NCBI RefSeq assembly: GCF_010727605.1
Contig: NZ_AP022568.1
Coordinates: 2,542,001 to 2,606,000 of the forward strand
Length of the DNA stretch: 64,000 nucleotides
Direction: 5' to 3'
Origin: Mycobacterium simiae
Lineage (GTDB): Bacteria > Actinomycetota > Actinomycetes > Mycobacteriales > Mycobacteriaceae
Shown here in pieces: positions 1 through 64,000 of the stretch (position 1 is the first letter of the stretch; each line of letters begins with the position of its first letter). The notes beneath the pieces were generated by a model. It was not told where the DNA came from. It was given only the letters and a program-made list of their open reading frames with translations, and ran no database searches. Made by a program: the position numbers and the translations under genes.

Positions 1-1874
<1,874 letters not shown>

Positions 1875-1878
1875 TCAT

Positions 1879-1885
1879 ACCTCCT
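1879..1885 (-). promoter_or_regulatory. Shine-Dalgarno of the gyrB paralogue overlapping the sulfatase stop
   Basis: The minus strand reads TAGGAGGT, so the AG of the sulfatase stop TAG forms the first two bases of an AGGAGGT ribosome-binding site. The gyrB-like ATG follows after a normal spacer. This layout implies that the two genes share a transcript and that gyrB translation may be coupled to sulfatase termination. Confidence 0.75.
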
Positions 1886-3236
1886 AGGTGGTGCGGGTGG
1901 GAACGAAGTCCAGTGGCGCCCCGGCCGGGATCAGCTCCTCGGTTTTCACGCTCTCGTCGAATGCCTGGATGAACCGGTAGGCGTGTTGCATTACCCACCA
2001 CCGCACCCAGGTCTGGTTGACCGCCTCGCGTTCCTTCGGGTCCTCCAGCAGATTGGTGATGCGGGCGAAGCCGAGCGGGATCTCCGGGTCATGGAAGTGC
2101 TGCTGGCGCTTGAAGTTGATCTTGAACTGTGACCACTTCACCGCGTGTAGCTCCTCGTTGAGCCACACCATGCAGCCCTCGCGGTTCGATTCGTCGGCGC
2201 CGGCGAAGAACTCGCGCTGGTCGATGCCGTCGATGATGCGGTCGTCGGGGACGTCGCAGCCGGCCCAGCGCAGCAGCGTCGGGAACATGTCGGTGACGTG
2301 CACCATCTCGTTGCTCTCGCGCGGTTTGACCTTGCCCGGCCAGCGGATCAGGCACGGGGTGCGGATTCCGCCCTCGGCCGAACTGAAGTAGGAGCCGTCG
2401 AAGAAGCCCGCGGTGCCGCGGCCGGCCAGGTGGTCCTCGGCGCCGTTGTCGCCGGCGAACACCACGATCGTGTTCTCCTCGATGCCCAGCTCGGTCAGAT
2501 AGTCGAGGATGCTGCCGAAGTCGTGGTCGAGCATCAGCAGCGAATCACCCCACGCGCCGTTGGTGCTCTTGCCCTTGAACTCCTCGCGGACCTCCATCGG
2601 GAAGTGCATCAACGAGTGGTTGTGGTACAGGTAGAACGGTTTGCCTGCCTCGACACTGCGTTTCATGAACGCCTTGGCACGGCGGTCGTATTCGCCGTCC
2701 ATCTCACCCTTGAGCTTGACCGTCAGCTGCTGGTCGGTGGCGGTGACCCCGTCAGCCTTGGTGCCCTCGTACATGTACGAGTAGCCGTCGCGCTCACCGT
2801 CGTACCACGGGTCGTCGGGCCACAGGCACTCGTCGTAGGTGCGGGCCGGGCCGTACCACTCGTCGAAGCCGTGGTCGGTGGGCCAACGGCCGTCCTCGGC
2901 GCCGATGTGCCATTTACCGAAACATGCGGTGGCGTAACCGGCTTCGGAGAGAATGTCGCCCATGGTGCGTTCCCAGGCGACGATCCCGCCACCGTTTCCG
3001 CCCAACGCGATGGTGTGATTGCCCGACCGGATGGGATAGCGCCCGGTCATCAGTGCCGAACGGGTTGGGGTGCACTGTGGTTCGACGACGAAGTGCGACA
3101 GCTTCAGCGACTCGGCGGCGAAGGCGTCGGCGCGGGCAGTGTCGGCGCCGCGCAGAATCCCTCCGCCGTAGCAGCCGAGCTCCCCCATGCCGAGGTTGTC
3201 GACGTGGAAGTACACGATGTTGGGTTGTTCGGGCAT
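1884..3236 (-). CDS. Type I sulfatase (formylglycine-dependent)
   Basis: This 450-residue protein is a sulfatase of the alkaline-phosphatase fold. The activation motif CTPTRSALMTGRYP (Cys about residue 55) matches C-x-P-x-R, in which the Cys is oxidised to formylglycine. The N-terminal metal motif is VDNLGMGELGCYGG and the second metal site is FAGDNGAED. The ATG at 3236 has GGAGAGG upstream; an in-frame extension to 3347 would run into the regulator gene. It is much shorter than AtsA of M. tuberculosis (about 790 residues as I recall). No signal peptide is visible, so it is probably cytoplasmic. The activating enzyme gene (4236-5114) lies two genes upstream on the same strand. The natural sulfate ester cannot be named from sequence. 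Confidence 0.92.
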   Translation of the reverse strand: MPEQPNIVYFHVDNLGMGELGCYGGGILRGADTARADAFAAESLKLSHFVVEPQCTPTRSALMTGRYPIRSGNHTIALGGNGGGIVAWERTMGDILSEAGYATACFGKWHIGAEDGRWPTDHGFDEWYGPARTYDECLWPDDPWYDGERDGYSYMYEGTKADGVTATDQQLTVKLKGEMDGEYDRRAKAFMKRSVEAGKPFYLYHNHSLMHFPMEVREEFKGKSTNGAWGDSLLMLDHDFGSILDYLTELGIEENTIVVFAGDNGAEDHLAGRGTAGFFDGSYFSSAEGGIRTPCLIRWPGKVKPRESNEMVHVTDMFPTLLRWAGCDVPDDRIIDGIDQREFFAGADESNREGCMVWLNEELHAVKWSQFKINFKRQQHFHDPEIPLGFARITNLLEDPKEREAVNQTWVRWWVMQHAYRFIQAFDESVKTEELIPAGAPLDFVPTRTT

Positions 3237-3298
3237 GACGGTATTACCTCTCCTTGGGTTTGGGGTAAAGCGTTGTAAGAGAACAGAACTGATGACTA

Positions 3299-4099
3299 CT
3301 ACTGCGGCGGAGGGTCCTCCCGCGTGGCGGTGGTGACCAGCGAGCATCGGTCACCGCGGTATCGCACGGTCTCCAGGTCGAACGGTGTGCCGTCGCGCAG
3401 ATAAGTCAGGCGATGCAGCAACAGCAACGGCGCGCCGGGCCGGATCTGCAGGAGCTCGGCGGTCTTGGCATCTGCCGAAACGGCTTCCACCGTGATTTCC
3501 GCCCAGCCCAGCCGCACACCGAGTTCCTGCTCGATGAGGGCGAAGACATCTTGCTGGTCGAGTTTGGCATCGACCGGGATGGCGCCGATGCGCAACGACG
3601 TGGTGTCCAGGGACAACGGCAGCCCACCCACCGACCGCAGCCGTTCGATGAACAGAATCGGCGAGTTCTCGGGCAGCCGCAATTTGGCCGCCACGAACGG
3701 GGTGGCGGTGGCTTCACGCACCGACAGCACCTGGTTGTCGACCGGCAGCCGGTGCCCGGCCAGCGACTCGGCCAGGCCCTCTAGCCGGTCGAGGTGCTGG
3801 CGCAGCTTCGCGCCGGTGACAAAGGTGCCTGAGCCTTGCACCCGGGTGATCAAACCTTCACCGCGGAGCAGTTCAAGCGCCTCGCGGATGGCGTTGCGGC
3901 TGACCCCGAGCTCGGCGGCTAGTTCGGATTCCGACGGCAGCGCCGGTCGCGCCGCGGCCAGGCCGCCGTAAGCGCCTTCGAGGATTTGACTGCGCAACAC
4001 GTCGCGAACCCATCGCGCGGCGTCGGCGCGGGTACCGGCGTACTCCCGGGTCACAGGACGCGGGAAGTCCTTGGGGGGTACGTGCGGACGCGATGGCAT
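3299..4099 (-). CDS. GntR-family regulator with UTRA domain
   Basis: This 266-residue regulator has an N-terminal GntR winged helix at about residues 20-95 (SESELAAELGVSRNAIREALELL, then VQGSGTFV). A UTRA ligand-binding domain fills about residues 110-250 (IERLRSVGGLPLSLDT, ending RYRGDRCS). It lies between the formylglycine-generating enzyme and the sulfatase, so it likely controls this cassette in response to a sulfated or released ligand. The sulfatase start follows 62 bases after its stop. A 15-base palindrome upstream (4171-4185) is a candidate operator. Confidence 0.88.
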   Translation of the reverse strand: MPSRPHVPPKDFPRPVTREYAGTRADAARWVRDVLRSQILEGAYGGLAAARPALPSESELAAELGVSRNAIREALELLRGEGLITRVQGSGTFVTGAKLRQHLDRLEGLAESLAGHRLPVDNQVLSVREATATPFVAAKLRLPENSPILFIERLRSVGGLPLSLDTTSLRIGAIPVDAKLDQQDVFALIEQELGVRLGWAEITVEAVSADAKTAELLQIRPGAPLLLLHRLTYLRDGTPFDLETVRYRGDRCSLVTTATREDPPPQ

Positions 4100-4170
4100 G
4101 CGCTCACTTTGCCACCGGACACGGTGGGTGGCGGTTAGCGGGATGTTACGCCACCTGACCGCTGCGTTAA

Positions 4171-4185
4171 GCCCTAGGCCAGGGC
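4171..4185. promoter_or_regulatory. Candidate operator palindrome upstream of gntR
   Basis: GCCCT-AGGCC-AGGGC is a perfect 5+5 inverted repeat in the 136-base gap between the formylglycine-generating enzyme stop and the GntR start. Its position suits autoregulation by the GntR protein. Binding is inferred from position only. Confidence 0.35.
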
Positions 4186-4235
4186 ATATAGCGCGGCGTT
4201 ACCGGAAATGTTTCGCCACTCACCCCGGGCGTAGA

Positions 4236-5114
4236 TCAGCCGACGCTGCAGCGGAACCCGATGTGGCTGGTGGCACTGTCCTGCGATTGCGACGACCGCG
4301 CGGCCGGGCGGTACCGGTGGCAGTACTCCGGTGCGCACAGATGCGAGCCGCCCTTGAGGGTCTGCATGACGTTCGGATCACCGGTCGCCGGGGTCGGGCA
4401 GCAGCTCGGCGAGCCGGCTCCCCCGTGGTGGCCTGCGCTGTAGCGGGTGGTGGTCCATTCCCAGACGTTGCCGATCATGTCGACCAGCCCAAACCCATTG
4501 GGTGGGAACGTGCCGACCGGGGAGGTCCCGACCCATCCGTTCGCGCCGTCGTTGCGGTAGGGAAAGCGGCCCTGCCAGGTGTTGGCCATGAGCTGGCCGC
4601 CCGGTGCGACCTCGTCGCCCCACGCGTACGTCGACTCCGCACCGGCGCGAGCGGCGTACTCCCACTGCGCCTCGCTGGGCAGTCGTCTTCCCGCCCATTG
4701 CGCGTACGCGGCGGCGTCGGGATAGGCCACTTGCACCACAGGATGGTCGAGGCGATCCTCGATCGAGGATTGCGGTCCGAACGGGTGCCGCCAGCATGCC
4801 CCGGGCATCCACGTCCACCATTGCCGCCACACCCGCAGATCAACCGGTCCCGAGGTCGGTGTGAACACGAGCGCACCCGGCACCAGATCCGCCGGTGGCA
4901 CCCCTGGGAATGCCACCGGGTCCAAGGCTTGCTCGGCGACGGTGACGTAGCCCGTCGCCGCGACAAATTCGGCGAACTGCGCATTGGTCACCGGGTGACG
5001 CTCGATGGAAAACGGCTCGACGGTCACCTGGTGTACTGGTGACTCCTCCGGATAGAAGTCGTCGGACCCCATCGAAAAGGTGCCACCGGGCAGCTCGATC
5101 AACTCGGTAAGCAT
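4236..5114 (-). CDS. Formylglycine-generating enzyme (sulfatase activator)
   Basis: This 292-residue enzyme oxidises the sulfatase active-site cysteine to formylglycine. It matches the Rv0712 family along its whole length: start LIELPGGTFSMGS, HPVTNAQFAEFV, WRQWW, RRLPSEAQWEYAARAG, NVWEWT, and the catalytic segment LKGGSHLCAPEYCHRYRP. The two cysteines, about residues 260 and 265, are five apart, like the copper-binding pair of actinobacterial enzymes. The start is the ATG at 5114, which agrees with the family N-terminus; a GTG lies one codon earlier. It heads the cassette FGE-GntR-sulfatase-gyrB paralogue. Confidence 0.95.
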   Translation of the reverse strand: MLTELIELPGGTFSMGSDDFYPEESPVHQVTVEPFSIERHPVTNAQFAEFVAATGYVTVAEQALDPVAFPGVPPADLVPGALVFTPTSGPVDLRVWRQWWTWMPGACWRHPFGPQSSIEDRLDHPVVQVAYPDAAAYAQWAGRRLPSEAQWEYAARAGAESTYAWGDEVAPGGQLMANTWQGRFPYRNDGANGWVGTSPVGTFPPNGFGLVDMIGNVWEWTTTRYSAGHHGGAGSPSCCPTPATGDPNVMQTLKGGSHLCAPEYCHRYRPAARSSQSQDSATSHIGFRCSVG

Positions 5115-5180
5115 CACGACAGGTTATTCCGTCGAGCACTTCCTCGGCACACGGCGATGGTGGCGGTTTCAAGTGCCCGG

Positions 5181-6173
5181 CTACTGGCTCGCCTTGCGTG
5201 CCAAATCGATCGCGTACTGATTGACGAAGGTGCCCGCCGGGGGGTCGCCCTTGCCGCAGGAGCCGTCGGATTCACCGGGACGTTTGATCCACAGATAGGC
5301 GTCGGCGTGGGCGCCCGCGGTGGACGCGGTCGGCGCGGCGCCCAATGCCCGGCCACTGGGGTTGCACCAGTTCAGGTCGCCGTCGGGTGCGGGGCCGGCA
5401 CCGTTGCGCGACGTGTCGACCACATAGTGCGATCCGTTGGTGAGCCCGGAAATGGCTTCGCCATAACCGATTTCGTCTTCGGTCGTGAAGAAGTTCGCGG
5501 TGTTGACACTGAACCCGCGCGCATGGCCCACACCGGCCTGGTTGAGTCGGGCGGCCATGTCGTCCGGGCTGTGCCAGCGCAGGTGACCGGCATCGACGTA
5601 GACGGCCGCATTGGGGTCCTTCGTCAGGGTGTCGACGGCGTACCGAATCAAGTCGAAGCGTTCCTGACGCTGATCGCCCGACAGGCAGTCGGCCATGGCA
5701 AGCGCATCGGGTTCGACGACGATTGCCACCCGCGAGGCGCCGACACCGGCCGCGATGCCGTCGATCCAGCCGCGGTAATCCGCGCCCGACCCCATACCGC
5801 CCGCGGCGAAACTACCGCAGTCGCGGTGCGGAATGCCATACAGCGACAACACCGGGATTGCGCCGGCCGCGTTGGCGTCCCCGACGTACTTCCCCACCGT
5901 GCCCGCCGAACCGCCCGGCACGACCCAGTACGCCTGCGGGGTGTTGGCGATCGACGTCAACTCCGGGCTGGGCGGATCGGCGCTCTGGGCGGCACGCATG
6001 GCCGCTGATGTGGGGTTGACGTAGAACGGCGCCCCCGCCAGGGGGTTGCCGTCACTGATCAACCGCACATCCGAGGTGCGGGGTGGGTCGACGGCCACCG
6101 CCACAAAGACGACACCAGCAACAGTCAGAAACGAGGTAATCCACCGCACGAAGGCACGAGCAGCCAAGAACAT
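5181..6173 (-). CDS. Secreted glycoside hydrolase family 6 (cellulase, CelA1-like)
   Basis: This is a 330-residue exported endoglucanase candidate. The N-terminus has a hydrophobic signal or anchor (RWITSFLTVAGVVFVAVAV), followed by a GH6 catalytic domain. The GH6 signature around the catalytic acid is present as AIVVEPDALAM, with LSLYGIPHRDCG, YVDAGHLRWH, GFSVNTANF and YLWIKRPGESDGSC elsewhere. The last segment carries the region expected to hold the catalytic base. It resembles Rv0062 (CelA1) but lacks a carbohydrate-binding module. Its substrate would be beta-1,4-glucan; in mycobacteria roles in biofilm cellulose have been discussed. Start: ATG 6173, with a GTG one codon upstream and no clear ribosome-binding site. 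Confidence 0.9.
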   Translation of the reverse strand: MFLAARAFVRWITSFLTVAGVVFVAVAVDPPRTSDVRLISDGNPLAGAPFYVNPTSAAMRAAQSADPPSPELTSIANTPQAYWVVPGGSAGTVGKYVGDANAAGAIPVLSLYGIPHRDCGSFAAGGMGSGADYRGWIDGIAAGVGASRVAIVVEPDALAMADCLSGDQRQERFDLIRYAVDTLTKDPNAAVYVDAGHLRWHSPDDMAARLNQAGVGHARGFSVNTANFFTTEDEIGYGEAISGLTNGSHYVVDTSRNGAGPAPDGDLNWCNPSGRALGAAPTASTAGAHADAYLWIKRPGESDGSCGKGDPPAGTFVNQYAIDLARKASQ

Positions 6174-6583
6174 CACGGGAAGGAAATTAGTGCTTCACTC
6201 CCTCGAGCGCGACGCCGGGGTGGCGTCGTTTACCAGCTGCAGCCAGTGGCACCTCAGTTATCGAGTCGGCTGACAGCCGCAGTCCGAAACTCTGTCGGCG
6301 CTGACTAGTCCGATGCCGCGGGATGACTTCTGTTAGGACGGTCCGAAAAAACAGGTAGTTGCACCGGTTCGGAATCCTGATGACTGTGTGACACCACCGG
6401 TGGCTCGTAGCAGTGGGAAAACAACTCCGATGAGTTCATGGGCAGATCCTTAATTTTGTCCGGTCTCACCGAACGCATGGTCTGTCGAGAGAAGGGTAGT
6501 CATTCGTGCGCTTACGCACCCAGACTGGGATGTCGTCAGGCGGGTCGAAACGAATGACTTGCCAACCAATCTACACCCGTGGG
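6174..6583. other. Intergenic stretch, one candidate micro-ORF
   Basis: About 410 bases separate the cellulase start from the stop of the small 81-residue gene. The segment 6340-6450 has a lower GC content than the surroundings. Apart from the 44-codon minus-strand frame listed separately, no gene, tRNA or convincing hairpin was seen. Confidence 0.5.
6305..6439 (-). CDS. Candidate 44-residue peptide, unknown function
   Basis: An ATG at 6439 follows AAGGATCTGCCC, a plausible ribosome-binding site at normal spacing, and opens 44 codons to a TAG. The product starts MNSSELFSHCYEPPVV and ends NRSHPAASD. It is polar, with several Ser, His and Pro and a single Cys, and has no membrane segment. No family was recognised. 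It lies alone in a low-GC intergenic patch. It may be a real micro-protein, a leader peptide or chance. Confidence 0.25.
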   Translation of the reverse strand: MNSSELFSHCYEPPVVSHSHQDSEPVQLPVFSDRPNRSHPAASD

Positions 6584-6829
6584 TCAGAAACCGAAGAGGC
6601 CGCGTCGAGCCGACCGGCCGGTGGCCTTGAACTGCCCCCAGAAACCGCGCGTCTTGAACCGCTTGCGGTCGCCATCAACGCCGGCCCACTCGCCGCTGGC
6701 GTAGCTGTGCGCCTGCTTTGCCCCACCGCGGAAAACGTCTAATGTGCCGTCGGTGTGCTCGACGTATACGTCGCCAAACCGCAGGTACTTGTCGATTCCG
6801 CCGTCGGGCAGTGTCACCGTGACCGTCAT
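6584..6829 (-). CDS. Small conserved hypothetical protein (81 aa)
   Basis: The family is not recognised. The chosen ATG at 6829 has GGAGG about eight bases upstream and overlaps the stop of the preceding DUF5994-like gene by four bases (ATGA), so the two are translationally coupled. The product begins MTVTVTLPDGGIDKYLRFGD, reads as a beta-rich N-terminal half (VYVEHTDGTLDVFRGG) and ends in a basic segment (RKRFKTRGFWGQFK). No signal peptide or membrane helix is visible. An in-frame extension to 6874 is unlikely because it lacks a ribosome-binding site. Confidence 0.65.
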   Translation of the reverse strand: MTVTVTLPDGGIDKYLRFGDVYVEHTDGTLDVFRGGAKQAHSYASGEWAGVDGDRKRFKTRGFWGQFKATGRSARRGLFGF

Positions 6830-7341
6830 GGTCGAGACCTCCGGGCCCGACCGTGCAACGTCGGCCGGTAGCACGCAGCCGGGAATTCGTGCCGGCCGCC
6901 GATCCCGAGCATGTCGACCACAGAGTCGACGTTGCCCGGCGCGGCCGCGGTCATCATCGCCTTGTGTGCGGTGTCTGGATCTGTGCTGGGCGGCACCACA
7001 AGCAGCCGGATGCCTTCGCGGCCAACTCCGCGCACGTCCAGGGTGTTGGCCGGTTGGTGCCTAAACCCGTCAAGTCGCACGGATCGCCCGCCGGTTGCCA
7101 ATCTCCTCGGCGCGTTCGCCCACTCGGCGAGGTCGTACATCACCCGCTCGACCGAGCCGAGTCGCACCGACAGCACCGCCAAGAGATTGGGAAGTTCACG
7201 CGGGAGGTCGTCGCTGTGCGGCCACCATGCGCCATCGACGTGGCCGGACATACGCGCCTTGGGTTTCATGCGCAGCCGCGGTGTGTTCTGCGGTCCTGCG
7301 TGGTGGCCACCGGACACCGCGCGGCCGACGTGTCGTGTCAT
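6826..7341 (-). CDS. DUF5994 family protein
   Basis: This 171-residue actinobacterial protein of unknown function is recognised by the segments PRLRMKPKA, DGAWWPHSDDL, ELPNLLAVLSVRLG, VMYDLAEW and LLVVPPSTDP. The ATG at 7341 is chosen because it matches the family's start better than the upstream ATG at 7386; its ribosome-binding site is weak. Its stop overlaps the start of the 81-residue gene by four bases. No signal peptide or catalytic motif is evident. Confidence 0.75.
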   Translation of the reverse strand: MTRHVGRAVSGGHHAGPQNTPRLRMKPKARMSGHVDGAWWPHSDDLPRELPNLLAVLSVRLGSVERVMYDLAEWANAPRRLATGGRSVRLDGFRHQPANTLDVRGVGREGIRLLVVPPSTDPDTAHKAMMTAAAPGNVDSVVDMLGIGGRHEFPAACYRPTLHGRARRSRP

Positions 7342-7628
7342 AGTGACGATCCTGTCTTGACAACTAGTTGGCCACGAGCCGGCCAAGTTTCATTGAGGCG
7401 GCGGCGACGCCATCTGCGCTGAACGCGCGCGGCATACCGCCGGCCCAATGCACATCGCATCCCACTGCAACGTAAAGGCCAGTGAAAAAGGTTGTACACC
7501 AACATTTCTCGGCGAGAAAACTACCGGCAATCGATAGACCCCGGTACCAAGGCCTTAGACCCCAATGCTGTTGATGGTACGCCTCATCGGCTGCGTGCGG
7601 GAGCCCTTCAACGAGCAGTAGAGACAGA

Positions 7629-7832
7629 TTAAACGGCAGTTACTCCGACTGCCTGCGGGCCTTTGGCCCCTTGCTCAATGTTGAACTCGACTCGCTGGTT
7701 GTCCTCGAGCGACCTGTAGCCGTTGCCCTGGATTTCCGAGTAGTGGACGAACACATCTGCTGCGCCGCCGTCCGGAGCGATAAAACCGAAGCCTTTTTCG
7801 CTGTTAAACCATTTCACAGTTCCCTGTGTCAT
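7629..7832 (-). CDS. Cold-shock domain protein (CspA family)
   Basis: This is a 67-residue single-stranded nucleic-acid-binding OB fold. RNP1 (KGFGFIAP) and RNP2 (VFVHYSEI) are intact, framed by [11 protein letters not shown] and KGPQAVGV. It closely resembles mycobacterial CspA (Rv3648c). The start ATG at 7832 agrees with the family N-terminus and has a purine-rich GAAGG just upstream. It stands alone, with 287 bases to the DUF5994-like gene and 114 to the methyltransferase gene. A role as an RNA chaperone in stress or cold adaptation is inferred from the family. Confidence 0.95.
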
Positions 7833-7946
7833 ACCTTCAACTTCTCTCATTCTGGATAGATGCCGATGGGCATCCCGGGTCAGCGTAGCACGGGTACCGC
7901 GTGAGAAATTCCTTCCGTTGTCGCACAAGGCTTTTCGGATTGTTCG

Positions 7947-8816
7947 TTAGCCCGGCCGGCTGGCCTTGAGCCCATACATGACCGGAAACCGCGGTTGCGT
8001 GGGCGGCAGCGCCCACCAGCCGGAATCGGTGCGGACCATCGCCGGCCAGCGCGGCCAGGGCAAGAGCTCGGTCTCGGTAAGGCTGTCGATGACAAACCCG
8101 CAGCGCGCAAGGGCCGTGACGACCTCCCCCAGACCGTGCCGCCATTCATAGTGGACGCTGTCGCCGGACAGCGGCGGTCCGTCGGTGTAGGTGTGCGAAC
8201 TGTCGCGTTCGATGGCTCCGCGGCCCTCGAGGTAGTCGTGGCGCAGCAACAGATCGTCCGTCTCGTCCTGGCCCTTGGTCGGGCCGAGCGCATTGAGCAG
8301 CGGGTGAAACTCCACCAGGTAGAGAAATCCGCCGGGCCTGAGCAGTTCCCACACCGCGCGTGCCCACCCCGCCAAATCGGGCAAATAGCACAGCGCACCC
8401 TTGCCGGTGTAGACGATGTCGAACCGCTGCCCCGCCAGCGCCTCGACGGCGGCGTAGACATCGGCGTGCCGATAGTCGATCGCCAGGTGCGCCGCGCGGG
8501 CAAGCCGCTTCGCCTCCTGGACGGCGGCGCCGGAGAAATCCAAGCCGGTGGCCCGGGCACCCTTGAGCGCAAACGCCATCGTTTCGGTGCCCAAATGGCA
8601 CTGCAGGTGCAGCACCCGACGACCGGCGAGCTCGCCGAGGTCCGTCCACTCGAACGGGGCGAACCAACTCATCGGGTCGCGTTCGCCGACTCCGTAGAAC
8701 CTACTCTTGACGTGTATTGGTGTTCTGGCATCCCAATTACGCTGATTCCTGTTCAGTTGCAACCGAATTGCATCACTGAACTGACTGCTCGCGGGGGAGG
8801 TCTCGTCTGGGGCCAT
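7947..8816 (-). CDS. Class I SAM-dependent methyltransferase
   Basis: This 289-residue protein has a Rossmann methyltransferase core. The SAM motif region is VLHLQCHLGTETMAFAL, the acidic motif II lies in GLDFSGAAVQEAKRL, and LRPGGFLYLVEF is the post-core strand. The ATG at 8816 follows the PheC-like stop after one base, so it is the third gene of the desaturase-PheC-methyltransferase operon; the longer frame to 8876 would overlap that gene heavily. The substrate is unknown. Confidence 0.85.
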   Translation of the reverse strand: MAPDETSPASSQFSDAIRLQLNRNQRNWDARTPIHVKSRFYGVGERDPMSWFAPFEWTDLGELAGRRVLHLQCHLGTETMAFALKGARATGLDFSGAAVQEAKRLARAAHLAIDYRHADVYAAVEALAGQRFDIVYTGKGALCYLPDLAGWARAVWELLRPGGFLYLVEFHPLLNALGPTKGQDETDDLLLRHDYLEGRGAIERDSSHTYTDGPPLSGDSVHYEWRHGLGEVVTALARCGFVIDSLTETELLPWPRWPAMVRTDSGWWALPPTQPRFPVMYGLKASRPG

Positions 8817-8817
8817 C

Positions 8818-9666
8818 TTACGGTCCGACCACCATACCCAGCCACTTCTGACTGATCGTGGCGTAGGTGCCGTCATGCATGACCAGGTTGAGCCACTGAT
8901 TCACCCATTGCTGCAACATCGTTGCGCCGCGGTGAATCATGTACGCCTTCTGCGCGAAGTTAAAGGGTTTGTCGACGTCCACACCGCAGAGCTGAGGGTG
9001 TTGCTTTGCCTGCCAGCGGATTTCGGTGGCGTCGGTGATCATCACATCGGCCTTGCCGGTGATGATTTCGTCGAAGATGGTGGTGTTGTCGGCGTAGTCG
9101 ACGATGGTCGCGCGATGTAGATTGGCCCGGTCGAAGTCCGCGTTCGTTCCTCCGGGATTGACGACGACTCGGACACCCGGTTGGTCAATATCTGCCAGCG
9201 CACGGTACTTCGGGGCTTCGGCGCACCGCGCGATGGCAGCCTTTCCGTCCTGCAGGTACGGCTGGGAGAACCGTGCCTTTTGCGCCCTGTCGAGGGTGAT
9301 GCTGATGCCGCCCATGGCGAGGTCGCAGCGGTTGTCGAGATCATTGATGACGTTCGACCAGGTAGTTTGGACGAGTTGTAGGGCTACCCCGAGCCGGTTG
9401 GCCAGGTCGTGGGCGAGGTCGATGTCCAACCCGCTCCATTGCCCTTGTGAGTCAACGTAAGTCAACGGTTCGTAATCCCCGGTGCTACAAACACGCACGA
9501 TGCGCGCGTGGACTATGCCGTCCAGATTGTCGGCATGCGTGTCCGGCCGCGGTGAGTGGCATGCGGCAACCAGGGCGGTCGACGCCGCTAAAACCGCACT
9601 CAGCAGCAACTTCACTAGTCGGCCCATCGGGTTGGGGTGGCCGCGCGGCCGGTGAAGCACAGTCAT
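8818..9666 (-). CDS. PheC-like cyclohexadienyl dehydratase / solute-binding lipoprotein
   Basis: This 282-residue protein has the periplasmic-binding-protein family 3 fold. A lipoprotein signal ends in ALVAAC (Cys about residue 36). The mature part tracks Pseudomonas PheC closely: GDYEPLTYV, LAMGGISITLDRAQKARFSQPYLQDGK, a VNPGGTNADFDRANL segment, then MITDATEIR, HPQLCGVD and FNFAQKAY. The Glu in TDATE aligns with the residue I recall as the catalytic general acid (Glu173) of PheC, which plain solute binders lack. The family converts prephenate to phenylpyruvate (or arogenate to Phe) in the periplasm. It lies four bases after the desaturase stop, and a chorismate mutase gene lies 1.2 kb away on the other strand. 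Transport binding remains the alternative. Confidence 0.75.
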   Translation of the reverse strand: MTVLHRPRGHPNPMGRLVKLLLSAVLAASTALVAACHSPRPDTHADNLDGIVHARIVRVCSTGDYEPLTYVDSQGQWSGLDIDLAHDLANRLGVALQLVQTTWSNVINDLDNRCDLAMGGISITLDRAQKARFSQPYLQDGKAAIARCAEAPKYRALADIDQPGVRVVVNPGGTNADFDRANLHRATIVDYADNTTIFDEIITGKADVMITDATEIRWQAKQHPQLCGVDVDKPFNFAQKAYMIHRGATMLQQWVNQWLNLVMHDGTYATISQKWLGMVVGP

Positions 9667-9670
9667 CGCT

Positions 9671-10729
9671 TCAGGGCGCGGTCTGGTTGACGGCGACGGT
9701 TGAAAGGGTACGCGCCTCGGCCGAGATTGGGCCACGGAACTGCCGCGCGACGGCACCGAACCAGCCCAGGTGAAAGCGGTCATCGTCAGCCATGAAGGCG
9801 GACCGCAGCTCGTACCATGGCAGGCCCGGATGACGGTGGTGGACACTATGTAAGTTGAACGCGAGAACGAATCGTTCCAGCGGTAAGGGCAGCCGCAGGT
9901 TCATGGCCTCCAGCGGCGCATCCAACGATGTGCCGTAGTGAAAGGCGTTGTCCGCGATCGAGATCAGTACGGCGCGAGCGGCAACGGCGGCGGCCAGCAT
10001 CCACAGGTGCGGGCCATACGCTAGGCCCGCGGCCACGTAGAGGAGGATCGCCGCTGTCCCGTCCAGACGGAATTGCCGCAGGTGTCGTCGGCTGATGCTG
10101 TCCAGTACCAGGCCGGCGACCGTGTCGGGCGTGTCGAGCCGGCGCGCCAGGTGGGACCAATACCGACGCGGTGCGGCCACCAGCAGCAGGGAGCCTACTT
10201 CGGCAAAGTAGAGCCCGCCGAGGAGCCGAAAATAGTAACCGGGCGCCATGGTCGTCCATCCCGTGGTGGCGGGATCGTAGATCTCGGTCCGATCCCGACG
10301 AGTGCGGCTGTACCGGTGGTGGAGCAGGTGGCCCGTTTTGAGCAGCGAAAAGGGCGCCCCGTAGCCGATAGCGAGCACTCGCCCGAGCCGATCGTTGCGG
10401 TCCCTTTCCCGCTGCAGGCTGCCGTGGATCGCCTCATGGATGAGCGACCAAAACGGCGTTGTCAGTGGCACCATCGCCACCAGGAGCCAACCCCAGGCCG
10501 GATTCGCCGGCAGCAGCCACAGTGGCACGACCGCGAGCTGCAGACACAGCCCGGCCAACGCGCTCGCCACCAGGATGGCGGAAACGATCTGACCAGATCG
10601 ACGTGCCGGGTCGTCATCTAGTCGGCCCGACTGCCTTCGACGCTGTCCCCGCCCGCCCCGTCGCACTGCCCGCGACCCCCTCCAGCGCATCGGCTTAGAA
10701 CGTGACCCCGTTCTTTCGGCAGGAATCAC
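9671..10729 (-). CDS. Membrane fatty acid desaturase
   Basis: This 352-residue integral membrane diiron protein carries the three histidine boxes HEAIHGS, HLLHHR and HSVHHRH. Hydrophobic stretches lie around residues 48-95 (IVSAILVASALAGLCLQLAVV, then LLVAMVPLTTPFW) and 225-260. The GTG start at 10729 has AGGAG upstream. The N-terminal 40 residues are very basic. It is the first gene of an operon with the PheC-like lipoprotein and the methyltransferase, and is divergent from the chorismate mutase across 172 bases. It likely desaturates or hydroxylates a lipid or carotenoid-like substrate; the exact substrate is unknown. Confidence 0.85.
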   Translation of the reverse strand: MIPAERTGSRSKPMRWRGSRAVRRGGRGQRRRQSGRLDDDPARRSGQIVSAILVASALAGLCLQLAVVPLWLLPANPAWGWLLVAMVPLTTPFWSLIHEAIHGSLQRERDRNDRLGRVLAIGYGAPFSLLKTGHLLHHRYSRTRRDRTEIYDPATTGWTTMAPGYYFRLLGGLYFAEVGSLLLVAAPRRYWSHLARRLDTPDTVAGLVLDSISRRHLRQFRLDGTAAILLYVAAGLAYGPHLWMLAAAVAARAVLISIADNAFHYGTSLDAPLEAMNLRLPLPLERFVLAFNLHSVHHRHPGLPWYELRSAFMADDDRFHLGWFGAVARQFRGPISAEARTLSTVAVNQTAP

Positions 10730-10901
10730 GCCCCGATTCTCCTATTCGAGGGGCTTCCTGAGTAGGTGATCTTGACGACAGCGCTGGCGAAACATTCGAC
10801 AGCGCAATGTAAAACACGCGTACGCCGGTCGTCGTCGTGTCCAACCGCTACGCTGTGTCACAGCTGAACGCGCTGACAAAACCAGAAGAGGACGCACCTT
10901 C

Positions 10902-11465
10902 ATGCCCGGACAGTTTCGGCGGCACGAGTCGGCGCATCCGGTCGCCACGGGCTCATCGAACAACGAAAGTTGCGGCCGTCTTTACGCTTTGGTGGACGCG
11001 GCGGCGCGCCGGCTCCAGACGGCCGACGTCGTGGCCGCCGTGAAGTTCAGGACCGGCGGCGCCGTGGACGATCCGGTGCGCGAACACCACGTGATCGACC
11101 GCGCGAGCGCGGCGGCGGCTGGGAAGAATATCGATCCGGACTACGTCGCAGCGGTGTTTCGTGATCAGATTGACGCCACCAACGCCATCGAACATTTTCG
11201 ATTCGCCGAGTGGCGGCTCGCCCCCGGTGCAGCCCCGGCGAACGCCCCCGAGCTGGCGCAAATCCGCACGGTCATAGACCGGCTGGATCGGATCCTGGTG
11301 GATGAGATCGCGGCGCAATGGGATTCGTTGCACTCATCGGCGTGCGGCACTTATTTGGATGAGGCGAGAAACTCAGTGGCGCTGGCACGCCGGCTCGACG
11401 ACTTTTCCCGACGGGCACTGATCTACGCCACCCACTCCTACTGTGGAATCGCCGATTCCGCGTAG
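10902..11465 (+). CDS. Chorismate mutase, AroQ-gamma type (Rv1885c-like)
   Basis: This 187-residue all-alpha mutase would convert chorismate to prephenate. Against my recollection of Rv1885c, the six active-site residues are all present at a constant offset of 12: Arg37, Lys48, Arg60, Thr93, Glu97 and Arg122. The disulfide cysteines are kept as Cys148 and Cys181. Anchoring motifs are LVDAAARRL, AAVKFR, DQIDATNAIEHFRF and ATHSYC. Rv1885c is secreted, but here the 26 residues before the domain are polar and no in-frame hydrophobic signal exists upstream. The conserved cystines argue for an oxidising compartment, so export is unresolved. The PheC-like lipoprotein on the opposite strand would be the next enzyme. 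Confidence 0.9.
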   Translation: MPGQFRRHESAHPVATGSSNNESCGRLYALVDAAARRLQTADVVAAVKFRTGGAVDDPVREHHVIDRASAAAAGKNIDPDYVAAVFRDQIDATNAIEHFRFAEWRLAPGAAPANAPELAQIRTVIDRLDRILVDEIAAQWDSLHSSACGTYLDEARNSVALARRLDDFSRRALIYATHSYCGIADSA

Positions 11466-11510
11466 CAATATGCAATACGCTCGCGGGAACGGCTTGTAAC
11501 CGCGGGCAGG

Positions 11511-13001
11511 CTACCAATCGCTGGTGTGACGCTCGATGTCCGCGGCGGCGCGGAACAGCGTCGCCTCACCGAACTCGGGACCCACGAGTTGTACCGCCAC
11601 CGGGAGCCCTTCGGCGCCGCGGCCACACGGTACCGAGATCGACGGCAAGTCCGCATAGGTAAACGGAATGGTGTAGCGCCGGCCGCGGGTGAACTCGTCG
11701 GACCGGGTGTCCAGCCGCGGCGCCACGGTAGGCATCGTCGGCGTCAGGAGCAGGTCGACGTGGTCGAGTGTGGAGCGCAGCGGTGCCGCGTCGGACGCGC
11801 GTCGCGCCACCGCCGCGTCGTAGTCGGCCTGGGTGAGTTTGGCGGCCGCGGCCATGTCGGCGCGTACCACCGGCCCGAAGACGCTCTTGTCGGCGACCGG
11901 GCCGTAGACGTCGCGCATCGCCTGAGCAAACTCCCAGCGCAGGATCGTGAATGCCGGGGTGAAATCCATAATGGTGGAGAGGTTTTCGACCTTCACGGTG
12001 GTGACTTGCGCGCCGAGATGCTCGAGCAGCGGCAAGACCCGGCGCACCGCCCCCTCCACGTCGGGATCCAGACCGCTCAGGCTGTAGTCCTCGATCAGCC
12101 CGATCCGCAAACCCGCGACGCCCTTGTCGAGCGCGGCCAGGTAGTCGGTTTTCGGGGCCGGCCGAGAATACGGGTCGCGAGGGTCTTGACCCGCCATGGC
12201 GGTGAGCATCACCGCGGTGTCGTGCACGGTGCGGCCGAGCGGGCCCGCGACGTCGAACCGCGGCGCGCGCGGGAAGGCGCCGTACAGGCTGACCAGGCCG
12301 TGCGTGGGCCGAATTCCGACGATGCCGTTCCATGCGGCCGGGACTCGCACCGAGCCGCCGGTGTCGCTGCCGATGCCGGCCGCGACGATGCCCGCGCCCA
12401 CCGCGGCACCGGTCCCGCTCGAGGAGCCGCCGGGCGATCGCTCCGAGCGCAGTGCGTTGTGCGCGTCGCCGTAATAGACGTTCTTGCCATCGATGCCCGC
12501 GGCGAACTCGTTGAGGTTGGTCTTGCCGATGCTCACCGCACCGGCGTCCGTCAGCCGGGTGATCACGGCCGCGTCCTCGGTCGGCACGCGATGCGCGAAG
12601 ACCTGCGAGCCGACCGAGGTGAGCACACCCGCGGTGGAGTAGAGGTCCTTGCAGACGATCGGAATGCCGTGCAGCGGGCCACGATCGGTGCCGCGGGCCA
12701 ACTCGGCGTCGAGCTTTGCCGCGGCGTCCAGCGCCTGTTTGTCGGTCAGCGTGATGAACGCGTTCAGCTGTGGCTGCAGCCGCTTCGCCTCGGCCAGGGC
12801 TGCCTGGGTCAGCTGGACCGACGTGGTGCGGCGGTCCCGCAGCATCGCGCCGGCCTCCGCGATGGTCCGCGGGGGACGCGCCGGTGCTGCGGCGGGGGTA
12901 CGGGGCAGCTCGGCAACGACTCCTGTTACGGCGGCCGCACCCGCGGCCGCGCCCGCCAGCGTCAGCAATCCTCGCCGAGACATGTTCCAGCGCTTCGCCA
13001 T
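11511..13001 (-). CDS. Tat-exported amidase (amidase signature family)
   Basis: This 496-residue amidase begins with a twin-arginine signal (MSRRGLLTLAGAAAG after MAKRWN) and an Ala-rich h-region, so it is probably exported folded. The Ser-cisSer-Lys triad is recognisable: Lys in IVCKDLY, the cis-Ser in SPGGSSSGTGAAV, and the nucleophile in GSDTGGSVRVPA. The ATG at 13001 has AAGGAGCGGT upstream, which decides against the longer frame. No operon partner is evident; the esterase gene lies 340 bases away on the same strand. It hydrolyses an amide, the identity of which is unknown. Confidence 0.9.
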   Translation of the reverse strand: MAKRWNMSRRGLLTLAGAAAGAAAVTGVVAELPRTPAAAPARPPRTIAEAGAMLRDRRTTSVQLTQAALAEAKRLQPQLNAFITLTDKQALDAAAKLDAELARGTDRGPLHGIPIVCKDLYSTAGVLTSVGSQVFAHRVPTEDAAVITRLTDAGAVSIGKTNLNEFAAGIDGKNVYYGDAHNALRSERSPGGSSSGTGAAVGAGIVAAGIGSDTGGSVRVPAAWNGIVGIRPTHGLVSLYGAFPRAPRFDVAGPLGRTVHDTAVMLTAMAGQDPRDPYSRPAPKTDYLAALDKGVAGLRIGLIEDYSLSGLDPDVEGAVRRVLPLLEHLGAQVTTVKVENLSTIMDFTPAFTILRWEFAQAMRDVYGPVADKSVFGPVVRADMAAAAKLTQADYDAAVARRASDAAPLRSTLDHVDLLLTPTMPTVAPRLDTRSDEFTRGRRYTIPFTYADLPSISVPCGRGAEGLPVAVQLVGPEFGEATLFRAAADIERHTSDW

Positions 13002-13341
13002 ACCGCTCCTTGCGTGGCGGACACCATCATTGCGTCGCCGACACCAGCCCTCGACACAGGTGGCGCAGCCCGTCGGTGTCCTTCGATCGATACCGATTAC
13101 GCGCAGCACCCTGCCAAGCGGAGGTTACCCGGCTGTCACGGCGGTGTGACCGCACCGAACGACTAACCGTGTTGTCAAAGCGAATTCGATCCCGTCATGA
13201 CTCGACGCCGGCAGGTCAAAAATGGGCAGCGAGTTTTGATTTGGTGCAGTGCGATGCGGCCGAACATGATTCCGCGCCAGCATGGCAGTGCCGCGCGAAC
13301 CCAGCGCGATGCATTTGCTGAAAGAAGCGGAAGCGCGGCAG
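13002..13341. other. Intergenic region between amidase and esterase genes
   Basis: These 340 bases hold the amidase promoter and the 3' flank of the esterase gene. No frame with a ribosome-binding site, RNA gene or strong hairpin was seen. Confidence 0.5.
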
Positions 13342-14367
13342 CTATGGCCGGTGAGCGGCGGTCGCGCTGTCGGTCGCGCCGTTGCGGTGCCGGACAGAAT
13401 TCGCGTGTACCAGTCGGCGCACGGCCTCGATGCGGTCGTCGATCATCCGGGCGCCGATGGCGGTCCCCGGGATGATGTGTGCGAGGTGGAACGCGCCCAG
13501 GTAGTGGTGCACCTCCGTGGGCACTCCCGCCTGGATAAGGCGGCGTGCGTAGTCGAGTCCCTCGTCCCGGGTCGGATCGATCTGGTAGGCGGTGACATAG
13601 GCCGGCGGCAGCCCGGTTAGGTTCTCGACGGTGGCGCGGGCCGGGGCGGCGTAGATCGGGACATCGTCGCCTCCAGGTTGCGCGGTGCCTTCCAGGTAGT
13701 AGCGCCAGCTGAGCGGGGAGTTGACCGACTGCCACGCCGGTGTGTCGAAAAGCGTTGTCATGGACGGAGTATCCAAGCGATCATCAATGGTCGGGGCGTC
13801 GAGAAACTGAGCGGCCAAGCGCGGGCCACCGCGATCGCGAGCAAGCAGCGTTAGCGCCGCGGCCAGGCCGCCCCCGGCGCTCTCGCCCAGCACACCCAAG
13901 CGCTGCGGATCGATTCCGTGTTCGGTGCCGTTGGCGACGGCCCACTGCAAAACCGCGTAGCAGTCCTCCAAACCGGCGGGATACGGGTGCTCCGGCGCCA
14001 GCCGATAGTCCACCGCCACGACCGTCACAGCGGCCCGCTCGACGAGCAGCCGTGCCATGTAGTCCGACATCGGCAGACCACCCATCACGAAGGCGCCGCC
14101 ATGCAGATAGAGCAGCGCCGGTGCGGGCACCTCCACCTCGGCGGAGGCGTAGACGCGAACTGGGACCTCCGCGGCGTGATGGTGAGCGGAAACGGTGAAG
14201 TCTCGGACAGACAGGGGGATTCGAGCCTCGTACTTGGGCAGCTGCTCGACAATGAGTCGTTCGACCGCACGCGCCGACGCCAGATCAGCGAGATCCAGCT
14301 TCGGCAGCACTGCCGCCACGGCCGCGAGCTCGGGATCAAGAACGTAGTCCACTGCCGTGCCCCTCAT
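13342..14367 (-). CDS. Alpha/beta hydrolase of the hormone-sensitive lipase family
   Basis: This 341-residue esterase has the oxyanion motif LYLHGGAF, the nucleophile elbow GESAGG (Ser about residue 164), an acid in DPTRDEGLDYA and the catalytic His in GAFHLAH. It resembles mycobacterial Lip esterases such as LipI or LipN. The protein has no signal peptide. The GTVDY-type N-terminus supports the ATG at 14367. The neighbouring LLM oxidoreductase lies 125 bases upstream on the same strand. It is likely a short-chain carboxylesterase. Confidence 0.9.
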   Translation of the reverse strand: MRGTAVDYVLDPELAAVAAVLPKLDLADLASARAVERLIVEQLPKYEARIPLSVRDFTVSAHHHAAEVPVRVYASAEVEVPAPALLYLHGGAFVMGGLPMSDYMARLLVERAAVTVVAVDYRLAPEHPYPAGLEDCYAVLQWAVANGTEHGIDPQRLGVLGESAGGGLAAALTLLARDRGGPRLAAQFLDAPTIDDRLDTPSMTTLFDTPAWQSVNSPLSWRYYLEGTAQPGGDDVPIYAAPARATVENLTGLPPAYVTAYQIDPTRDEGLDYARRLIQAGVPTEVHHYLGAFHLAHIIPGTAIGARMIDDRIEAVRRLVHANSVRHRNGATDSATAAHRP

Positions 14368-14492
14368 GTCAAAGCCAACAATCTACGACGAGGGTAGCCG
14401 CGTGACCCGCGCATTGGTCCCCCTCGCGTACCCCACTGCCTGTCGTGCTGCGGTGCCAGATTGCTGGCTCAAAACGGTGTGGCGTGAGGTCA

Positions 14493-15392
14493 TCAAGCCG
14501 GCCCATGACCACTCCATCGGGCGATTATCTGGCCCGCGAAGTCAAGCATCTGATCAAGGGTGGGGAACATTGCGAACGCATCCACGATCGCCTCGTCAGC
14601 ACCGGACTCGGCAAGGCGCTCGAGCTTGCCGGCAACAGAGTCAACGGAGGTGCCCGGTTCCAGGTTGATCCGCATGGCCGTCTTCAGTGCCTCGGGATCG
14701 CGGCCGGCGTCCTGTGCCGCACGGCGCGCAATCGACCACAAATGGTCGGTGACCTCGCCCTGCAGCCCCTCGACCCCGAGCCAGCCCGTGCCGACGCGAC
14801 CGACCCGGCGCATCGCGGCTTCGCTGGCACCGCCGATCCAAATGGGTGGACCGCCGGCCTGGACCGGGCGCAGGTCGGCATGGACCGGCGGCAGGGAGAA
14901 GAATTCGCTCTCCCAGGACACCGGGGTGGTCGTCCACCACTTTTGCAGGAACGCCAGCAGATCATCGAGCATCCGTCCGCGTCGGCGCCAGTCCGCGCCG
15001 CGGGCGATGTCGTGCTCGTCCTTCATCCACCCGATCCCCACGCCGACGTCAAGGCGGCCTTCGCTGAGCACGTCGAGCGTGGTCAGCAGCCGGGCCAGGT
15101 GCACCGGCTCGTAGTAGAAGGTGCTGAGCGTGCTGGCGTTGAGCCGCACCCGCCTGGTCGCCGTCGCGGCGACCGTCCACAGCAGCACCGGATCCAGGTA
15201 ACGAGTCATCTGCGCCGGATACGGCTGCTCTTTGCCCGGATAGACGCTATGCATCTCAACGGGCGTGACCAGGCGATCGCCGACCCACAGCGTGTCGTAG
15301 CCGAGGTCTTCGAGTCCGCCGCAGAACGCGCTGAGACCAGCGGCGCTGTTGACAGCGGGCCCGACTATCGGAAGTGCGAAGCCAAGCTTCAT
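14493..15392 (-). CDS. LLM-class F420-dependent oxidoreductase
   Basis: This is a 299-residue luciferase-like TIM barrel. Family marks are the N-terminal strand MKLGFALPIVGP, LGYDTLWVGDRL, the ASTLSTFYYEPVHLARLLTTLDVLSEGRL segment, GVGIGWMKDE, and WIGGASEAAMRR. The mycobacterial members usually use F420 rather than FMN. Start ATG 15392 has AAGGAA upstream; a GTG lies one codon before. It is followed by an esterase and preceded by an F420:NADP reductase-like gene, so an F420-linked oxidation pathway is suggested. The substrate is unknown. Confidence 0.88.
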   Translation of the reverse strand: MKLGFALPIVGPAVNSAAGLSAFCGGLEDLGYDTLWVGDRLVTPVEMHSVYPGKEQPYPAQMTRYLDPVLLWTVAATATRRVRLNASTLSTFYYEPVHLARLLTTLDVLSEGRLDVGVGIGWMKDEHDIARGADWRRRGRMLDDLLAFLQKWWTTTPVSWESEFFSLPPVHADLRPVQAGGPPIWIGGASEAAMRRVGRVGTGWLGVEGLQGEVTDHLWSIARRAAQDAGRDPEALKTAMRINLEPGTSVDSVAGKLERLAESGADEAIVDAFAMFPTLDQMLDFAGQIIARWSGHGPA

Positions 15393-15470
15393 CACGAGGA
15401 TTCCTTTCGGTGATACATCAACTATCGTTGGGGTGCGACGCCCCGGCCGTACCAGGTCCTGCGGTGCCGG

Positions 15471-16094
15471 TCAGGCGGGCACGCCGGCGCCCAGGGCGAA
15501 GTCGTAGTTGCCCATTCCGTGGCGGGCGAGACCCATCACCACCAGCCCCGTTGCTTCCAGCCAGTGCGCCATGTTCAAGCCGCCGACGTCGAGCGGGCGC
15601 AAGCCAAGGCTCTCGACGAACGCCGCGACGTCCGCCTTGGCGCGCACGTCGTCGCCGGCCATGAAGACGTCGAGCGGGCGGCCCAGGGCCAGGACAACAC
15701 CGAAGATCGTGTTGAAGGCCTTCACCACACTGGCGCTGGCCGGGGCGACCTTGGCAACTTCCTGTGCGATCGACGTCCCTTCGGGGATGGCCAGCCCGTC
15801 CGCCGCGGAATTGAACGGGTTGCTGATGTCGACGATGACCTTGCCCGCTAGGGCGTCTCCGTACTGGGCGACGACCGGAACGACGCTGGCGTACAACAAG
15901 GCCACAATGACGATGTCACCGGCCGGGACGGCGCCGAACTCTCCCGTGGTGGCGTCGCCGCCGAGCTCCTTGGCCAGGTCGGCGGCTTTGGCCTGATCGC
16001 GGCCGATGACCTCCACAGTGTTGCCGCCCGCTACTGCCAGCGTCCCGATGGCTCGAGCCATATTTCCGGTGCCGATGATGCTGATGCCGCTCAT
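15471..16094 (-). CDS. F420-dependent NADP reductase-like protein (Fno family)
   Basis: This 207-residue Rossmann protein has the nucleotide motif IIGTGNMARAI at the N-terminus, then VEVIGRD, VIVDISNPFN and the C-terminal GGLNMAHWLEA. It belongs to the NADP oxidoreductase coenzyme-F420-dependent family. Fno proper transfers hydride between NADPH and F420, but many relatives of this length reduce other substrates. The gene is divergent from a MarR gene, and the 100-base gap contains an inverted repeat (16129-16170), so MarR control is likely. Confidence 0.85.
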   Translation of the reverse strand: MSGISIIGTGNMARAIGTLAVAGGNTVEVIGRDQAKAADLAKELGGDATTGEFGAVPAGDIVIVALLYASVVPVVAQYGDALAGKVIVDISNPFNSAADGLAIPEGTSIAQEVAKVAPASASVVKAFNTIFGVVLALGRPLDVFMAGDDVRAKADVAAFVESLGLRPLDVGGLNMAHWLEATGLVVMGLARHGMGNYDFALGAGVPA

Positions 16095-16128
16095 GAGGTT
16101 GTCCTGTCCTTAGACTGAGGCTGGAAAG

Positions 16129-16170
16129 GTTGACGTGTCTACCTTATAGAGACTTTGGTGACGCGTCAAC
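16129..16170. promoter_or_regulatory. Inverted repeat, candidate MarR operator
   Basis: The arms GTTGACGTGTC (16129-16139) and GACGCGTCAAC (16160-16170) are complementary at 10 of 11 positions around a 20-base AT-richer centre. The element sits between the divergent Fno-like and MarR genes. The left arm contains TTGAC, which could also serve as a -35 hexamer, so repressor and polymerase sites may overlap. Confidence 0.5.
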
Positions 16171-16194
16171 CAATTGGGGCTAGTATGGGGGCCG

Positions 16195-16677
16195 ATGGAC
16201 CCGAACTGGCTGAACCCTCAGGAAGACCGCGCCTGGCGGGCTTTTCAGCACGCGCATCATCAGCTCGACGTGCACTTGAATCGGCGCCTGCATGCATCGG
16301 GGCTGTCCGGCGCCGACTACGAGGTCCTGGCGGTGCTCTCGGGGCACGACGGCGACCGCATGCCTGCCCACGAGCTGTGCACCACACTGGGTTGGGAGAA
16401 GAGCCGGGTGTCCCACCAGGTACGGCGCATGGAAAAGGACGGGCTGATCACCCGTGAGCCCAACCCTGAGGACGCCCGCAGCACCCTGGTCCGGCTGCTG
16501 CCGGCGGGCCGCGCCGCCATCGAAAGGGCGGCGCCCAGGCATGTGGAGGACGTCCGCCGGAACTTCATCGACCTGCTCACCCCGGCCGAGCTCGACATGC
16601 TCGCCGCCCTGCACGAACGAGTCCTGCACCACCTCGCCATAAACGACGACTCTGTCACCGAAGACGACCTCTCCTAG
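16195..16677 (+). CDS. MarR-family transcriptional regulator
   Basis: This 160-residue winged-helix regulator has the DNA-binding segment at about residues 45-105: ADYEVLAVLSGHDG, HELCTTLGWEKSRVSHQVRRMEKDGLI, and the wing PEDARSTLVRLLPAG. Helices at both ends would form the dimer interface. The ATG at 16195 is preferred to the in-frame TTG at 16174 because MDPNWL fits family starts. It is divergent from the Fno-like gene and probably represses it and itself through the intervening inverted repeat. Confidence 0.88.
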   Translation: MDPNWLNPQEDRAWRAFQHAHHQLDVHLNRRLHASGLSGADYEVLAVLSGHDGDRMPAHELCTTLGWEKSRVSHQVRRMEKDGLITREPNPEDARSTLVRLLPAGRAAIERAAPRHVEDVRRNFIDLLTPAELDMLAALHERVLHHLAINDDSVTEDDLS

Positions 16678-16980
16678 CCTTCAATGGCGTCGGCTGCATT
16701 GCCCCGTCAATCGGATTACGCTGAAATCGCTTGCGGCGTACTGTGGTTCAGTTGGAGGGGTGGCACTCGGCGGGATCGACGGCAACAGGGCGAAAAGGCA
16801 GGTGATCGTCTACGCGGTCGACGAGAGGTGTCGGCAACATCGGACATACGCCATCGGTCATCGGTAACTCGCTCGGGCAGGGCTGGATTTGTGTGTCGCG
16901 GCCTCCGGTGGCCCGGGGCCGGCACGTTAGTGTGCGTACGTCGGCCTCCGTGAACAGGCCGGTAGAAAAGTGGGACATAC
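16678..16980. other. Intergenic region upstream of the HadAB-like gene
   Basis: These 303 bases contain only short overlapping frames without ribosome-binding sites. No RNA gene or inverted repeat was recognised; they presumably hold the promoter of the gene at 16981. Confidence 0.5.
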
Positions 16981-18012
16981 ATGACCGCAGCAGCAGAGGC
17001 GTCGGCGCTCGAAGCGCGGGTCGGCCATTACTACCAAATCGACGACACGTATCAAGTCGGCCGCGAGAAGGTGCGCGAGTTCGCCCGTGCCGTGCAGGAC
17101 TATCACCCTGCGCACTGGAAACTCGCCGCGGCTGCTGAGCTGGGGTATTCAGATCTGGTTGCTCCGCTGACGTTCACGTCGGCCCCTGCGATGGCAGCCA
17201 ACCGGTACCTGTTCGAATCGGTGGTCATCGGTTACGAGATGTATCTGCAGACCGAAGAGGTCTTCGAACAGCACCGACCGATCGTCGCTGGCGACGAACT
17301 ACACATTGACGTCGAACTGTCGGCGGTGCGCAGGATCGCCGGCAGGGACTTGATCACCGTGACCAATACGTTCACCGATACCGCCGGCGAGCGGGTGCAC
17401 ACGCTGCACACCACCGTCGTCGGCGTCACCGCTGAGGATGTCGATCCGGCGATCAGGACGGTCGCGCAGCAAGTAATGATGCACGATGTAAACCTCGCCG
17501 GAATCGACTACTCCGACGCGGACTACCAAAGGACGGTGCGCCCGGCGGGCACGGTTCGCATCGCCGACGCTGGCACGACCCGCGTCCCGGGAACACCATC
17601 CTTCGATGACGTGACGGTCGGCGACGAGTTGCCCGTCCACCACGCCCGACTGTCCCGCGGCGACCTGGTGAACTACGCCGGAGTGGCCTGCGATGCCAAC
17701 CCGCTGCATTGGGACGAGAACCTCGCCAGAATGGCGGGGCAGCCTGATGTCATCGCGCACGGAATGCTCACCATGGCATTGGGCGCCGGATACGGCTCCG
17801 CGTGGTCGGGCGATCCCGGTGCGGTCACCCGCTACGCGGTGCGCCTGTCCCAGCCGGTGATCGTGTCGGCGTCCCAGGGAGCCGACATCGAATACAGCGG
17901 CAGGATCAAGTCACTGGACTCGGAGGCCCGCACGGGCGTCGTGATCGTCGGTGCAAAGTCGGCGGGCCGCAAGATCTTTGGCCTGGCGACGCTGAGTATC
18001 CGCTTCCGCTGA
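16981..18012 (+). CDS. Fused HadA/HadB-type (3R)-hydroxyacyl dehydratase
   Basis: This 343-residue double hotdog protein joins a HadA-like half to a HadB-like half. Residues 1-150 match HadA (YQVGREKVREFARAV, ELGYSDLVAPLTF, PIVAGDELHIDVE). Residues 205-343 match HadB (VGDELPVHHARLSRGDLVNYAG, then the catalytic MaoC motif DANPLHWDE, AHGMLTM, GDPGAVTRY). In mycobacterial FAS-II, HadA is the substrate-binding partner and HadB the catalytic one, and the two are separate genes. Here one chain carries both, so it may work as a monomeric unit on acyl-ACP or acyl-CoA. It stands alone rather than next to other fatty-acid genes. Confidence 0.88.
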   Translation: MTAAAEASALEARVGHYYQIDDTYQVGREKVREFARAVQDYHPAHWKLAAAAELGYSDLVAPLTFTSAPAMAANRYLFESVVIGYEMYLQTEEVFEQHRPIVAGDELHIDVELSAVRRIAGRDLITVTNTFTDTAGERVHTLHTTVVGVTAEDVDPAIRTVAQQVMMHDVNLAGIDYSDADYQRTVRPAGTVRIADAGTTRVPGTPSFDDVTVGDELPVHHARLSRGDLVNYAGVACDANPLHWDENLARMAGQPDVIAHGMLTMALGAGYGSAWSGDPGAVTRYAVRLSQPVIVSASQGADIEYSGRIKSLDSEARTGVVIVGAKSAGRKIFGLATLSIRFR

Positions 18013-18295
18013 GTCCCTTCGCGCATCGCATCATCCCCGCCGGATTTGGATACTCGCGAATAGCGCTGAGTCGCAACGGTTTCGGCTTCGATGACAGCAT
18101 ATCGGAATGTGTGAGGGCGGGCCGCCCGCCCCGGAGACGAGTCGCCTGGCTGTGGCAGTGGCGTGCCTGTTCCCCATCGGGAGTCAGGCAGCGCCCCGAA
18201 TGGCGCCCGGCCGGCGGGCTGGCCCGGTCATCCTCGTTGTAATGCCATCACCTGCCTTCCTTCTCAGTTGTGTCGCCATCTTTCGCAGATGTTGG

Positions 18296-18619
18296 TCACG
18301 GAGGGCTGCGCTGCACGGCGCGCACGTCGGGCGCCGGAGCACTCCAGCGATGCAGCATCACCGCCCAGGATCGACTCGGCGACCGGGGCGCGGCCGCCGC
18401 GCAACAACCTGTCACTTGGCGCGATCGTGGCCTACGCAGCAGCCTCGCCACCGCATCACGCAAGATGGCGTCGACCTCGGCGATCAACTCGCCCAACTCT
18501 GGGTCCTCGTCCAGCAGGAGCGTGACGGGCGGGATTGCGAAACCCTCGGCGACCGTGCAGGGCGTCGCCGCCGCCCCGGTGCTGCGGTACGTTGTGACCG
18601 ACTTCCGTTCTGTCAGCAT
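18296..18619 (-). CDS. Small hypothetical protein downstream of hsp18
   Basis: This candidate 107-residue protein starts with ATG at 18619, 13 bases after the hsp18 stop. It reads MLTERKSVTTYR, then a central acidic helix (LLLDEDPELGELIAEVD) and ends in an RSPP-type tail (VRAVQRSPP). I recall similar short mycobacterial proteins with a DEDPEL core and a QRSPP end, but no function is known. The middle third is low-complexity (Ala, Arg, Ser, Cys). If not coding, the 620 bases between the HadAB-like gene and hsp18 would be empty. Confidence 0.45.
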   Translation of the reverse strand: MLTERKSVTTYRSTGAAATPCTVAEGFAIPPVTLLLDEDPELGELIAEVDAILRDAVARLLRRPRSRQVTGCCAAAAPRSPSRSWAVMLHRWSAPAPDVRAVQRSPP

Positions 18620-18632
18620 CGAACCGGCCGAT

Positions 18633-19055
18633 CTACGCGCTGATGGCCGCGTGCTGCCTGTCGTCGTGTTTGATCGGGATCTTACGTGGTTTGGCCTTCT
18701 CCGCGACCGGTATGCGCAATCGCAAGACCCCCGCGTCATAGCGCGCGTCGATGTGGTCGGTGTCGAGATTGTCTCCGAGCACCAACTGTCGGCTGAGGAC
18801 ACCCCGCACCCGCTCGGTCGCCAGCATCTCCCGGCTTGGATCGACATCGGGGCGTTTCGCTCGCACCGTGACCACATTGCGCTCGATATCGATGTCCAGC
18901 GATTGTTCGTCGATTCCCGGCAGATCGAATTCGACGACGAACTGCTCGCCGTCGCGCCAGGCATCCATCGGCATCACCGCGGGACGCGCCGCGGTAGCTG
19001 ACACCTGGTGAGTGAAGCGGTCGAGGTCACGAAACGGATCGCTGCGCATCAACAT
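18633..19055 (-). CDS. hsp18: Hsp20 small heat-shock protein (18-kDa antigen type)
   Basis: This 140-residue ATP-independent chaperone has an alpha-crystallin domain at about residues 25-125. It reads like the 18-kDa antigen of M. leprae and M. avium: [86 protein letters not shown]. tuberculosis lacks a close copy as far as I recall, so its presence points to a nontuberculous species. GGAGGTGACGGCT before the ATG at 19055 sets the start. No HAIR element was seen upstream. Confidence 0.93.
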
Positions 19056-19384
19056 AGCCGTCACCTCCAACACTCCCGTCTATCTGGTCATCTACATCGA
19101 TTATCTGTGCCTTACGGCATACATTTCTATATAGCTCGGATGGGCGAGCGTGGCAAGCGATCGCTGGAAAAACTTCTGCCACAGCGTCATCGATGGGTTG
19201 CCGGGCTTATGGCGGACCACCGCGGCGGCACCGCAGGCCGTCGGCCCACCGAGAATCATGAGTTTGGTGAGCGCGCCGAACCAGCGAGCGTCAGCCGCCT
19301 ATTAGAACCTCAGGTAGGTCGGCACCGCCGACCTCTTGCTGTCATCGACAACTGGCTGAGGGTCGTCCGGTCACGTTTTTCCGA
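19056..19384. other. Intergenic region upstream of hsp18
   Basis: These 329 bases carry the hsp18 promoter and the 3' flank of the VOC gene. A local AT-rich stretch (TTTCTATATAGC, about 19129-19140) may be part of a promoter. No gene was supported. Confidence 0.45.
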
Positions 19385-19753
19385 TCAGGCGCGGTCGTGC
19401 AGCGTGATCTGGTAGCCATCGGGGTCAGCGAAGGTGAAGGTCCGACCGAAGGGGCCGTCGATCGGTGCGGAGACGATGGTGTGATCGTCGGCGACGAGGG
19501 CATCATGGATGGCCTGGACGTCGGTGGCGTGGAGCCAGATCGCGGCACCGATGCCGGGCTGCGCCACGGATGCCAGGTCGGTGCCGGGCACGAGGTCGCG
19601 CAGCGCGAACGCGATCGGCTTCGTGTCGAAGACGACGGCGTGTGCAGGTCCGGCCTGCGAGCGGACGAGGCCGAGGTATTGCTCGTAAAAGGCCCGGGAT
19701 GCGTCGAGGTCGCGCGTTTGAAGAGAGATGAAGTCAGGACCGGTGGCAGACAT
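19385..19753 (-). CDS. VOC (glyoxalase/bleomycin-resistance) superfamily protein
   Basis: This is a 122-residue single VOC module. It opens with the beta-alpha motif FISLQTRDLDASRAFYEQYLGL and closes with PFGRTFTFADPDGYQITLHD, including the C-terminal metal-ligand-type DPDGY. The start ATG at 19753 has AAGGAG upstream. It is divergent from a MarR gene, and two palindromic operators fill the 65-base gap, so expression is likely de-repressed by a small molecule. It could be a glyoxalase-like detoxifier or a dioxygenase-fold binding protein. Confidence 0.88.
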   Translation of the reverse strand: MSATGPDFISLQTRDLDASRAFYEQYLGLVRSQAGPAHAVVFDTKPIAFALRDLVPGTDLASVAQPGIGAAIWLHATDVQAIHDALVADDHTIVSAPIDGPFGRTFTFADPDGYQITLHDRA

Positions 19754-19775
19754 GAGAAAACTCCTTCGACTTATG

Positions 19776-19820
19776 TGTCAGTTTCCTGACATAGTAGACT
19801 GTATGTCAGAATGCTGACAT
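19776..19820. promoter_or_regulatory. Two TGTCAG-N4-CTGACA operators between VOC and marR genes
   Basis: Site 1 is TGTCAG-TTTC-CTGACA (19776-19791). Site 2 is ATGTCAG-AATG-CTGACAT (19803-19820), whose last bases are the first two of the marR start codon. Both are perfect inverted repeats with the same half-site, and their centres lie 28 bases apart. A MarR dimer bound at site 2 would block its own translation-start region, and site 1 would cover the VOC promoter. Confidence 0.75.
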
Positions 19821-20277
19821 GAGTCAAGGCGGTGTCGGCGTCGACTTGGAGACGTCAGTGGGCTACCTGCTCAAAGAAGCGTCGAGTGCCCTTCGCGCAG
19901 CCATGGAGGAAGTGCTGCGCCCGCTCGGGATGAGCGTGACGCACTACTCGTGCCTCGAGCTGCTGGCTCAACGACCGGGCTTGTCGAACTCCGAGCTGGC
20001 GCGAGGCGCGTTCGTAACACGGCAGTCGATGAACGTGCTGCTTCAGGCCCTGGAGCGCGACGGCTTTGTGACCAGGCCCGCGCAGGCACCCGTCGGAAAG
20101 GTCCTTCCCGCCCGGCTCACCCCCCGCGGGCGACGGAGCCTCGAGAAGGCGTCGGCGGCGGTCCGCTCCGTCGAAGTGAGAATGCTGGCCGGCCTTACCG
20201 AGGCCGAGCAGTCAGATGCGTTCCGGATCCTGCAGAGCATGGTCCACTCCCTGCGCGAGCGCAACGACGACGCATAA
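19819..20277 (+). CDS. MarR-family transcriptional regulator
   Basis: This 152-residue winged-helix protein contains MSVTHYSCLELLAQRPG, SELARGAFVTRQSMNVLLQALERDGFV and the wing LPARLTPRGRRSLE. The recognition helix is the RQSMNVLLQAL segment. It is divergent from the VOC gene and almost certainly binds the two TGTCAG/CTGACA palindromes; the promoter-proximal one overlaps its own ATG. No canonical ribosome-binding site is visible because the operator occupies that position, so the mRNA may be leaderless or nearly so. Confidence 0.9.
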   Translation: MSQGGVGVDLETSVGYLLKEASSALRAAMEEVLRPLGMSVTHYSCLELLAQRPGLSNSELARGAFVTRQSMNVLLQALERDGFVTRPAQAPVGKVLPARLTPRGRRSLEKASAAVRSVEVRMLAGLTEAEQSDAFRILQSMVHSLRERNDDA

Positions 20278-20443
20278 CGCGCTGTCTTCACGGTGACTGC
20301 GCCGCACGTTGTCTCATGGCCGCGCCTAGGTCATAGAACCGGCCGTGGGGCGATCGCTTGGTACGTCGGTCGGTTTGGGGCGAAACCGGACAGCGATGTG
20401 GTTCTGTCGGACAGACCGAGTTGCGTCGGGCTTCCGGTCAACG

Positions 20444-21784
20444 ATGACACCTTACGGTGAGATCGTGACCACCTATGTACCCAGCGTGTGGCTGCGCCAA
20501 TTGCCAGCTGCGAACCCTTGTCTTGCAGCAGATCTCATCTGCGATGTTGTCGTCATCGGCGCCGGGTATACCGGTCTGAGCGCGGCGATAGCGCTCGGTC
20601 AGGCCGGGGTTGACGTGGTCGTGATCGAGAGCCAGTACGCGGGCTTCGGTGCCAGCGGCCGCAACGCCGGGCATCTCACCCCGACGATTGGCAAGGATCT
20701 GCCGAGCGTCTTGAAGATCTATGGCCGCGAAACCGGTAGTCAGCTAGCACGTTTGGCGGATGCTGCCGTCGAACACACCGAGGCGATGATCAGCAAGCAT
20801 CGCATCGACTGCGACTACGTTGCGCATGGCAACATCATTGCCGGCATCCATCCAGGCCACGAAGAGCGGTTGCGTGCAGCCACTGCGGCAGCTCGTGAGC
20901 TCGGAGCCGCAGTCCGCATGCTCGAGCGTGACGAACTCGACGCGCGCGGCATCCCCAACTTCGTCAACTGCGCCGCACTCGAGGAACGAGGAGGCGTGCT
21001 GGATCCGGGAAAGTACGTACTGGGCCTGCGCGCGGCCGCGATCGACTCAGGTGCCAAACTCTTCGAAAACACACCGGCGTTGGAGGTCATCGACCACCGG
21101 CGCGGTGTGCTGATCGACACTCCCACCGGGTCCGTGTCGGCGCGCAGCGCCATCATCGCCACCAATGCCCATACGCCCCAGCTCGGGTTGCGCTATGGCA
21201 ACGTCACCCCTGTCAACGACTGCATGTTCGTCACCGAGCCGCTGACACCCGAGCAGCGTGAGCGGATCGCCTGGGGCGGCGCGGAAGGTATCTACACCAC
21301 CCACGAGTCGCTGGAGAACTATCGCCTCACCGCGGATGGCCGGATTACGGGTGGGTCGCGACACATTCGGTATCGGTGGGGCGGTGGCTTTTTCGCAGAC
21401 CATCAGCCGCGCACGTTCGCCAAGATCGAGGGTCATTTCCGCGATCGCTTCCCCGAACTGGATGACGTCGAGATTGCAGGATTCTGGTCGGGACATGTGG
21501 CCATGAATCTGAACTTTCTGCCGTTCATCGGAAAAGTCGGCAAGCACCAGAACCTGGTTGCGTCGCTGGGATATTGTGGCCACGGCGTGGCACTGGCAGG
21601 CTTGTTGGGAACCGTTGCCGCGGACATGGCGACCGCCGGAGCCGAGGCACCGTCGGTATTGGCGAAGCGGCGTCGGCTGCCCATGCCCCCTGATCCGTTG
21701 CGGTGGATCGGTGTTCATGCAATCACCGCTGCCCTGGGCGCTGTGGACCGGCGCACGGACCGGCTTGCCACACCCCGTCACTGA
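20444..21784 (+). CDS. FAD-dependent oxidoreductase (DAO family, PuuB-like)
   Basis: This roughly 446-residue flavoenzyme has a dinucleotide-binding motif VVVIGAGYTGLSAAIALGQAG near the N-terminus, GASGRNAGHLTP, a C-terminal GYCGHGVALAGLLGTVAA FAD motif, and VSARSAIIATNAHTPQL in the middle. The pattern resembles gamma-glutamylputrescine oxidases and related amine oxidases. The ATG at 20444 is taken; a GTG at 20465 would also keep the domain. It stands alone between marR and the tetR end, so the amine substrate is unknown. Confidence 0.88.
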   Translation: MTPYGEIVTTYVPSVWLRQLPAANPCLAADLICDVVVIGAGYTGLSAAIALGQAGVDVVVIESQYAGFGASGRNAGHLTPTIGKDLPSVLKIYGRETGSQLARLADAAVEHTEAMISKHRIDCDYVAHGNIIAGIHPGHEERLRAATAAARELGAAVRMLERDELDARGIPNFVNCAALEERGGVLDPGKYVLGLRAAAIDSGAKLFENTPALEVIDHRRGVLIDTPTGSVSARSAIIATNAHTPQLGLRYGNVTPVNDCMFVTEPLTPEQRERIAWGGAEGIYTTHESLENYRLTADGRITGGSRHIRYRWGGGFFADHQPRTFAKIEGHFRDRFPELDDVEIAGFWSGHVAMNLNFLPFIGKVGKHQNLVASLGYCGHGVALAGLLGTVAADMATAGAEAPSVLAKRRRLPMPPDPLRWIGVHAITAALGAVDRRTDRLATPRH

Positions 21785-21881
21785 CCGCGCGTCGCGCGGG
21801 CGCGCGGTGCCGACTGCACCGGTGGGGCAGAGCGACAGCATGCCCAGCAACGCCCAACTGGTGGCGGCAAGTGCCGACTTC

Positions 21882-22553
21882 TTACCGGCGATCGGATCCG
21901 GCCGCCCCGGTGGGGCAGGTGACTGCCGGCAGCACAAGCGTATTGATGACGTTCCGCACGAAATCGGCGTCGACGGTCTGTCCGCTCACAGCCCGTAGCA
22001 GACCCATCGCCACGAGCACGTCGGCGACCAGTGACCAATCGCGGTCCCCGGGTATCTCGCCGCGGTCGGCAGCTTGGGCGAAAATGGCTGACAGCACGCG
22101 GCGGCCTTTGCAGAGAATCAAATCATCAAGCGCAGGAGCCAGATCGGGATCCTGAGCAGCTTCCAACCCGACGCGCAGGATCAGATCATTGGAGATCAGG
22201 TCGTCGTCGTTGCGGGCTGCGCGCTCGACGATGACCTCCAGATCGCCCGATAGGCTGCCGGTATCGGGCGGCTCGTCGTCCAACAGATCGGGTCGCCAAT
22301 AGACCAACGCGTCGGTGATCAATGCCGTCTTGGATGACCAGCGGCGATAGATAGCGGCTTTACCGACACCGGCCCGTGCGGCGATGTCGTTCATGTTGGT
22401 GGCGTTGTAGCCGTGTTCGGCAAGAATCTGCAAGGCAGCGTTGAGGATTGCGGGATCACGTGACCGGTCCAGGCGCCCATTGGTGCGTTGGCGGAGTTTG
22501 GACTGGGGTTCGGCGGTGAACGCGGGCCGACCAGACGTTCGGGTGCCACTCAT
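21882..22553 (-). CDS. TetR-family transcriptional regulator
   Basis: This 223-residue regulator has an N-terminal helix-turn-helix (ILNAALQILAEHGYNATNMNDIAARAGVGKAAIYRRWSSK, described here by position about 35-75) and a C-terminal ligand domain with TetR_C-like DADFVRNVINTLVLPAV. Its ATG overlaps the mmpL stop by four bases (ATGA), making it the last gene of mmpS-mmpL-tetR. It probably regulates that operon, and it would then be co-expressed with its own target. Confidence 0.9.
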   Translation of the reverse strand: MSGTRTSGRPAFTAEPQSKLRQRTNGRLDRSRDPAILNAALQILAEHGYNATNMNDIAARAGVGKAAIYRRWSSKTALITDALVYWRPDLLDDEPPDTGSLSGDLEVIVERAARNDDDLISNDLILRVGLEAAQDPDLAPALDDLILCKGRRVLSAIFAQAADRGEIPGDRDWSLVADVLVAMGLLRAVSGQTVDADFVRNVINTLVLPAVTCPTGAAGSDRR

Positions 22554-25423
22554 ATGGTTTGGAGCCGTGGGATTGGCGCGGTGCTGTCATCTGAATGCTG
22601 CCCGAGACGCGTCCTCTTGACGATTTTGAAGGTGTTCAGCGGCCACCAGAACCAGCGGCCGAGTGCCGCGGCGATCGATGGGGTCATGAACGCACGCACG
22701 ATCAGTGTGTCGACGACGAGGCCGATGCCGATGGTCATGCCCAGTTGGCCGATGACGCGCAGGTCGCTGACGATCATCGACATCATGGTGAACGCGAACA
22801 CCATCCCGGCTGCGGTGACGACGCGTCCGGTTGCTCCCATGCCGCGGATGATACCGGTGTTGAGTCCCGCGTGTATCTCCTCTTTGAGGCGCGAGACGAC
22901 GAGCAGGTTGTAGTCGGAGCCGACTGCCAGCAGGATCACTATGGACAGCGGGATCACGATCCATTGCACGCCTAAGCCCACGATGTCCTGCCACAGCAGC
23001 ACGGATAGCCCGCATGCGGTGCCCAGTGAAGCGGCCACGGTGCCGACGATCACCAGTGCCGCCACCAAACTACGGGTGATCACCAACATGATCGCGAAGA
23101 TCAGGATCATCGACGCGATGACAGCGATCATCAGGTCGGTCTTGACGCCGTCCTGCATATCGGCGTACATCGACGCGGTGCCGGCAAGCGAAACCTTCGC
23201 ATTGGATAGTGGGGTGTTCTTGACCGCGTCGGCCACGACACCCTTGAGGTCGCGGACGTGTGCGATGCCTTCGGTTGAGGCGGGGTCACCTTGGTGTGTG
23301 ATGATGTAGCGGATCGCTTTGCCGTCGGGCGAGACGAACATCTTGAGGCCACGTTTGAAATCAGGGTTGCCGAACACATCCGGTGGCAGGTAGAAGAAGT
23401 CGTCGTTCTTGGCCTGGTCGAAGTACAGGCCAATCTCGGTCGCGCCCTTGGCTAATTCCTGTTGCTGGGCCTGGGTACCGGCCATGGTGCTGTGGGTCGC
23501 GATCATGAAATCGCGCATCTTCTTCATCGAGTCGATGGTCGACTTCAGAATTGGCAACATTTGTGGCATCAACTGATCCAAGCGGTCCAGATCCGTCGTG
23601 AGCCCCTGCAGCTGGTCGCTGAGCGTGTCGATGCCGTCGATGGTGTCGAAGATGGAGCGCAGTGACCAGCAGATCGGGATGTCGAAACAGTGCTTCTCCC
23701 AATAGAAATAGCTACGCAGTGGCCGGAAGAAATCCTCGAAATCGGCGATGTTGTTACGCAACTCCTTGGTGGTATCCACCATCTCGTGTGTGCGGCCGAC
23801 CATGCTGTGCGTGGTTTCGGTCAGCTCCTTGGTGAGGGCGTACATTCGCTCCATGCTGGCGACGGTCCTGCTCAGCTCGTCGGCCTGCTCAAGCATTTGA
23901 GCCGAGTTGTCGTTGTTGAACTTGGCGCTCTGCAAGGTGCCGGCATTTTGCGCACCGAGCATAAATGGGATCGAACTGTGCTCGATCGGCGAACCCAATG
24001 GGCGGGTCAGGGTCTGTACCCTATCGATACCCCGCATATGCGCGACGTTCTTGGCGACTCGGTCGACGACCAGCATGTCGGCGGGGTTGCGTAGGTCGTG
24101 ATCGGCCTCAAGCATCAACAATTCGGGGTTCATCCGAGCCTGCGAGAAGTGCCGGTCTGCGACGCCCATTGCGAGGTTGGCGGGCATGTTGGCCGGGGTG
24201 AACTTCTGGTCGTTGTATTGCGGTACATAGGTCAACAGGCTGACGAAACCGATGACGGCCACCATCGTGGTCACAAAGATGATCGGAATTGGCCACCGGA
24301 CGACCGCGGTGCCGACCTTTCGCCAACCCCGCGTCGAAAGGTCACGTTTGGCGTCGAGCAAACCAAATTTGGACCCTACCGTGAGCACCGCCGGTGCCAG
24401 CGTCAGCGCCGCCGCGATGATCACCAGGACCGAAATCGCGCAAGGCAAACCCATGGTATTGAAGTACGGCATCCTGGTGAAGGTCAGGCACATGGTGGCA
24501 CCCGCAATCGTCAAACCGGAACCCAAAATGACGTGCGAGACACCGTGATAGGCCACGTAGAACGCATCCTCGCGATCTAGGCCTTTTGCTCTTTCCTCTT
24601 GATATCGGCCAAGCAGGAAGATCACATAATCAGTTCCGGCGGCCAGGGCCAGCATGGTCACCATGCTCACCGCGTACGGGGTCAAACCGATGATGTTCAG
24701 ATAACCCGCTGCGGCGGTAACACTCTGCGCGGCAAAAAGTTCCAGCCCGATGATGACCATGGACACCAGCATCGTCGCGACCGAGCGGTAGATGGCGAGC
24801 AGCATCACGATGATGACGGCGACCGACACCAACTCCATCGTCGCCATGCTTTGATGGCCGGCGACACTGGTATCGGCGTTGAGAACGCTGTTGCCGGCGA
24901 CGTGGGCCTTGATACCCGGCGGCGCCGGCACCGAAGCGACGATCTGACGGACAGCGGCCACCGACTCATGGCTCGCACTAGTGCCCTGCGAGCCGTTGAG
25001 GAAGATCTGCACGTACGCGGACTTGCCGTCCACGCTCTGCGAGCCTGCCGCAGTCAGCGGATCACTCCAGAAATCCTGAACGTTCTGCACATGCTGGTGG
25101 TCGGCAGTCAGCTTTTCGACGATCTCGTCGTAGAACTTGTGCGCGGAATCGCCGAGCTTGTCCTTCCCCTCGAGCACGACCATCGCCGAAGAATCCGAGT
25201 CGTACTGCTGAAAGACCTTGCCGATGTTCAACATCGCCTGATAGGACGGCGCATCGGTCGGGCTCATCGGCACCGACCGGCTCGCTGCAACCTCATCGAG
25301 AGACGGCACCACGATGCCCAGGCCGACGGCGGCGAGCACCCAGAACACGATGATCGGCAGCGAGAAGATCCGGACCATCCGCCCCAAGAATGGGCGATGG
25401 GGCTTCGAATGTTGGGTACTCAT
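22550..25423 (-). CDS. MmpL-family RND lipid/siderophore transporter
   Basis: This 957-residue inner-membrane transporter has twelve predicted helices in two halves. The first TM lies at about residues 20-45 (IFSLPIIVFWVLAAVGLGIVV), followed by a large periplasmic porter domain. The TM4/TM10 proton-relay sequences are recognisable as LALAAGTDYVIFLLGRYQEER and LAVGSDYNLLVVSRLKEE. A long coiled-coil-like insertion is present at about residues 460-640. The start ATG at 25423 overlaps the mmpS stop by four bases. Pairing with an MmpS suggests the MmpL4/MmpL5 class (siderophore or drug export). The cargo is unknown. Confidence 0.95.
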   Translation of the reverse strand: MSTQHSKPHRPFLGRMVRIFSLPIIVFWVLAAVGLGIVVPSLDEVAASRSVPMSPTDAPSYQAMLNIGKVFQQYDSDSSAMVVLEGKDKLGDSAHKFYDEIVEKLTADHQHVQNVQDFWSDPLTAAGSQSVDGKSAYVQIFLNGSQGTSASHESVAAVRQIVASVPAPPGIKAHVAGNSVLNADTSVAGHQSMATMELVSVAVIIVMLLAIYRSVATMLVSMVIIGLELFAAQSVTAAAGYLNIIGLTPYAVSMVTMLALAAGTDYVIFLLGRYQEERAKGLDREDAFYVAYHGVSHVILGSGLTIAGATMCLTFTRMPYFNTMGLPCAISVLVIIAAALTLAPAVLTVGSKFGLLDAKRDLSTRGWRKVGTAVVRWPIPIIFVTTMVAVIGFVSLLTYVPQYNDQKFTPANMPANLAMGVADRHFSQARMNPELLMLEADHDLRNPADMLVVDRVAKNVAHMRGIDRVQTLTRPLGSPIEHSSIPFMLGAQNAGTLQSAKFNNDNSAQMLEQADELSRTVASMERMYALTKELTETTHSMVGRTHEMVDTTKELRNNIADFEDFFRPLRSYFYWEKHCFDIPICWSLRSIFDTIDGIDTLSDQLQGLTTDLDRLDQLMPQMLPILKSTIDSMKKMRDFMIATHSTMAGTQAQQQELAKGATEIGLYFDQAKNDDFFYLPPDVFGNPDFKRGLKMFVSPDGKAIRYIITHQGDPASTEGIAHVRDLKGVVADAVKNTPLSNAKVSLAGTASMYADMQDGVKTDLMIAVIASMILIFAIMLVITRSLVAALVIVGTVAASLGTACGLSVLLWQDIVGLGVQWIVIPLSIVILLAVGSDYNLLVVSRLKEEIHAGLNTGIIRGMGATGRVVTAAGMVFAFTMMSMIVSDLRVIGQLGMTIGIGLVVDTLIVRAFMTPSIAAALGRWFWWPLNTFKIVKRTRLGQHSDDSTAPIPRLQTI

Positions 25424-25854
25424 ACGGATTTCACCAAGCAGTAGATGAACGGTTTGACTAAGTCGACGCTGGTCCGGTCGTCGCGCACGTCGCCGTCGAC
25501 GGTGACCCGGCATCGAAGGTCGCTGACGTTTCGGTCACCCTGCGCCATGATGTTGGCCGACATGGACGGCAGTGTTGTCACGATGGTGAACGACCAAGGC
25601 AGTGAGGCGTTTTCGATGAGATGCGGTTGACCGTTCTCATCGAGGTAGTTCAGATTCGCGGTGCCCCCGGACCCGGTGATCTCGTACGTGATGTGCTTCG
25701 GGTTGAAGTTCGCGGTAATCCCTGATCCCTCAGCTGACTTCGGCGCTCGCGGACCCGCGGACCCGTTAATACGGACGATGGCGTAGGCCCCGAGCGCGAC
25801 CACGACCACAAGAAGCATTGGAATCCAGAAGCGCTTCATCAGCCGGTACAGCAC
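25420..25854 (-). CDS. MmpS-family accessory membrane protein
   Basis: This 144-residue protein has one N-terminal TM (MKRFWIPMLLVVVVALGAYAIV) and a periplasmic beta-sandwich. MmpS signatures include FNPKHITYEITGSGGTANLNYLDENGQP, LPWSFTIVTTLPS, ANIMAQGD and CRVTVDG. The GTG at 25854 is chosen because AGGAGG lies six bases upstream; an internal ATG begins five codons later. It couples to MmpL through an ATGA overlap, and the pair would form the periplasm-reaching export complex. Confidence 0.93.
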   Translation of the reverse strand: MLYRLMKRFWIPMLLVVVVALGAYAIVRINGSAGPRAPKSAEGSGITANFNPKHITYEITGSGGTANLNYLDENGQPHLIENASLPWSFTIVTTLPSMSANIMAQGDRNVSDLRCRVTVDGDVRDDRTSVDLVKPFIYCLVKSV

Positions 25855-26211
25855 TGCATGCCTCCTGCCCCCTTCGCGTTCGCATCCAGACACATCGCAG
25901 TCGAGTTGCCACACCGCTCGCCATGACGGAACCCGAGTTCCTTGTCCGGACCGTTGGAAACCTACCTCACAACGGGCCGACACCCCGCCAACGCGCGGGG
26001 GCGGCATCACTGAGGCCGGACGCGGCTGCCTGAAGCGGCACGGTGAAAAGGCCAAAGTTCTACAACTGCCGCACCGGCGAGACGTCGTCGAAAGACCCCA
26101 TATGCTGCGCTTTCCCCCACGGGCGGGGCCGTTCAGCAGCGATCTGGCACTGCTGTGACACAGCGCACTGACAGGTGTAAGTTATGACGGAACTCATAGT
26201 CGAGGTGGTCG

Positions 26212-26424
26212 ATGATCCGAAGGCAGGACCGTGCGGGAATTGTCGGTGTGTCCCCAACCGCGGGGACGCTGATTACCGCGCATCGGCTCTGGATAAGCAT
26301 GCTATGGATGCTGTTCATAGCGGCGACCAGTGCGGTCTTCGTGTTCGCCGCCCTCGGGCAGGTGCTAGTCGCCATGATCATCGGTCTCATTGCCGGCGCG
26401 TTCTTCGCCGGCATGGCCAGCTGA
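26212..26424 (+). CDS. Small membrane protein (70 aa)
   Basis: This short protein has a polar N-terminus (MIRRQDRAGIVGV) and then two strongly hydrophobic segments: ISMLWMLFIAATSAVFVFAAL and VLVAMIIGLIAGAFFAG. GAGG six bases before the ATG supports the start. It is divergent from mmpS. No family is recognised. Its role could be structural or that of a small transporter-associated peptide, but nothing in the sequence says so. Confidence 0.6.
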   Translation: MIRRQDRAGIVGVSPTAGTLITAHRLWISMLWMLFIAATSAVFVFAALGQVLVAMIIGLIAGAFFAGMAS

Positions 26425-26548
26425 CCGATACGGTCGCACGCGCTGCCGTAATCCGGTCACCCGCACGGCTGTTCGACGGATCGCCGAACAGACCTACCAA
26501 CACCGACGTCGTAATGATTCGGTTTGGCAGTGGACCTTCAGCTGTCCC

Positions 26549-27361
26549 CTACGTGTTCGGTGCGCCGATCGATGCGCTGGGATCATCGGGTCCGTATCTG
26601 GACGCTTCGGTGGTCGCGTCATCGTGTTGCTTTCTGTATTGCCGTAGTTGGGCTCGCGTCGCACGGTCTAGTGCCCGGTCCATACTGGCGTGGGCGCGTC
26701 GTCGGGCCACCCGGCGCATCACGTCGACGAGATCAGCCGCCCAGGCGAATTCGGTGTCATGGACCGGATACCAGCCGGCTCCGCGTTGTCGGACCACCTC
26801 GGCGTGCGCGGCTGCCGACAGGACGTGGGCCGCCTCGTCGAGTTTCTGATCGACCGCTGCGGTGGTGGCCAAGATGGCTGACAACGGCATGTTGCGTGAG
26901 ACCAGCTTGGCGAAGTCATCGATCAGATCGCGATCGCGAACGAGATAGGACTCCCCGTCGTCGGTGGATTCGAGGATGTCACTGGCGATCAACTGCTGCA
27001 CGGTCGCGTCCGACAGCGGGCCGAGGCGTGCTTCCAGCTGGGCTCGTGTCATGGTGAGCGGCTTCGCGCGCGAGAACGGCTCCGTCACGAGTTCACCGAG
27101 GTCGGTAAGGTCGAGCACCTCCACGAGACCCTGACCACGCTGCACCCCGGTGATGAACTTCAAGATGTGCTTGACGGTGAAGCCTTGGCCGAGCAGCCGG
27201 ATGATTGCCTGCAACCGGGTGAGGTGCTCGTCGGTGTAGATGGCGGTGCGTCCACGGCGCTGGGGTCGGGGGAGCAAACCGTTGTCCAGATAGACGCGGA
27301 CGTTGCGGGTCGTCGTCCCCGCCTCCCGGGCGAGGTCGTCGATCCGGTATTCAGTCACCAT
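26549..27361 (-). CDS. MerR-family transcriptional regulator
   Basis: This 270-residue regulator begins with a classic MerR winged helix (YRIDDLAREAGTTTRNVRVY, wing GRTAIYTDEHLTRLQAI, LGQGFTVKHI). A long C-terminal region of about 170 residues follows, including a helical stretch and a basic tail. No metal-binding cysteines are present, so it is not a metal sensor; a small organic effector is likely. It begins seven bases after the monooxygenase stop and so ends the esterase-SDR-ferritin-monooxygenase operon. Confidence 0.88.
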   Translation of the reverse strand: MVTEYRIDDLAREAGTTTRNVRVYLDNGLLPRPQRRGRTAIYTDEHLTRLQAIIRLLGQGFTVKHILKFITGVQRGQGLVEVLDLTDLGELVTEPFSRAKPLTMTRAQLEARLGPLSDATVQQLIASDILESTDDGESYLVRDRDLIDDFAKLVSRNMPLSAILATTAAVDQKLDEAAHVLSAAAHAEVVRQRGAGWYPVHDTEFAWAADLVDVMRRVARRRAHASMDRALDRATRAQLRQYRKQHDDATTEASRYGPDDPSASIGAPNT

Positions 27362-27367
27362 CGCATG

Positions 27368-28852
27368 CTAGGCGGTCAGCACGGGTGCACCGTGGCGATC
27401 GTCCGCGATGATCTTGTAGTCCTGCAAATCCAGTGTCTTGAGCTGCCCGACGTACTGGGTGGCGAAACCGGGGTACATCGTGGCGTTGAAGCCGTCCTCG
27501 GTGAGGTACCAGCTTTGGCATCCGGAGTTCCACGTGGTGGAGCGCAACTTGCGCTGGATGTCGTCGTTGTAGCGGGTCTGCGCTTCGCGGCGGACGTCGA
27601 GCGCCTTCCACCCGAACCGAAGCAGTGTGCCGATCGCCTCGACGATGTAGCCGATCTGGGCCTCCATATACACCAGCGCCGAGCTGTGTCCGGGACCGGA
27701 GTTCGGCCCGAAGGTGAAGAACAGGTTGGGGTACCCCGACACGGCCACACTGCGGTAGGCGTAGGCGCCGCGGCTCCATTCCGACGCCAGGCTCCGCCCG
27801 TCGACGCCGGAGATCGCGAACGGCGTGCCGGCCTTGGACACCTCGAAGCCGGTGGCGAACACGATGGCGTCGAACTGGTGCTCGATGCCCTCCACGGTCC
27901 GAATCCCCCGTGGCGACAGCCGGGCGATCGGCCACGTGACCAGCTTGCAATTGTCGGCCTGCAGGGCCGGGTAGTAATCACTGGTCATCAGCAGCCGCTT
28001 GCACCCCGCCGCGAAGTCCGGTGTCAATTGGCGGCGCAGCCACGGATCTTTCACCTGTCGGCGCAGATTGGCCCGGCTGATCGCTTCCACCAGGCGGGTG
28101 AACGGGCTCTCCCACACCACGCCGAGGGCCACCGATTCGTGACCCCAGAACCACGCCGACCGCACGGCCTTCTCCGCCAAGGGCGCCGTGGCGTAGAGGC
28201 GCCGAGTCCAGTCGGCGGTGCGGGTGTTGACCCGCGGAAGCACCCAGCCCGGCGTGCGTTGGAACACCTTGACAGATCTGGCGGTCTTGACCAGTTTTGG
28301 GACGATCTGCACGGCGCTGGCGCCGGTACCGACGACGGCGACCTTCTTGCCGGTGAAGTCGTAGTCGTGATCCCAACGGGCACTGTGGATCGTCTTGCCC
28401 GCAAAGGTCTCGATGCCCGGGATGTCGGGCAGGCTGGGGTTGGCCAGTGGCCCAGAAGCCACGATCACGGTGCGGGCCCGTACCGGTTTGCGGCCCTTGA
28501 ACTTCACCGCCCACTCCCCCGCGGCTTGGTCGTACACCACGCCGGTGACGGTGTGTTCGAAGCGGATCTGCGCGGCCAGCCCGGCCGATTCGACCATCCG
28601 CTCGATGTACTGCAGGATCTCGCCACTGGCCGAGTAGGTGTGTGACCAATCCGGGTTGGGCGCAAAGCTATAGGAGTACAGCCGCGACGGGATGTCGCAG
28701 GCCGCACCCGGATACGTGTTGTCCCGCCAAGTGCCACCCACCCGGGTGTCGCGTTCGTAGATGACGAAGTCGGTGATGCCCTGGTGTTGTAACCGGATGG
28801 CCGCGCCGATGCCCGCAAAACCGGCGCCGATGATCGCTACGGTGAGAGTCAT
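27368..28852 (-). CDS. Baeyer-Villiger type flavin monooxygenase
   Basis: This 494-residue FAD/NADPH enzyme has the FAD motif IIGAGFAGIGAAIRL at the N-terminus, the BVMO-like fingerprint FAGKTIHSARWD (F-x-G-x3-H-x3-W), and the NADPH motif VAVVGTGASAVQIVP. Conserved flavoprotein segments VGGTWRDNTYPGAACDIPS and FGPNSGPGHSS also appear. It resembles MymA (Rv3083). It would insert oxygen into a ketone or oxidise a heteroatom or fatty substrate. It lies nine bases after the ferritin-like gene, in an operon with an SDR and an esterase that could supply the ketone and hydrolyse the resulting ester. Confidence 0.93.
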   Translation of the reverse strand: MTLTVAIIGAGFAGIGAAIRLQHQGITDFVIYERDTRVGGTWRDNTYPGAACDIPSRLYSYSFAPNPDWSHTYSASGEILQYIERMVESAGLAAQIRFEHTVTGVVYDQAAGEWAVKFKGRKPVRARTVIVASGPLANPSLPDIPGIETFAGKTIHSARWDHDYDFTGKKVAVVGTGASAVQIVPKLVKTARSVKVFQRTPGWVLPRVNTRTADWTRRLYATAPLAEKAVRSAWFWGHESVALGVVWESPFTRLVEAISRANLRRQVKDPWLRRQLTPDFAAGCKRLLMTSDYYPALQADNCKLVTWPIARLSPRGIRTVEGIEHQFDAIVFATGFEVSKAGTPFAISGVDGRSLASEWSRGAYAYRSVAVSGYPNLFFTFGPNSGPGHSSALVYMEAQIGYIVEAIGTLLRFGWKALDVRREAQTRYNDDIQRKLRSTTWNSGCQSWYLTEDGFNATMYPGFATQYVGQLKTLDLQDYKIIADDRHGAPVLTA

Positions 28853-28861
28853 CAGCGTCTC

Positions 28862-29782
28862 CTATGCCACGGGCTCGTAGGTGAGTTCGTCCGACCACGT
28901 CGGGGTGTAGCGCACCAACGGCATCGGGATGACGCCGGTGATCTTCACCAACGAGTCCGCCAGCCAGTGGTACTTCGAACCACGATCGATCACCTTCTTG
29001 CTGTGCCAGGAGATGAATCGGTACATGGGAACCCGGTACACGAAGTCGCTTCGCTGGCCGACACTGCGGAATCGACGCATGGCCTGGTACAGCTTCTCTT
29101 CATCGACGCCCATGGCGACGATGTTGTCGCGCATCTTGTTGAGCAGCGGGAAGTAGCTGAGGGTGCCGATGAGAAGCGCTGGGTTCATCCAGCTGCCGAC
29201 GAACTCGACAGCCAGTTTGCGCGCGGTCGCGTGGCCCAGGATGTCCATCACCTCGAAATCGACGGCCAGGTGCCGGGATTCGTCGGAGTTGATGCGTTTG
29301 AACACTTCCTGGGCCACCGGGTCTTTGACCTCGTCGGTGATGAACTTGATCAGTGCGCCGTCGAGGGCCACTTCGAGCATCGGGATGACGGTGCCCAGGA
29401 TCGACAGCGACATGCCGTCGGAGAATTTGTCCAGCCAGGTGATTACCAGCTGCACGTTGACACTCGGCGGCGGGATCTCGTCGTTGTCCAGCATGCCCCA
29501 GCGGCGCATCAGGGCCAGTTCGGCGTTGGCGTGCTTTTGTTCCTCGGCGTGGAAGTGCTCGTAGATGCTCTTCAGCGTCGGGGTGGGGGCCTTCTTGGCC
29601 AGCGCGGCGAATCCGCGGGCGCCGACGTTCTCGATCCACATCAGGTCGGTCATGAACGGTTTGAGCTTGGCCCACAATTCGTCGTCGACGAGTTCGGCAC
29701 CGGGTGCGTCCCAGTCGATGTCGACCAGGGCCCACTGCTTGTCCTTGATCTTCTGCAGCATGTTGTCCAGATCCATCGCCAC
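28862..29782 (-). CDS. Ferritin-like diiron protein
   Basis: This 306-residue helical protein shows two EExxH/ExxH-type iron sites: EHFHAEEQKHANAE at about residues 75-88 and RINSDESRHLAVDFEV at about 165-180. The spacing agrees with a four-helix diiron core. The C-terminal part is less typical (VYRVPMYRFISWHSKK). The GTG start at 29782 has AAGGA seven bases upstream. As part of the monooxygenase/SDR/esterase operon it may be a hydroxylase or oxygenase, though similar mycobacterial genes are also labelled metal-dependent hydrolase or reductase without evidence. Confidence 0.7.
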   Translation of the reverse strand: MAMDLDNMLQKIKDKQWALVDIDWDAPGAELVDDELWAKLKPFMTDLMWIENVGARGFAALAKKAPTPTLKSIYEHFHAEEQKHANAELALMRRWGMLDNDEIPPPSVNVQLVITWLDKFSDGMSLSILGTVIPMLEVALDGALIKFITDEVKDPVAQEVFKRINSDESRHLAVDFEVMDILGHATARKLAVEFVGSWMNPALLIGTLSYFPLLNKMRDNIVAMGVDEEKLYQAMRRFRSVGQRSDFVYRVPMYRFISWHSKKVIDRGSKYHWLADSLVKITGVIPMPLVRYTPTWSDELTYEPVA

Positions 29783-29794
29783 AAGCGGTTCCTT

Positions 29795-30652
29795 TCAGTC
29801 GTCGGGGAGCAGGCGGCCGAGCAGTCCGGCGCCGCGGACGTAGAGCGCCGGGAAGTGGCGTTTGAGGTGCCAGATGACGGTGGCATCGAGTTGCGGGACG
29901 ACGTAGAGCCGGCCGCGGTCGTGGGCGTCGAGAGTGCGCACGGCGACGTTGTCGGCCGACAGCCCGGTGAGGCGGGCCAGCTGCTGGCTCAGGCTCATTG
30001 AGGACGGGGTGATGCGGCCGTCTTGGAACACGTTGGTTTTCACGAAGGTCGGGCACAGCACCGTCACCGCGACCCCGGTGCCGCTCAGTTCGGCGGCCAG
30101 CGTCTCCGACAGCGACATCACCGCGGCCTTGGACACGTTGTAGGCGGCCATCGACGGTGCCGCAGCGAAACCCGCTGCCGAGGCCACGTTGATGATGCCA
30201 CCGCGACCGGCGGTGCGCAGCATCGGAGTGAAGACCTCACATCCGTAGACCACCCCCCACAAGTTGATCCCCAGCGCCCAGTCCCAATCGTCGAATCCGA
30301 TGTCGCCGACGGGTTTTCCACCAATGCCGACGCCGGCGTTATTGATCACCAGCGTCGGTGCGCCGTCGAAGATCTGCTGCGCCTGCTTGGCCAGGAGTTC
30401 GACCGCGGCGCGGTCGGACACGTCGCACTGCACCGCGTGTCCAGTGCCGGTGGGCAGCGCCTCGATCAGCGTGACCGTATCCGCGGCGCGGTCCGAGTCG
30501 ATGTCGGCGCAGACGACGCGGCCGCCACGGCGGGCCAGTTCGAGGGCGAACGCCCGTCCGATGCCGCTGCCCGCGCCGGTGATTACCGCGTTCGCGGCGG
30601 TGGTGCGTCTCGGGCCGCGCAGCGCGCGAAGCGCGGTGTCGATTCCAAGCAT
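29795..30652 (-). CDS. Short-chain dehydrogenase/reductase (SadH-like)
   Basis: This 285-residue NAD(P)-dependent dehydrogenase has the cofactor motif ITGAGSGIGRAFA, the NNAG motif at VINNAGVG, the catalytic Ser in INVASAAG and YxxxK in AYNVSKAA. The C-terminus is longer than core SDRs, with an amphipathic end (YVRGAGLLGRLLPDD) that may sit at the membrane. It resembles SadH (Rv3085) of the mymA operon. Its ATG overlaps the stop of the esterase gene by one base (TAATG). It would oxidise an alcohol to a ketone for the monooxygenase. Confidence 0.9.
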   Translation of the reverse strand: MLGIDTALRALRGPRRTTAANAVITGAGSGIGRAFALELARRGGRVVCADIDSDRAADTVTLIEALPTGTGHAVQCDVSDRAAVELLAKQAQQIFDGAPTLVINNAGVGIGGKPVGDIGFDDWDWALGINLWGVVYGCEVFTPMLRTAGRGGIINVASAAGFAAAPSMAAYNVSKAAVMSLSETLAAELSGTGVAVTVLCPTFVKTNVFQDGRITPSSMSLSQQLARLTGLSADNVAVRTLDAHDRGRLYVVPQLDATVIWHLKRHFPALYVRGAGLLGRLLPDD

Positions 30653-31692
30653 TAGCCCATCTCCTGAAGCTCATCGACCCGGTGTTGGCCGTCGGCTAAG
30701 TGTTCGGCGACGAAGGCGGCTGCCCGGCGCAGCGCTGCGGTCGCTTCCGGTGCCACCTTGGGCAGTGCCTGGAAGACGTGCACCATCCCCGGCCACACCT
30801 CCAAGGTGCTTCGGCCGCCGGACATTTGGAGTTCGGCGTGCAAATGGCGTGCGTCGGCGCTAAGCATCTCGAAACTGCCGACCTGGATCAGCATCGGTGG
30901 GAGCAGCTGCGCGTCGGTGAAGCGCAGGCGCAGCCGCACATGGAGCGGGTCCTGGCCGTGGGTGTAGAGCCCCACCATCCTGGCGGCCGCGTCCGCCGAC
31001 ATCGCCGGGTCGCGGCGCGTCTTCTCCTGCTGCTTGGCCAACGTCATGGTCAGGTCGATCAGTGGCGAGAACAGCACCACTGCCGCGGGCTGGAAGGCGA
31101 CGTGGCGGGCATGAGCGAGCAACATGTCACAGGTGAGGTGCCCGCCCGCCGAGTCGGCGCCGATCACGACGTCCGATCCTGCGTAGCCCTGCGCCAGCAG
31201 CCACCGGTAGCCGGCTTCGACGTCCTCGGCAGCCGTCGGGAAGCGATACCGGGGCGCCAATCGGTAGTCGACGACGAAGAACGGCAGTCCTGTGGCCTCC
31301 GACAGCCGGGCGACCAGCTTGCGGTGGGTCGCGGTAGAGCACAGCACGAAGGCGCTTCCGTGCACGTAATAGCCTGCCCGGGAACCGAATTGGACCCCCG
31401 GACCCAGGACCCATTCGCCCCGCACCCGCGGCGTGCGCACCGGGATGATCTTCGCCCCGGCCGGCATGGACCCACCCGCGGCCATAATCGTGGCGATCAA
31501 CCCGCGTCCGAACCAGACGCCCGGTTCGTTCGCGGGAATCACGCTCGTCAGGCACCCCAGCGTCCAGCGCGTGATCGTCGCCGCCGCCACGGCACGCAAG
31601 GTGGGACGGCGCGGTATCTCGGTGGTCGTCACGGTGGAAACACCACCACCAATAGTGCCATTTGTCAATGTCACAGTTTGCACTGTAGACAT
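30652..31692 (-). CDS. Alpha/beta hydrolase (Lip/HSL family)
   Basis: This esterase of up to 346 residues has the nucleophile elbow GADSAGGH, an acid near MLSADARH, the catalytic His in GMVHVFQA and an oxyanion segment YYVHGSAFVL, in which the usual HGGG is HGSA. The start is uncertain. The ATG at 31692 has no ribosome-binding site, and an in-frame GTG near 31632 lies downstream of a TTGACA-like hexamer. A small palindrome (ACAGT-TTGC-ACTGT, 31673-31686) overlaps the N-terminal codons and may be an operator. It is the first gene of the mymA-like operon. Confidence 0.85.
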   Translation of the reverse strand: MSTVQTVTLTNGTIGGGVSTVTTTEIPRRPTLRAVAAATITRWTLGCLTSVIPANEPGVWFGRGLIATIMAAGGSMPAGAKIIPVRTPRVRGEWVLGPGVQFGSRAGYYVHGSAFVLCSTATHRKLVARLSEATGLPFFVVDYRLAPRYRFPTAAEDVEAGYRWLLAQGYAGSDVVIGADSAGGHLTCDMLLAHARHVAFQPAAVVLFSPLIDLTMTLAKQQEKTRRDPAMSADAAARMVGLYTHGQDPLHVRLRLRFTDAQLLPPMLIQVGSFEMLSADARHLHAELQMSGGRSTLEVWPGMVHVFQALPKVAPEATAALRRAAAFVAEHLADGQHRVDELQEMG

Positions 31693-31726
31693 TTCGGTGC
31701 AGGGTTGCGGTTCGATCTGGCGCCGG

Positions 31727-32062
31727 CTAGTACTGCGGGGTGGTGTTGGTGATGATGAACAGCGTGACGATCAGACCATCGCGCACACGGACGTCAGTCG
31801 TCATGATCAGTGGGTCGGGCAGTCCGGCTTTGTCGTAGTCGCCGTCGAATTTACAACGCAGGCACCATATTCCGGCGTTGTCGACGACGTCTAGCACGCT
31901 TTAGCGAAAAACGCACCGATGTGCTGGTGCCTCCAAATTCGCGCCTGTTGCCGTTGAGCAGCGCATCGCGAGCCAACGTGCTCATGGCGGCGTCGAGATC
32001 ACAGTTGTTCACGGCGAAAGGTGATCGGCGATAGCGGGGTCGAGGGTATTCGTCGTGGTCAT
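31727..32062 (-). pseudogene. Frameshifted SnoaL/NTF2-like protein remnant
   Basis: On the minus strand an ATG at 32062 opens MTTTNTLDPAIADHL, then the reading continues in a second frame (NNCDLDAAMSTLARDALLNG), a third (HIGAFFAKA) and finally in the first frame again (LDVVDNAGIWCLRCKFDG, DPLIMTTDVRVRDGLIVT, ending NTTPQY, stop at 31727-31729). Put together these pieces give about 112 residues that read like a SnoaL/NTF2-like protein. Three single-base shifts in the same direction are needed, so the gene is broken unless the assembly is wrong here. It lies 35 bases from the esterase start. Confidence 0.65.
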
Positions 32063-32137
32063 CGAAATCACGATCATTTCACTGGGCTGATCTCCAACCG
32101 CCGGTTGTTGCCGCGTGCGACCTTAGCCACCGGCCTG

Positions 32138-32545
32138 TTACGTCGGGTCGGAGGTGTTGGGGTTGGGCGCTGTCCAGTCGGTGTTGAATCCGCCGAGGTG
32201 GGGATGGAACATTTCATCTCCACTGTGCTGGGTGAACTCCACTTTGACACTGCAGCGGTCCAGGCCCAGGACATCGGCGCAAATCTCGATGAGTTGGCGC
32301 GCCAGTGCGGCGCGAGTTTCGGCTGATCGGCCGCGGCGAACGTCGCACATGATCAAGGTGTGTGGGTGAGGTTCGTCGGCGGTGCAGCGCCACACGGACC
32401 CCTCACCCAGATCGTGTATCGAGACCGTAACCAGTTCCGGATCAGCGTCCATTGTGGCCGCGTACGCTAGCCCGAATCGTTTGGCCAGCAAGCGTTTAGG
32501 CCCGGACTCGAGACGAGCGGGCACATCTATCTGCAGTGACGGCAT
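32138..32545 (-). CDS. Tautomerase-family protein
   Basis: This 135-residue protein begins MPSLQIDVPARLES, so removal of Met would expose the N-terminal proline used as general base in 4-oxalocrotonate tautomerase and MIF relatives. Further features are KRLLAKRFGLAYA, VTVSIHDLGEG and DVLGLDRCSVKVEF. AAGGGATGTC before the ATG at 32545 sets the start. It follows a second tautomerase gene, and the two may act as a pair or heteromer on a small keto-enol substrate. Confidence 0.75.
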   Translation of the reverse strand: MPSLQIDVPARLESGPKRLLAKRFGLAYAATMDADPELVTVSIHDLGEGSVWRCTADEPHPHTLIMCDVRRGRSAETRAALARQLIEICADVLGLDRCSVKVEFTQHSGDEMFHPHLGGFNTDWTAPNPNTSDPT

Positions 32546-32576
32546 GACATCCCTTGTCGGCTCTGAATCAGCTGGC

Positions 32577-32960
32577 CTATGTCGCGTACTGAGCTTCACC
32601 GTTGCCAAAGGACCAGTTATCTTTGGTGTTCTCCACCAGATTGATAACGATGTCCTCGCGTCGCATCCCGAGACGCTCGTGCAAGCCGTCCGCGATGGCT
32701 TTGTAAAACGCTGACTTCTTGTCCACGGTTCTGCCGGCCAGCAGCGTCACCTGGATGAACACGCAGTCATTCGACCGGCTGATGCCGAGGTAGTGGGGGT
32801 CAAAGATGAAGTTCTGCGCGCGATGTTCACTGATTACCTGGAAGCGATCCCCTTCAGGCACGCCGAGTGTGTCGACCATCGCGTTGTAGACGACATCGCC
32901 GATCGTTTGGCGATACTCGTCGGATTGCCCTTCTACGAGGTCGATTCGAGCGAATGGCAT
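32577..32960 (-). CDS. Tautomerase-family protein (Tautomerase_2 type)
   Basis: This 127-residue protein starts MPFARIDLVEGQSDEYRQTIGDVVYNAM, with Pro as residue 2. It carries the family segments GVPEGDRFQVISEH, FIQVTLLAGRTVDKKSAFYKAI and LHERLGMRREDIVINLVEN. AAGGATATACCA gives a good ribosome-binding site. It precedes the 135-residue tautomerase by 31 bases. Both lie between two decayed genes, a sign that this small catabolic cluster is being lost. Confidence 0.85.
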   Translation of the reverse strand: MPFARIDLVEGQSDEYRQTIGDVVYNAMVDTLGVPEGDRFQVISEHRAQNFIFDPHYLGISRSNDCVFIQVTLLAGRTVDKKSAFYKAIADGLHERLGMRREDIVINLVENTKDNWSFGNGEAQYAT

Positions 32961-32972
32961 TGGTATATCCTT

Positions 32973-33354
32973 TCATGCGCGTAATAGATCGCGCAGCAAT
33001 GTTTTCCGTATCGGCGGAGCTGTGCGCCGGAGTGTAGGGCAGGGACTGTCGCAGGTAGTCACAGCGTCAGCTGCGTGGACCGAAGCCCCAGGGGGAGCCG
33101 GCGCCACGATCGTGGGTGCTGTGCGGTAGCCGCCGCGGACCATTGGCAGCGTGTCGAGTCTGTCCGCGGCGACGGTAGCTGAGGGCGCCTCGACGATCAT
33201 CGAGGAGCCCGAACCGTCGACGTACACCCAGCTTTGCTGGATGAATCCGTCCATGTAAAGGGCACGCACGCCTGGAATTCGGCCTCTCGGAGGCCGGTGG
33301 GCGGGGCCCCTGCGGTCCCTCGGGGTTCCAGGTGGCCGTGGCCATCAGTTGCAT
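32973..33354 (-). pseudogene. Frameshifted small protein (muconolactone isomerase/YCII-like)
   Basis: The ATG at 33354 has AAGGAG eight bases upstream and opens MQLMATATWNPEGPQG in one frame. After about 25 codons the homologous-looking continuation (VRALYMDGFIQQSWVYVDG, then MIVEAPSATVAADRLDTLPMVRGG) is in another frame. The end after GG (YRTAPTIVAP and on) no longer looks like the same fold, so a second shift is likely. The intact form would be about 95 residues and is a common neighbour of HxlR regulators. The 3' limit is taken at the next stop. Confidence 0.6.
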
Positions 33355-33445
33355 CTCGAATACTCCTTCACTGTTACCCCCTGGGCAGCCTGCGCGAGAC
33401 CGAGCCCGATCTCGAGTCGTATTGACACCCAGGCACCGAGGGTAG

Positions 33446-33462
33446 ACTATGAAAATCATAGT
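33446..33462. promoter_or_regulatory. Palindrome ACTATGA-AAA-TCATAGT upstream of HxlR gene
   Basis: A perfect 7+7 inverted repeat with a 3-base spacer lies 31 bases before the HxlR start and about 90 bases before the start of the divergent broken gene. Its position and symmetry fit an HxlR operator controlling both directions. Confidence 0.65.
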
Positions 33463-33493
33463 TACAAGTGACTAGGCAGAGTGGAGTAAAGGG

Positions 33494-34084
33494 ATGGGCG
33501 CAGCGAGATGGGGCGGCGCCGAGGCGGACACGTTGTGCCCGGTCGCACGATCGACAGCCATCGTCGGGGATCGCTGGACCATGCTGATCGTGCGGGAACT
33601 GTTCGCAGGCTGCAGTCGCTTCGACGAGATGCACGCGCAAACCGGCGCCACGGCCCAGATGCTCTCGGCTCGACTCAAACGGTTGGAGGCCGACGGGATG
33701 GTCGAACGGCGCATCTACAGCCGGCGCCCGACACGCTATGAGTACGTGCTGACCCCGATGGGACGCGACTTCTTTCCCGTCATGCTTGCCTATCGGGCGT
33801 GGGCCGAGACATGGTGCAAGAGCGAGGACGAACCGCTGGCGATACGCACCACGCATCGCACGTGCGGAACCGAAGTCGGCCTGGACGGCGTGTGCCCGAC
33901 ATGCGATGAAAGGGTGCCGATATCGGACCTGGACGCCGAACCGACTCCCGAATACGCAGCAGAACGCCAGCAACGCAGCCAGGCGTACAGAGCTCGGCCA
34001 CAACGTCCTGCCGGGCGGCGCAGTACCAGCACCGTCACCAAGCGGGCAACCCCAACGACACGCGCGGCGAATAGGACGCGGTGA
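33494..34084 (+). CDS. HxlR-family transcriptional regulator
   Basis: This 196-residue winged-helix regulator has the HxlR core in its first 100 residues: CPVARSTAIVGDRWTMLIVRELF, RFDEMHAQTGATAQMLSARLKRLEADGMV and the wing RYEYVLTPMGRDFF. A C-terminal extension carries CGTEVGLDGVCPTCDERV, a Cys-rich knuckle that may bind a metal, and ends with a basic low-complexity tail. Cys15 near the N-terminus is in the position of the redox cysteine used by some HxlR proteins. It is divergent from the broken isomerase-like gene. Confidence 0.9.
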   Translation: MGAARWGGAEADTLCPVARSTAIVGDRWTMLIVRELFAGCSRFDEMHAQTGATAQMLSARLKRLEADGMVERRIYSRRPTRYEYVLTPMGRDFFPVMLAYRAWAETWCKSEDEPLAIRTTHRTCGTEVGLDGVCPTCDERVPISDLDAEPTPEYAAERQQRSQAYRARPQRPAGRRSTSTVTKRATPTTRAANRTR

Positions 34085-34352
34085 CAACGCGAACCACCGA
34101 CCAGCACAATGCCATTGGAACTGAATGGGTCCTTCGTACTTCGGATTTCGGTTGCAGCCGAATGCCCTCAGGGAGGGACAGCATCAACAAGCAATCAATG
34201 TCACCTCACATTCGTGACGCCAGCCAGCATCTTTAGCGGATCAACAAAAGTCCCGGGAACAGGTTGCCTCACAGTCTTTTTGAGACATCACGGCAGCCGG
34301 GTTGCCGGCACCAAAAATTGAACTGCATCGGCCAGCGAAGGGGAACTTCACT

Positions 34353-35045
34353 ATGGTACAAATCGCGGGATCCACTGTCGTCGTCACTGGAGGACAACGT
34401 GGCATCGGTAAGGCTATCGTCGCTGAACTCCTGCGGCGCGGGGCGACGAAGGTCTACGCCACTGCCCGCAACCCCCGCCCCGCCGACGATCCCCGCGTCG
34501 TCACCGTTTCGTTGGACGTCACCGACGCCGAATCGGTTGCCGCCTTGGCTGCCGTCGCCGATGACGCCAACATTGTGATCAACAACGCCGGCATCGCTGG
34601 CGCGCTGACTTTTCTCGGTAGCGGTATCGACGCGGTCCGTGAACAATTTGAAACCAACTTTTTCGGGGCCCTGCGGGTAGCAAAAGCTTTCGCGCCCGTC
34701 TTAGCCAGCAACGGTGGCGGCGCCCTGGTTGACGTCGCATCCGTTTTGTCCTGGGTCGCCGGATTCGGCGGCTATGGCGCATCCAAAGCCGCGCTGTGGT
34801 CGGCGACCAACTCGCTACGCATCGAACTCGCAGGCCAGGGCACGCAGGTCATCGGGGCACATCTGAGCTACACCGATACCGACATGACAGCACCGTTCGA
34901 TGTCGCAAAGAATGACCCGACCGACGTCGCCCGCCACATCGTCGATGGGATCGACGCCGGGGCCACAGAAGTACTGGCCGACAACGAAACCCGTCACTTC
35001 AAGGCCGAGTTGTCCGGCCCTGCAGAAGCCCTGCGTTTCGCTTAG
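34353..35045 (+). CDS. Short-chain dehydrogenase/reductase
   Basis: This 230-residue SDR has the NAD(P) motif VVTGGQRGIGKAIV, VYATARNPRP, the NNAG motif (IVINNAGIAG), the Ser in VDVASVLS and YxxxK in GYGASKAALW. The ATG at 34353 follows AAGGGGAAC and matches the fold start; the longer frame to 34302 adds an unrelated leader. It has no operon partner and is separated by 268 bases from the HxlR gene, which may still control it. Confidence 0.9.
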   Translation: MVQIAGSTVVVTGGQRGIGKAIVAELLRRGATKVYATARNPRPADDPRVVTVSLDVTDAESVAALAAVADDANIVINNAGIAGALTFLGSGIDAVREQFETNFFGALRVAKAFAPVLASNGGGALVDVASVLSWVAGFGGYGASKAALWSATNSLRIELAGQGTQVIGAHLSYTDTDMTAPFDVAKNDPTDVARHIVDGIDAGATEVLADNETRHFKAELSGPAEALRFA

Positions 35046-35608
35046 ACCGGTCGGGTGTGGAGGCGCGGCTCGCGATGATTGGCGCGTCTCGACACGTTGA
35101 GTCTGGCAGCACGGTTCGCCGGTCCGGCTCATCGCGGCCTCGGCGCATACGGTCGGTGACAATGATCCGCATCAGCGGCATTGTCCAGAAATTGAGGATC
35201 CACAAGCTCCCGTCTGACGCTTGAGACTGTGACACCTACTGTGTGTAACCATCCTTGGGGTCAAGGATTTGGGTAGTGGCTTGAATAGGAGGGATAACCA
35301 CGAGGACGATTTGAACCGAAAAGTGTTGTGACGGCTTCAATTGGCCTAGCACCACTTTCTTCAGATTCATGCAAGCCCCCACGCCAGCATGCCTTCGCGC
35401 AGGCCATTCGTCGATACGAGTACCTGGACTCGCCCCACTCAACCGTAGTTAGGATATGGGAAATCCAGAGCGCATTTACATCAAAAAGTTAGCCGTTTCG
35501 TGATGGCAGCACCGTCAAAGCTGATCGCCACCGCGGCGACTCTACAAGCAAGCAACGCAACATTCTCACGCAATGAAAACTGCTACCGCCGCGAAGAAGA
35601 ACCTACAT
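35046..35608. other. Gene-poor stretch between SDR and dnaB
   Basis: These 563 bases have only short frames without family resemblance. The part nearest dnaB (35440-35600) is AT-richer than its surroundings. One minus-strand frame (34999-35235) starts with a hydrophobic WILNFWTMPLMRIIV and overlaps the SDR end; it may be a gene remnant. No tRNA or clear terminator was recognised. The stretch marks the border between accessory DNA and conserved synteny. Confidence 0.45.
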
Positions 35609-36985
35609 TTACCGTGCCATGTTGGCGAAGCGCGACAGGTGCAGCTGATGGGCGACGGTGACGGTCTTGGTCGGGCCGTTGCGGTGCTTGGCCAGAATGA
35701 AATCCGCCTCTCCCCCGCGCGGATCGTCGCGCTCGAAGGCATCCGGCCGGTTCAACAGGATGACCATGTCGGCGTCCTGCTCCAGCGATCCCGACTCACG
35801 CAGGTCGGACAGCATCGGCTTTTTGTCGGTGCGCTGCTCGGGACCACGGTTCAGCTGGCTGATCGCGACGACGGGAACCTCGAGCTCCTTCGCCAATAGC
35901 TTGAGATGCCTTGAGAATTCGGAAACCTCGAGCTGCCGCGACTCGACCTTCTTGCCCGACGACATCAGTTGCAGATAGTCGACCACGACCAGACGCAGGT
36001 CGGCCTTCTGCTTGAGCCGGCGCGCCTTGGCCCGGATCTCCATCATCGTCAGGTTTGGTGAGTCGTCGATATACAGTGGCGCCTCGCTGATTTCGCTCAT
36101 CCGACGCGCCAACCGCGTCCAGTCGTCGTCGTTCATCCGACCCGACCGCATATCGGCCAGCTTGATCTTCGCTTCCGCCGACAGCAGCCGCATCACGATC
36201 TCGGACTTGCTCATTTCCAGCGAGAAAATGACGCTGGCCATCCGGTGCTTGATGGAACATGAGCGCAGAAAATCCAATCCCAGTGTCGATTTCCCGACTC
36301 CAGGTCTGGCCGCGACGATGATCATCTGTCCGGCGTGCAGACCGTTGGTCACTTCGTCGAGCTCGGTGAAACCGGTCGGCACACCGCGCGCCACACCGCC
36401 GTTGGATGCGATGGCATCGATCTCGTCCATCGTGGGCTGCAGCAGGTCCTCGAGCGGAACGAAATCCTCCGACGTTCGCCGCTCCGCCACGTCATAGATC
36501 TCGGCCTGCGCGCGGTCCACGATCTCGGCGACGTCGGCACCCTCGGCACCCGCATAGCCGTACTGGACGACCCGCGTTCCGGCCTCCACGAGGCGGCGCA
36601 GCAGCGCCTTCTCGGCCACGATTCCGGCGTAGTAGCCCGCATTGGCAGCCGTCGGCACCGTCGAGATCAAGGTGTGCAGATACGGTGCGCCCCCGACCCG
36701 GCGCAGCAGCCCGCGACGGTCCAGTTCGGCGGCCACCGTGACCGCGTCGGCCGGTTCCCCCCGCCCGTACAAGTCCAGGATCGCGTCGTAGACGTTCTGA
36801 TGCGCCGGACGGTAGAAGTCGCCGGGCCGCAACCGCTCCAAGACGTCGGCGATCGCGTCCTTGCTTAACAACATCCCGCCCAGCACCGACTGCTCTGCGG
36901 CGAGGTCCTGGGGCGGTTGACGGCTGAATTCCTCGTTCGGCGGTGAGGCGTCCATGCCGGGCGCCCGGTCATCCAAGACCGCCAC
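35609..36985 (-). CDS. dnaB: Replicative DNA helicase DnaB (intein-free)
   Basis: This 458-residue hexameric helicase has the N-terminal DnaB domain (LAAEQSVLGGMLLSKDAIADV), Walker A ARPGVGKST, Walker B LVVVDYLQLM, SLEMSK and the C-terminal AKHRNGPTKTVTVAHQ. The GTG at 36985 is preferred: GGGAGG lies eight bases upstream, and the protein then begins VAVLDDRAPGMD like other mycobacterial DnaB. M. tuberculosis DnaB contains an intein; here the sequence is continuous through the helicase core, so none is present. The gene lies downstream of rplI as in M. tuberculosis. Confidence 0.97.
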   Translation of the reverse strand: MAVLDDRAPGMDASPPNEEFSRQPPQDLAAEQSVLGGMLLSKDAIADVLERLRPGDFYRPAHQNVYDAILDLYGRGEPADAVTVAAELDRRGLLRRVGGAPYLHTLISTVPTAANAGYYAGIVAEKALLRRLVEAGTRVVQYGYAGAEGADVAEIVDRAQAEIYDVAERRTSEDFVPLEDLLQPTMDEIDAIASNGGVARGVPTGFTELDEVTNGLHAGQMIIVAARPGVGKSTLGLDFLRSCSIKHRMASVIFSLEMSKSEIVMRLLSAEAKIKLADMRSGRMNDDDWTRLARRMSEISEAPLYIDDSPNLTMMEIRAKARRLKQKADLRLVVVDYLQLMSSGKKVESRQLEVSEFSRHLKLLAKELEVPVVAISQLNRGPEQRTDKKPMLSDLRESGSLEQDADMVILLNRPDAFERDDPRGGEADFILAKHRNGPTKTVTVAHQLHLSRFANMAR

Positions 36986-37467
36986 GGGCTCAACCTCCCT
37001 CTGCAACATGCATACGAACATACATTCGATAGACGACACTTGCAGCGTAGGTCAGGCCCTCGCACACCCCGAAGACAAGCACCCGTAAGCCTCGCACCGG
37101 GAAGACCGTAAGCGTTGCTGGTCGGTAGGTGAAAGCGGCGTTGTTCATAAGGCTGTGCATCGGGTGTGCATATCCTTCGACACCTGTGTTGAGTGGGTTG
37201 TGGAGAACCTGTGGATCAAAACGTGGCGGTCGAACATCTCCGCAGATACGCGCAGTACACCACTACACATTTGGTGTGGAGAACAATCTCTTCGGCGTGT
37301 CGTCGCAGGTTACTGCGCCGGGCGTGTTGGCTTTCGGCCAGATTTTCGCAACGTTACGAGGTGGTTAAGGAGCCCCAACGGTAAGGCCGCTGAAATAGTT
37401 CGCCAGCTGTCGGCTGGTTACCAGCATTTCCTGCGGCGCCGGAAATAATTAACAGGCACGACAAATA
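36986..37467. other. Upstream region of dnaB, no supported gene
   Basis: About 480 bases separate dnaB from the rplI terminator. In M. tuberculosis a hypothetical gene (Rv0057) occupies this interval; no minus-strand equivalent was found. The plus-strand frame 37155-37448 has no ribosome-binding site or family resemblance. The region carries the dnaB promoter and three DnaA-box-like motifs. Confidence 0.5.
37199..37283 (+). promoter_or_regulatory. Cluster of DnaA-box-like motifs upstream of dnaB
   Basis: TGTGGAGAA (37199-37207), TGTGGATCA (37210-37218) and TGTGGAGAA (37275-37283) each differ by one base from TGTGGATAA or TGTGGACAA, the complement of the DnaA box. The first two start 11 bases apart, about one helical turn. 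They lie 210-300 bases upstream of dnaB. Regulation of dnaB by DnaA is an inference. Confidence 0.35.
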
Positions 37468-37500
37468 TCCGGCGGCCACCGATTTGCGGCGGCCGCCGGA
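37468..37500 (-). terminator. Hairpin after rplI
   Basis: The arms TCCGGCGGCC and GGCCGCCGGA are perfectly complementary over 10 bases with a 13-base loop and lie 20 bases past the rplI stop. On the transcript the stem is followed by ATATTTGT, so it is a reasonable intrinsic terminator for the rpsF-ssb-rpsR-rplI operon. Confidence 0.75.
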
Positions 37501-37520
37501 CGTCAAGAAAGGGCGCGGAG

Positions 37521-37979
37521 TTAGTTATCCGCGACGACGTTGAGGACGACCTCGACGCTGATTTCGGGGTGCAGGCGCACCTCGACCGGGTGGTTGCCGA
37601 CAGCCTTGATGTGCGCCTTGGGCAACCGGATGATGCGCTTATCGAGATTCGGGCCGCCGGCCTTCTTGATGGCCGCGGCGACATCGCCGGCGGTCACCGA
37701 ACCGAACAGCTTCCCGGAATCGGCCGCCGTCTTGACCGGCAGCGACACCGGACCCAGCGCCTCGATCGCGGACTTGATCTCGTTGGCGTGCCCCAAGTCG
37801 CGCACGGCCTTGCTCTCGCGGGCCCGGCGAATGTCGTCGGCCTGCTTCTGGGCACCGCGCGACGCCACGATCGCCAGGCCACGCGGCAGCAGGAAGTTAC
37901 GGCCGTACCCGTCCTTGACCTCGACAGTCTCGCCGACGGTCCCGAGATGGTCGACGTCGGCCGTCAGAATCAGCTTCAT
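37521..37979 (-). CDS. rplI: 50S ribosomal protein L9
   Basis: This is the 152-residue bL9 protein, with the N-terminal RNA-binding domain ([34 protein letters not shown]), a connecting helix and the C-terminal domain ([33 protein letters not shown]). Length and order match other mycobacteria. It is the last gene of the rpsF-ssb-rpsR1-rplI operon and is followed by a strong hairpin. Confidence 0.98.
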
Positions 37980-38011
37980 CGTTTTCGTACTTTCGGTTTG
38001 GACGTCGGCGG

Positions 38012-38266
38012 TCAGCGGGCCGACGAAGTGAAGGGCAGCAGGGCCACCTCGCGGGCGTTCTTCACGGCGAGCGCGATGTCGCGCTGGTGCTGCACGCAGT
38101 TACCCGTGACACGACGTGCCCGGATCTTGCCGCGCTCGCTGATGTACGTGCGCAGCAGGGTGGTGTCCTTGTAATCGATCGATTGACCCTTTTTGGCGCA
38201 GAAGACGCATTTGCGTGTCTTGATCGGCTTTTCCGGAGCCGGGCGCCGTTTCGTGGACTTGGCCAT
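38012..38266 (-). CDS. rpsR1: 30S ribosomal protein S18, zinc-binding (C+) form
   Basis: The 84-residue bS18 contains CVFC (Cys20, Cys23) and GNC (Cys57), the zinc-binding cysteines of the C+ form. Mycobacteria also carry a C- paralogue under Zur control elsewhere in the genome. The body is typical ([39 protein letters not shown]). It lies 52 bases after ssb and 32 before rplI. Confidence 0.97.
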
Positions 38267-38318
38267 GTGTTTCTTTCTTTCCGTTTGCTAATGGTCTTGT
38301 GGTTTGGCGGTTCTGGCG

Positions 38319-38831
38319 TCAGAACGGCGGTTCGTCGTCGCCGCCGGCGAACGAGCCCGACGCGGGCGCACTGCCCCACGGGTCGTCGGCCGGTGCGCCG
38401 CCGGACTGCGCCGGCGCCTGGCGGGATCCGCCGCCACTGCCGAAACCGCCTCCGCCGCCGCCGCTGCGGCTCGCCTTGTTGACCTTGGCGGTGGCGTACC
38501 GAAGCGACGGCCCGATCTCGTCGACCTCGACCTCGACGACGGTGCGCTTCTCGCCCTCGCGGGTCTCGAACGAACGCTGCTTGAGCCGGCCGGTGACGAT
38601 CACGCGGGATCCGCGGGTCAGGCTTTCCGCGACATTCTCGGCGGCCTCACGCCAGATGTTGCATCGCAAGAACAATGCCTCGCCGTCTTTCCACTCTCCG
38701 CTTTGGCGGTCGTACATCCGCGGGGTCGACGCCACGGTGAAGTTGGCGACGGCGGCACCCGACGGCGTGAACCGCAGTTCAGGGTCGGCGGTCAGGTTTC
38801 CGACAACGGTGATAGTGGTGTCACCAGCCAC
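38319..38831 (-). CDS. ssb: Single-stranded DNA-binding protein
   Basis: This 170-residue protein has an OB-fold domain in residues 1-110 ([32 protein letters not shown], given here as its start region, and [17 protein letters not shown]). A Gly/Ser/Pro-rich linker and the acidic tip DDEPPF follow; the tip recruits partner proteins. The GTG at 38831 has AGGAGG five bases upstream. Its place between rpsF and rpsR1 is conserved in bacteria. Confidence 0.97.
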
Positions 38832-38957
38832 TGTGTCCTCCTGGTTCCGTCCTGGCTCTCGCCTGGAGACGGGAAACGGTCATGAGCATGTCCACGCTGA
38901 GCCTACGCACAGGCGCCGACGACGGGGAGCGGCTCGCTACCAGACCCGCTACCAGAC

Positions 38958-39248
38958 TTAGTGCTTGTCGGTGCGCATGACCTTGGTGCGCAATACCGAT
39001 TCGTTGAGGCTCAGCTGACGATCGAGCTCGGACACGGTGGCCGGCTCCGCCTTGAGGTCGACGACCACGTAGATGCCTTCGGCGTGCTTGGCGATCTCGT
39101 AGGCCAACCGCCGCTTGCCCCAAATGTCTACCTTGTCAACGGTTCCGCCGTCTTTGCGGACGACGTTGAGGAACGTCTCCAGCGACGGAGCAACGGTGCG
39201 CTCGTCGAGTGTGGGGTCAAGAATGACCATGATTTCGTATGGACGCAT
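38958..39248 (-). CDS. rpsF: 30S ribosomal protein S6
   Basis: This is the 96-residue bS6 protein ([55 protein letters not shown]). It heads the rpsF-ssb-rpsR1-rplI operon and binds S18 in the 30S platform. It now follows the end of the phn operon, 132 bases after the PhnZ-like stop. In M. tuberculosis the neighbour is the DJ-1 gene, so this gap is one border of an inserted block. Confidence 0.98.
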
Positions 39249-39380
39249 GGAAACCTCACCACCTCCTCTGGTCTCAAGCGGCCACGGGCGTTCCGTGGCA
39301 GGAGGGTCGCCTGCGTCGGCAACCGGATCAGGCTACAGCATCATCACTGAGCTGCGAAATCGCGCTTTTTATCGTGGGCC

Positions 39381-39914
39381 TCAGCGCCGGGTCAACCGGT
39401 CGTGCGCTTCCAGCACCCGGTCCAGGCTGATCTGCGGTCCGTGCGGGTCCTTGGCGTTGTCGTCCCAACGGCGCACCATGACTGCCTCGGCGGCGCCGGG
39501 CTGGGCGCTGAATCGGGCGGCCTCGGCCTTGCTCATGGGACCGCCCTGCCGGTGCAGTGAGGTGATCGAGGCGGGACTGAGGTGCTCGCGGTAGTCCTGG
39601 TCGGTGGCGACGAGGTACCGCTTGGCCGGGACGTGCTGGGCGATGACCCAGGCGGCACGCGCGCCGAGGTGCATGCGGGCGAACTCGGCGCCGGACAACT
39701 CATGCGGCAGGTCCGGCCACTGCGCGGCCACCGGCTTCGCCCGGCCGATGTCGTGCAGCGTGGCCGCCAACAGCAACTCGTCGTCGCAGCCGAATTGCTC
39801 CGCCTGCCAACCGCTTTGCAGCGCGTGCGCGCGCTGGTCGACGACTTCACCGCCGTACGGCAGACCGGCCAGGCCATCGATGAGGGCGGCCAGCATGTCG
39901 CGGGTAAGGGTCAC
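39381..39914 (-). CDS. PhnZ-type HD-domain oxygenase (phosphonate operon HD protein)
   Basis: This 177-residue HD protein starts with a GTG at 39914 that overlaps the preceding stop (GTGA). Residues Tyr20, Glu23, His30, His54 and Asp55 are spaced exactly like Tyr24, Glu27, His34, His58 and Asp59 of PhnZ as I recall them; candidate remaining ligands are His82 (or His71), His94 and Asp151. In PhnZ the diiron centre oxidatively cleaves the C-P bond of 1-hydroxy-2-aminoethylphosphonate and the Tyr/Glu pair gates the substrate. No PhnY-type hydroxylase lies in the cluster. A phosphodiesterase acting on the C-P lyase product is the alternative. Confidence 0.75.
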   Translation of the reverse strand: MTLTRDMLAALIDGLAGLPYGGEVVDQRAHALQSGWQAEQFGCDDELLLAATLHDIGRAKPVAAQWPDLPHELSGAEFARMHLGARAAWVIAQHVPAKRYLVATDQDYREHLSPASITSLHRQGGPMSKAEAARFSAQPGAAEAVMVRRWDDNAKDPHGPQISLDRVLEAHDRLTRR

Positions 39915-40750
39915 GGCAGCTCCTCTGTGCGCGGCGTCCCGCGCAATGTGCTGACCAACTCTTCGGCCAGCTCGACCGTCGCGCCCACCACCCCCGACCA
40001 GCGGCGGCTCAGGTCGTGGTCGATCTCGAGCGGCCGGCCGTGCACGTCCAGCACGGCGCCACCCGCCGCGGGCACCATCACCAGCGCGGCCGCCAGGTCC
40101 ATGATGCGGTGCGTGTCGGAGCCGGCGTCGGCGAACGCATCGGTGGAGCCCTCCGCGACCAGCGCCGCCTCGAGGCAGCTCGTCGACAGGATCCGCACCC
40201 GGGCCGCCCGTTTGGCCACCCGCCACCACGCGGCGTCGTCGTGGCCGTGCGGGCGCAGCAGGCTGACCGCCGCGCCGTCGAGGTCCCGGCGTCCGCTGGT
40301 GCGGTACGGCACGGGTTCGCCCGCGACCGCATGCCAACAGCGCCCGGTGTCATACCAGCACGTCAACGCCTCGGTCGGGTGGCCGTCCACGGCCACCACC
40401 CCGGCGAACGCCGACAGCGGGACACCGGCCGCGGCGTTGGCGGTGCCGTCGACCGGGTCGACCACCAAGGTGACCGCCGAACCGTTGTCGATGACGCCGA
40501 TTTCCTCGCTGAGCAGATTGACCCGATGTCGATTCGTCACCTCGGCCACCGCGGTGTCGACGAGGATGTCCAGCCGCATCGTCGGCGTGCCGTCAGCGCC
40601 CATCTGAACCTTCTCGGCCAGGGCCGCGCGGTCGTAGCGGGCACGGGCGGCGCCGAACGCCGTCGCGGCGGCGCGGACCGCATCGGCCAGCGCCGGGTGC
40701 GTGCCGTCCGGCAGCTGCGGCTCGGGCACCCGCCACTCGATGCGCGTCAT
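39911..40750 (-). CDS. Inositol monophosphatase-like phosphatase in phn operon
   Basis: This 279-residue protein has the lithium-sensitive phosphatase motifs: LLSEEIG (metal-binding Glu), VVDPVDGTANA (DPxDGT) and SDTHRIMDLAAALVMVPAAGG. In the last one, WD-x-AAG of the family reads MDLAAA. It overlaps phnM and the HD gene by four bases each. As phnN and phnP are not seen, a role in dephosphorylating ribose bisphosphate or the hydrolysed ribosyl cyclic phosphate is plausible. This is inference from context only. Confidence 0.78.
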   Translation of the reverse strand: MTRIEWRVPEPQLPDGTHPALADAVRAAATAFGAARARYDRAALAEKVQMGADGTPTMRLDILVDTAVAEVTNRHRVNLLSEEIGVIDNGSAVTLVVDPVDGTANAAAGVPLSAFAGVVAVDGHPTEALTCWYDTGRCWHAVAGEPVPYRTSGRRDLDGAAVSLLRPHGHDDAAWWRVAKRAARVRILSTSCLEAALVAEGSTDAFADAGSDTHRIMDLAAALVMVPAAGGAVLDVHGRPLEIDHDLSRRWSGVVGATVELAEELVSTLRGTPRTEELP

Positions 40751-41940
40751 CGACTGCTCACCAACACCGAACGCACCACCGGCCAGCGGCCGGCGGCCAG
40801 CAGCACCAGGTCCGCACGCAGGCCGGGCTGCAGCCGCCCGCGGTCGGTCAGCCCCCCGACCTCTGCGGGCCCGGACGTCACCAGCGCGATGGCCGCGGCC
40901 GGTTCGATGACCCCGTCGTTGACCAAAGTGAACGCCGCGGCCAGCAGCGTCGACGGCAGGTAGTCCGACGCCATCGCGGTCACCAGACCGCGGGCGATCA
41001 GCTCGCGACCCGACGCGTTGCCGTTGTGCGACGTTCCGCGCAGCACATTCGGCGCGCCCATCACCACCGGCAGCCCGCGGTCACGCGCCGCCTGCGCCGC
41101 CTGGGTCGTGGTCGGGAATTCGGCGACCGCGCCGCCGCGGGCCACCAATTCGTCGACCTCTTCCGCCGAGGTCAGGTCGTGGCCGAGCAGCCGGATGCGG
41201 CCGGGCCGGGCCTGCTCGGTCAGCCACGCCATCGCCTCCTCGCGGATGCCGAGCCGGCCGCTGCGCTCGGCGATGAGGTTGTCGACGTGGCTGGCTGCCT
41301 GCTCCGCGCTCATGCCGCGCGAGCCCATCATGTAGCGCTCGTAATAGGCGCGTTCGGCGTACTGGCCCTGCCCCGGCGTGTGGTCTTCGTGTGAAACGAG
41401 CGGGACGCCTGCTTGACCCTCCAGCCGCTGTTGAAGTGCCGCAAGGCCTTCCGGGCTGCGGACATCGAGGCGGTACAGGATCCGGTGGTCCACCAGACCG
41501 TCGGGCCGGGCTTCGATGGTGTCGCAGAACAGGTTGGCGTCCTCGATGGTGCGCGGGGTGCCGCGGCCCATGCTCTGTTCGAACGCGGCGCCGTGGAACA
41601 CCGTCGTCAGGCCACTCGCCCGCAACTTACCCTCGAACGACAGCAGCGCGAACTCCATCGGCAGCTCCGCGCCCGGACGCGGCAGTCGCTCCTTCTCCAG
41701 CCCGTCGCTGTGCGTGTCGACCAGACCCGGAATACACACCAGCCCTTGACCGTCCACGTCGGCGGACAGTCCCGCCGGATGCGGTTCGACCGCCGCGATG
41801 ACGCCGTCGCGCACGGCCACCACCGCGTCATCGATCACGCCGTCGGGCAGCACGGCACGGACGTGGCCGAGCACGTAGTCGGCGGGCGGCGCCGCCAGCG
41901 GCCAGTGCTGGACGGTGCGTTCGAAAATCTCGGTTGTCAT
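40747..41940 (-). CDS. phnM: C-P lyase pathway triphosphate hydrolase PhnM
   Basis: This 397-residue amidohydrolase-fold enzyme removes pyrophosphate from ribose-1-alkylphosphonate triphosphate to give the 5-phosphate that PhnJ cleaves. Metal-site segments are PGLVDTHSDGLEKE near residue 75, VSHEDHTPGQGQY near 185 and the C-terminal ASDYLPSTLLAAAF. It overlaps phnL and the phosphatase gene by four bases. The length matches the family. Confidence 0.92.
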   Translation of the reverse strand: MTTEIFERTVQHWPLAAPPADYVLGHVRAVLPDGVIDDAVVAVRDGVIAAVEPHPAGLSADVDGQGLVCIPGLVDTHSDGLEKERLPRPGAELPMEFALLSFEGKLRASGLTTVFHGAAFEQSMGRGTPRTIEDANLFCDTIEARPDGLVDHRILYRLDVRSPEGLAALQQRLEGQAGVPLVSHEDHTPGQGQYAERAYYERYMMGSRGMSAEQAASHVDNLIAERSGRLGIREEAMAWLTEQARPGRIRLLGHDLTSAEEVDELVARGGAVAEFPTTTQAAQAARDRGLPVVMGAPNVLRGTSHNGNASGRELIARGLVTAMASDYLPSTLLAAAFTLVNDGVIEPAAAIALVTSGPAEVGGLTDRGRLQPGLRADLVLLAAGRWPVVRSVLVSSR

Positions 41941-42674
41941 GCCGCTCCCTCGAGGATTTCGCTGGGGGCACCGTCTTTGACGACGCGTCCGTCGCCCATC
42001 AGCACCACCCGAGATGCCAGGCGCCGGATGGCGTCCAGATCGTGAAACACCGCCAGCACCGCGACATGTCGCGCCGTTAACGACGCGATCAGTTCCAGTG
42101 CCGCGTCTCGGTTAGCCGGGTCCAGCGCCGACACCGGCTCGTCGAGCAACAGCAGCCGCGGCGGGCGGACCGTTCCGGCCGCCAGGTTCACCCGCTGACG
42201 CTCTCCCCCGGAGAGCACCGAACAGTCCACGTCCCACAACACCTCGTCGAGGTTGAGCCGCCGCAGCGCGTCGGCCGCCGCTTCACGCGCCTCGGCGCGA
42301 GCGATGCCGCGGCGCCGGGCGGTGGCCGCCACGAAATCCAGTGGACTGGTGCGCGGCGGGGCGTTCAAAAACTGTGATACATAACCGAATTCGCGGCCGC
42401 GCAACCTGGCCATCGCCCGGTCTGACAAGTCGGTCAGCTCGATGTGTTCGCCGGTCGCAGTGCGCAGCGTCACCGAGCCCGAGTCCGGTAGATAGGTGCG
42501 GTGAATGCACCGCAGCAACGACGACTTGCCGGCCCCGCTCGGACCGGCCAGCGCGACATGCTCGCCGGCCCGCACCGAGAGGTCGACGCCGTGCAGTGAG
42601 TGCACGACCCGACCGTCAATGGTGTGCAACGTGAACGATTTACGCAACGCGCGCACGGTCAGCACCGGTGGCAC
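41937..42674 (-). CDS. phnL: C-P lyase ABC-type subunit PhnL
   Basis: This is a 245-residue ATPase-like protein of the PhnK/PhnL class, which in C-P lyase works with the core complex rather than a permease. It has Walker A GPSGAGKSS, the signature LSGGERQRV, Walker B LLLLDEPVS and the H-loop AVFHDLDA. The GTG at 42674 has a near-perfect AGGAGGTGATCAC upstream, which overlaps the end of phnJK; the longer frame is unlikely. It is needed with PhnG, H and I to make the ribosyl triphosphate intermediate. Confidence 0.92.
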   Translation of the reverse strand: MPPVLTVRALRKSFTLHTIDGRVVHSLHGVDLSVRAGEHVALAGPSGAGKSSLLRCIHRTYLPDSGSVTLRTATGEHIELTDLSDRAMARLRGREFGYVSQFLNAPPRTSPLDFVAATARRRGIARAEAREAAADALRRLNLDEVLWDVDCSVLSGGERQRVNLAAGTVRPPRLLLLDEPVSALDPANRDAALELIASLTARHVAVLAVFHDLDAIRRLASRVVLMGDGRVVKDGAPSEILEGAA

Positions 42675-42678
42675 GTGA

Positions 42679-44502
42679 TCACCTCCTGGCCGCGGCGACC
42701 AGCCGCTGGGTGTAGGGCTGGTGCGGGTCACAGAACAACTGATCGGTCAGTCCGCGTTCGATCACCCGCCCCAGCTGCATGACGACAGCGCGGTCGGTCA
42801 GCGCCTCGATCACCGAAAAGTCGTGACTGACAACGACAGCGGCGATATCGCGTTCCAAGAGCAGCCCGCGCAGCAGGTCGAGCACGCCCGCGGCCACCGA
42901 CGCATCCAGGCCGGTGGTCGGCTCGTCCAGCAGCAATACCGGCGGCTCGGTCGCCAACGCCTTGGCGATTTGCACGCGTTGCCGCATACCACCGGAGAAC
43001 GTGCCGACCGGGTCGTCCATCCGCGCCAGCGGAACCTCCACGCGGTCAAGCAGTTCCGCGGCCCGGTCCCGGATGTCGCGGTAGCTCCGCCAGCCGGCGG
43101 CGGTAAGCCGTTCGGCGATATTGCCGCCGGCGCTGATCCGCAGGTCGAGTCCGTCGGCGGGGTTCTGGTACACCGCGGCCATCGTGTCGACGCGCAGCCT
43201 ACGTCGCTGCGCGTCGGTCAGGGTGAGCAGGTCCGTGTCCCCGTCGTCGACGCTGGCCACGTGCACCGCGCCGGTGGTCGCCCGCTCGTCGCCGATGATG
43301 CACGACAACACGGTGGACTTGCCTGAACCGGATTCCCCGATCATGCCCAGTGCCTCACCTGGGGCCACATCGAACGACACATCCCATGCCGCGACGACCG
43401 CGCCCGTGGCCGGGCTGATAGCGGTCCCGTAGTCGGGTCCGGTGCCGTCGACGGCGTAGACGCCACCGGCACCGTGCACCTTGCCGATCGAATCAACGCG
43501 CAGCATCCACTCGGCCGAATTCGCCTGAAAGTCGCTCTGGTGCAGCGGCTTTGCTCGGCGCGGCGCGGTTGTAACGCCGCCGGCCCGATTGTCGGGGTCC
43601 GGCAGCAGATGCAGCGGGGCGCGTTCGCGATGCGCGGCGCGGTCGGCGTCACCGGCACGAACCCGGGCGCACCATTCGGTATCGCTGCACACGAAACCGC
43701 CTCCGGGCCCGGCCTCGACGAGGAAAACGTCGTCACTGCCACACAACCGGCAGACCGCGCCGGCGGAGTACTCCACCTCGAACGGCACGTCGTCGAACGT
43801 CAACGGTTCCACGTCGGTGTGTGGCGGAACAGCATAGATCCGCTTTTCCCGTCCGGCGCCGAACAGATTGATGTGCTCGCATCGGTGCAGCCGCGGCACG
43901 TCCCACCGTGGGATCGGGGTGGTTGCCATCACGTAACGGCCGGCGACCAGCACCGGATACCCCGTGGTCCGGGTGATCATGCCATTGCGGACGATGTCCT
44001 CGTAGAGACCGACCCACAGCGCCGCGTAATCGTTTTCGGCATGCATACGCGCGCATTCGGCGACGGATTTCTGCACCTTGCGCAGCGGCTCGGGCACCGG
44101 CACCTGATACACCAACAGGTTGCCCTCTCCCAGCGCCTCCTCCGGAACGCGGTGACGCGTCTGCACCACCGTCGACTCCCGGGTGTCGGCCGACTCCGAG
44201 CATCCCGTGGTGGCCGCGATCATCCGGCGCAGGTTCGAGGCATTGACGCCGCCGTCGTCACCCTGGTCGATGACCTTCACGGTGTCGCCCGCGCCGATCA
44301 CCGACAGCGTCACCTGCAGCCCGCCCGAACCCCAGCCCCGAGCCACCGGCATTTCCCGCGACCCGAACGGCACTTGGTAGCCCGGCACACACACCGCGGT
44401 CAGTGCGGCGCGCCGGATTTCGCGCTTTCCGCTCTCGTCGAGAATTCCCGACGGCGGCTCGTCGTTGGTCAGCTCGGCGAGCAGCTCGCCCATGGTGGTC
44501 AT
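42679..44502 (-). CDS. phnJK: PhnJ-PhnK fusion: C-P lyase joined to its ABC subunit
   Basis: One 607-residue chain carries both functions. Residues 1-282 are PhnJ, which cleaves the C-P bond by radical SAM chemistry. Cluster cysteines Cys251, Cys254 and Cys272 and the thiyl Cys278 lie in CRLC and VCSDTEWC; the spacer between them is 17 residues against 21 in E. coli. A linker of about 50 residues follows. Residues about 332-607 are PhnK, with Walker A GESGSGKST (389-397), Gln446, signature FSGGMRQRV (502-510), Walker B LLLDEP (523-528) and His560. PhnK is known to dock on PhnJ in the C-P lyase core, so the fusion fixes that contact. The ATG at 44502 overlaps phnI by four bases. No frame break was seen in the linker. 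Confidence 0.92.
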   Translation of the reverse strand: MTTMGELLAELTNDEPPSGILDESGKREIRRAALTAVCVPGYQVPFGSREMPVARGWGSGGLQVTLSVIGAGDTVKVIDQGDDGGVNASNLRRMIAATTGCSESADTRESTVVQTRHRVPEEALGEGNLLVYQVPVPEPLRKVQKSVAECARMHAENDYAALWVGLYEDIVRNGMITRTTGYPVLVAGRYVMATTPIPRWDVPRLHRCEHINLFGAGREKRIYAVPPHTDVEPLTFDDVPFEVEYSAGAVCRLCGSDDVFLVEAGPGGGFVCSDTEWCARVRAGDADRAAHRERAPLHLLPDPDNRAGGVTTAPRRAKPLHQSDFQANSAEWMLRVDSIGKVHGAGGVYAVDGTGPDYGTAISPATGAVVAAWDVSFDVAPGEALGMIGESGSGKSTVLSCIIGDERATTGAVHVASVDDGDTDLLTLTDAQRRRLRVDTMAAVYQNPADGLDLRISAGGNIAERLTAAGWRSYRDIRDRAAELLDRVEVPLARMDDPVGTFSGGMRQRVQIAKALATEPPVLLLDEPTTGLDASVAAGVLDLLRGLLLERDIAAVVVSHDFSVIEALTDRAVVMQLGRVIERGLTDQLFCDPHQPYTQRLVAAARR

Positions 44503-45611
44503 TCGCAATCCCTTCCGGCGGGCTCGGGAATGCGGGCACTGCGCACAGCGCCTGCCTCCTGCAGCGCCTGCTTGCGTTCCACCATGGAACGGAACGTCAC
44601 GTAATGCGGGAGCTTGAGATGGTCCAGGAATCCGCCGGAGTCCAGGCCGTCGGTGGTCAGCAGCAACAGCTGTTCCAGCGGTCCGGACCGGCCGAACCGG
44701 CGGTTGGCAATGTCGAGGTTCGCCATCGCGATCGCCTTGCGTTCGTTGTGCGCGAAGCACATTCCGTAGCCGACATCGAAGCGGCTGCGGTCCTCGTCGG
44801 CACCGTCGAGATCCTCGATGGCCTCGGCCTCGGTCACCCGGAACTCCCCGATGCTCACCTGTTCGCCGGTGTGCGGATGCTTGACCTCCAGCGGCAGCCG
44901 CCCGTGCCGAACCTCACCGAGGGTGACCTCGTGGATGTCGCCGTCGGGGCCCAGGATCGAGCGGTACCACAGCCCGACCAGCGCGCCGGTCTCTGCGCGT
45001 GCCATGGCGGCCAACACCGCCGAGCGCGGCGCGGGCGGCCGCGGCGGAACCCGGGTGATGTCAAAGGGTTCCGGATCCTCACCGGTGCGGTGGTCGACGA
45101 CCAGGCCGGCCTCGCGCAGCAGCTCGAGGAATCGCCGCGGGCTGCGCTGCTCGGCGGTGCGTGGCCGCGCGGCGGCTTCGGACGACGGATCCGTCGGGGC
45201 CGCGGGCGCGGCGGCTGACTTGTCCAACAGCCTGCGGGTGTAGTCGGTGGTGCGACCCAGCAGCTGCGGCCCGTCGGGTTCGCGGAAGGCCGGCACGATC
45301 CGGCGCATGATCGTGATGCGGTCCGGGTCGATCGGTTCGCTGACGGCCAGCCGTGGCAACGTGGAGCGGTGCGCGCGTAACAGGTGCGCGGCCTCCAGCG
45401 GATCGCCCTCGGCCTGACGCAGCGCAGCGGCCGCGGCGGTTTCGTCGTACAGCCCCGCCTCCCCCATCACCCGGTCGACGGCAAGCCGGAATCGTGCCAC
45501 GATCTGCTCGGTGCCGGCCCACGGCACCGGTGCGAAATCGCGTGCCCGGCAGACTAATTCCTCCGCGGCAAGGATGGCTTCCAGGCCACCGCGGGCTCCC
45601 GAATATCCCAT
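44499..45611 (-). CDS. phnI: C-P lyase core subunit PhnI
   Basis: This 370-residue PhnI is the nucleosidase-type core subunit that, with PhnG, H and L, couples phosphonate to the ribose of ATP and releases adenine. Recognisable segments are MGYSGARGGLEAILAAEELV, the central VSEPIDPDRITIMRRIVPAF, GYGMCFAHNERKAIAMA and LDSGGFLDHLKLPHYVTFRSM. The ATG at 45611 shares one base with the phnH stop (TGATG), so the gene starts there and not at the upstream in-frame codons. Confidence 0.93.
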   Translation of the reverse strand: MGYSGARGGLEAILAAEELVCRARDFAPVPWAGTEQIVARFRLAVDRVMGEAGLYDETAAAAALRQAEGDPLEAAHLLRAHRSTLPRLAVSEPIDPDRITIMRRIVPAFREPDGPQLLGRTTDYTRRLLDKSAAAPAAPTDPSSEAAARPRTAEQRSPRRFLELLREAGLVVDHRTGEDPEPFDITRVPPRPPAPRSAVLAAMARAETGALVGLWYRSILGPDGDIHEVTLGEVRHGRLPLEVKHPHTGEQVSIGEFRVTEAEAIEDLDGADEDRSRFDVGYGMCFAHNERKAIAMANLDIANRRFGRSGPLEQLLLLTTDGLDSGGFLDHLKLPHYVTFRSMVERKQALQEAGAVRSARIPEPAGRDCE

Positions 45612-46207
45612 CAGTTCTCCTCGGTGATCGTGGTGGTGCGCGGCAGGCCGACCACCCGTCCGTCGTCGGTCACCAGCAGGATGTCGATGCCGGCCGGATA
45701 CGCCGCGACCGCATCGGCCCGGGCGGCGACGAACCCGGCGGGCAGTCCCTGGGGTGCGATGCGGGCGGTGTCGCGAATGCCCGGCCCCGACAGCGTCCAC
45801 CGCAGCGGACCGCCCTGCACATCGCGCACGCTGAGCGCCACCAGGGCCCCGTCCTCCGGCGCGTAGGCGGAGCCGCGGGTAAAGCCCCGCAGATCCTCCT
45901 CGTCGATCGGGCGGACCGCAGCCACCAGCCGCGCCATCTCGGCCGGCCAGGTGGGCGCGGACGTGGCGGTGGCGACGGCCTCGGCCCAGCGGTCACCGTC
46001 GTGCTCGAGCACGCACACGCCGGTGCTCAAGTCCGCCACTGCGAGGACTGGGACGATCGCCGGCGCCAGGATGGTCAGCGGTTCGCGGGGCAACGCCATC
46101 GGCGTGCCGGGGCGGGCCAGCGCTTCCAGCATCGCCCGGAACGCCTGCTGCGACTGCGTGGGTGGCAGTGCGGTCACCGTCTGCGCGGTCACGGGCTGCG
46201 CGGTCAC
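45611..46207 (-). CDS. phnH: C-P lyase core subunit PhnH
   Basis: This 198-residue PhnH is a core structural subunit. It begins with a GTG at 46207, overlapping the phnG stop, and shows the usual pattern QQAFRAMLEALARPGTP near the N-terminus and GPGIRDTARIAPQGLPAGF in the C-terminal half. The first 20 residues are a low-complexity Thr/Ala/Gln/Val tract. It is placed between phnG and phnI as in other clusters. Confidence 0.9.
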   Translation of the reverse strand: MTAQPVTAQTVTALPPTQSQQAFRAMLEALARPGTPMALPREPLTILAPAIVPVLAVADLSTGVCVLEHDGDRWAEAVATATSAPTWPAEMARLVAAVRPIDEEDLRGFTRGSAYAPEDGALVALSVRDVQGGPLRWTLSGPGIRDTARIAPQGLPAGFVAARADAVAAYPAGIDILLVTDDGRVVGLPRTTTITEEN

Positions 46208-46638
46208 GCCAACTCCTCGAATTCGACGATGGTGGGGGCGAGTTCGGCCCATTCCCGCGCCTCGCGCTCGGCCTTGCGGACGGCGACGATGTGGCACAGC
46301 CGGTCCACGTCGGCGGCGTGGGAGCGGCCCGCCTGGACCTCGGCGTCGAGCAAGGCGGCGGCCAGGACGGCGGCGCGGTCGTCGCCCAGCCGCATCGCCC
46401 AGCCACGGTGACCCGCCAACTCGACCTCGGCGCGGCAGGCCAGCACGTCACCGAGCAGAAACCGTTCCTGCGCGACCGGCTCACGAACCTGCGCCGACAC
46501 GACACCTACCTCAGGCGCGACGAGGATGCGCACCTCAACACCGTCGGCCAGACACGCATCGGCGAGGCTGCGCAGCTCGTCGGGCTCGGCCACGGCCAGC
46601 AATTCGCAGTGGCGGGCGCGGCTCAGAGGCTCAGTCAT
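46204..46638 (-). CDS. phnG: C-P lyase core subunit PhnG
   Basis: This 144-residue protein has the PhnG pattern: RARHCELLAVAEPDEL, then VGVVSAQVREPVAQERFLLGDVLACRAEVEL and GWAMRLGDDRAAVLAAALLDAE. The start ATG at 46638 overlaps the last codons of phnF by eight bases. PhnG supports the PhnI dimer in the core complex. Confidence 0.9.
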   Translation of the reverse strand: MTEPLSRARHCELLAVAEPDELRSLADACLADGVEVRILVAPEVGVVSAQVREPVAQERFLLGDVLACRAEVELAGHRGWAMRLGDDRAAVLAAALLDAEVQAGRSHAADVDRLCHIVAVRKAEREAREWAELAPTIVEFEELA

Positions 46639-47383
46639 TCTGGTCCCCTTCCGCGCCGACGCCGGCGCCGGCGCAGTCTTCGAGTTCGACCACCACGCGC
46701 ACCGCGTCACCCCGAGTCCAGGCGCTGCTGCTGAGCAGCACGTCACCGGTTTCGGCGTCGCGGCTGATGCTGTCGATGCGCCACACCGGGTCGCTCGCCT
46801 CGATGCCGAGGCTTTGCAACACCTCGCGGGGCGGGATGTCCAGGCTTGCCCGGCACCAGGCCCGGACCGGCCGCAAACCGCCTAACTGGCACAGCACGAG
46901 GTTCACCGATTCGACGCTTTGCAACGCGATGTCCAGGTTGGGGACGGCGTCGATCGGGACAAGTTCTCGGGTGATCGAGGCCAGCAGGTCGTCGATGTAG
47001 AAGTGCCGCACGATCTGGTACGTCGGGGCGCCCACCGGCCAACCCAGTTGATCGGCATCCTCGGCGGCCAGCTGAATGCGCTCGACAGCCTTGGTCTGCG
47101 AGCGCGGGACCGCACCGCTGGCCAACACCGTGGCATGCCAGGACGGCGGCCGTGATCGCGAAATCACATAGTCGATGCGCCGGTTGACGAAGGTGCCGGC
47201 CCCCTGGATGCGGCGAACCAACAGCCTGCGCTCCAGCTCCTGCAGGGCCGAGCGTGCCGCGGCGCGCCCGACACCGAAACGAGTGGCCAGCTCCGGTTCA
47301 CTGGCCACCCGGGTACCCGGCTCGCACTGGGCTAGCTCGCTGGCCAATTGGTCGGCGATGTCCAGATATCGCGCTGATGTCAC
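46631..47383 (-). CDS. phnF: GntR/UTRA regulator PhnF
   Basis: This regulator has a GntR winged helix (SEPELATRFGVGRAAARSALQELERRLLVRRIQGAGTF, about residues 25-65) and a UTRA domain. The GTG at 47383 is taken as the start; no ribosome-binding site precedes it and the 94-base gap after phnE is otherwise empty. PhnF of M. smegmatis is known to repress phosphonate transport genes. A TGGA-ATAGC-TCCA element upstream of phnD is a candidate site. It is embedded inside the operon it would control. Confidence 0.88.
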   Translation of the reverse strand: MTSARYLDIADQLASELAQCEPGTRVASEPELATRFGVGRAAARSALQELERRLLVRRIQGAGTFVNRRIDYVISRSRPPSWHATVLASGAVPRSQTKAVERIQLAAEDADQLGWPVGAPTYQIVRHFYIDDLLASITRELVPIDAVPNLDIALQSVESVNLVLCQLGGLRPVRAWCRASLDIPPREVLQSLGIEASDPVWRIDSISRDAETGDVLLSSSAWTRGDAVRVVVELEDCAGAGVGAEGDQND

Positions 47384-47477
47384 GCCATCACGGTGGTGCG
47401 GCAGGTTGTCCGAACAACTTCGCGACGGCCAACGACGGCGCGACCGGAGGTGAACATCTGGAACAGTTGTCACAGCA

Positions 47478-49112
47478 TCAGCTCATCTCGTGCCGCAGCC
47501 ACACTGCCAGCGCCTCCACCGCCAGTACGGTGACGCATACCATCAACAAAATCGTTGTCACCAAGCCGAATTCAAGGATCTGGGCGCCACTGAGCAGGTC
47601 GAAGCCGATACCACCCGCTCCGACGATGCCGAGCAGCGTCGCCGAGCGAACGTTCACGTCGAGCTGGTAGAGCACGTGGCCGATGAAGCTCGGCGCGGCC
47701 TGCGGCAGCGTTCCGGCGAAGAACACCTGCCAGGGGCCGGCGCCGGTGGCACGGATGGCCTGCTCGGGACCCGGATCGACTTCTTCTAACGAATCGGCGA
47801 CCAGCTTGCCCAGCAACCCGATGGCGCCCACGCTCAGCGCCAGCGTGCCCGCAACCGCACCGAGCCCGGTTATCACCACGAACACCACGGCCAGGACCAG
47901 CTCCGGGATACCGCGGATCACCACCACGAAGATGCGAAATGCTTGAGCCACACCAGGATTAGGTGCGACGTTGCGCGCGGCCAGGCAACCGATGGGCAGC
48001 GCCACCGCGGCGCCGATCATGGTGGCGCCCAGCGCGATTTTGACGGTCAGCCACAAATCGGACCACAGTTGGCCCCACATGCCTGCGGTGCTCGGCGGCC
48101 AGAACAGTTCGGCGTTCTTCAACGTCCCGCGCAGCGAATCCACGAAATGGATGGGATTGAGATCCGCGCCCCACGCCGACGCCAGCACCACCAGCACGGT
48201 CAACGCGAAGTACCCGGCGCGGCGCATCCGCGCCGCCGTCCACGGCGGATTGACCTGGCCACCGGTATGTAGCGGGGCGCTGCCCCTGCCGTGCCCGTCG
48301 GTGTTGCGCAGCAACGCCCGCCGGATCGCCCCGGACAGCAGCTCGACGAGGATACACAGCACGAGGACCAGTGCGGCCAAAGCCATTCCGCGGCGGTAGT
48401 CCAACTGCTTGAACGCCGTGGCGATCGCATACCCCAAGCCGTTGACGCCGACGAACCCGAGCAGCACCGAGATTCGCAGATTGATGTCCAGGCGATGCAG
48501 CGCCGTCGCCACGAACGCCGGCAACACCAGCGGCAGCACGCCGGAGGTCAGCACCTGTCCCGGCCGCGCCCCGGTCGCGCGCATCGCCGCCCGCGGACCC
48601 TCATCGACGTGCTCGATCGCGTCGCCGTAGAGCTTGGCGACCATGCCCACCGAGTGCAGTCCCATGGCCAGCACGCCTGTCATCGCGCCGAGGCCGAAGA
48701 TCCGGAAAAACACGATGGCCAACACCACATCCGGGACGGAGCGCACCATCACGATCGCGGCACGCGCGGCGAACCGTGACCGGGGGCCGGGCGTGGTGTT
48801 GGCCGCTGCCAGGATCGCCAGCGGCACACTGATGCCCACGGACAACACCGTCGCGCAGATGACGATCGCCAAGGTCTGTCCGCACAGTATCAACAACTCC
48901 CCGACGGGTGGAAAGTCCAGCGGCAGCATGCGTTCGGCGAAATCCAACGCGTTGTGGGCACCGTCGGTGAACGTCGCGACGTTGATCCGCAGGTCGGTGA
49001 CGGCCCAGCAACCCGCCAGCACCAGGGCGCCCATGACCAGCCAGGCCGCGGTACTGCCCACCCGCGGTGCCGCCAGCGTGCGGTGCTCCCGCGAGGCGGT
49101 GGCGGTGGTCAC
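47478..49112 (-). CDS. phnE: Phosphonate ABC permease, two PhnE domains fused
   Basis: This 544-residue inner-membrane protein has two homologous permease halves, each with about five or six helices and an EAA loop. The first EAA region reads RAAMRATGARPGQVLTSGVLP and the second EQAIRATGAGPWQVFFAGTLP. Many phosphonate systems make two separate PhnE subunits, so this is an internal duplication kept as one gene. The GTG at 49112 overlaps the phnC stop. It completes PhnD-PhnC-PhnE for phosphonate uptake. Confidence 0.93.
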   Translation of the reverse strand: MTTATASREHRTLAAPRVGSTAAWLVMGALVLAGCWAVTDLRINVATFTDGAHNALDFAERMLPLDFPPVGELLILCGQTLAIVICATVLSVGISVPLAILAAANTTPGPRSRFAARAAIVMVRSVPDVVLAIVFFRIFGLGAMTGVLAMGLHSVGMVAKLYGDAIEHVDEGPRAAMRATGARPGQVLTSGVLPLVLPAFVATALHRLDINLRISVLLGFVGVNGLGYAIATAFKQLDYRRGMALAALVLVLCILVELLSGAIRRALLRNTDGHGRGSAPLHTGGQVNPPWTAARMRRAGYFALTVLVVLASAWGADLNPIHFVDSLRGTLKNAELFWPPSTAGMWGQLWSDLWLTVKIALGATMIGAAVALPIGCLAARNVAPNPGVAQAFRIFVVVIRGIPELVLAVVFVVITGLGAVAGTLALSVGAIGLLGKLVADSLEEVDPGPEQAIRATGAGPWQVFFAGTLPQAAPSFIGHVLYQLDVNVRSATLLGIVGAGGIGFDLLSGAQILEFGLVTTILLMVCVTVLAVEALAVWLRHEMS

Positions 49113-49897
49113 GCAGGAGTGCCAGCGGCGAGCAGTGAGCTCGCATCCACGCTGGCGTACAACGACATTGCGTCGTCATGGTCGAGCCCCGCCACCGGCC
49201 GGTCGAGTACCACCTGCCCGGCTCGCAGCCCGATCACTCGGTCGCCCCAGTTCAGGGCGAGTCCAACCTGGTGCAGGCTGCACAGCACGGTCAATCGCTG
49301 CTCGGTGCTGATTTCCCGGATCAATTGCATCACCTGCGCGGCGGACTCGGGGTCCAGTGATGCCACCGGCTCATCGGCGAGCAGGATCTCCGGATGCTGC
49401 ATGAGCGCCCGCGCCACCGCTACCCGTTGCTGTTGGCCGCCGGACAGCGTGTCGGCACGGTGAAAGGCTCGCTCTCGCAAGCCAACTCGTTCCAGGTGTG
49501 CCAGTGCCTCACGCCGCACCTCGCGGGGGTAGCTGAAAAGTCCCAGCCGCGGCCAGCGCAGTCGGCCCAGGGCACCGGTGCACACGTTCTCCAAGACGCT
49601 GAGCCGGCCGACCAAGTGGAAGTGCTGGAACACGAACCCTATTCGGCGTCGCAGGCGTCGCAGCTCGGCGCTGGTGGCGCTGCCCACGTCTGTACCCAGT
49701 ACGGTGACCGTGCCGCAGGTCGGGGTTTGCAGACCGTCGACGTGGTGCAGCAGGGTGGACTTGCCTGAACCCGAAAGCCCCAGCAGGACCGCGATCTCAC
49801 CGCGCGCGACGCTGCACGAGACGTCATCCAACGCCCGAATCTGGGGCCCGAAAGTCTTTGTGACGCCTTCGAATTGAACGGCAACGGCCCCGGTCAT
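49109..49897 (-). CDS. phnC: Phosphonate ABC transporter ATPase PhnC
   Basis: This 262-residue ATPase powers phosphonate import. It has Walker A GLSGSGKST, Q-loop FVFQHFHLVG, signature LSGGQQQRV, Walker B LLADEPVAS and the H-loop CSLHQV. The ATG at 49897 overlaps the phnD stop by four bases. The order phnD-phnC-phnE is the usual one. Confidence 0.94.
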   Translation of the reverse strand: MTGAVAVQFEGVTKTFGPQIRALDDVSCSVARGEIAVLLGLSGSGKSTLLHHVDGLQTPTCGTVTVLGTDVGSATSAELRRLRRRIGFVFQHFHLVGRLSVLENVCTGALGRLRWPRLGLFSYPREVRREALAHLERVGLRERAFHRADTLSGGQQQRVAVARALMQHPEILLADEPVASLDPESAAQVMQLIREISTEQRLTVLCSLHQVGLALNWGDRVIGLRAGQVVLDRPVAGLDHDDAMSLYASVDASSLLAAGTPA

Positions 49898-50856
49898 GAC
49901 TGCCCCGCGCACTGCTTGGCGTGGGTGGTGCGGCACACGTTGCGGACACCGTCGTAGAACGCGTTGTCCACCGTCGCGTAACCCCAGCCATTGATCTCGC
50001 CGAGGTGCGCGCACGCCGGGGTGCAGATGCCGTTGGCGTTCATGTAGTCGATGTTGGCGTTCGGGAACGCGTTGATGATCTTGGCCTTGAGATCCGGCGC
50101 GAGATCATCGCTGATGCCGATCGGCGATCCGGGGATCAGATCCGACTTCCACACCACCGACAGCTGGCCCGGCTTGAGCTGACCGCGGGCCGGAAGGGTG
50201 GTGTCGATCATGCTTTCCTGCGCGAATCCGGCGTCGCACTGGCCGTTGAGCACCGACAGCGCCGACGCGTCGTGGCCACCGGCGATGACCTGGGTAACGT
50301 CCTTCACCGGATCGATGCCGGCATTGATCAGACCCGCCGACGGATACAGGTAGCCCGAGGTCGAGTTCTCGTCGACGAAGCAGATCTTCTTGCCCCGGAA
50401 GTCGGCGATGCTGTTGATCCCGGATCCGGGCCGCGTGATGCCGTAGGAGTGGTAGCCAGGCGGGGTGCCCTTGGCGACCGTCTCCGCAGCGATGGGCGTG
50501 ACCTTCACTCCGCTGTGCTGCGCGGTCACCAGCGAGAACGGGCCGTACTGGACGAAGTCGGCCTTGCCGGCGCGTTGCGCCTCGATGGCCGACGAGTAGC
50601 TGGTGGCGCTCTGGAACCGGATCGGCTTGCCGGTTGCCTTCTGCAGCAACGTCAACAGCGGCTGGTAGGCCTGCTGCAGGCTCTGCGCGTTCTCCGACGG
50701 CACCGCGGCGAACACCAGCTCGTCGGGGTTGCGGCCGCCGGCCGAACCGCTGCCCTTCCGGCCGGCGTTGGCGCTTTGGCCACACGCCGTCAGCAACACC
50801 ACCGTCAGCACCACCAGCGCGGCGAGGCCGAACGGGCGTCGGGGGCGAGTCAACAT
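49894..50856 (-). CDS. phnD: Phosphonate-binding lipoprotein PhnD
   Basis: This is a 320-residue periplasmic binding protein. The N-terminal signal ends in a lipobox (LLTAC, Cys about residue 25), followed by a Gly/Ser-rich linker. The PhnD pattern includes VFAAVPSENAQSLQQAYQPLL, KADFVQYGPFSLV, GKKICFVDENSTSGYLYPSAGL and GGHDASALSVLNGQCDAGF. The ATG at 50856 has AAGGAG seven bases upstream. It is the first gene of the phn operon; the promoter lies in the gap up to 51044. Confidence 0.94.
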   Translation of the reverse strand: MLTRPRRPFGLAALVVLTVVLLTACGQSANAGRKGSGSAGGRNPDELVFAAVPSENAQSLQQAYQPLLTLLQKATGKPIRFQSATSYSSAIEAQRAGKADFVQYGPFSLVTAQHSGVKVTPIAAETVAKGTPPGYHSYGITRPGSGINSIADFRGKKICFVDENSTSGYLYPSAGLINAGIDPVKDVTQVIAGGHDASALSVLNGQCDAGFAQESMIDTTLPARGQLKPGQLSVVWKSDLIPGSPIGISDDLAPDLKAKIINAFPNANIDYMNANGICTPACAHLGEINGWGYATVDNAFYDGVRNVCRTTHAKQCAGQS

Positions 50857-50973
50857 CCGGAATCTCCTTTTGGGCAAGCGACTGGGCAGACGAGCACAGC
50901 AGACGACCGAATGGTTCTGTGGGCCGGTGCAGTTGAGGGGACGGGACGGTTACCGGAGAGCGAACTTCGGTTG

Positions 50974-50986
50974 TGGAATAGCTCCA
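50974..50986. promoter_or_regulatory. Candidate PhnF operator upstream of phnD
   Basis: TGGA-ATAGC-TCCA is an inverted repeat 118 bases before the phnD start. It shares the ATAG core and TGG/CCA ends with TGGTATAGACCA, which I recall as the M. smegmatis PhnF site. One extra base in the centre and two changed bases make this tentative. Confidence 0.4.
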
Positions 50987-51044
50987 TTCGACCGTACGAG
51001 TTCGCGGCCACGCCGCTGGCGTGATCGCGGGGCGAGCGGTCGGG

Positions 51045-51686
51045 TCAGTGACGCTGGTGACGGTATTCCGCGGCCCTGGCCTTCGTGGCCTCGTCGGCCT
51101 TGGCGAGCGCACCAGAGTCGAACGGCGGCTGCGGGTCGTATTCAATGAGCAGCTGCGCGGCCTGCGCAGCCACCCGGTCGACCAGGAGCTCGGTGAGCCG
51201 CAGGGCCATGTCGATGCCGCTGGACACGCCCGCCGCCGTGATGATTCGTTCGGGCAGATGCTCGACGACCCGGTCCGGCACATACTGGGCGCCCAGCTCG
51301 TTGAGCAGATCCGCGGCCCCCCAATGCGTCGTAGCGGTGAGCCCGTCGAGCAATCCGGCGGCGGCCAGCAGCAGGGCGCCGGTACACACCGACGTGGTGA
51401 ACCTAGTCGTCGGGTGCACCGCCTGCAGCCAGGCGCGGAGCGGTTCCTCGTGAATCAGCTTGCGGGTTCCGATGCCGCCGGGGACCACCAGCACATCGGG
51501 TGCGTCGATCTCATCGAAGGTGGCATCGCAGCAGACGCCCAACAGCCCGTTCTCGGTGCGCACCTCACCGCGAGTGAGTCCGACGAACTTCACGTCAATG
51601 GACGGAATGCGTTGCAACACCTCGTAAGGCCCGACGGCGTCGAGTGCGGTGAAGCGGGGAAACAGCGGGATGGCGACCAGCATCAT
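51045..51686 (-). CDS. DJ-1/PfpI family protein (Rv0052-like)
   Basis: This 213-residue protein has the DJ-1/PfpI fold. The nucleophile Cys is in SVCTGALLLAAAGLL, preceded by VLVVPGGIGTRKL and followed by AAGVSSGIDMALRL. Its ATG overlaps the GT87 stop by four bases, so it closes the DUF5318-ponA1-GT87 run as Rv0052 does in M. tuberculosis. It may be an isocyanide-hydratase- or glyoxalase-like enzyme; function unproven. The phn operon begins 188 bases further on. Confidence 0.9.
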   Translation of the reverse strand: MMLVAIPLFPRFTALDAVGPYEVLQRIPSIDVKFVGLTRGEVRTENGLLGVCCDATFDEIDAPDVLVVPGGIGTRKLIHEEPLRAWLQAVHPTTRFTTSVCTGALLLAAAGLLDGLTATTHWGAADLLNELGAQYVPDRVVEHLPERIITAAGVSSGIDMALRLTELLVDRVAAQAAQLLIEYDPQPPFDSGALAKADEATKARAAEYRHQRH

Positions 51687-53347
51687 GCCTGCCTTTGACC
51701 GGTCGTCGTCTCGGATTCACTCTCGGCGTCGACGGGAGTTTCGGGGACAGCCTCCCGCCGCGGCCGGGCCGGGCGCAACCAGTCCGGCAGCCAGCCCGGC
51801 GGGGCGTCGGGAGCGCGGTCGAACGGCCCGCCCGCCGGATCGTCCACCCGGCCGCCCCAACGCACCAAATCCTCAGCGGGCCGGTAGATCTGGCGAATCA
51901 CCAAAGCGCACAGCGCCACGACCGCGAGATCGCGCAGCAACACCGTTGTGGTGAAGAACTGCTCCGGCAGCGAGCGGTTCGGGTTGCCGTACAGAAAATA
52001 CATCCGCGGTACCCAGACCACCGCGTCGACCGTCATCCACGCCAGCAGCACCCGCCGATGCGGCAATGCCAACACCGCCAGCGGCACCAACCACAGCGAG
52101 AACTGCGGGCTCCACACCTTGTTGGTCAGCAAGAACGCGGCCACGACCAGAAACAGCAGCTGGGCCAGCCGCGGCCGCCGCGGCGCGGTGAGCGCTAGGT
52201 AAGCGATTGCCACACAACAGCTCAGGAACAACACCGCGACCACACCGTTGAGCACCGTCGGTGGCTCCCAGAATCCGAGCTTGGGGTCGAAGCCTCGCCA
52301 GCCGGTGAACGACTTCACCACGTTGTAGATGGAGTCCATGTCGTCGCCGCGGCGGGCGTTGAGCCGGAAAAACTCCGACCAGCCCCGCGGAAACAGCAGC
52401 AGCACAGGCAGGTTGACGGCGGCCCAAGTCAGCGCGGTGGCAACGGCCGTGCGCGCCAGCGTGCCCAGGCGCCCCGTTCGCAGACCCAACACCAGCATCG
52501 GACCCAAAAACAGCAGGGGATACAGCTTGGCCGCCGCGCCCAGTCCGATCAGCACTCCGGCCAGCACCGGCCTCCGCCGCGCCCAGGCCAGCAGGCCGGC
52601 CATTGCGAAACCCGTTGCCAGCGCATCGAAATTGGTGAAGATCTGAAAGATCAGCAGCGGCGAAGCGGCCACCAGCGCGGCATCCCAGATGCGCCGGCCG
52701 GACAACCCCGCCGTGGCCCACACCGTCGCCAGCCAAGCCAGCGCCAGCCCGAAGGCCGCGACGTCGAAGAAGACCACCACCTCGGCGACCACCGGAAGCG
52801 GCGCCATCTTGCTCAGCGCCGTGTAAGTCTTGGCCAGCGCCATCGACACGTACTGATAGACCCCGGTGAGGACGGGATATTCCATATAACGCACCGCGGG
52901 CTTGCCGTCGTAGCGGATCTGCGGCGTCCCGCTGCCATCGGTTTCGACCCAGCTGGACTTGTACGGAAACTTGCCCTGGTTCAACAGTTCCGCGCTATAC
53001 AGGGGGACCGTGTCCGAGTAGCACAATTCGTAGTAGGCGCGCTGGTTGTCCCAGTTTGCGACGCGCTGGTCGCCCGGTCCCGTTCCGGTGCTCTGTAGGC
53101 AGGCCGCCTTCGTCGACCAGCCCAGGGCCATGAATACCAGCGCGATGATGAACATCACCCGCAGCGGGGTCAGTAGCCGGGCCCGGCCGATCAAGGCGTG
53201 CCGTCCCACTGGTCCGCCGATCACGTCGGCGAAGGCGGCGCCCAAAGTGTCGGTGCGGCTTGGGCAATCGCGGTTGTCGGCACTACGCAGATCTTGCGCC
53301 AGCGGCCGCGGTGAAATGGTGGCGCTCTCCCGCTGAGCGCCGGTCAC
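51683..53347 (-). CDS. Integral-membrane glycosyltransferase, GT87/DUF2029 (Rv0051-like)
   Basis: This 554-residue polytopic protein probably transfers a sugar from a polyprenyl-phosphate donor at the outer face of the membrane. Ten or more helices are visible, including VMFIIALVFMALGWSTKA and LFLVVAAFLLTNKVW. The first loop contains acidic and aromatic residues, and AAKLYPLLFLGPMLVLGLR is a GT87 hallmark. A disordered acidic tail follows (about residues 500-554). The GTG at 53347 overlaps the ponA1 stop. Co-transcription with ponA1 hints at a cell-wall role. Confidence 0.88.
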   Translation of the reverse strand: MTGAQRESATISPRPLAQDLRSADNRDCPSRTDTLGAAFADVIGGPVGRHALIGRARLLTPLRVMFIIALVFMALGWSTKAACLQSTGTGPGDQRVANWDNQRAYYELCYSDTVPLYSAELLNQGKFPYKSSWVETDGSGTPQIRYDGKPAVRYMEYPVLTGVYQYVSMALAKTYTALSKMAPLPVVAEVVVFFDVAAFGLALAWLATVWATAGLSGRRIWDAALVAASPLLIFQIFTNFDALATGFAMAGLLAWARRRPVLAGVLIGLGAAAKLYPLLFLGPMLVLGLRTGRLGTLARTAVATALTWAAVNLPVLLLFPRGWSEFFRLNARRGDDMDSIYNVVKSFTGWRGFDPKLGFWEPPTVLNGVVAVLFLSCCVAIAYLALTAPRRPRLAQLLFLVVAAFLLTNKVWSPQFSLWLVPLAVLALPHRRVLLAWMTVDAVVWVPRMYFLYGNPNRSLPEQFFTTTVLLRDLAVVALCALVIRQIYRPAEDLVRWGGRVDDPAGGPFDRAPDAPPGWLPDWLRPARPRREAVPETPVDAESESETTTGQRQA

Positions 53348-55938
53348 GGGGGCGGTTGCCCGAACGGCGGAGCCGGCGGTGCCGGTGGCTGCGGCCCGAA
53401 CGGACCCGAGGGCGCGCCCGGCGGCGGGGGCGGCGCCGCGGTGATCGTGGTCGGTGGTCCGATCGGGATGGTGATGCCCGGGGCCACCTCGATCGTGGGC
53501 TGGATGACGGTCTCCGCCGGCGGGGGCGGCGGCGGAGGTGGTGCAGGCACACCGGCGTAGCCGCCGATCTCGGTCGGCTTGGGGAAGCTCTCGTTGGACG
53601 TGCCCTTCAGGGCACCGTCCATGGTCGCCTTCCAGATGTCTGACGGCAGTCCCGAACCGTAAACCTCTGCGCCCGAAGCGGTTACCAGCGGAACGTTGTC
53701 TTGTACGGTTCCCAGCCAGACCGCCGTCGACAGTGACGGGGTATAGCCGACCATCCACGCGTCCTTGTTGGCCTGGGTGTCGCCCAGCTGCACCGTGCCG
53801 GTCTTGGCCGCCGATGGCCGGCCACCCGAGAGAGCATGGCCGCGCGAATAGGCCGCGATCGGCACCATGGCCGCCGTGGTGTTGTCGGCGACCGCCTTGT
53901 CGATGCGTTGCTCGGCGCCCTTATCGGAATCCCCGGCGTCGAAAAGCACCTGGCCGTCCGCGTTGACGACCTTTTGCACCAGGTGCGGCGGGTGGTACAC
54001 CCCGGACGCGGCCAGCGTGGCGTACGCCGATGCCATGTCGATGGGCCGAGTTTGGTACTGGCCCAGCACGATTCCATTGTTGGGTGGACCGCCCTTGCCG
54101 TCCTCGGACAGTGTGTGCGCAACGCCGGGGAAGCTCTTGGCCACACCGGCCTGGTGTGCGGCATCGGCGACGGCCTGGGGTCCGTTCTTCAGCTTGAGCA
54201 TCAGCCGGTAGTAGGCCGTGTTCAGCGACATCTTGAGCGCTTCGGCGATATTGCAGGTGCCGCAGTTTTCCCCGTCGACGTTGGTGATCTTGATGCCGTC
54301 AACCGTCAGCGGTGAGCTGTCGACCTGGTAGCCCAATCCGATGCCCTGCTGCAGCGCGGCCACCAACGCGAACACCTTGAACGACGACCCGGTCTGCAGC
54401 CCGGCCTGCGCGAAGTCGTAGCCGTTGGCGTCGGGGCCGCCGTAGTACGCGCGCACCGCGCCGGTGCGCGGGTCGATCGACACCACGGCCGAACGCATGT
54501 CGGGGTCCTGGCCGTCGAGGTACTTCGCGACCGCCTTCTCGGCGGCTTGCTGCGCCTTCGGGTCGATTGTGGTGGTGATCTGCAGGCCCTGCGTATTCAA
54601 CGTCTGCTCGTCGATGTTGAACAGCTCCATCAGCTCTTTGGTGACCTGACGTTCGATCAGGCCGTTGGGGCCGGTGGTCTGGTTCTGCGCGCGGGCCAGA
54701 TCGGGCGGCACGGTTTGGGGAAATGTCTGCACGGCACGGTCGTTCGCCGACAGGGCTTTGGTTTCCACCATGCCGTCGAGGACCCAGTTCCACCGCGCCT
54801 CCGCGCCCTTGGGATCCACCGCGGGGTCCAGAGAGGAGGGTCGGCGGATCAGCGCGGCCAATAGCGCGCCCTCGGAGACGGTCAGCTGATCGACGGGTTT
54901 GTCGAAGTACGCCTTCGACGCGGCCGAGATCCCGTAGGCGCCCCGACCGAAGTAGATGATGTTCAGGTAGGCCTGCAGCACGTCGTCTTTGGACCACTCC
55001 CCCGACATCTTGGTGGCGATCACCAGTTCCTTCGCCTTGCGCATCAGGCCGGCGAATCCGTGCTGCGCGGAACCGACCAGCGCGTTCTTGACGTATTGCT
55101 GGGTGATCGTCGAACCGCCTTGCAGGTCGCCATTGCCGAACAGGTTGTTCTCTACGGCCCGCGCGAAGCCGGTGAAGTCGAATCCCGGATTCGAGTAGAA
55201 GTTGCGATCTTCGGCCGCAATGACGGCCTGGCGCACGTGCACGGGCACTTGGCTGATGTTGACGTCGATCCGGTTACCCTCGGGCGGAACAATTTTCGCG
55301 ATTTCCGAGCCGTCGCTGGCCAGTATGGTCGACACCTGGTTGGTGCGGATGTTGCCCGGTTTGGGAATGTCGACGATGAAATACGCCATCGTGAAGGTGA
55401 CGATCGGCAACAACACCAACACCACCGCGGTGAGGTAGGCGGCCCGGCGCACCCAGCGCCAGTTGATCTGCTCGACCCAGCGCCAGTCCAGCCCCGAGCC
55501 GGGGCCGCGGCGGTGCGGCTGGTCCGGACCGCCCGCTGCGCCGGGACGCCGCGGTGGCGGCGGTCCTTGCGGGGGGCGCGGCGGTGGCGGGCCGCTCGGG
55601 CGCCGTGGTGCCGTCGCCGCGCGGCCGTCGAGTGCGGCCTTCACCTCGTCGAGGGCGGCACGCGAACCGGGCTTTGCCGGTGGACCGGCCAGCGCGGCCC
55701 GCACCTCGTCGAGGGGATCGGAACGCCGCGGCGACCGGTCGTCGACCACCGGCGGCAGGATCGTCGTCATCCGGTCGTCCGGCGCCACCCTGCGCCGGTG
55801 TCCGGCATCGCCGCGTTGACCCGGGCGATCGCTATCGTCCGGACGGTTGGGAGTGCCATGTTCGCCGATTCGCTCAGCCAGACCGTCAACCCCGCTCGGG
55901 TCATCGGGCGACTGATCGTGGCGCCCCTCGTTATTCAA
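53344..55938 (-). CDS. ponA1: Bifunctional penicillin-binding protein PonA1
   Basis: This PBP1A-type synthase is up to 864 residues. A long cytoplasmic region holds two LDEVRAAL/LDEVKAAL repeats and Pro-rich tracts. One TM lies at about residues 165-188. The GT51 domain has EDRNF (243-247) and GGSTITQQYVKNAL. The transpeptidase domain has TGSSFKVF, SLN (KMSLNTAYY) and KTGT (SAAKTGTVQ). The tail is Pro-rich and may contact RipA or the wall. The start is uncertain: TTG at 55938 overlaps the DUF5318 gene by eight bases, and ATG at 55770 would shorten the tail by 56 residues. Confidence 0.95.
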   Translation of the reverse strand: MNNEGRHDQSPDDPSGVDGLAERIGEHGTPNRPDDSDRPGQRGDAGHRRRVAPDDRMTTILPPVVDDRSPRRSDPLDEVRAALAGPPAKPGSRAALDEVKAALDGRAATAPRRPSGPPPPRPPQGPPPPRRPGAAGGPDQPHRRGPGSGLDWRWVEQINWRWVRRAAYLTAVVLVLLPIVTFTMAYFIVDIPKPGNIRTNQVSTILASDGSEIAKIVPPEGNRIDVNISQVPVHVRQAVIAAEDRNFYSNPGFDFTGFARAVENNLFGNGDLQGGSTITQQYVKNALVGSAQHGFAGLMRKAKELVIATKMSGEWSKDDVLQAYLNIIYFGRGAYGISAASKAYFDKPVDQLTVSEGALLAALIRRPSSLDPAVDPKGAEARWNWVLDGMVETKALSANDRAVQTFPQTVPPDLARAQNQTTGPNGLIERQVTKELMELFNIDEQTLNTQGLQITTTIDPKAQQAAEKAVAKYLDGQDPDMRSAVVSIDPRTGAVRAYYGGPDANGYDFAQAGLQTGSSFKVFALVAALQQGIGLGYQVDSSPLTVDGIKITNVDGENCGTCNIAEALKMSLNTAYYRLMLKLKNGPQAVADAAHQAGVAKSFPGVAHTLSEDGKGGPPNNGIVLGQYQTRPIDMASAYATLAASGVYHPPHLVQKVVNADGQVLFDAGDSDKGAEQRIDKAVADNTTAAMVPIAAYSRGHALSGGRPSAAKTGTVQLGDTQANKDAWMVGYTPSLSTAVWLGTVQDNVPLVTASGAEVYGSGLPSDIWKATMDGALKGTSNESFPKPTEIGGYAGVPAPPPPPPPPAETVIQPTIEVAPGITIPIGPPTTITAAPPPPPGAPSGPFGPQPPAPPAPPFGQPPP

Positions 55939-56365
55939 TGGCCGTGCGGGCGCCGTTGCGTGCCGTCCGCGAGGACCGGGTTCCCTTGGGCGAGGGTGCC
56001 GGACGCTCCGCGCCGAGCACGTACGACTTGACTAGGTGATTCCAGCTGCATGTCCGGCAAACCTCGACGACGTGGACCGAGAACTCGTCGAACTTGCTCG
56101 CCAACATGACCAACTCTTCTGCCGTGCGGGCCGAACCGGACACGGCACCGAGGTGATCGCCGAACACCCAGGAGACCAGCGTGAGCTGTTCCTTCCGGCA
56201 GATCGGGCACATCGTCTGGCTGGTTTTGCCATGAAACTTCGCGGCGCGCAGCAAATACGGGTTGGCGTCACAGACCTCGGACACACCCGTGCGGCCCGAG
56301 TACACCTCGGCCAGCAGTGAGCGCCGCCGAAGCGCATAGTCCACCACCTGTCGCTGCAGTCGCAC
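55931..56365 (-). CDS. DUF5318 protein (Rv0049-like)
   Basis: This 144-residue protein starts with GTG at 56365 (VRLQRQVVDYALRRRSLLAEVYSG). It contains CPICRKEQLTLVSWVFGDHLGAVSGSART and CRTCSWNHLVKSYVLG. The two CxxC pairs suggest a zinc knuckle. The C-terminus is basic and Ser/Arg-rich. Function is unknown; its link with ponA1 is conserved in mycobacteria, and it overlaps ponA1 by eight bases when the TTG start is used. Confidence 0.88.
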   Translation of the reverse strand: MRLQRQVVDYALRRRSLLAEVYSGRTGVSEVCDANPYLLRAAKFHGKTSQTMCPICRKEQLTLVSWVFGDHLGAVSGSARTAEELVMLASKFDEFSVHVVEVCRTCSWNHLVKSYVLGAERPAPSPKGTRSSRTARNGARTAIE

Positions 56366-56465
56366 GTTGACCAGAGTACGTCGCCGTCGGCACCGCCGAT
56401 ACGCAACCAATGCCGTCCGCGCCGCTGCGCCGCGCGAACACCCGGGGACTTCTACGATCATCCCC

Positions 56466-57338
56466 ATGGCGAAATGGCTGGGCGCACCACTTGGCGGCGG
56501 TGTGACGACCGCGACCCGCGCCAAAGACACCGACCGACAAGAGACCTGCACGCTGCTCGACAACGCGCTGGCCGACGGCGAACTGTCCGGCGAGGAACAC
56601 CGCGAGCGCATCCGCAGGGCCACCAACGCGGTGACGCTCGGAGATCTCAAACAGCTCCTGTCCGATCTGCAGGGCAACCACACACCGGCGCGGCTGCGCG
56701 CGAGCAAAGTCGTGCCCCGGGTCGGCGGACGCGGTATCGCGATCGCCGCGTTGGTGGTGTCGGTGCTCTTCGGCATGGGGCTGGGCTGGGGCCTGTATGG
56801 AAACACCAGCTCGCCGCTGGACTTCACCAGCGATCCGGGCGCCAAGCCCGACGGGATCGCGCCGGTGGTGCTGACCCCGCCCAAGCAGCTGCACTCGCTC
56901 GGCGGCCTCACCGGGCTGCTGGAACAGGCTCGGAAGAAATTCGGCGACACCATCGGCTACCGGCTGCTGGTCTACCCCACCTACGCCAGCTTCTATCGCC
57001 CGGACCCGACCGACGACCGCCGCGTGCTGGACTACGACTACCGCGGCGGCTGGGACGACCCGACGACCTCCGCCAAGTCGGATCCCAAGGCCGTCGCGGC
57101 CGACCTGAGCAAGTTCGACGTCAAAGCCGCGGTCGGCATCTTGCGCGGGGCTCCCGAGACGCTGGGCATCAAGACCTCGGACGTTAAATCCACGTATCTG
57201 ATCGTTGAACCCGCCAAGGACCCGACCGCGCCGGGAGCTTTGACCCTGTCGGTGTACGTATCCAGCGATTACGGCAGCGGTTCCATCGATTTCGCTGGTG
57301 ACGGCACTACCAAACGGGTGAGTTACCCCTCCAGCTGA
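56466..57338 (+). CDS. DUF1707 membrane protein (Rv0048c-like)
   Basis: This 290-residue protein has an N-terminal DUF1707 helical domain at about residues 18-68 (TCTLLDNALADGELSGEEHRERI, then AVTLGDLKQLLSDLQ) and one TM at about 88-110 (IAIAALVVSVLFGMGLGWGLYG). A large extracytoplasmic domain follows (YRLLVYPTYASFYRPD, VLDYDYRGGWDDP). The ATG at 56466 is preferred since the upstream extension is basic and unlike the family. It is divergent from DUF5318 and likely anchors a surface domain near the PonA1 machinery. Confidence 0.88.
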   Translation: MAKWLGAPLGGGVTTATRAKDTDRQETCTLLDNALADGELSGEEHRERIRRATNAVTLGDLKQLLSDLQGNHTPARLRASKVVPRVGGRGIAIAALVVSVLFGMGLGWGLYGNTSSPLDFTSDPGAKPDGIAPVVLTPPKQLHSLGGLTGLLEQARKKFGDTIGYRLLVYPTYASFYRPDPTDDRRVLDYDYRGGWDDPTTSAKSDPKAVAADLSKFDVKAAVGILRGAPETLGIKTSDVKSTYLIVEPAKDPTAPGALTLSVYVSSDYGSGSIDFAGDGTTKRVSYPSS

Positions 57339-57481
57339 TCCGGGCTGCCCCGCCTTGCGGACGGGTTTTGCCGTGATTAACCGCACGCCAACATTCGGTA
57401 GTGTTGTGGCAAATATATCGACCCGATACGATGCTGCGAGGCGTCGGCCCGTCGTAACAGCCGTGCAGAGGAGGTGACTCG

Positions 57482-58024
57482 ATGCTGGAACTCGCCATCC
57501 TTGGCCTGCTCATCGAGTCGCCGATGCACGGCTACGAGTTGCGCAAGCGGCTGACTGGCCTTCTCGGCGCGTTCCGTGCGTTTTCCTACGGTTCGCTCTA
57601 TCCGGCGCTGCGGCGCATGCAGGCGGATGGGTTGATCGCCGAGAACGCCGCGCCGGCCGGTACCCCGGTCCGGCGTGCCCGCCGGGTCTACGAACTAACG
57701 GAGAAGGGTCGCCAGCGTTTCGCCGAGCTGGTGGCCGACACCGGCCCGCACAACTACACCGACGACGGTTTCGGGGTGCATCTGGCCTTCTTCAACCGGA
57801 CTCCGGCAGAAGCGCGGATGCGCATTCTCGAGGGCCGCCGCCGGCAGGTCGAGGAGCGCCGGGAGGGCTTGCGTGAAGCCGTGGCGCGGGCCAGCAGCTC
57901 ACTCGACCGCTATACCCGGCAGCTTCATCAGCTCGGGCTCGAGTCCAGCGAGCGCGAAGTGAAGTGGCTCAACGAGCTGATCGCCGCGGAACGGGCAGCA
58001 CCCGGGCTCACCGAGCAGACATAA
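57482..58024 (+). CDS. PadR-family regulator (Rv0047c-like)
   Basis: This 180-residue regulator has a PadR winged helix (MLELAILGLLIESPMHGYELRKRL, FSYGSLYPALRRMQADGLI) followed by a C-terminal helical coiled-coil dimer region (about residues 110-170). The AGGAGGTGACTCG before ATG 57482 is a strong ribosome-binding site. It sits 128 bases before ino1, so it may regulate it. Confidence 0.92.
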   Translation: MLELAILGLLIESPMHGYELRKRLTGLLGAFRAFSYGSLYPALRRMQADGLIAENAAPAGTPVRRARRVYELTEKGRQRFAELVADTGPHNYTDDGFGVHLAFFNRTPAEARMRILEGRRRQVEERREGLREAVARASSSLDRYTRQLHQLGLESSEREVKWLNELIAAERAAPGLTEQT

Positions 58025-58152
58025 CCCCGCCAGACCCAACCAGACCCCTCGCAGGACCAGCACGACCCCGCACCACCCGGTACGACCCCCAACAAATCCC
58101 AAGCCCAACAGCCACCCACCGGACATAGGTAATTAGGTAAGGAGAACGCCCT

Positions 58153-59250
58153 ATGACTCAGCACAACGCTTCGCAGGCGTCGACCGAGGTACGAGTCGCC
58201 ATTGTCGGCGTCGGTAACTGCGCGTCGTCGCTGGTTCAGGGCGTGCAGTACTACTACGACGCGGACGAGAACAGCACCGTGCCCGGCCTGATGCACGTGA
58301 AGTTCGGCCGCTACCACGTCCGCGACGTCAAGTTCGTCGCCGCGTTCGACGTCGACGCCAAGAAGGTCGGCTTCGACCTGTCCGAGGCCATCTTCGCGTC
58401 AGAGAACAACACGATCAAGATCGCCGACGTGCCGCCGACCAACGTGACGGTGCAGCGCGGCCCGACCCTCGACGGCATCGGCAAGTACTACGCCGACACC
58501 ATCGAGGTGTCCGACGCCGACCCCGTCGATGTGGTCCAGGTGCTCAAGGACAACCAGGTCGACGTGCTGGTGTCCTACCTGCCGGTGGGCTCGGAGGAGG
58601 CCGACAAGTTCTACGCCCAATGCGCCATCGACGCGAACGTCGCGTTCGTCAACGCGCTGCCGGTGTTCATCGCCTCCGACCCGGTGTGGGCCAAGAAGTT
58701 CGCCGATGCCGGCGTCCCGATCGTCGGTGACGACATCAAGAGCCAGGTCGGCGCGACGATCACCCACCGCGTGATGGCCAAGCTGTTCGAGGACCGCGGC
58801 GTGCAGCTGGACCGCACCATGCAGCTCAACGTCGGCGGCAACATGGACTTCCTCAACATGCTGGAGCGGGAGCGGCTGGAGTCCAAGAAGATCTCCAAGA
58901 CCCAGGCCGTCACCAGCAACGTGCAGCGCGAGTTCAAGACCAAGGACGTGCACATCGGCCCGTCCGACCACGTCGGCTGGCTCGACGACCGCAAGTGGGC
59001 CTACGTGCGGCTGGAGGGTCGCGCGTTCGGCGACGTGCCGCTGAACCTCGAGTACAAGCTCGAGGTGTGGGACTCGCCGAACTCGGCGGGCGTCATCATC
59101 GACGCCGTACGGGCGGCCAAGATCGCCAAGGACCGCGGCATCGGCGGCCCGGTGGTGCCGGCGTCGGCGTACCTGATGAAGAGCCCGCCGCAGCAGCTGC
59201 CCGACGACATCGCGCGCACCCAGCTCGAAGAGTTCATCATCTCGGGCTAA
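58153..59250 (+). CDS. ino1: Inositol-1-phosphate synthase
   Basis: This 365-residue NAD-dependent enzyme makes L-myo-inositol 1-phosphate from glucose 6-phosphate, feeding phosphatidylinositol, mannosylated lipids and mycothiol. The NAD motif is [13 protein letters not shown], and the active-site region is [16 protein letters not shown] followed by [16 protein letters not shown] lies eight bases upstream of the ATG. Length and neighbours match Rv0046c. A hairpin follows 25 bases after the stop. Confidence 0.97.
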
Positions 59251-59275
59251 CGACCTTCTCCACCGTCGAGTGTGG

Positions 59276-59315
59276 GCCCTAGGGACGAATTCGGGCGCGG
59301 TCCCGTACCTAGGGC
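59276..59315 (+). terminator. Hairpin downstream of ino1
   Basis: GCCCTAGG (59276-59283) and CCTAGGGC (59308-59315) are perfectly complementary around a 24-base loop that contains a further GGGAC/GTCCC pair. No T run follows, so it is a weak intrinsic terminator candidate; it could also be a regulatory element before the LLM gene. Confidence 0.5.
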
Positions 59316-59382
59316 GCACATTCGGCGCATCGTCTCGAAATCATCGACATAGCGCTGTGCGAGTGCTTAGCATCATCTCTCG

Positions 59383-60510
59383 ATGCACGTTCAGCCCGCC
59401 GCGTTCCTGCGCACCACCCTGCCCCTGGATCTGTCGCGCCTCGGCGACCTCGACGGTGGGCGCTACCACTCGATCTGGCTGCCCGACCACATGGTCAGCT
59501 TTTGGCCCGACTCGATCTGGACACCCGAATTCACCGACCTCGCCACCGCGTCGCCGTCCCCGCATCGCCACCTCGACGGCCTGGCGGTGGCGGCGGCCGC
59601 CGCCGTCCTCACCGAGCGGGTGCCGTTGGTCAGTGCCGTGGTCGACACGGTGCGGCGCCATCCGGCCCTACTCGCCCAGACTGCGCTGACCATCGACCAC
59701 CTCGCCAAGGGCCGATTCATCCTTGGCCTGGGCAGCGGCGAGAGCGAGAACACGCTGCCGTACGGCTTCGATTTCGCCCGCCCGGTCAGCCGATTCGAGG
59801 AGGCGCTGACGGTCATCCGGCTGCTCTGGGAAAGCGACGGGCCCGTCGACTTCGACGGGCAGTTCTACACACTGCGGCACGCGCGGCTGGACACCGAGCC
59901 GTATCAGGGTCGGCATCCACAGATCTGGATTGGGGCCAGCGGTCCGCGCATGCTCGACATCGCCGGCCGCCACGCCGACGGCTGGTGGCCCGCCGGTGCT
60001 TGGACACCGGAGCACTACGCCGAGATGCTCTCGGCGGTAAGGACTTCCGCCGAGCGCGCCGGGCGCGACCCGATGGCGATCACACCGGGCTTCATGCAGG
60101 TGTGCCTGATCGGCGCCGACGACGCCGCCCTGGCCGAGATCGTGCAGGCACCGCTGGTGACGGCGTTTCTGCTGCAGGTATCGGCAAAGACCCTGCGGGG
60201 CTTCGGGTTTGAGCATCCGATGGGTGAGAACTGGCGCGGGTTCCAAGACATCGACCCCGCGGTGCTCACCCGCGAGCGGATCCTGGCCTTCCTCGACGAC
60301 GCGCAGCCCGAAATGCTGCTGGCCGTCGTCCCGCACGGCACCCCGGGCGAGGTGGCGAAGATCATCAAGACGTACGTTGACGCAGGGTTGCGAGTCCCGA
60401 AAATCCTCGACTACGGCGCCATGGCCGGGCTGGCCTACGCCGAATCGTCGGCCGCGAATGTCCGTGCCGCAGAAGACGAGTTGTTGCGGCTGTGCGGAGA
60501 CGTGTCGTGA
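59383..60510 (+). CDS. LLM-class flavin/F420-dependent oxidoreductase
   Basis: This 375-residue luciferase-like enzyme has HSIWLPDHMVSFWPDSIWTPE, LAVAAAAAVLTERVPLVSAV, TIDHLAKGRFILGLGSGESENTLPYGFD (quoted in parts), HPQIWIGASGPRML and ADGWWPAGAW. Mycobacterial members typically use F420. It is the first gene of a four-gene run joined by GTGA-type overlaps. M. tuberculosis also has an LLM gene near here (Rv0044c), but on the other side of the Rv0045c hydrolase gene and with no sulfotransferase. Confidence 0.88.
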   Translation: MHVQPAAFLRTTLPLDLSRLGDLDGGRYHSIWLPDHMVSFWPDSIWTPEFTDLATASPSPHRHLDGLAVAAAAAVLTERVPLVSAVVDTVRRHPALLAQTALTIDHLAKGRFILGLGSGESENTLPYGFDFARPVSRFEEALTVIRLLWESDGPVDFDGQFYTLRHARLDTEPYQGRHPQIWIGASGPRMLDIAGRHADGWWPAGAWTPEHYAEMLSAVRTSAERAGRDPMAITPGFMQVCLIGADDAALAEIVQAPLVTAFLLQVSAKTLRGFGFEHPMGENWRGFQDIDPAVLTRERILAFLDDAQPEMLLAVVPHGTPGEVAKIIKTYVDAGLRVPKILDYGAMAGLAYAESSAANVRAAEDELLRLCGDVS

Positions 60511-61676
60511 CCGCCCGGCTGGACGCCGCCGAACTGCTGCGCGCCGCCGAGGCCGCAACCGGATTACACGACTACGGCGACCCCACATTGCCCGAACGAT
60601 TCGCCGCCGCCGCCGACCACCTGAATGCCTTGGGCCTGGACGCCGACGGCGTCCGGGCCGCCGAGGGGGTGTGCCGGTGGTTACTGACGTCGCGGTTGGA
60701 GTTCATCGAGGACCGCAACCGTTACCCCATCGGCGACGAGACCATCGCGGCACCGATGTTCGTCACCGGCGAACCCCGTTCCGGCACAACGCTGATGCAC
60801 GCGTTGATGGCCGTCGATCCGCATGCGCGGGCACTGCGCTTCTGGGAGGTGATGTATCCGTCGCCGCCGCCGGGTCTGGCCGCGGCCGACGATCCCCGCC
60901 GTGCCCACGCCGACGCGGACTGGCGCGAGATCAACGCGAAGCTGCCCAAGTGGCTGCACAGTCATCCGTACAACGACATGCTCGGCGACGGACTCCCCGA
61001 GGACGAACGCACCTGGGCGTTCGACTTCCGGGTCATGACGCCGACGGCATGGTGGCGGGTGCCGATGCAGTCACTGGTCGCCGGTCTGGCCACCGATCCG
61101 GCGGCCCAATACCGGCTGCACAAGGCGATGCTGCAGCAGCTGCAGTACCAGCGACCACGAAAGTACTGGGTGCTAAAGGGTTTTCACGGGTTCCGGCTCA
61201 AAGAGCTATTCGAAGAATACCCCGATGCGACCCTGGTCTGGCTGCACCGCGACCCGGTGCAGGTCGCGGCGTCGCGCACGATGATGATGGCCGACATCGC
61301 CGAGGGAATGGTCGGCGATGTCGACCTGCACGCCCTGGCGAAGATACATCTGGAACTGACCCGCGCCGGCGTCGCCAACACCATGAGCAATCCCATGGTG
61401 GACGACCCGCGCATCCTGCACGTCCGCTACACCGACTTCATCGCCGACCCGATCGCGACCGTGCGGCGCTACTACCGGTTCGCCGGCCGCCGGGTCACAC
61501 CGGATGCCGAGGTCGCGATGCGTGATTACCTGGCCAACAATCGCGGCGACCGTTACGGCAAGTTCCGGTACTCCACCCAGTTGTTGGTCGACATCGGCGA
61601 GAGCCTCGACGCATTGCACACCGAGTTCCGGCCGTTCCGTGCGCGCTTCGGCGTCGAGATCGAGAATCGCGGCTGA
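60507..61676 (+). CDS. PAPS-dependent sulfotransferase family protein
   Basis: This 389-residue protein has the 5'-phosphosulfate-binding loop FVTGEPRSGTTLMHALMAVD and the 3'-phosphate motif WLHRDPVQVAASRTMMM. The catalytic His is expected in PYNDMLGDG or near HSHPY. Large sulfotransferases of this type modify lipids or sterols in mycobacteria. The GTG at 60507 overlaps the LLM stop (GTGA). Whether it transfers a sulfate or only uses the fold is not decided. Confidence 0.85.
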   Translation: MTARLDAAELLRAAEAATGLHDYGDPTLPERFAAAADHLNALGLDADGVRAAEGVCRWLLTSRLEFIEDRNRYPIGDETIAAPMFVTGEPRSGTTLMHALMAVDPHARALRFWEVMYPSPPPGLAAADDPRRAHADADWREINAKLPKWLHSHPYNDMLGDGLPEDERTWAFDFRVMTPTAWWRVPMQSLVAGLATDPAAQYRLHKAMLQQLQYQRPRKYWVLKGFHGFRLKELFEEYPDATLVWLHRDPVQVAASRTMMMADIAEGMVGDVDLHALAKIHLELTRAGVANTMSNPMVDDPRILHVRYTDFIADPIATVRRYYRFAGRRVTPDAEVAMRDYLANNRGDRYGKFRYSTQLLVDIGESLDALHTEFRPFRARFGVEIENRG

Positions 61677-61680
61677 TCCG

Positions 61681-62481
61681 ATGGCGGCTCATCAACGACT
61701 GTCCGTGCACAACGTCACCTTCTACGGCGCCACGCTCGCCGAGTTGGAACGCTATTGGGCGGATTTGGGCGTATCCCGGTTGAGCGTCCTGGATGATCAG
61801 CTGCTGGACCCGGCGTTGCCAAAGCTGGTGCAGCGCAATGACTACACAGTAGAGGCCGTATGCCATGTCTTTGCGCGGGGGCGGCTGACCACCGCGCCGC
61901 AGCCGGCGCGGGATGCGCTGCTGGCGGTGATCGACGCCGCGGCCGAGGTGGGTGCGCGGGTGGTCTACCTGTTGACCGGTGGCCGGGACACCCTGAGTTG
62001 GGCGCAGGCCGCGGACCGGTTCGCCACCGGGATCGCCCCGTGCGTGACGCATGCGCGGCAGGCCGGGGTGGCGCTGGCGCTGGAGAACGCCTCCGCCCTG
62101 TACGCCGACATCCACCTCGCGCACACGCTGCGCGATGCCGTCGTGTTGGCCGAACGCAGCGAGGTGGGCGTCTGCATCGACCTGTTTCATTGTTGGGCGG
62201 AAGGCGATTTCGACGCGATGGTGCAGCGTGCCCTGCCGCGCACCGAGCTGATCCAGCTCAGCGACTACGTCCTGGGTGATCGTGCCCTGCCGGGACGGGC
62301 CGTCCCGGGCGACGGCGCGATTCCGATCCAGACGTTTCTCGCCCAGGCTCTGGCCGGCGGGTACCCGCACGGATTCGACCTGGAACTCATCGGGCCGCGC
62401 ATCGACCGCGAAGGCGGCCTCGAATCGGCCCGGCGTGCCTGCAGCACCATCGGAGCCATGTTGGACAGATTGGGTGCGTGA
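61681..62481 (+). CDS. TIM-barrel protein (xylose isomerase/AP endonuclease 2-like)
   Basis: This 266-residue barrel has strands ending VEAVCHVF, GARVVYLLTGGRD, VALALENASA, EVGVCIDLFHCWAEGDF, LIQLSDYVLGDR and FDLELIG. The His and Glu residues (ENAS, DLFHCW, QLSD, LELIG) are placed like the metal ligands of sugar-phosphate isomerases and AP-endonuclease-2 fold enzymes. The ATG at 61681 lies four bases after the sulfotransferase stop. An epimerase, isomerase or cleavage enzyme for a hydroxy-acid or sugar is possible. Confidence 0.75.
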   Translation: MAAHQRLSVHNVTFYGATLAELERYWADLGVSRLSVLDDQLLDPALPKLVQRNDYTVEAVCHVFARGRLTTAPQPARDALLAVIDAAAEVGARVVYLLTGGRDTLSWAQAADRFATGIAPCVTHARQAGVALALENASALYADIHLAHTLRDAVVLAERSEVGVCIDLFHCWAEGDFDAMVQRALPRTELIQLSDYVLGDRALPGRAVPGDGAIPIQTFLAQALAGGYPHGFDLELIGPRIDREGGLESARRACSTIGAMLDRLGA

Positions 62482-63692
62482 CAATGGCTTTCGGCGACGG
62501 TGCACACGACGCGGCGCTGCGGGCGGCGTGGGCCGAATTCTGCACACGGTTGCAGCGGGCCGGCGATCAGGTGTTCAAGGACGCCAATGCCACCTCCGGA
62601 GCGCAGCGGGTGGACGCGTTCCGCTTCCTGACCCAAAACCTGGGCCAGTCATTCGACCTGGCGCTCGAGACCCGCGACACCCAATACCCCGCGCTGCACA
62701 CCTTCTGCGGGCCCACCCGCAAGCTCGGCGGCGACTGCGCCGACTTCACCTACCAGCAGGCCTGGATCGACGGGCGTTGCAGCTACCGGCTGTCCGGCAA
62801 CCGCGGAACCGCACGGTTTTTCAACATCACCGTGCAAGGAGCGCGGGTCCCCGGGCCCGGCGTTCTGCATGAACCGTTCGGCGACACCCCAGAGGCCAAT
62901 CTGTTCGGCCACCAACTCAGCCTCGGCGACACTGGTGACGTCGAGATCTACCTCGGCGGCCCCGAGCGCGGCCCCAACTGGTTGCCCACCACCGACAAAT
63001 CCCGAAAGTTGTTCATCCGTCAGGGCTTCGATGCGTGGGGCGAGCTACCGGCGCAACTACGCATCGAGCGGATCGACATGGCCACGCCCAAACCGCTGCC
63101 CACCCCCGAAACCATGGTCGACGCCATGGCCTGGGCCGGTGACTTCATCACCGGCCTGATGGCCGACTGGCCGGAGTTTCCGTTCACCTACGGCGGTGTG
63201 GATGCCGCACACCCGAACACCTTCCCGCGCGTCGGAGCGAGCGACGCGGACACCAAACGCGGCCGCGCCGCCGCCAACATGTATTGGGAGCTCGGCGACG
63301 ACGAGGCGCTGATCGTCGAATTCGACGCCCACGACGGCCTGTGGATGCTGACCAACATGGGGGTGTTTTTCAACAGCATGGACTACCTCTACCGGCCGGT
63401 GAGCTATACGCCGAGCCGCACCAGGGTGGACGGCGATGGACGCATCCGTCTGGTCATGGCGCATCGTGATCCGAATGTCCACAACTGGCTGGACACTCAG
63501 GGCTTCACGCGGGGAAACCTGACCTACCGTCACATGCTGGACGGCGAGCCCGCCGTGCTGGACACCAAAGTCATCAAGCACGACGACATTCCGCACGCGC
63601 TGCCGCCGGATACCGCCAGCGTTACCGCCGATGAACGCAGCTCTGCCATGTGGGAGCGATTCCACGGCATTCGCCGTCGGTATGTCCTCTAG
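62478..63692 (+). CDS. DUF1214 domain protein
   Basis: This 404-residue protein has DUF1214-type features: SGNRGTARFFNITVQGARV, GDVEIYLGGPERGPNWLP, ANMYWELGDDEALIVEFDAHDGLWMLTNMG, NFNSMDYLYRP-like FFNSMDYLY and WLDTQGFTRGNLTYRHM. Such proteins often sit with lipid or sterol enzymes. A GTG at 62478 overlaps the preceding stop (GTGA), and an ATG follows two codons later. Function is unknown. Confidence 0.82.
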   Translation: MTMAFGDGAHDAALRAAWAEFCTRLQRAGDQVFKDANATSGAQRVDAFRFLTQNLGQSFDLALETRDTQYPALHTFCGPTRKLGGDCADFTYQQAWIDGRCSYRLSGNRGTARFFNITVQGARVPGPGVLHEPFGDTPEANLFGHQLSLGDTGDVEIYLGGPERGPNWLPTTDKSRKLFIRQGFDAWGELPAQLRIERIDMATPKPLPTPETMVDAMAWAGDFITGLMADWPEFPFTYGGVDAAHPNTFPRVGASDADTKRGRAAANMYWELGDDEALIVEFDAHDGLWMLTNMGVFFNSMDYLYRPVSYTPSRTRVDGDGRIRLVMAHRDPNVHNWLDTQGFTRGNLTYRHMLDGEPAVLDTKVIKHDDIPHALPPDTASVTADERSSAMWERFHGIRRRYVL

Positions 63693-64000
63693 TGTCAAAG
63701 GCCGTGACCGAGATACCCGAAGACCACCTGGTCGGACTCTCCGAATTCTCGTTGCTGTCCGAAAACGCCGAGCAGGCCGGTGTCGCGGGTCCGCTGCCCG
63801 AGGTCACGCGCGTGGCAACCGAGACCGCGGCCGGCCGCGTCAGCGCGCTGCGCTGGGGCTCGGCGTCGCCGCGGGTGGTGTTCCTGCACGGTGGCGGGCA
63901 AAACGCGCACACCTGGGACACCGTCGTCGTCGGTCTTGGCCAACCGGCGCTGGCGGTCGACCTTCCCGGCCACGGACACTCCGGCTGGCGTGCCGACGGT
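63692..64000 (+). CDS. Alpha/beta hydrolase (Rv0045c-like), cut by the window end
   Basis: The start of an esterase-like hydrolase: LVGLSEFSLLSENAEQAGV, LPEVTRV, SALRWGSASPRVVFLHGGGQNAHTWDTV and AVDLPGHGHSG, which match Rv0045c almost word for word. The oxyanion motif HGGGQN is present; the nucleophile Ser lies beyond the edge. The GTG at 63692 shares one base with the DUF1214 stop (TAGTG); a second GTG at 63704 is possible. In M. tuberculosis this gene directly neighbours ino1. Confidence 0.9.
   Translation, partial: MSKAVTEIPEDHLVGLSEFSLLSENAEQAGVAGPLPEVTRVATETAAGRVSALRWGSASPRVVFLHGGGQNAHTWDTVVVGLGQPALAVDLPGHGHSGWRADG

Follow-up and report, generated by a model that had tools for sequence, protein, structure and literature searches.

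In Escherichia coli, C-P lyase is assembled as Phn(GHIJKL)2 (PDB 7z15-7z19; PMC9947105). In that report, the central insertion domain (CID) of PhnJ is the docking element for PhnK, and the PhnK-PhnJ contact seen by cryo-EM involves the CID together with a loop at Asp226-229 of PhnJ. In E. coli preparations, PhnK occurs either as a single flexible copy or as a dimer, and PhnL may be present or absent; ATP turnover shifts one PhnK by 25 Å while PhnJ and PhnH are dragged along as near-rigid bodies (PMC9947105). For actinobacteria, a 2021 review lists the Streptomyces clusters phnFGHIKLM, phnMLKIHFEEDCNKG and phnMLJIHFCED, each of which is without exactly J or exactly K (PMC7866108). By analogy, such J-less and K-less clusters would match the pattern of a fused gene named after one of its halves, and the fusion would then account for the incomplete appearance of actinobacterial phn clusters; the class sample described below is mostly split. 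Some of the fused proteins analysed here carry the database name 'ABC oligopeptide transporter', and others carry PhnJ names. No description of a PhnJ-PhnK fusion was found in open-access full text, including passages of PMC10574752, PMC9947105, PMC7866108 and PMC6852614, most subscription papers lying outside this literature. What we report is thus apparently an undescribed form of a known enzyme, C-P lyase, in which PhnJ and PhnK would make up an obligate 1:1 unit.

We analysed a stretch of 64,000 nucleotides from Mycobacterium simiae, referred to below as the window, within which Pfam and NCBIfam profiles place phnG, phnH, phnI, phnJ, phnK, phnL and phnM all together in one operon. Two of these genes share a single reading frame. 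The features of the operon and of the fused gene are as follows, all of them on the minus strand:

46204..46746, minus strand: phnG reading frame (Pfam)
45611..46297, minus strand: phnH reading frame (Pfam)
44499..45611, minus strand: phnI, with its probable start at 45611 placed from the PF05861 match
42679..44502, minus strand (read from 44502 to 42679): fused phnJ-phnK gene of 607 codons plus stop
43657..44445, minus strand: PhnJ domain, residues 20-282 (Pfam PF06007)
43969..44091, minus strand: CID of PhnJ, residues 138-178, aligned from E. coli residues 129-169 as given in PMC9947105
43669..43752, minus strand: Fe-S cluster cysteines C251, C254, C272 and C278 with their spacer (alignment)
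43585..43668, minus strand: conserved half of the linker (the extension), residues 279-306, from entropy, pN/pS and pLDDT
43510..43584, minus strand: variable tether, residues 307-331 (entropy 2.64, pN/pS 0.79, low pLDDT)
42682..43509, minus strand: PhnK-type ABC ATPase domain, residues 332-607
43399..43473, minus strand: b1-b2 insert of the PhnK domain, residues 344-368, which E. coli PhnK is without
41937..42674, minus strand: phnL, with a likely GTG start at 42674
40747..41940, minus strand: phnM (NCBIfam)

Translation of the fused frame gives 607 residues with zero internal stops and a product with a computed mass of 65.0 kDa. Its ATG shares bases with the stop codon of phnI (ATGA), and the likely phnL start lies 4 bases past the fusion stop, with AGGAGG just ahead of that stop. 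The initial annotation had proposed a complete PhnJ and, after a linker of about 50 residues, a complete PhnK ATPase within one 607-codon frame. Profiles and motifs bear this out for a complete PhnJ and a PhnK-type ATPase on the minus strand, and the linker measures 53 residues (279-331). The PhnJ profile PF06007 (alpha-D-ribose 1-methylphosphonate 5-phosphate C-P lyase) matches with 375.6 bits against a Pfam gathering score of 25. In the alignment, C251, C254, C272, C278 and G41 correspond to the E. coli cluster cysteines 241, 244, 266 and 272 and to Gly32, the four cysteines falling exactly where they had been placed. In the second half, a Pfam profile search matches ABC_tran (PF00005) to residues 374-530, and the Walker A, signature, Walker B and His560 that had been read by eye align with the E. 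coli motifs within a complete ABC ATPase set (Walker A K395, Q446, S503, D526/E527 and H560). The PhnK equivalog TIGR02323 is the top NCBIfam match (residues 371-604), at 218.5 bits and under its cut-off of 302.85; by structure comparison, the nearest solved fold to this half is E. coli PhnK. The window ATPase is a PhnK-type domain by gene order, tree and fold, and not a member of TIGR02323.

The cluster-cysteine spacer had also been singled out as four residues shorter than in E. coli. The difference itself is real, with 17 residues between C254 and C272 in the window vs 21 between C244 and C266 in E. coli PhnJ, but it does not stand as a special feature. The motif was located in 108 of 110 loci, duplicates counted, and its spacer there ranges from 15 to 26 residues; it is 16-17 in 53 of 56 fused rows (duplicates included), and unfused rows at 15, 17 and 18 exist. 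The short spacer is ordinary variation that also occurs in unfused proteins.

The setting of the fused gene is constant, with phnG, phnH, phnI, phnL and phnM beside it in all 40 fused loci of at least 12 kb. An inositol-monophosphatase-like gene lies near 32 of these 40 loci and an HD-domain gene near 10. In the window, both follow phnM (39381-40750), the HD-domain gene being TIGR03276-like with a score below cut-off, and the two genes may have a role in processing cyclic ribose phosphate. None of phnN, phnO and phnP was found among the nine operon proteins scanned by profile in the window. The phnE permease gene (47478-49112) is a single 544-residue frame which, by eye, resembles two joined permease copies.

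In a locus scan restricted to one genome per species, we read the best 80 of 153 loci frame by frame. The fusion occupies one frame in 46 of them and is broken in one (L042), while 32 have separate genes and one runs into a contig edge (L047). Similarly, a protein search with the PhnJ part as query and with candidates limited by whole-fusion length reported 801 proteins, and both PF06007 and PF00005 were present in 119 of the 120 best listed of this length-filtered search. The same fusion thus occurs in other actinobacteria, as the initial annotation had envisaged, and is a widespread trait rather than a peculiarity of one genome. Joined frames can arise by error. For example, in a search for fusions outside Actinomycetota, among 120 proteins listed of 7581 for an E. 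coli-type query, PhnJ was joined to an ABC domain only in the E. coli-like P0123 and P0138, which we rejected as genuine fusions because both joined frames look like frame errors; in addition, two fused loci (L042 and L091) are broken. An assembly or sequencing artefact, or a decayed gene, is nevertheless practically inconceivable as the source of the fusion and is refuted for the family, given that dozens of independent genomes share the architecture and that strong purifying selection acts on both halves. Indeed, chance or sequencing error is excluded by the one-frame architecture of the 46 loci and the 119 listed proteins.

Two further observations concern joined and long frames in general. 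The E. coli-like proteins P0124-P0136, which belong to one cluster of 385 members, combine a PhnI domain (PF05861) with a PhnJ domain (PF06007) in a single chain. A long open frame proved unsafe as a marker of fusion, the PhnJ frame of G1036, a genome of the class sample described below, having 697 residues with PhnK encoded separately.

The nearest locus to the window is that of Mycobacterium sherrisii (94%). In the genus of this species, 15 of 198 sampled genomes gave a match, of which four are whole fusions and one is broken near residue 467; the latter (L091, from genome G037 of the Mycobacterium genus sample) is a fused copy in two frames. The other 10 match the PhnJ part only, at 50-53% identity, and the five of these that were read (L092-L096) are split. 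PhnJ was present in nine of 397 genomes of the order sample, with four fused (G605, G949, G003, which is L086, and G001, which is L085) and the other five PhnJ frames at most 429 residues long. The class and phylum samples contained PhnJ in 11 of 394 and 15 of 396 genomes, respectively; the one fused case in each is the centre genome itself, and the 14 others read in the phylum sample are all split. In Chloroflexota, PhnJ was found in 11 of 151 genomes with a longest frame of 381 residues, none being long enough for the fusion. C-P lyase is uncommon in the sampled actinobacterial genomes, and the fused form is a property of one branch.

A quick PhnJ tree of 103 rows (51 fused, 51 split and one unknown, nine duplicate loci having been dropped beforehand) contains one clade of 50 rows with an SH-aLRT of 95, comprising 49 fused rows and the unknown L047 with zero split rows inside. 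This tree has L053 and L077 as fused outliers and requires three changes. Members of the main fused clade come from Mycobacterium, Nocardiaceae, Pseudonocardiaceae, Streptomycetaceae and Micromonosporaceae. A quick PhnK tree of 98 rows requires two changes; when the fused protein P0244 was added and two rows were dropped, the PhnJ and PhnK trees required four and two, respectively. A quick combined tree with both halves side by side, covering 82 rows with near copies and long rows left out, requires three. On these 82 rows the AU test rejected a single clade of all fused rows (p-AU 3e-5) and did not reject a clade of all fused rows but L053 (p 0.44). One old fusion origin is estimated from these trees to account for nearly all fused rows. 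A second origin, for L053, would rest on one MAG contig with about 0.95x coverage; no further L053-type fusion was seen among the 120 matches listed (770 reported), the best of which is 74% identical. The placement of L077 and P0244 shifts between trees.

Such a history could also be that of an evolutionary accident without mechanistic consequence, in which coupled neighbour genes lost a stop once in an ancestor and the joined gene was then inherited. In most of the unfused loci that were read, phnK lies in a stop-to-stop frame that starts no later than the phnJ frame ends, such that a small change could join the two. A common origin of every fused row except L053, which the AU test did not reject, fits an accident as well, as do the near neutrality of the tether and the coexistence of fused and split C-P lyase clusters in the genomes of Pseudonocardia kunmingensis (L019 and L078) and P. 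alaniniphila (L030 and L080). However, zero reversions to the split form are found in the main clade among its 49 fused rows (two with broken frames), and that clade has a conserved extension, with five invariant residues, which the unfused rows seen do not have. The rejection of one all-fused clade also implies a second fusion in L053, but this is a single low-coverage MAG contig. On balance, we regard an accident without consequence as somewhat unlikely.

Linker statistics were calculated from 45 fused sequences, a set that excludes L040, L049, L053, L077 and two broken copies. Column entropy averages 0.55 in PhnJ (residues 18-250), 1.33 in residues 279-306, 2.64 in residues 307-331 and 0.48 in PhnK (residues 369-607). 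When 14 non-independent pairs are pooled, PhnJ (residues 18-278) has a pN/pS of 0.10, the extension 0.22, the tether 0.79 and PhnK (residues 374-607) 0.10. From these pN/pS values it follows that purifying selection acts on the extension as well as on the two catalytic halves, and hardly on the tether. R280, H291, P296, L300 and R306 are invariant in all 45 sequences. The part of the extension beyond the end of E. coli PhnJ (about residues 288-306) has no E. coli counterpart, and in unfused rows PhnJ stops soon past the last cysteine, without the extension motif. The motif is present in L040 and G605 and mostly missing from the outlier fusions L053, L077 and P0244, and therefore belongs to the main clade and not to fusion as such. 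The near-neutral tether, of about 25 residues, is predicted from its variability and from the structural model to be flexible. In Nocardia alni (L049), the distance from the last cysteines to Walker A is 282 residues, repeat-like and in frame; it is about 103-133 in most fused rows.

Both halves have retained their catalytic residues. PhnJ G41, R116, H117 and Q133 and the four cysteines are kept in 51 of 51 fused rows, and the PhnK Walker motifs, Q-loop, signature Ser, Asp/Glu and H-switch in 49 of 49. A search with the PhnK half found no second PhnK in six fused genomes, scoring in two of them being limited to 150 of 272 and 150 of 194 candidates; the runner-up ABC match in the six reaches at most 162.5 bits (about 42% identical) vs 413-515 for the fused domain. 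The b1-b2 insert occurs without cysteines in 48 of 50 fused rows and 23 of 49 unfused PhnK rows, E. coli PhnK having none. A zinc-ribbon-like insert of the form CxxC...CxxC is present in 19 of the 49 unfused PhnK rows (for example L046, L048, L078, L080 and L093-L096).

PhnK might also, or only, be released as a separate protein, either from an internal start or by proteolysis of the tether. Within residues 300-347, every one of the 45 fused sequences has an in-frame ATG, GTG or TTG, and in 13 of them an in-frame GTG or TTG there has a 4-base Shine-Dalgarno match; the tether, moreover, is predicted to be unstructured and would be open to proteases. Yet no in-frame ATG with a 4-base Shine-Dalgarno match was found between residues 300 and 347 in any of the 45, and neither of the window's two internal-start candidates has a match. 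The commonest candidate column (33 of 45) sits within the first PhnK strand, and the extension would, with PhnK released, be retained for no obvious reason. Production of a separate PhnK from the fused frame thus appears unlikely from the start signals, and we hold release by either route to be improbable.

The predicted structure of the full-length fusion has a pLDDT of 86.3 and a pTM of 0.84, which we take to be high for two domains of about 280 residues unless their mutual placement is predicted; residues 1-331 alone give a pLDDT of 77.7 and a pTM of 0.78. Removal of PhnK lowers the pLDDT at residues 161-170 (87 to 62), 171-180 (71 to 55) and 231-240 (90 to 82), as well as at 301-330 (by 7-11) and 1-10 (59 to 47), while the remaining PhnJ blocks shift by at most 4. 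The extension blocks (residues 271-300) stay at 93-97 with and without PhnK, which suggests that the extension packs on PhnJ. The Asp226-229 loop of E. coli aligns with window residues 235-238. Because confidence in the CID and in this loop rises when PhnK is in the chain, the two runs (86 and 57 alignment rows) are suggestive of PhnK docking in cis at its established E. coli site; both models predict CID residues 139-157 poorly. Of the nine E. coli PhnJ-PhnK contact residues given in PMC9947105, seven are kept in the alignment, namely PhnJ E149 (conservatively, as window D158), Y158, D228 and D229 and PhnK R78, R116 and Y118, numbered as in E. coli except for D158. PhnJ D226 is T235 in the window, with Thr also in 27 of 51 unfused rows. 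PhnK R82 is V438, a position at which 28 of 49 unfused rows have Val or Ile; three of the four PhnK contacts (R78, R82, R116 and Y118) are thus kept. The PhnK residue that stacks on PhnL R82, W29, is replaced by Ala380 in the window, and 49 of 50 fused rows retain the PhnL Arg, the remaining row having a gap. That the fusion would locate the PhnJ-PhnK contact, as had been claimed, must be given up: the contact was already described for E. coli (PMC9947105), and an unconserved tether of about 25 residues fixes no interface by itself.

Alternatively, PhnK could dock in trans, on the partner PhnJ across the dimer, a domain swap in which the tether would staple the dimer halves together. The tether and extension may be long enough for this, and the sequence would fit cis and trans alike. 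The gain of confidence in the CID when its own PhnK is present speaks against a swap in the predicted models, although a single-chain run can show only cis. We consider docking in trans quite unlikely.

Our preferred reading, which we think probable, is that the fused gene encodes a working C-P lyase subunit with PhnJ and PhnK covalently joined and docked in cis, in an obligate Phn(GHI-JK-L)2 without PhnK release. The conserved extension would pack on PhnJ right past the Fe-S cysteines and be followed by the flexible tether of about 25 residues, which would let the PhnK domain dock in cis on the CID of the PhnJ to which it is joined, in the position established for E. coli. This PhnK domain would pair with that of a second PhnJK chain to form an ATP-hydrolysing dimer, PhnL would sit on top of the PhnK dimer, and the ATP cycle would pull PhnJ, with PhnH, open while PhnK is never released. 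Within this mechanism, the ordered extension and the cis docking are predicted from the models, and we infer the stoichiometry, the lack of release and the activity. By analogy with E. coli, a PhnK fastened to its own PhnJ would be compatible with the 25 Å motion and would forbid the one-PhnK state of the E. coli preparations. The initial annotation had held that the fusion fixes one PhnK per PhnJ; a 1:1 ratio does follow if the chain stays whole, but it is not new, E. coli C-P lyase already being Phn(GHIJKL)2. What the fusion would add is that a one-PhnK core, or free exchange of PhnK, becomes impossible.

The fused chain suggests that the motor need never leave the enzyme during work, and it therefore bears on how ATP hydrolysis by PhnK and PhnL is coupled to C-P bond cleavage. 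If PhnK cannot leave a natural fusion, then release and rebinding are not needed; if this is true, a fused complex cannot lose its motor on purification. The bacteria of the fused clade are largely aerobic. Tentatively, and with some doubt, we would extend the joined-subunit reading to a clade-wide obligate motorised C-P lyase, with PhnK tethered in cis to every PhnJ without release or exchange. Here the extension would be a cap to which the tether is anchored and which may protect the Fe-S cluster, and in genomes with both fused and split systems motor swapping would be prevented.

Among the known systems, the ABC ATPases of Opp/Dpp/Met importers (e.g. 8j5q_D and 3tui_C) serve membrane transporters, whereas the window ATPase is joined to a soluble lyase. 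E. coli C-P lyase has the same core order, phnGHIJKLM, as the window, with 135 of 265 aligned PhnJ residues and 120 of 248 aligned PhnK residues identical and with folds and catalytic residues alike. In contrast to the window, its PhnJ and PhnK are separate and without the C-terminal extension, the tether and the b1-b2 insert, and PhnK W29 and R82 differ. The nearest unfused relatives of both halves are the unfused actinobacterial C-P lyases (e.g. L050-L076), which have the same gene order in the examples, PhnJ proteins 62-69% identical to that of the window among the relatives compared and, in the 23 of 49 rows noted above, the cysteine-free b1-b2 insert of most fused rows. In these relatives, however, phnJ and phnK are separate frames, and most PhnJ proteins end a few to about 20 residues past the last cysteine.
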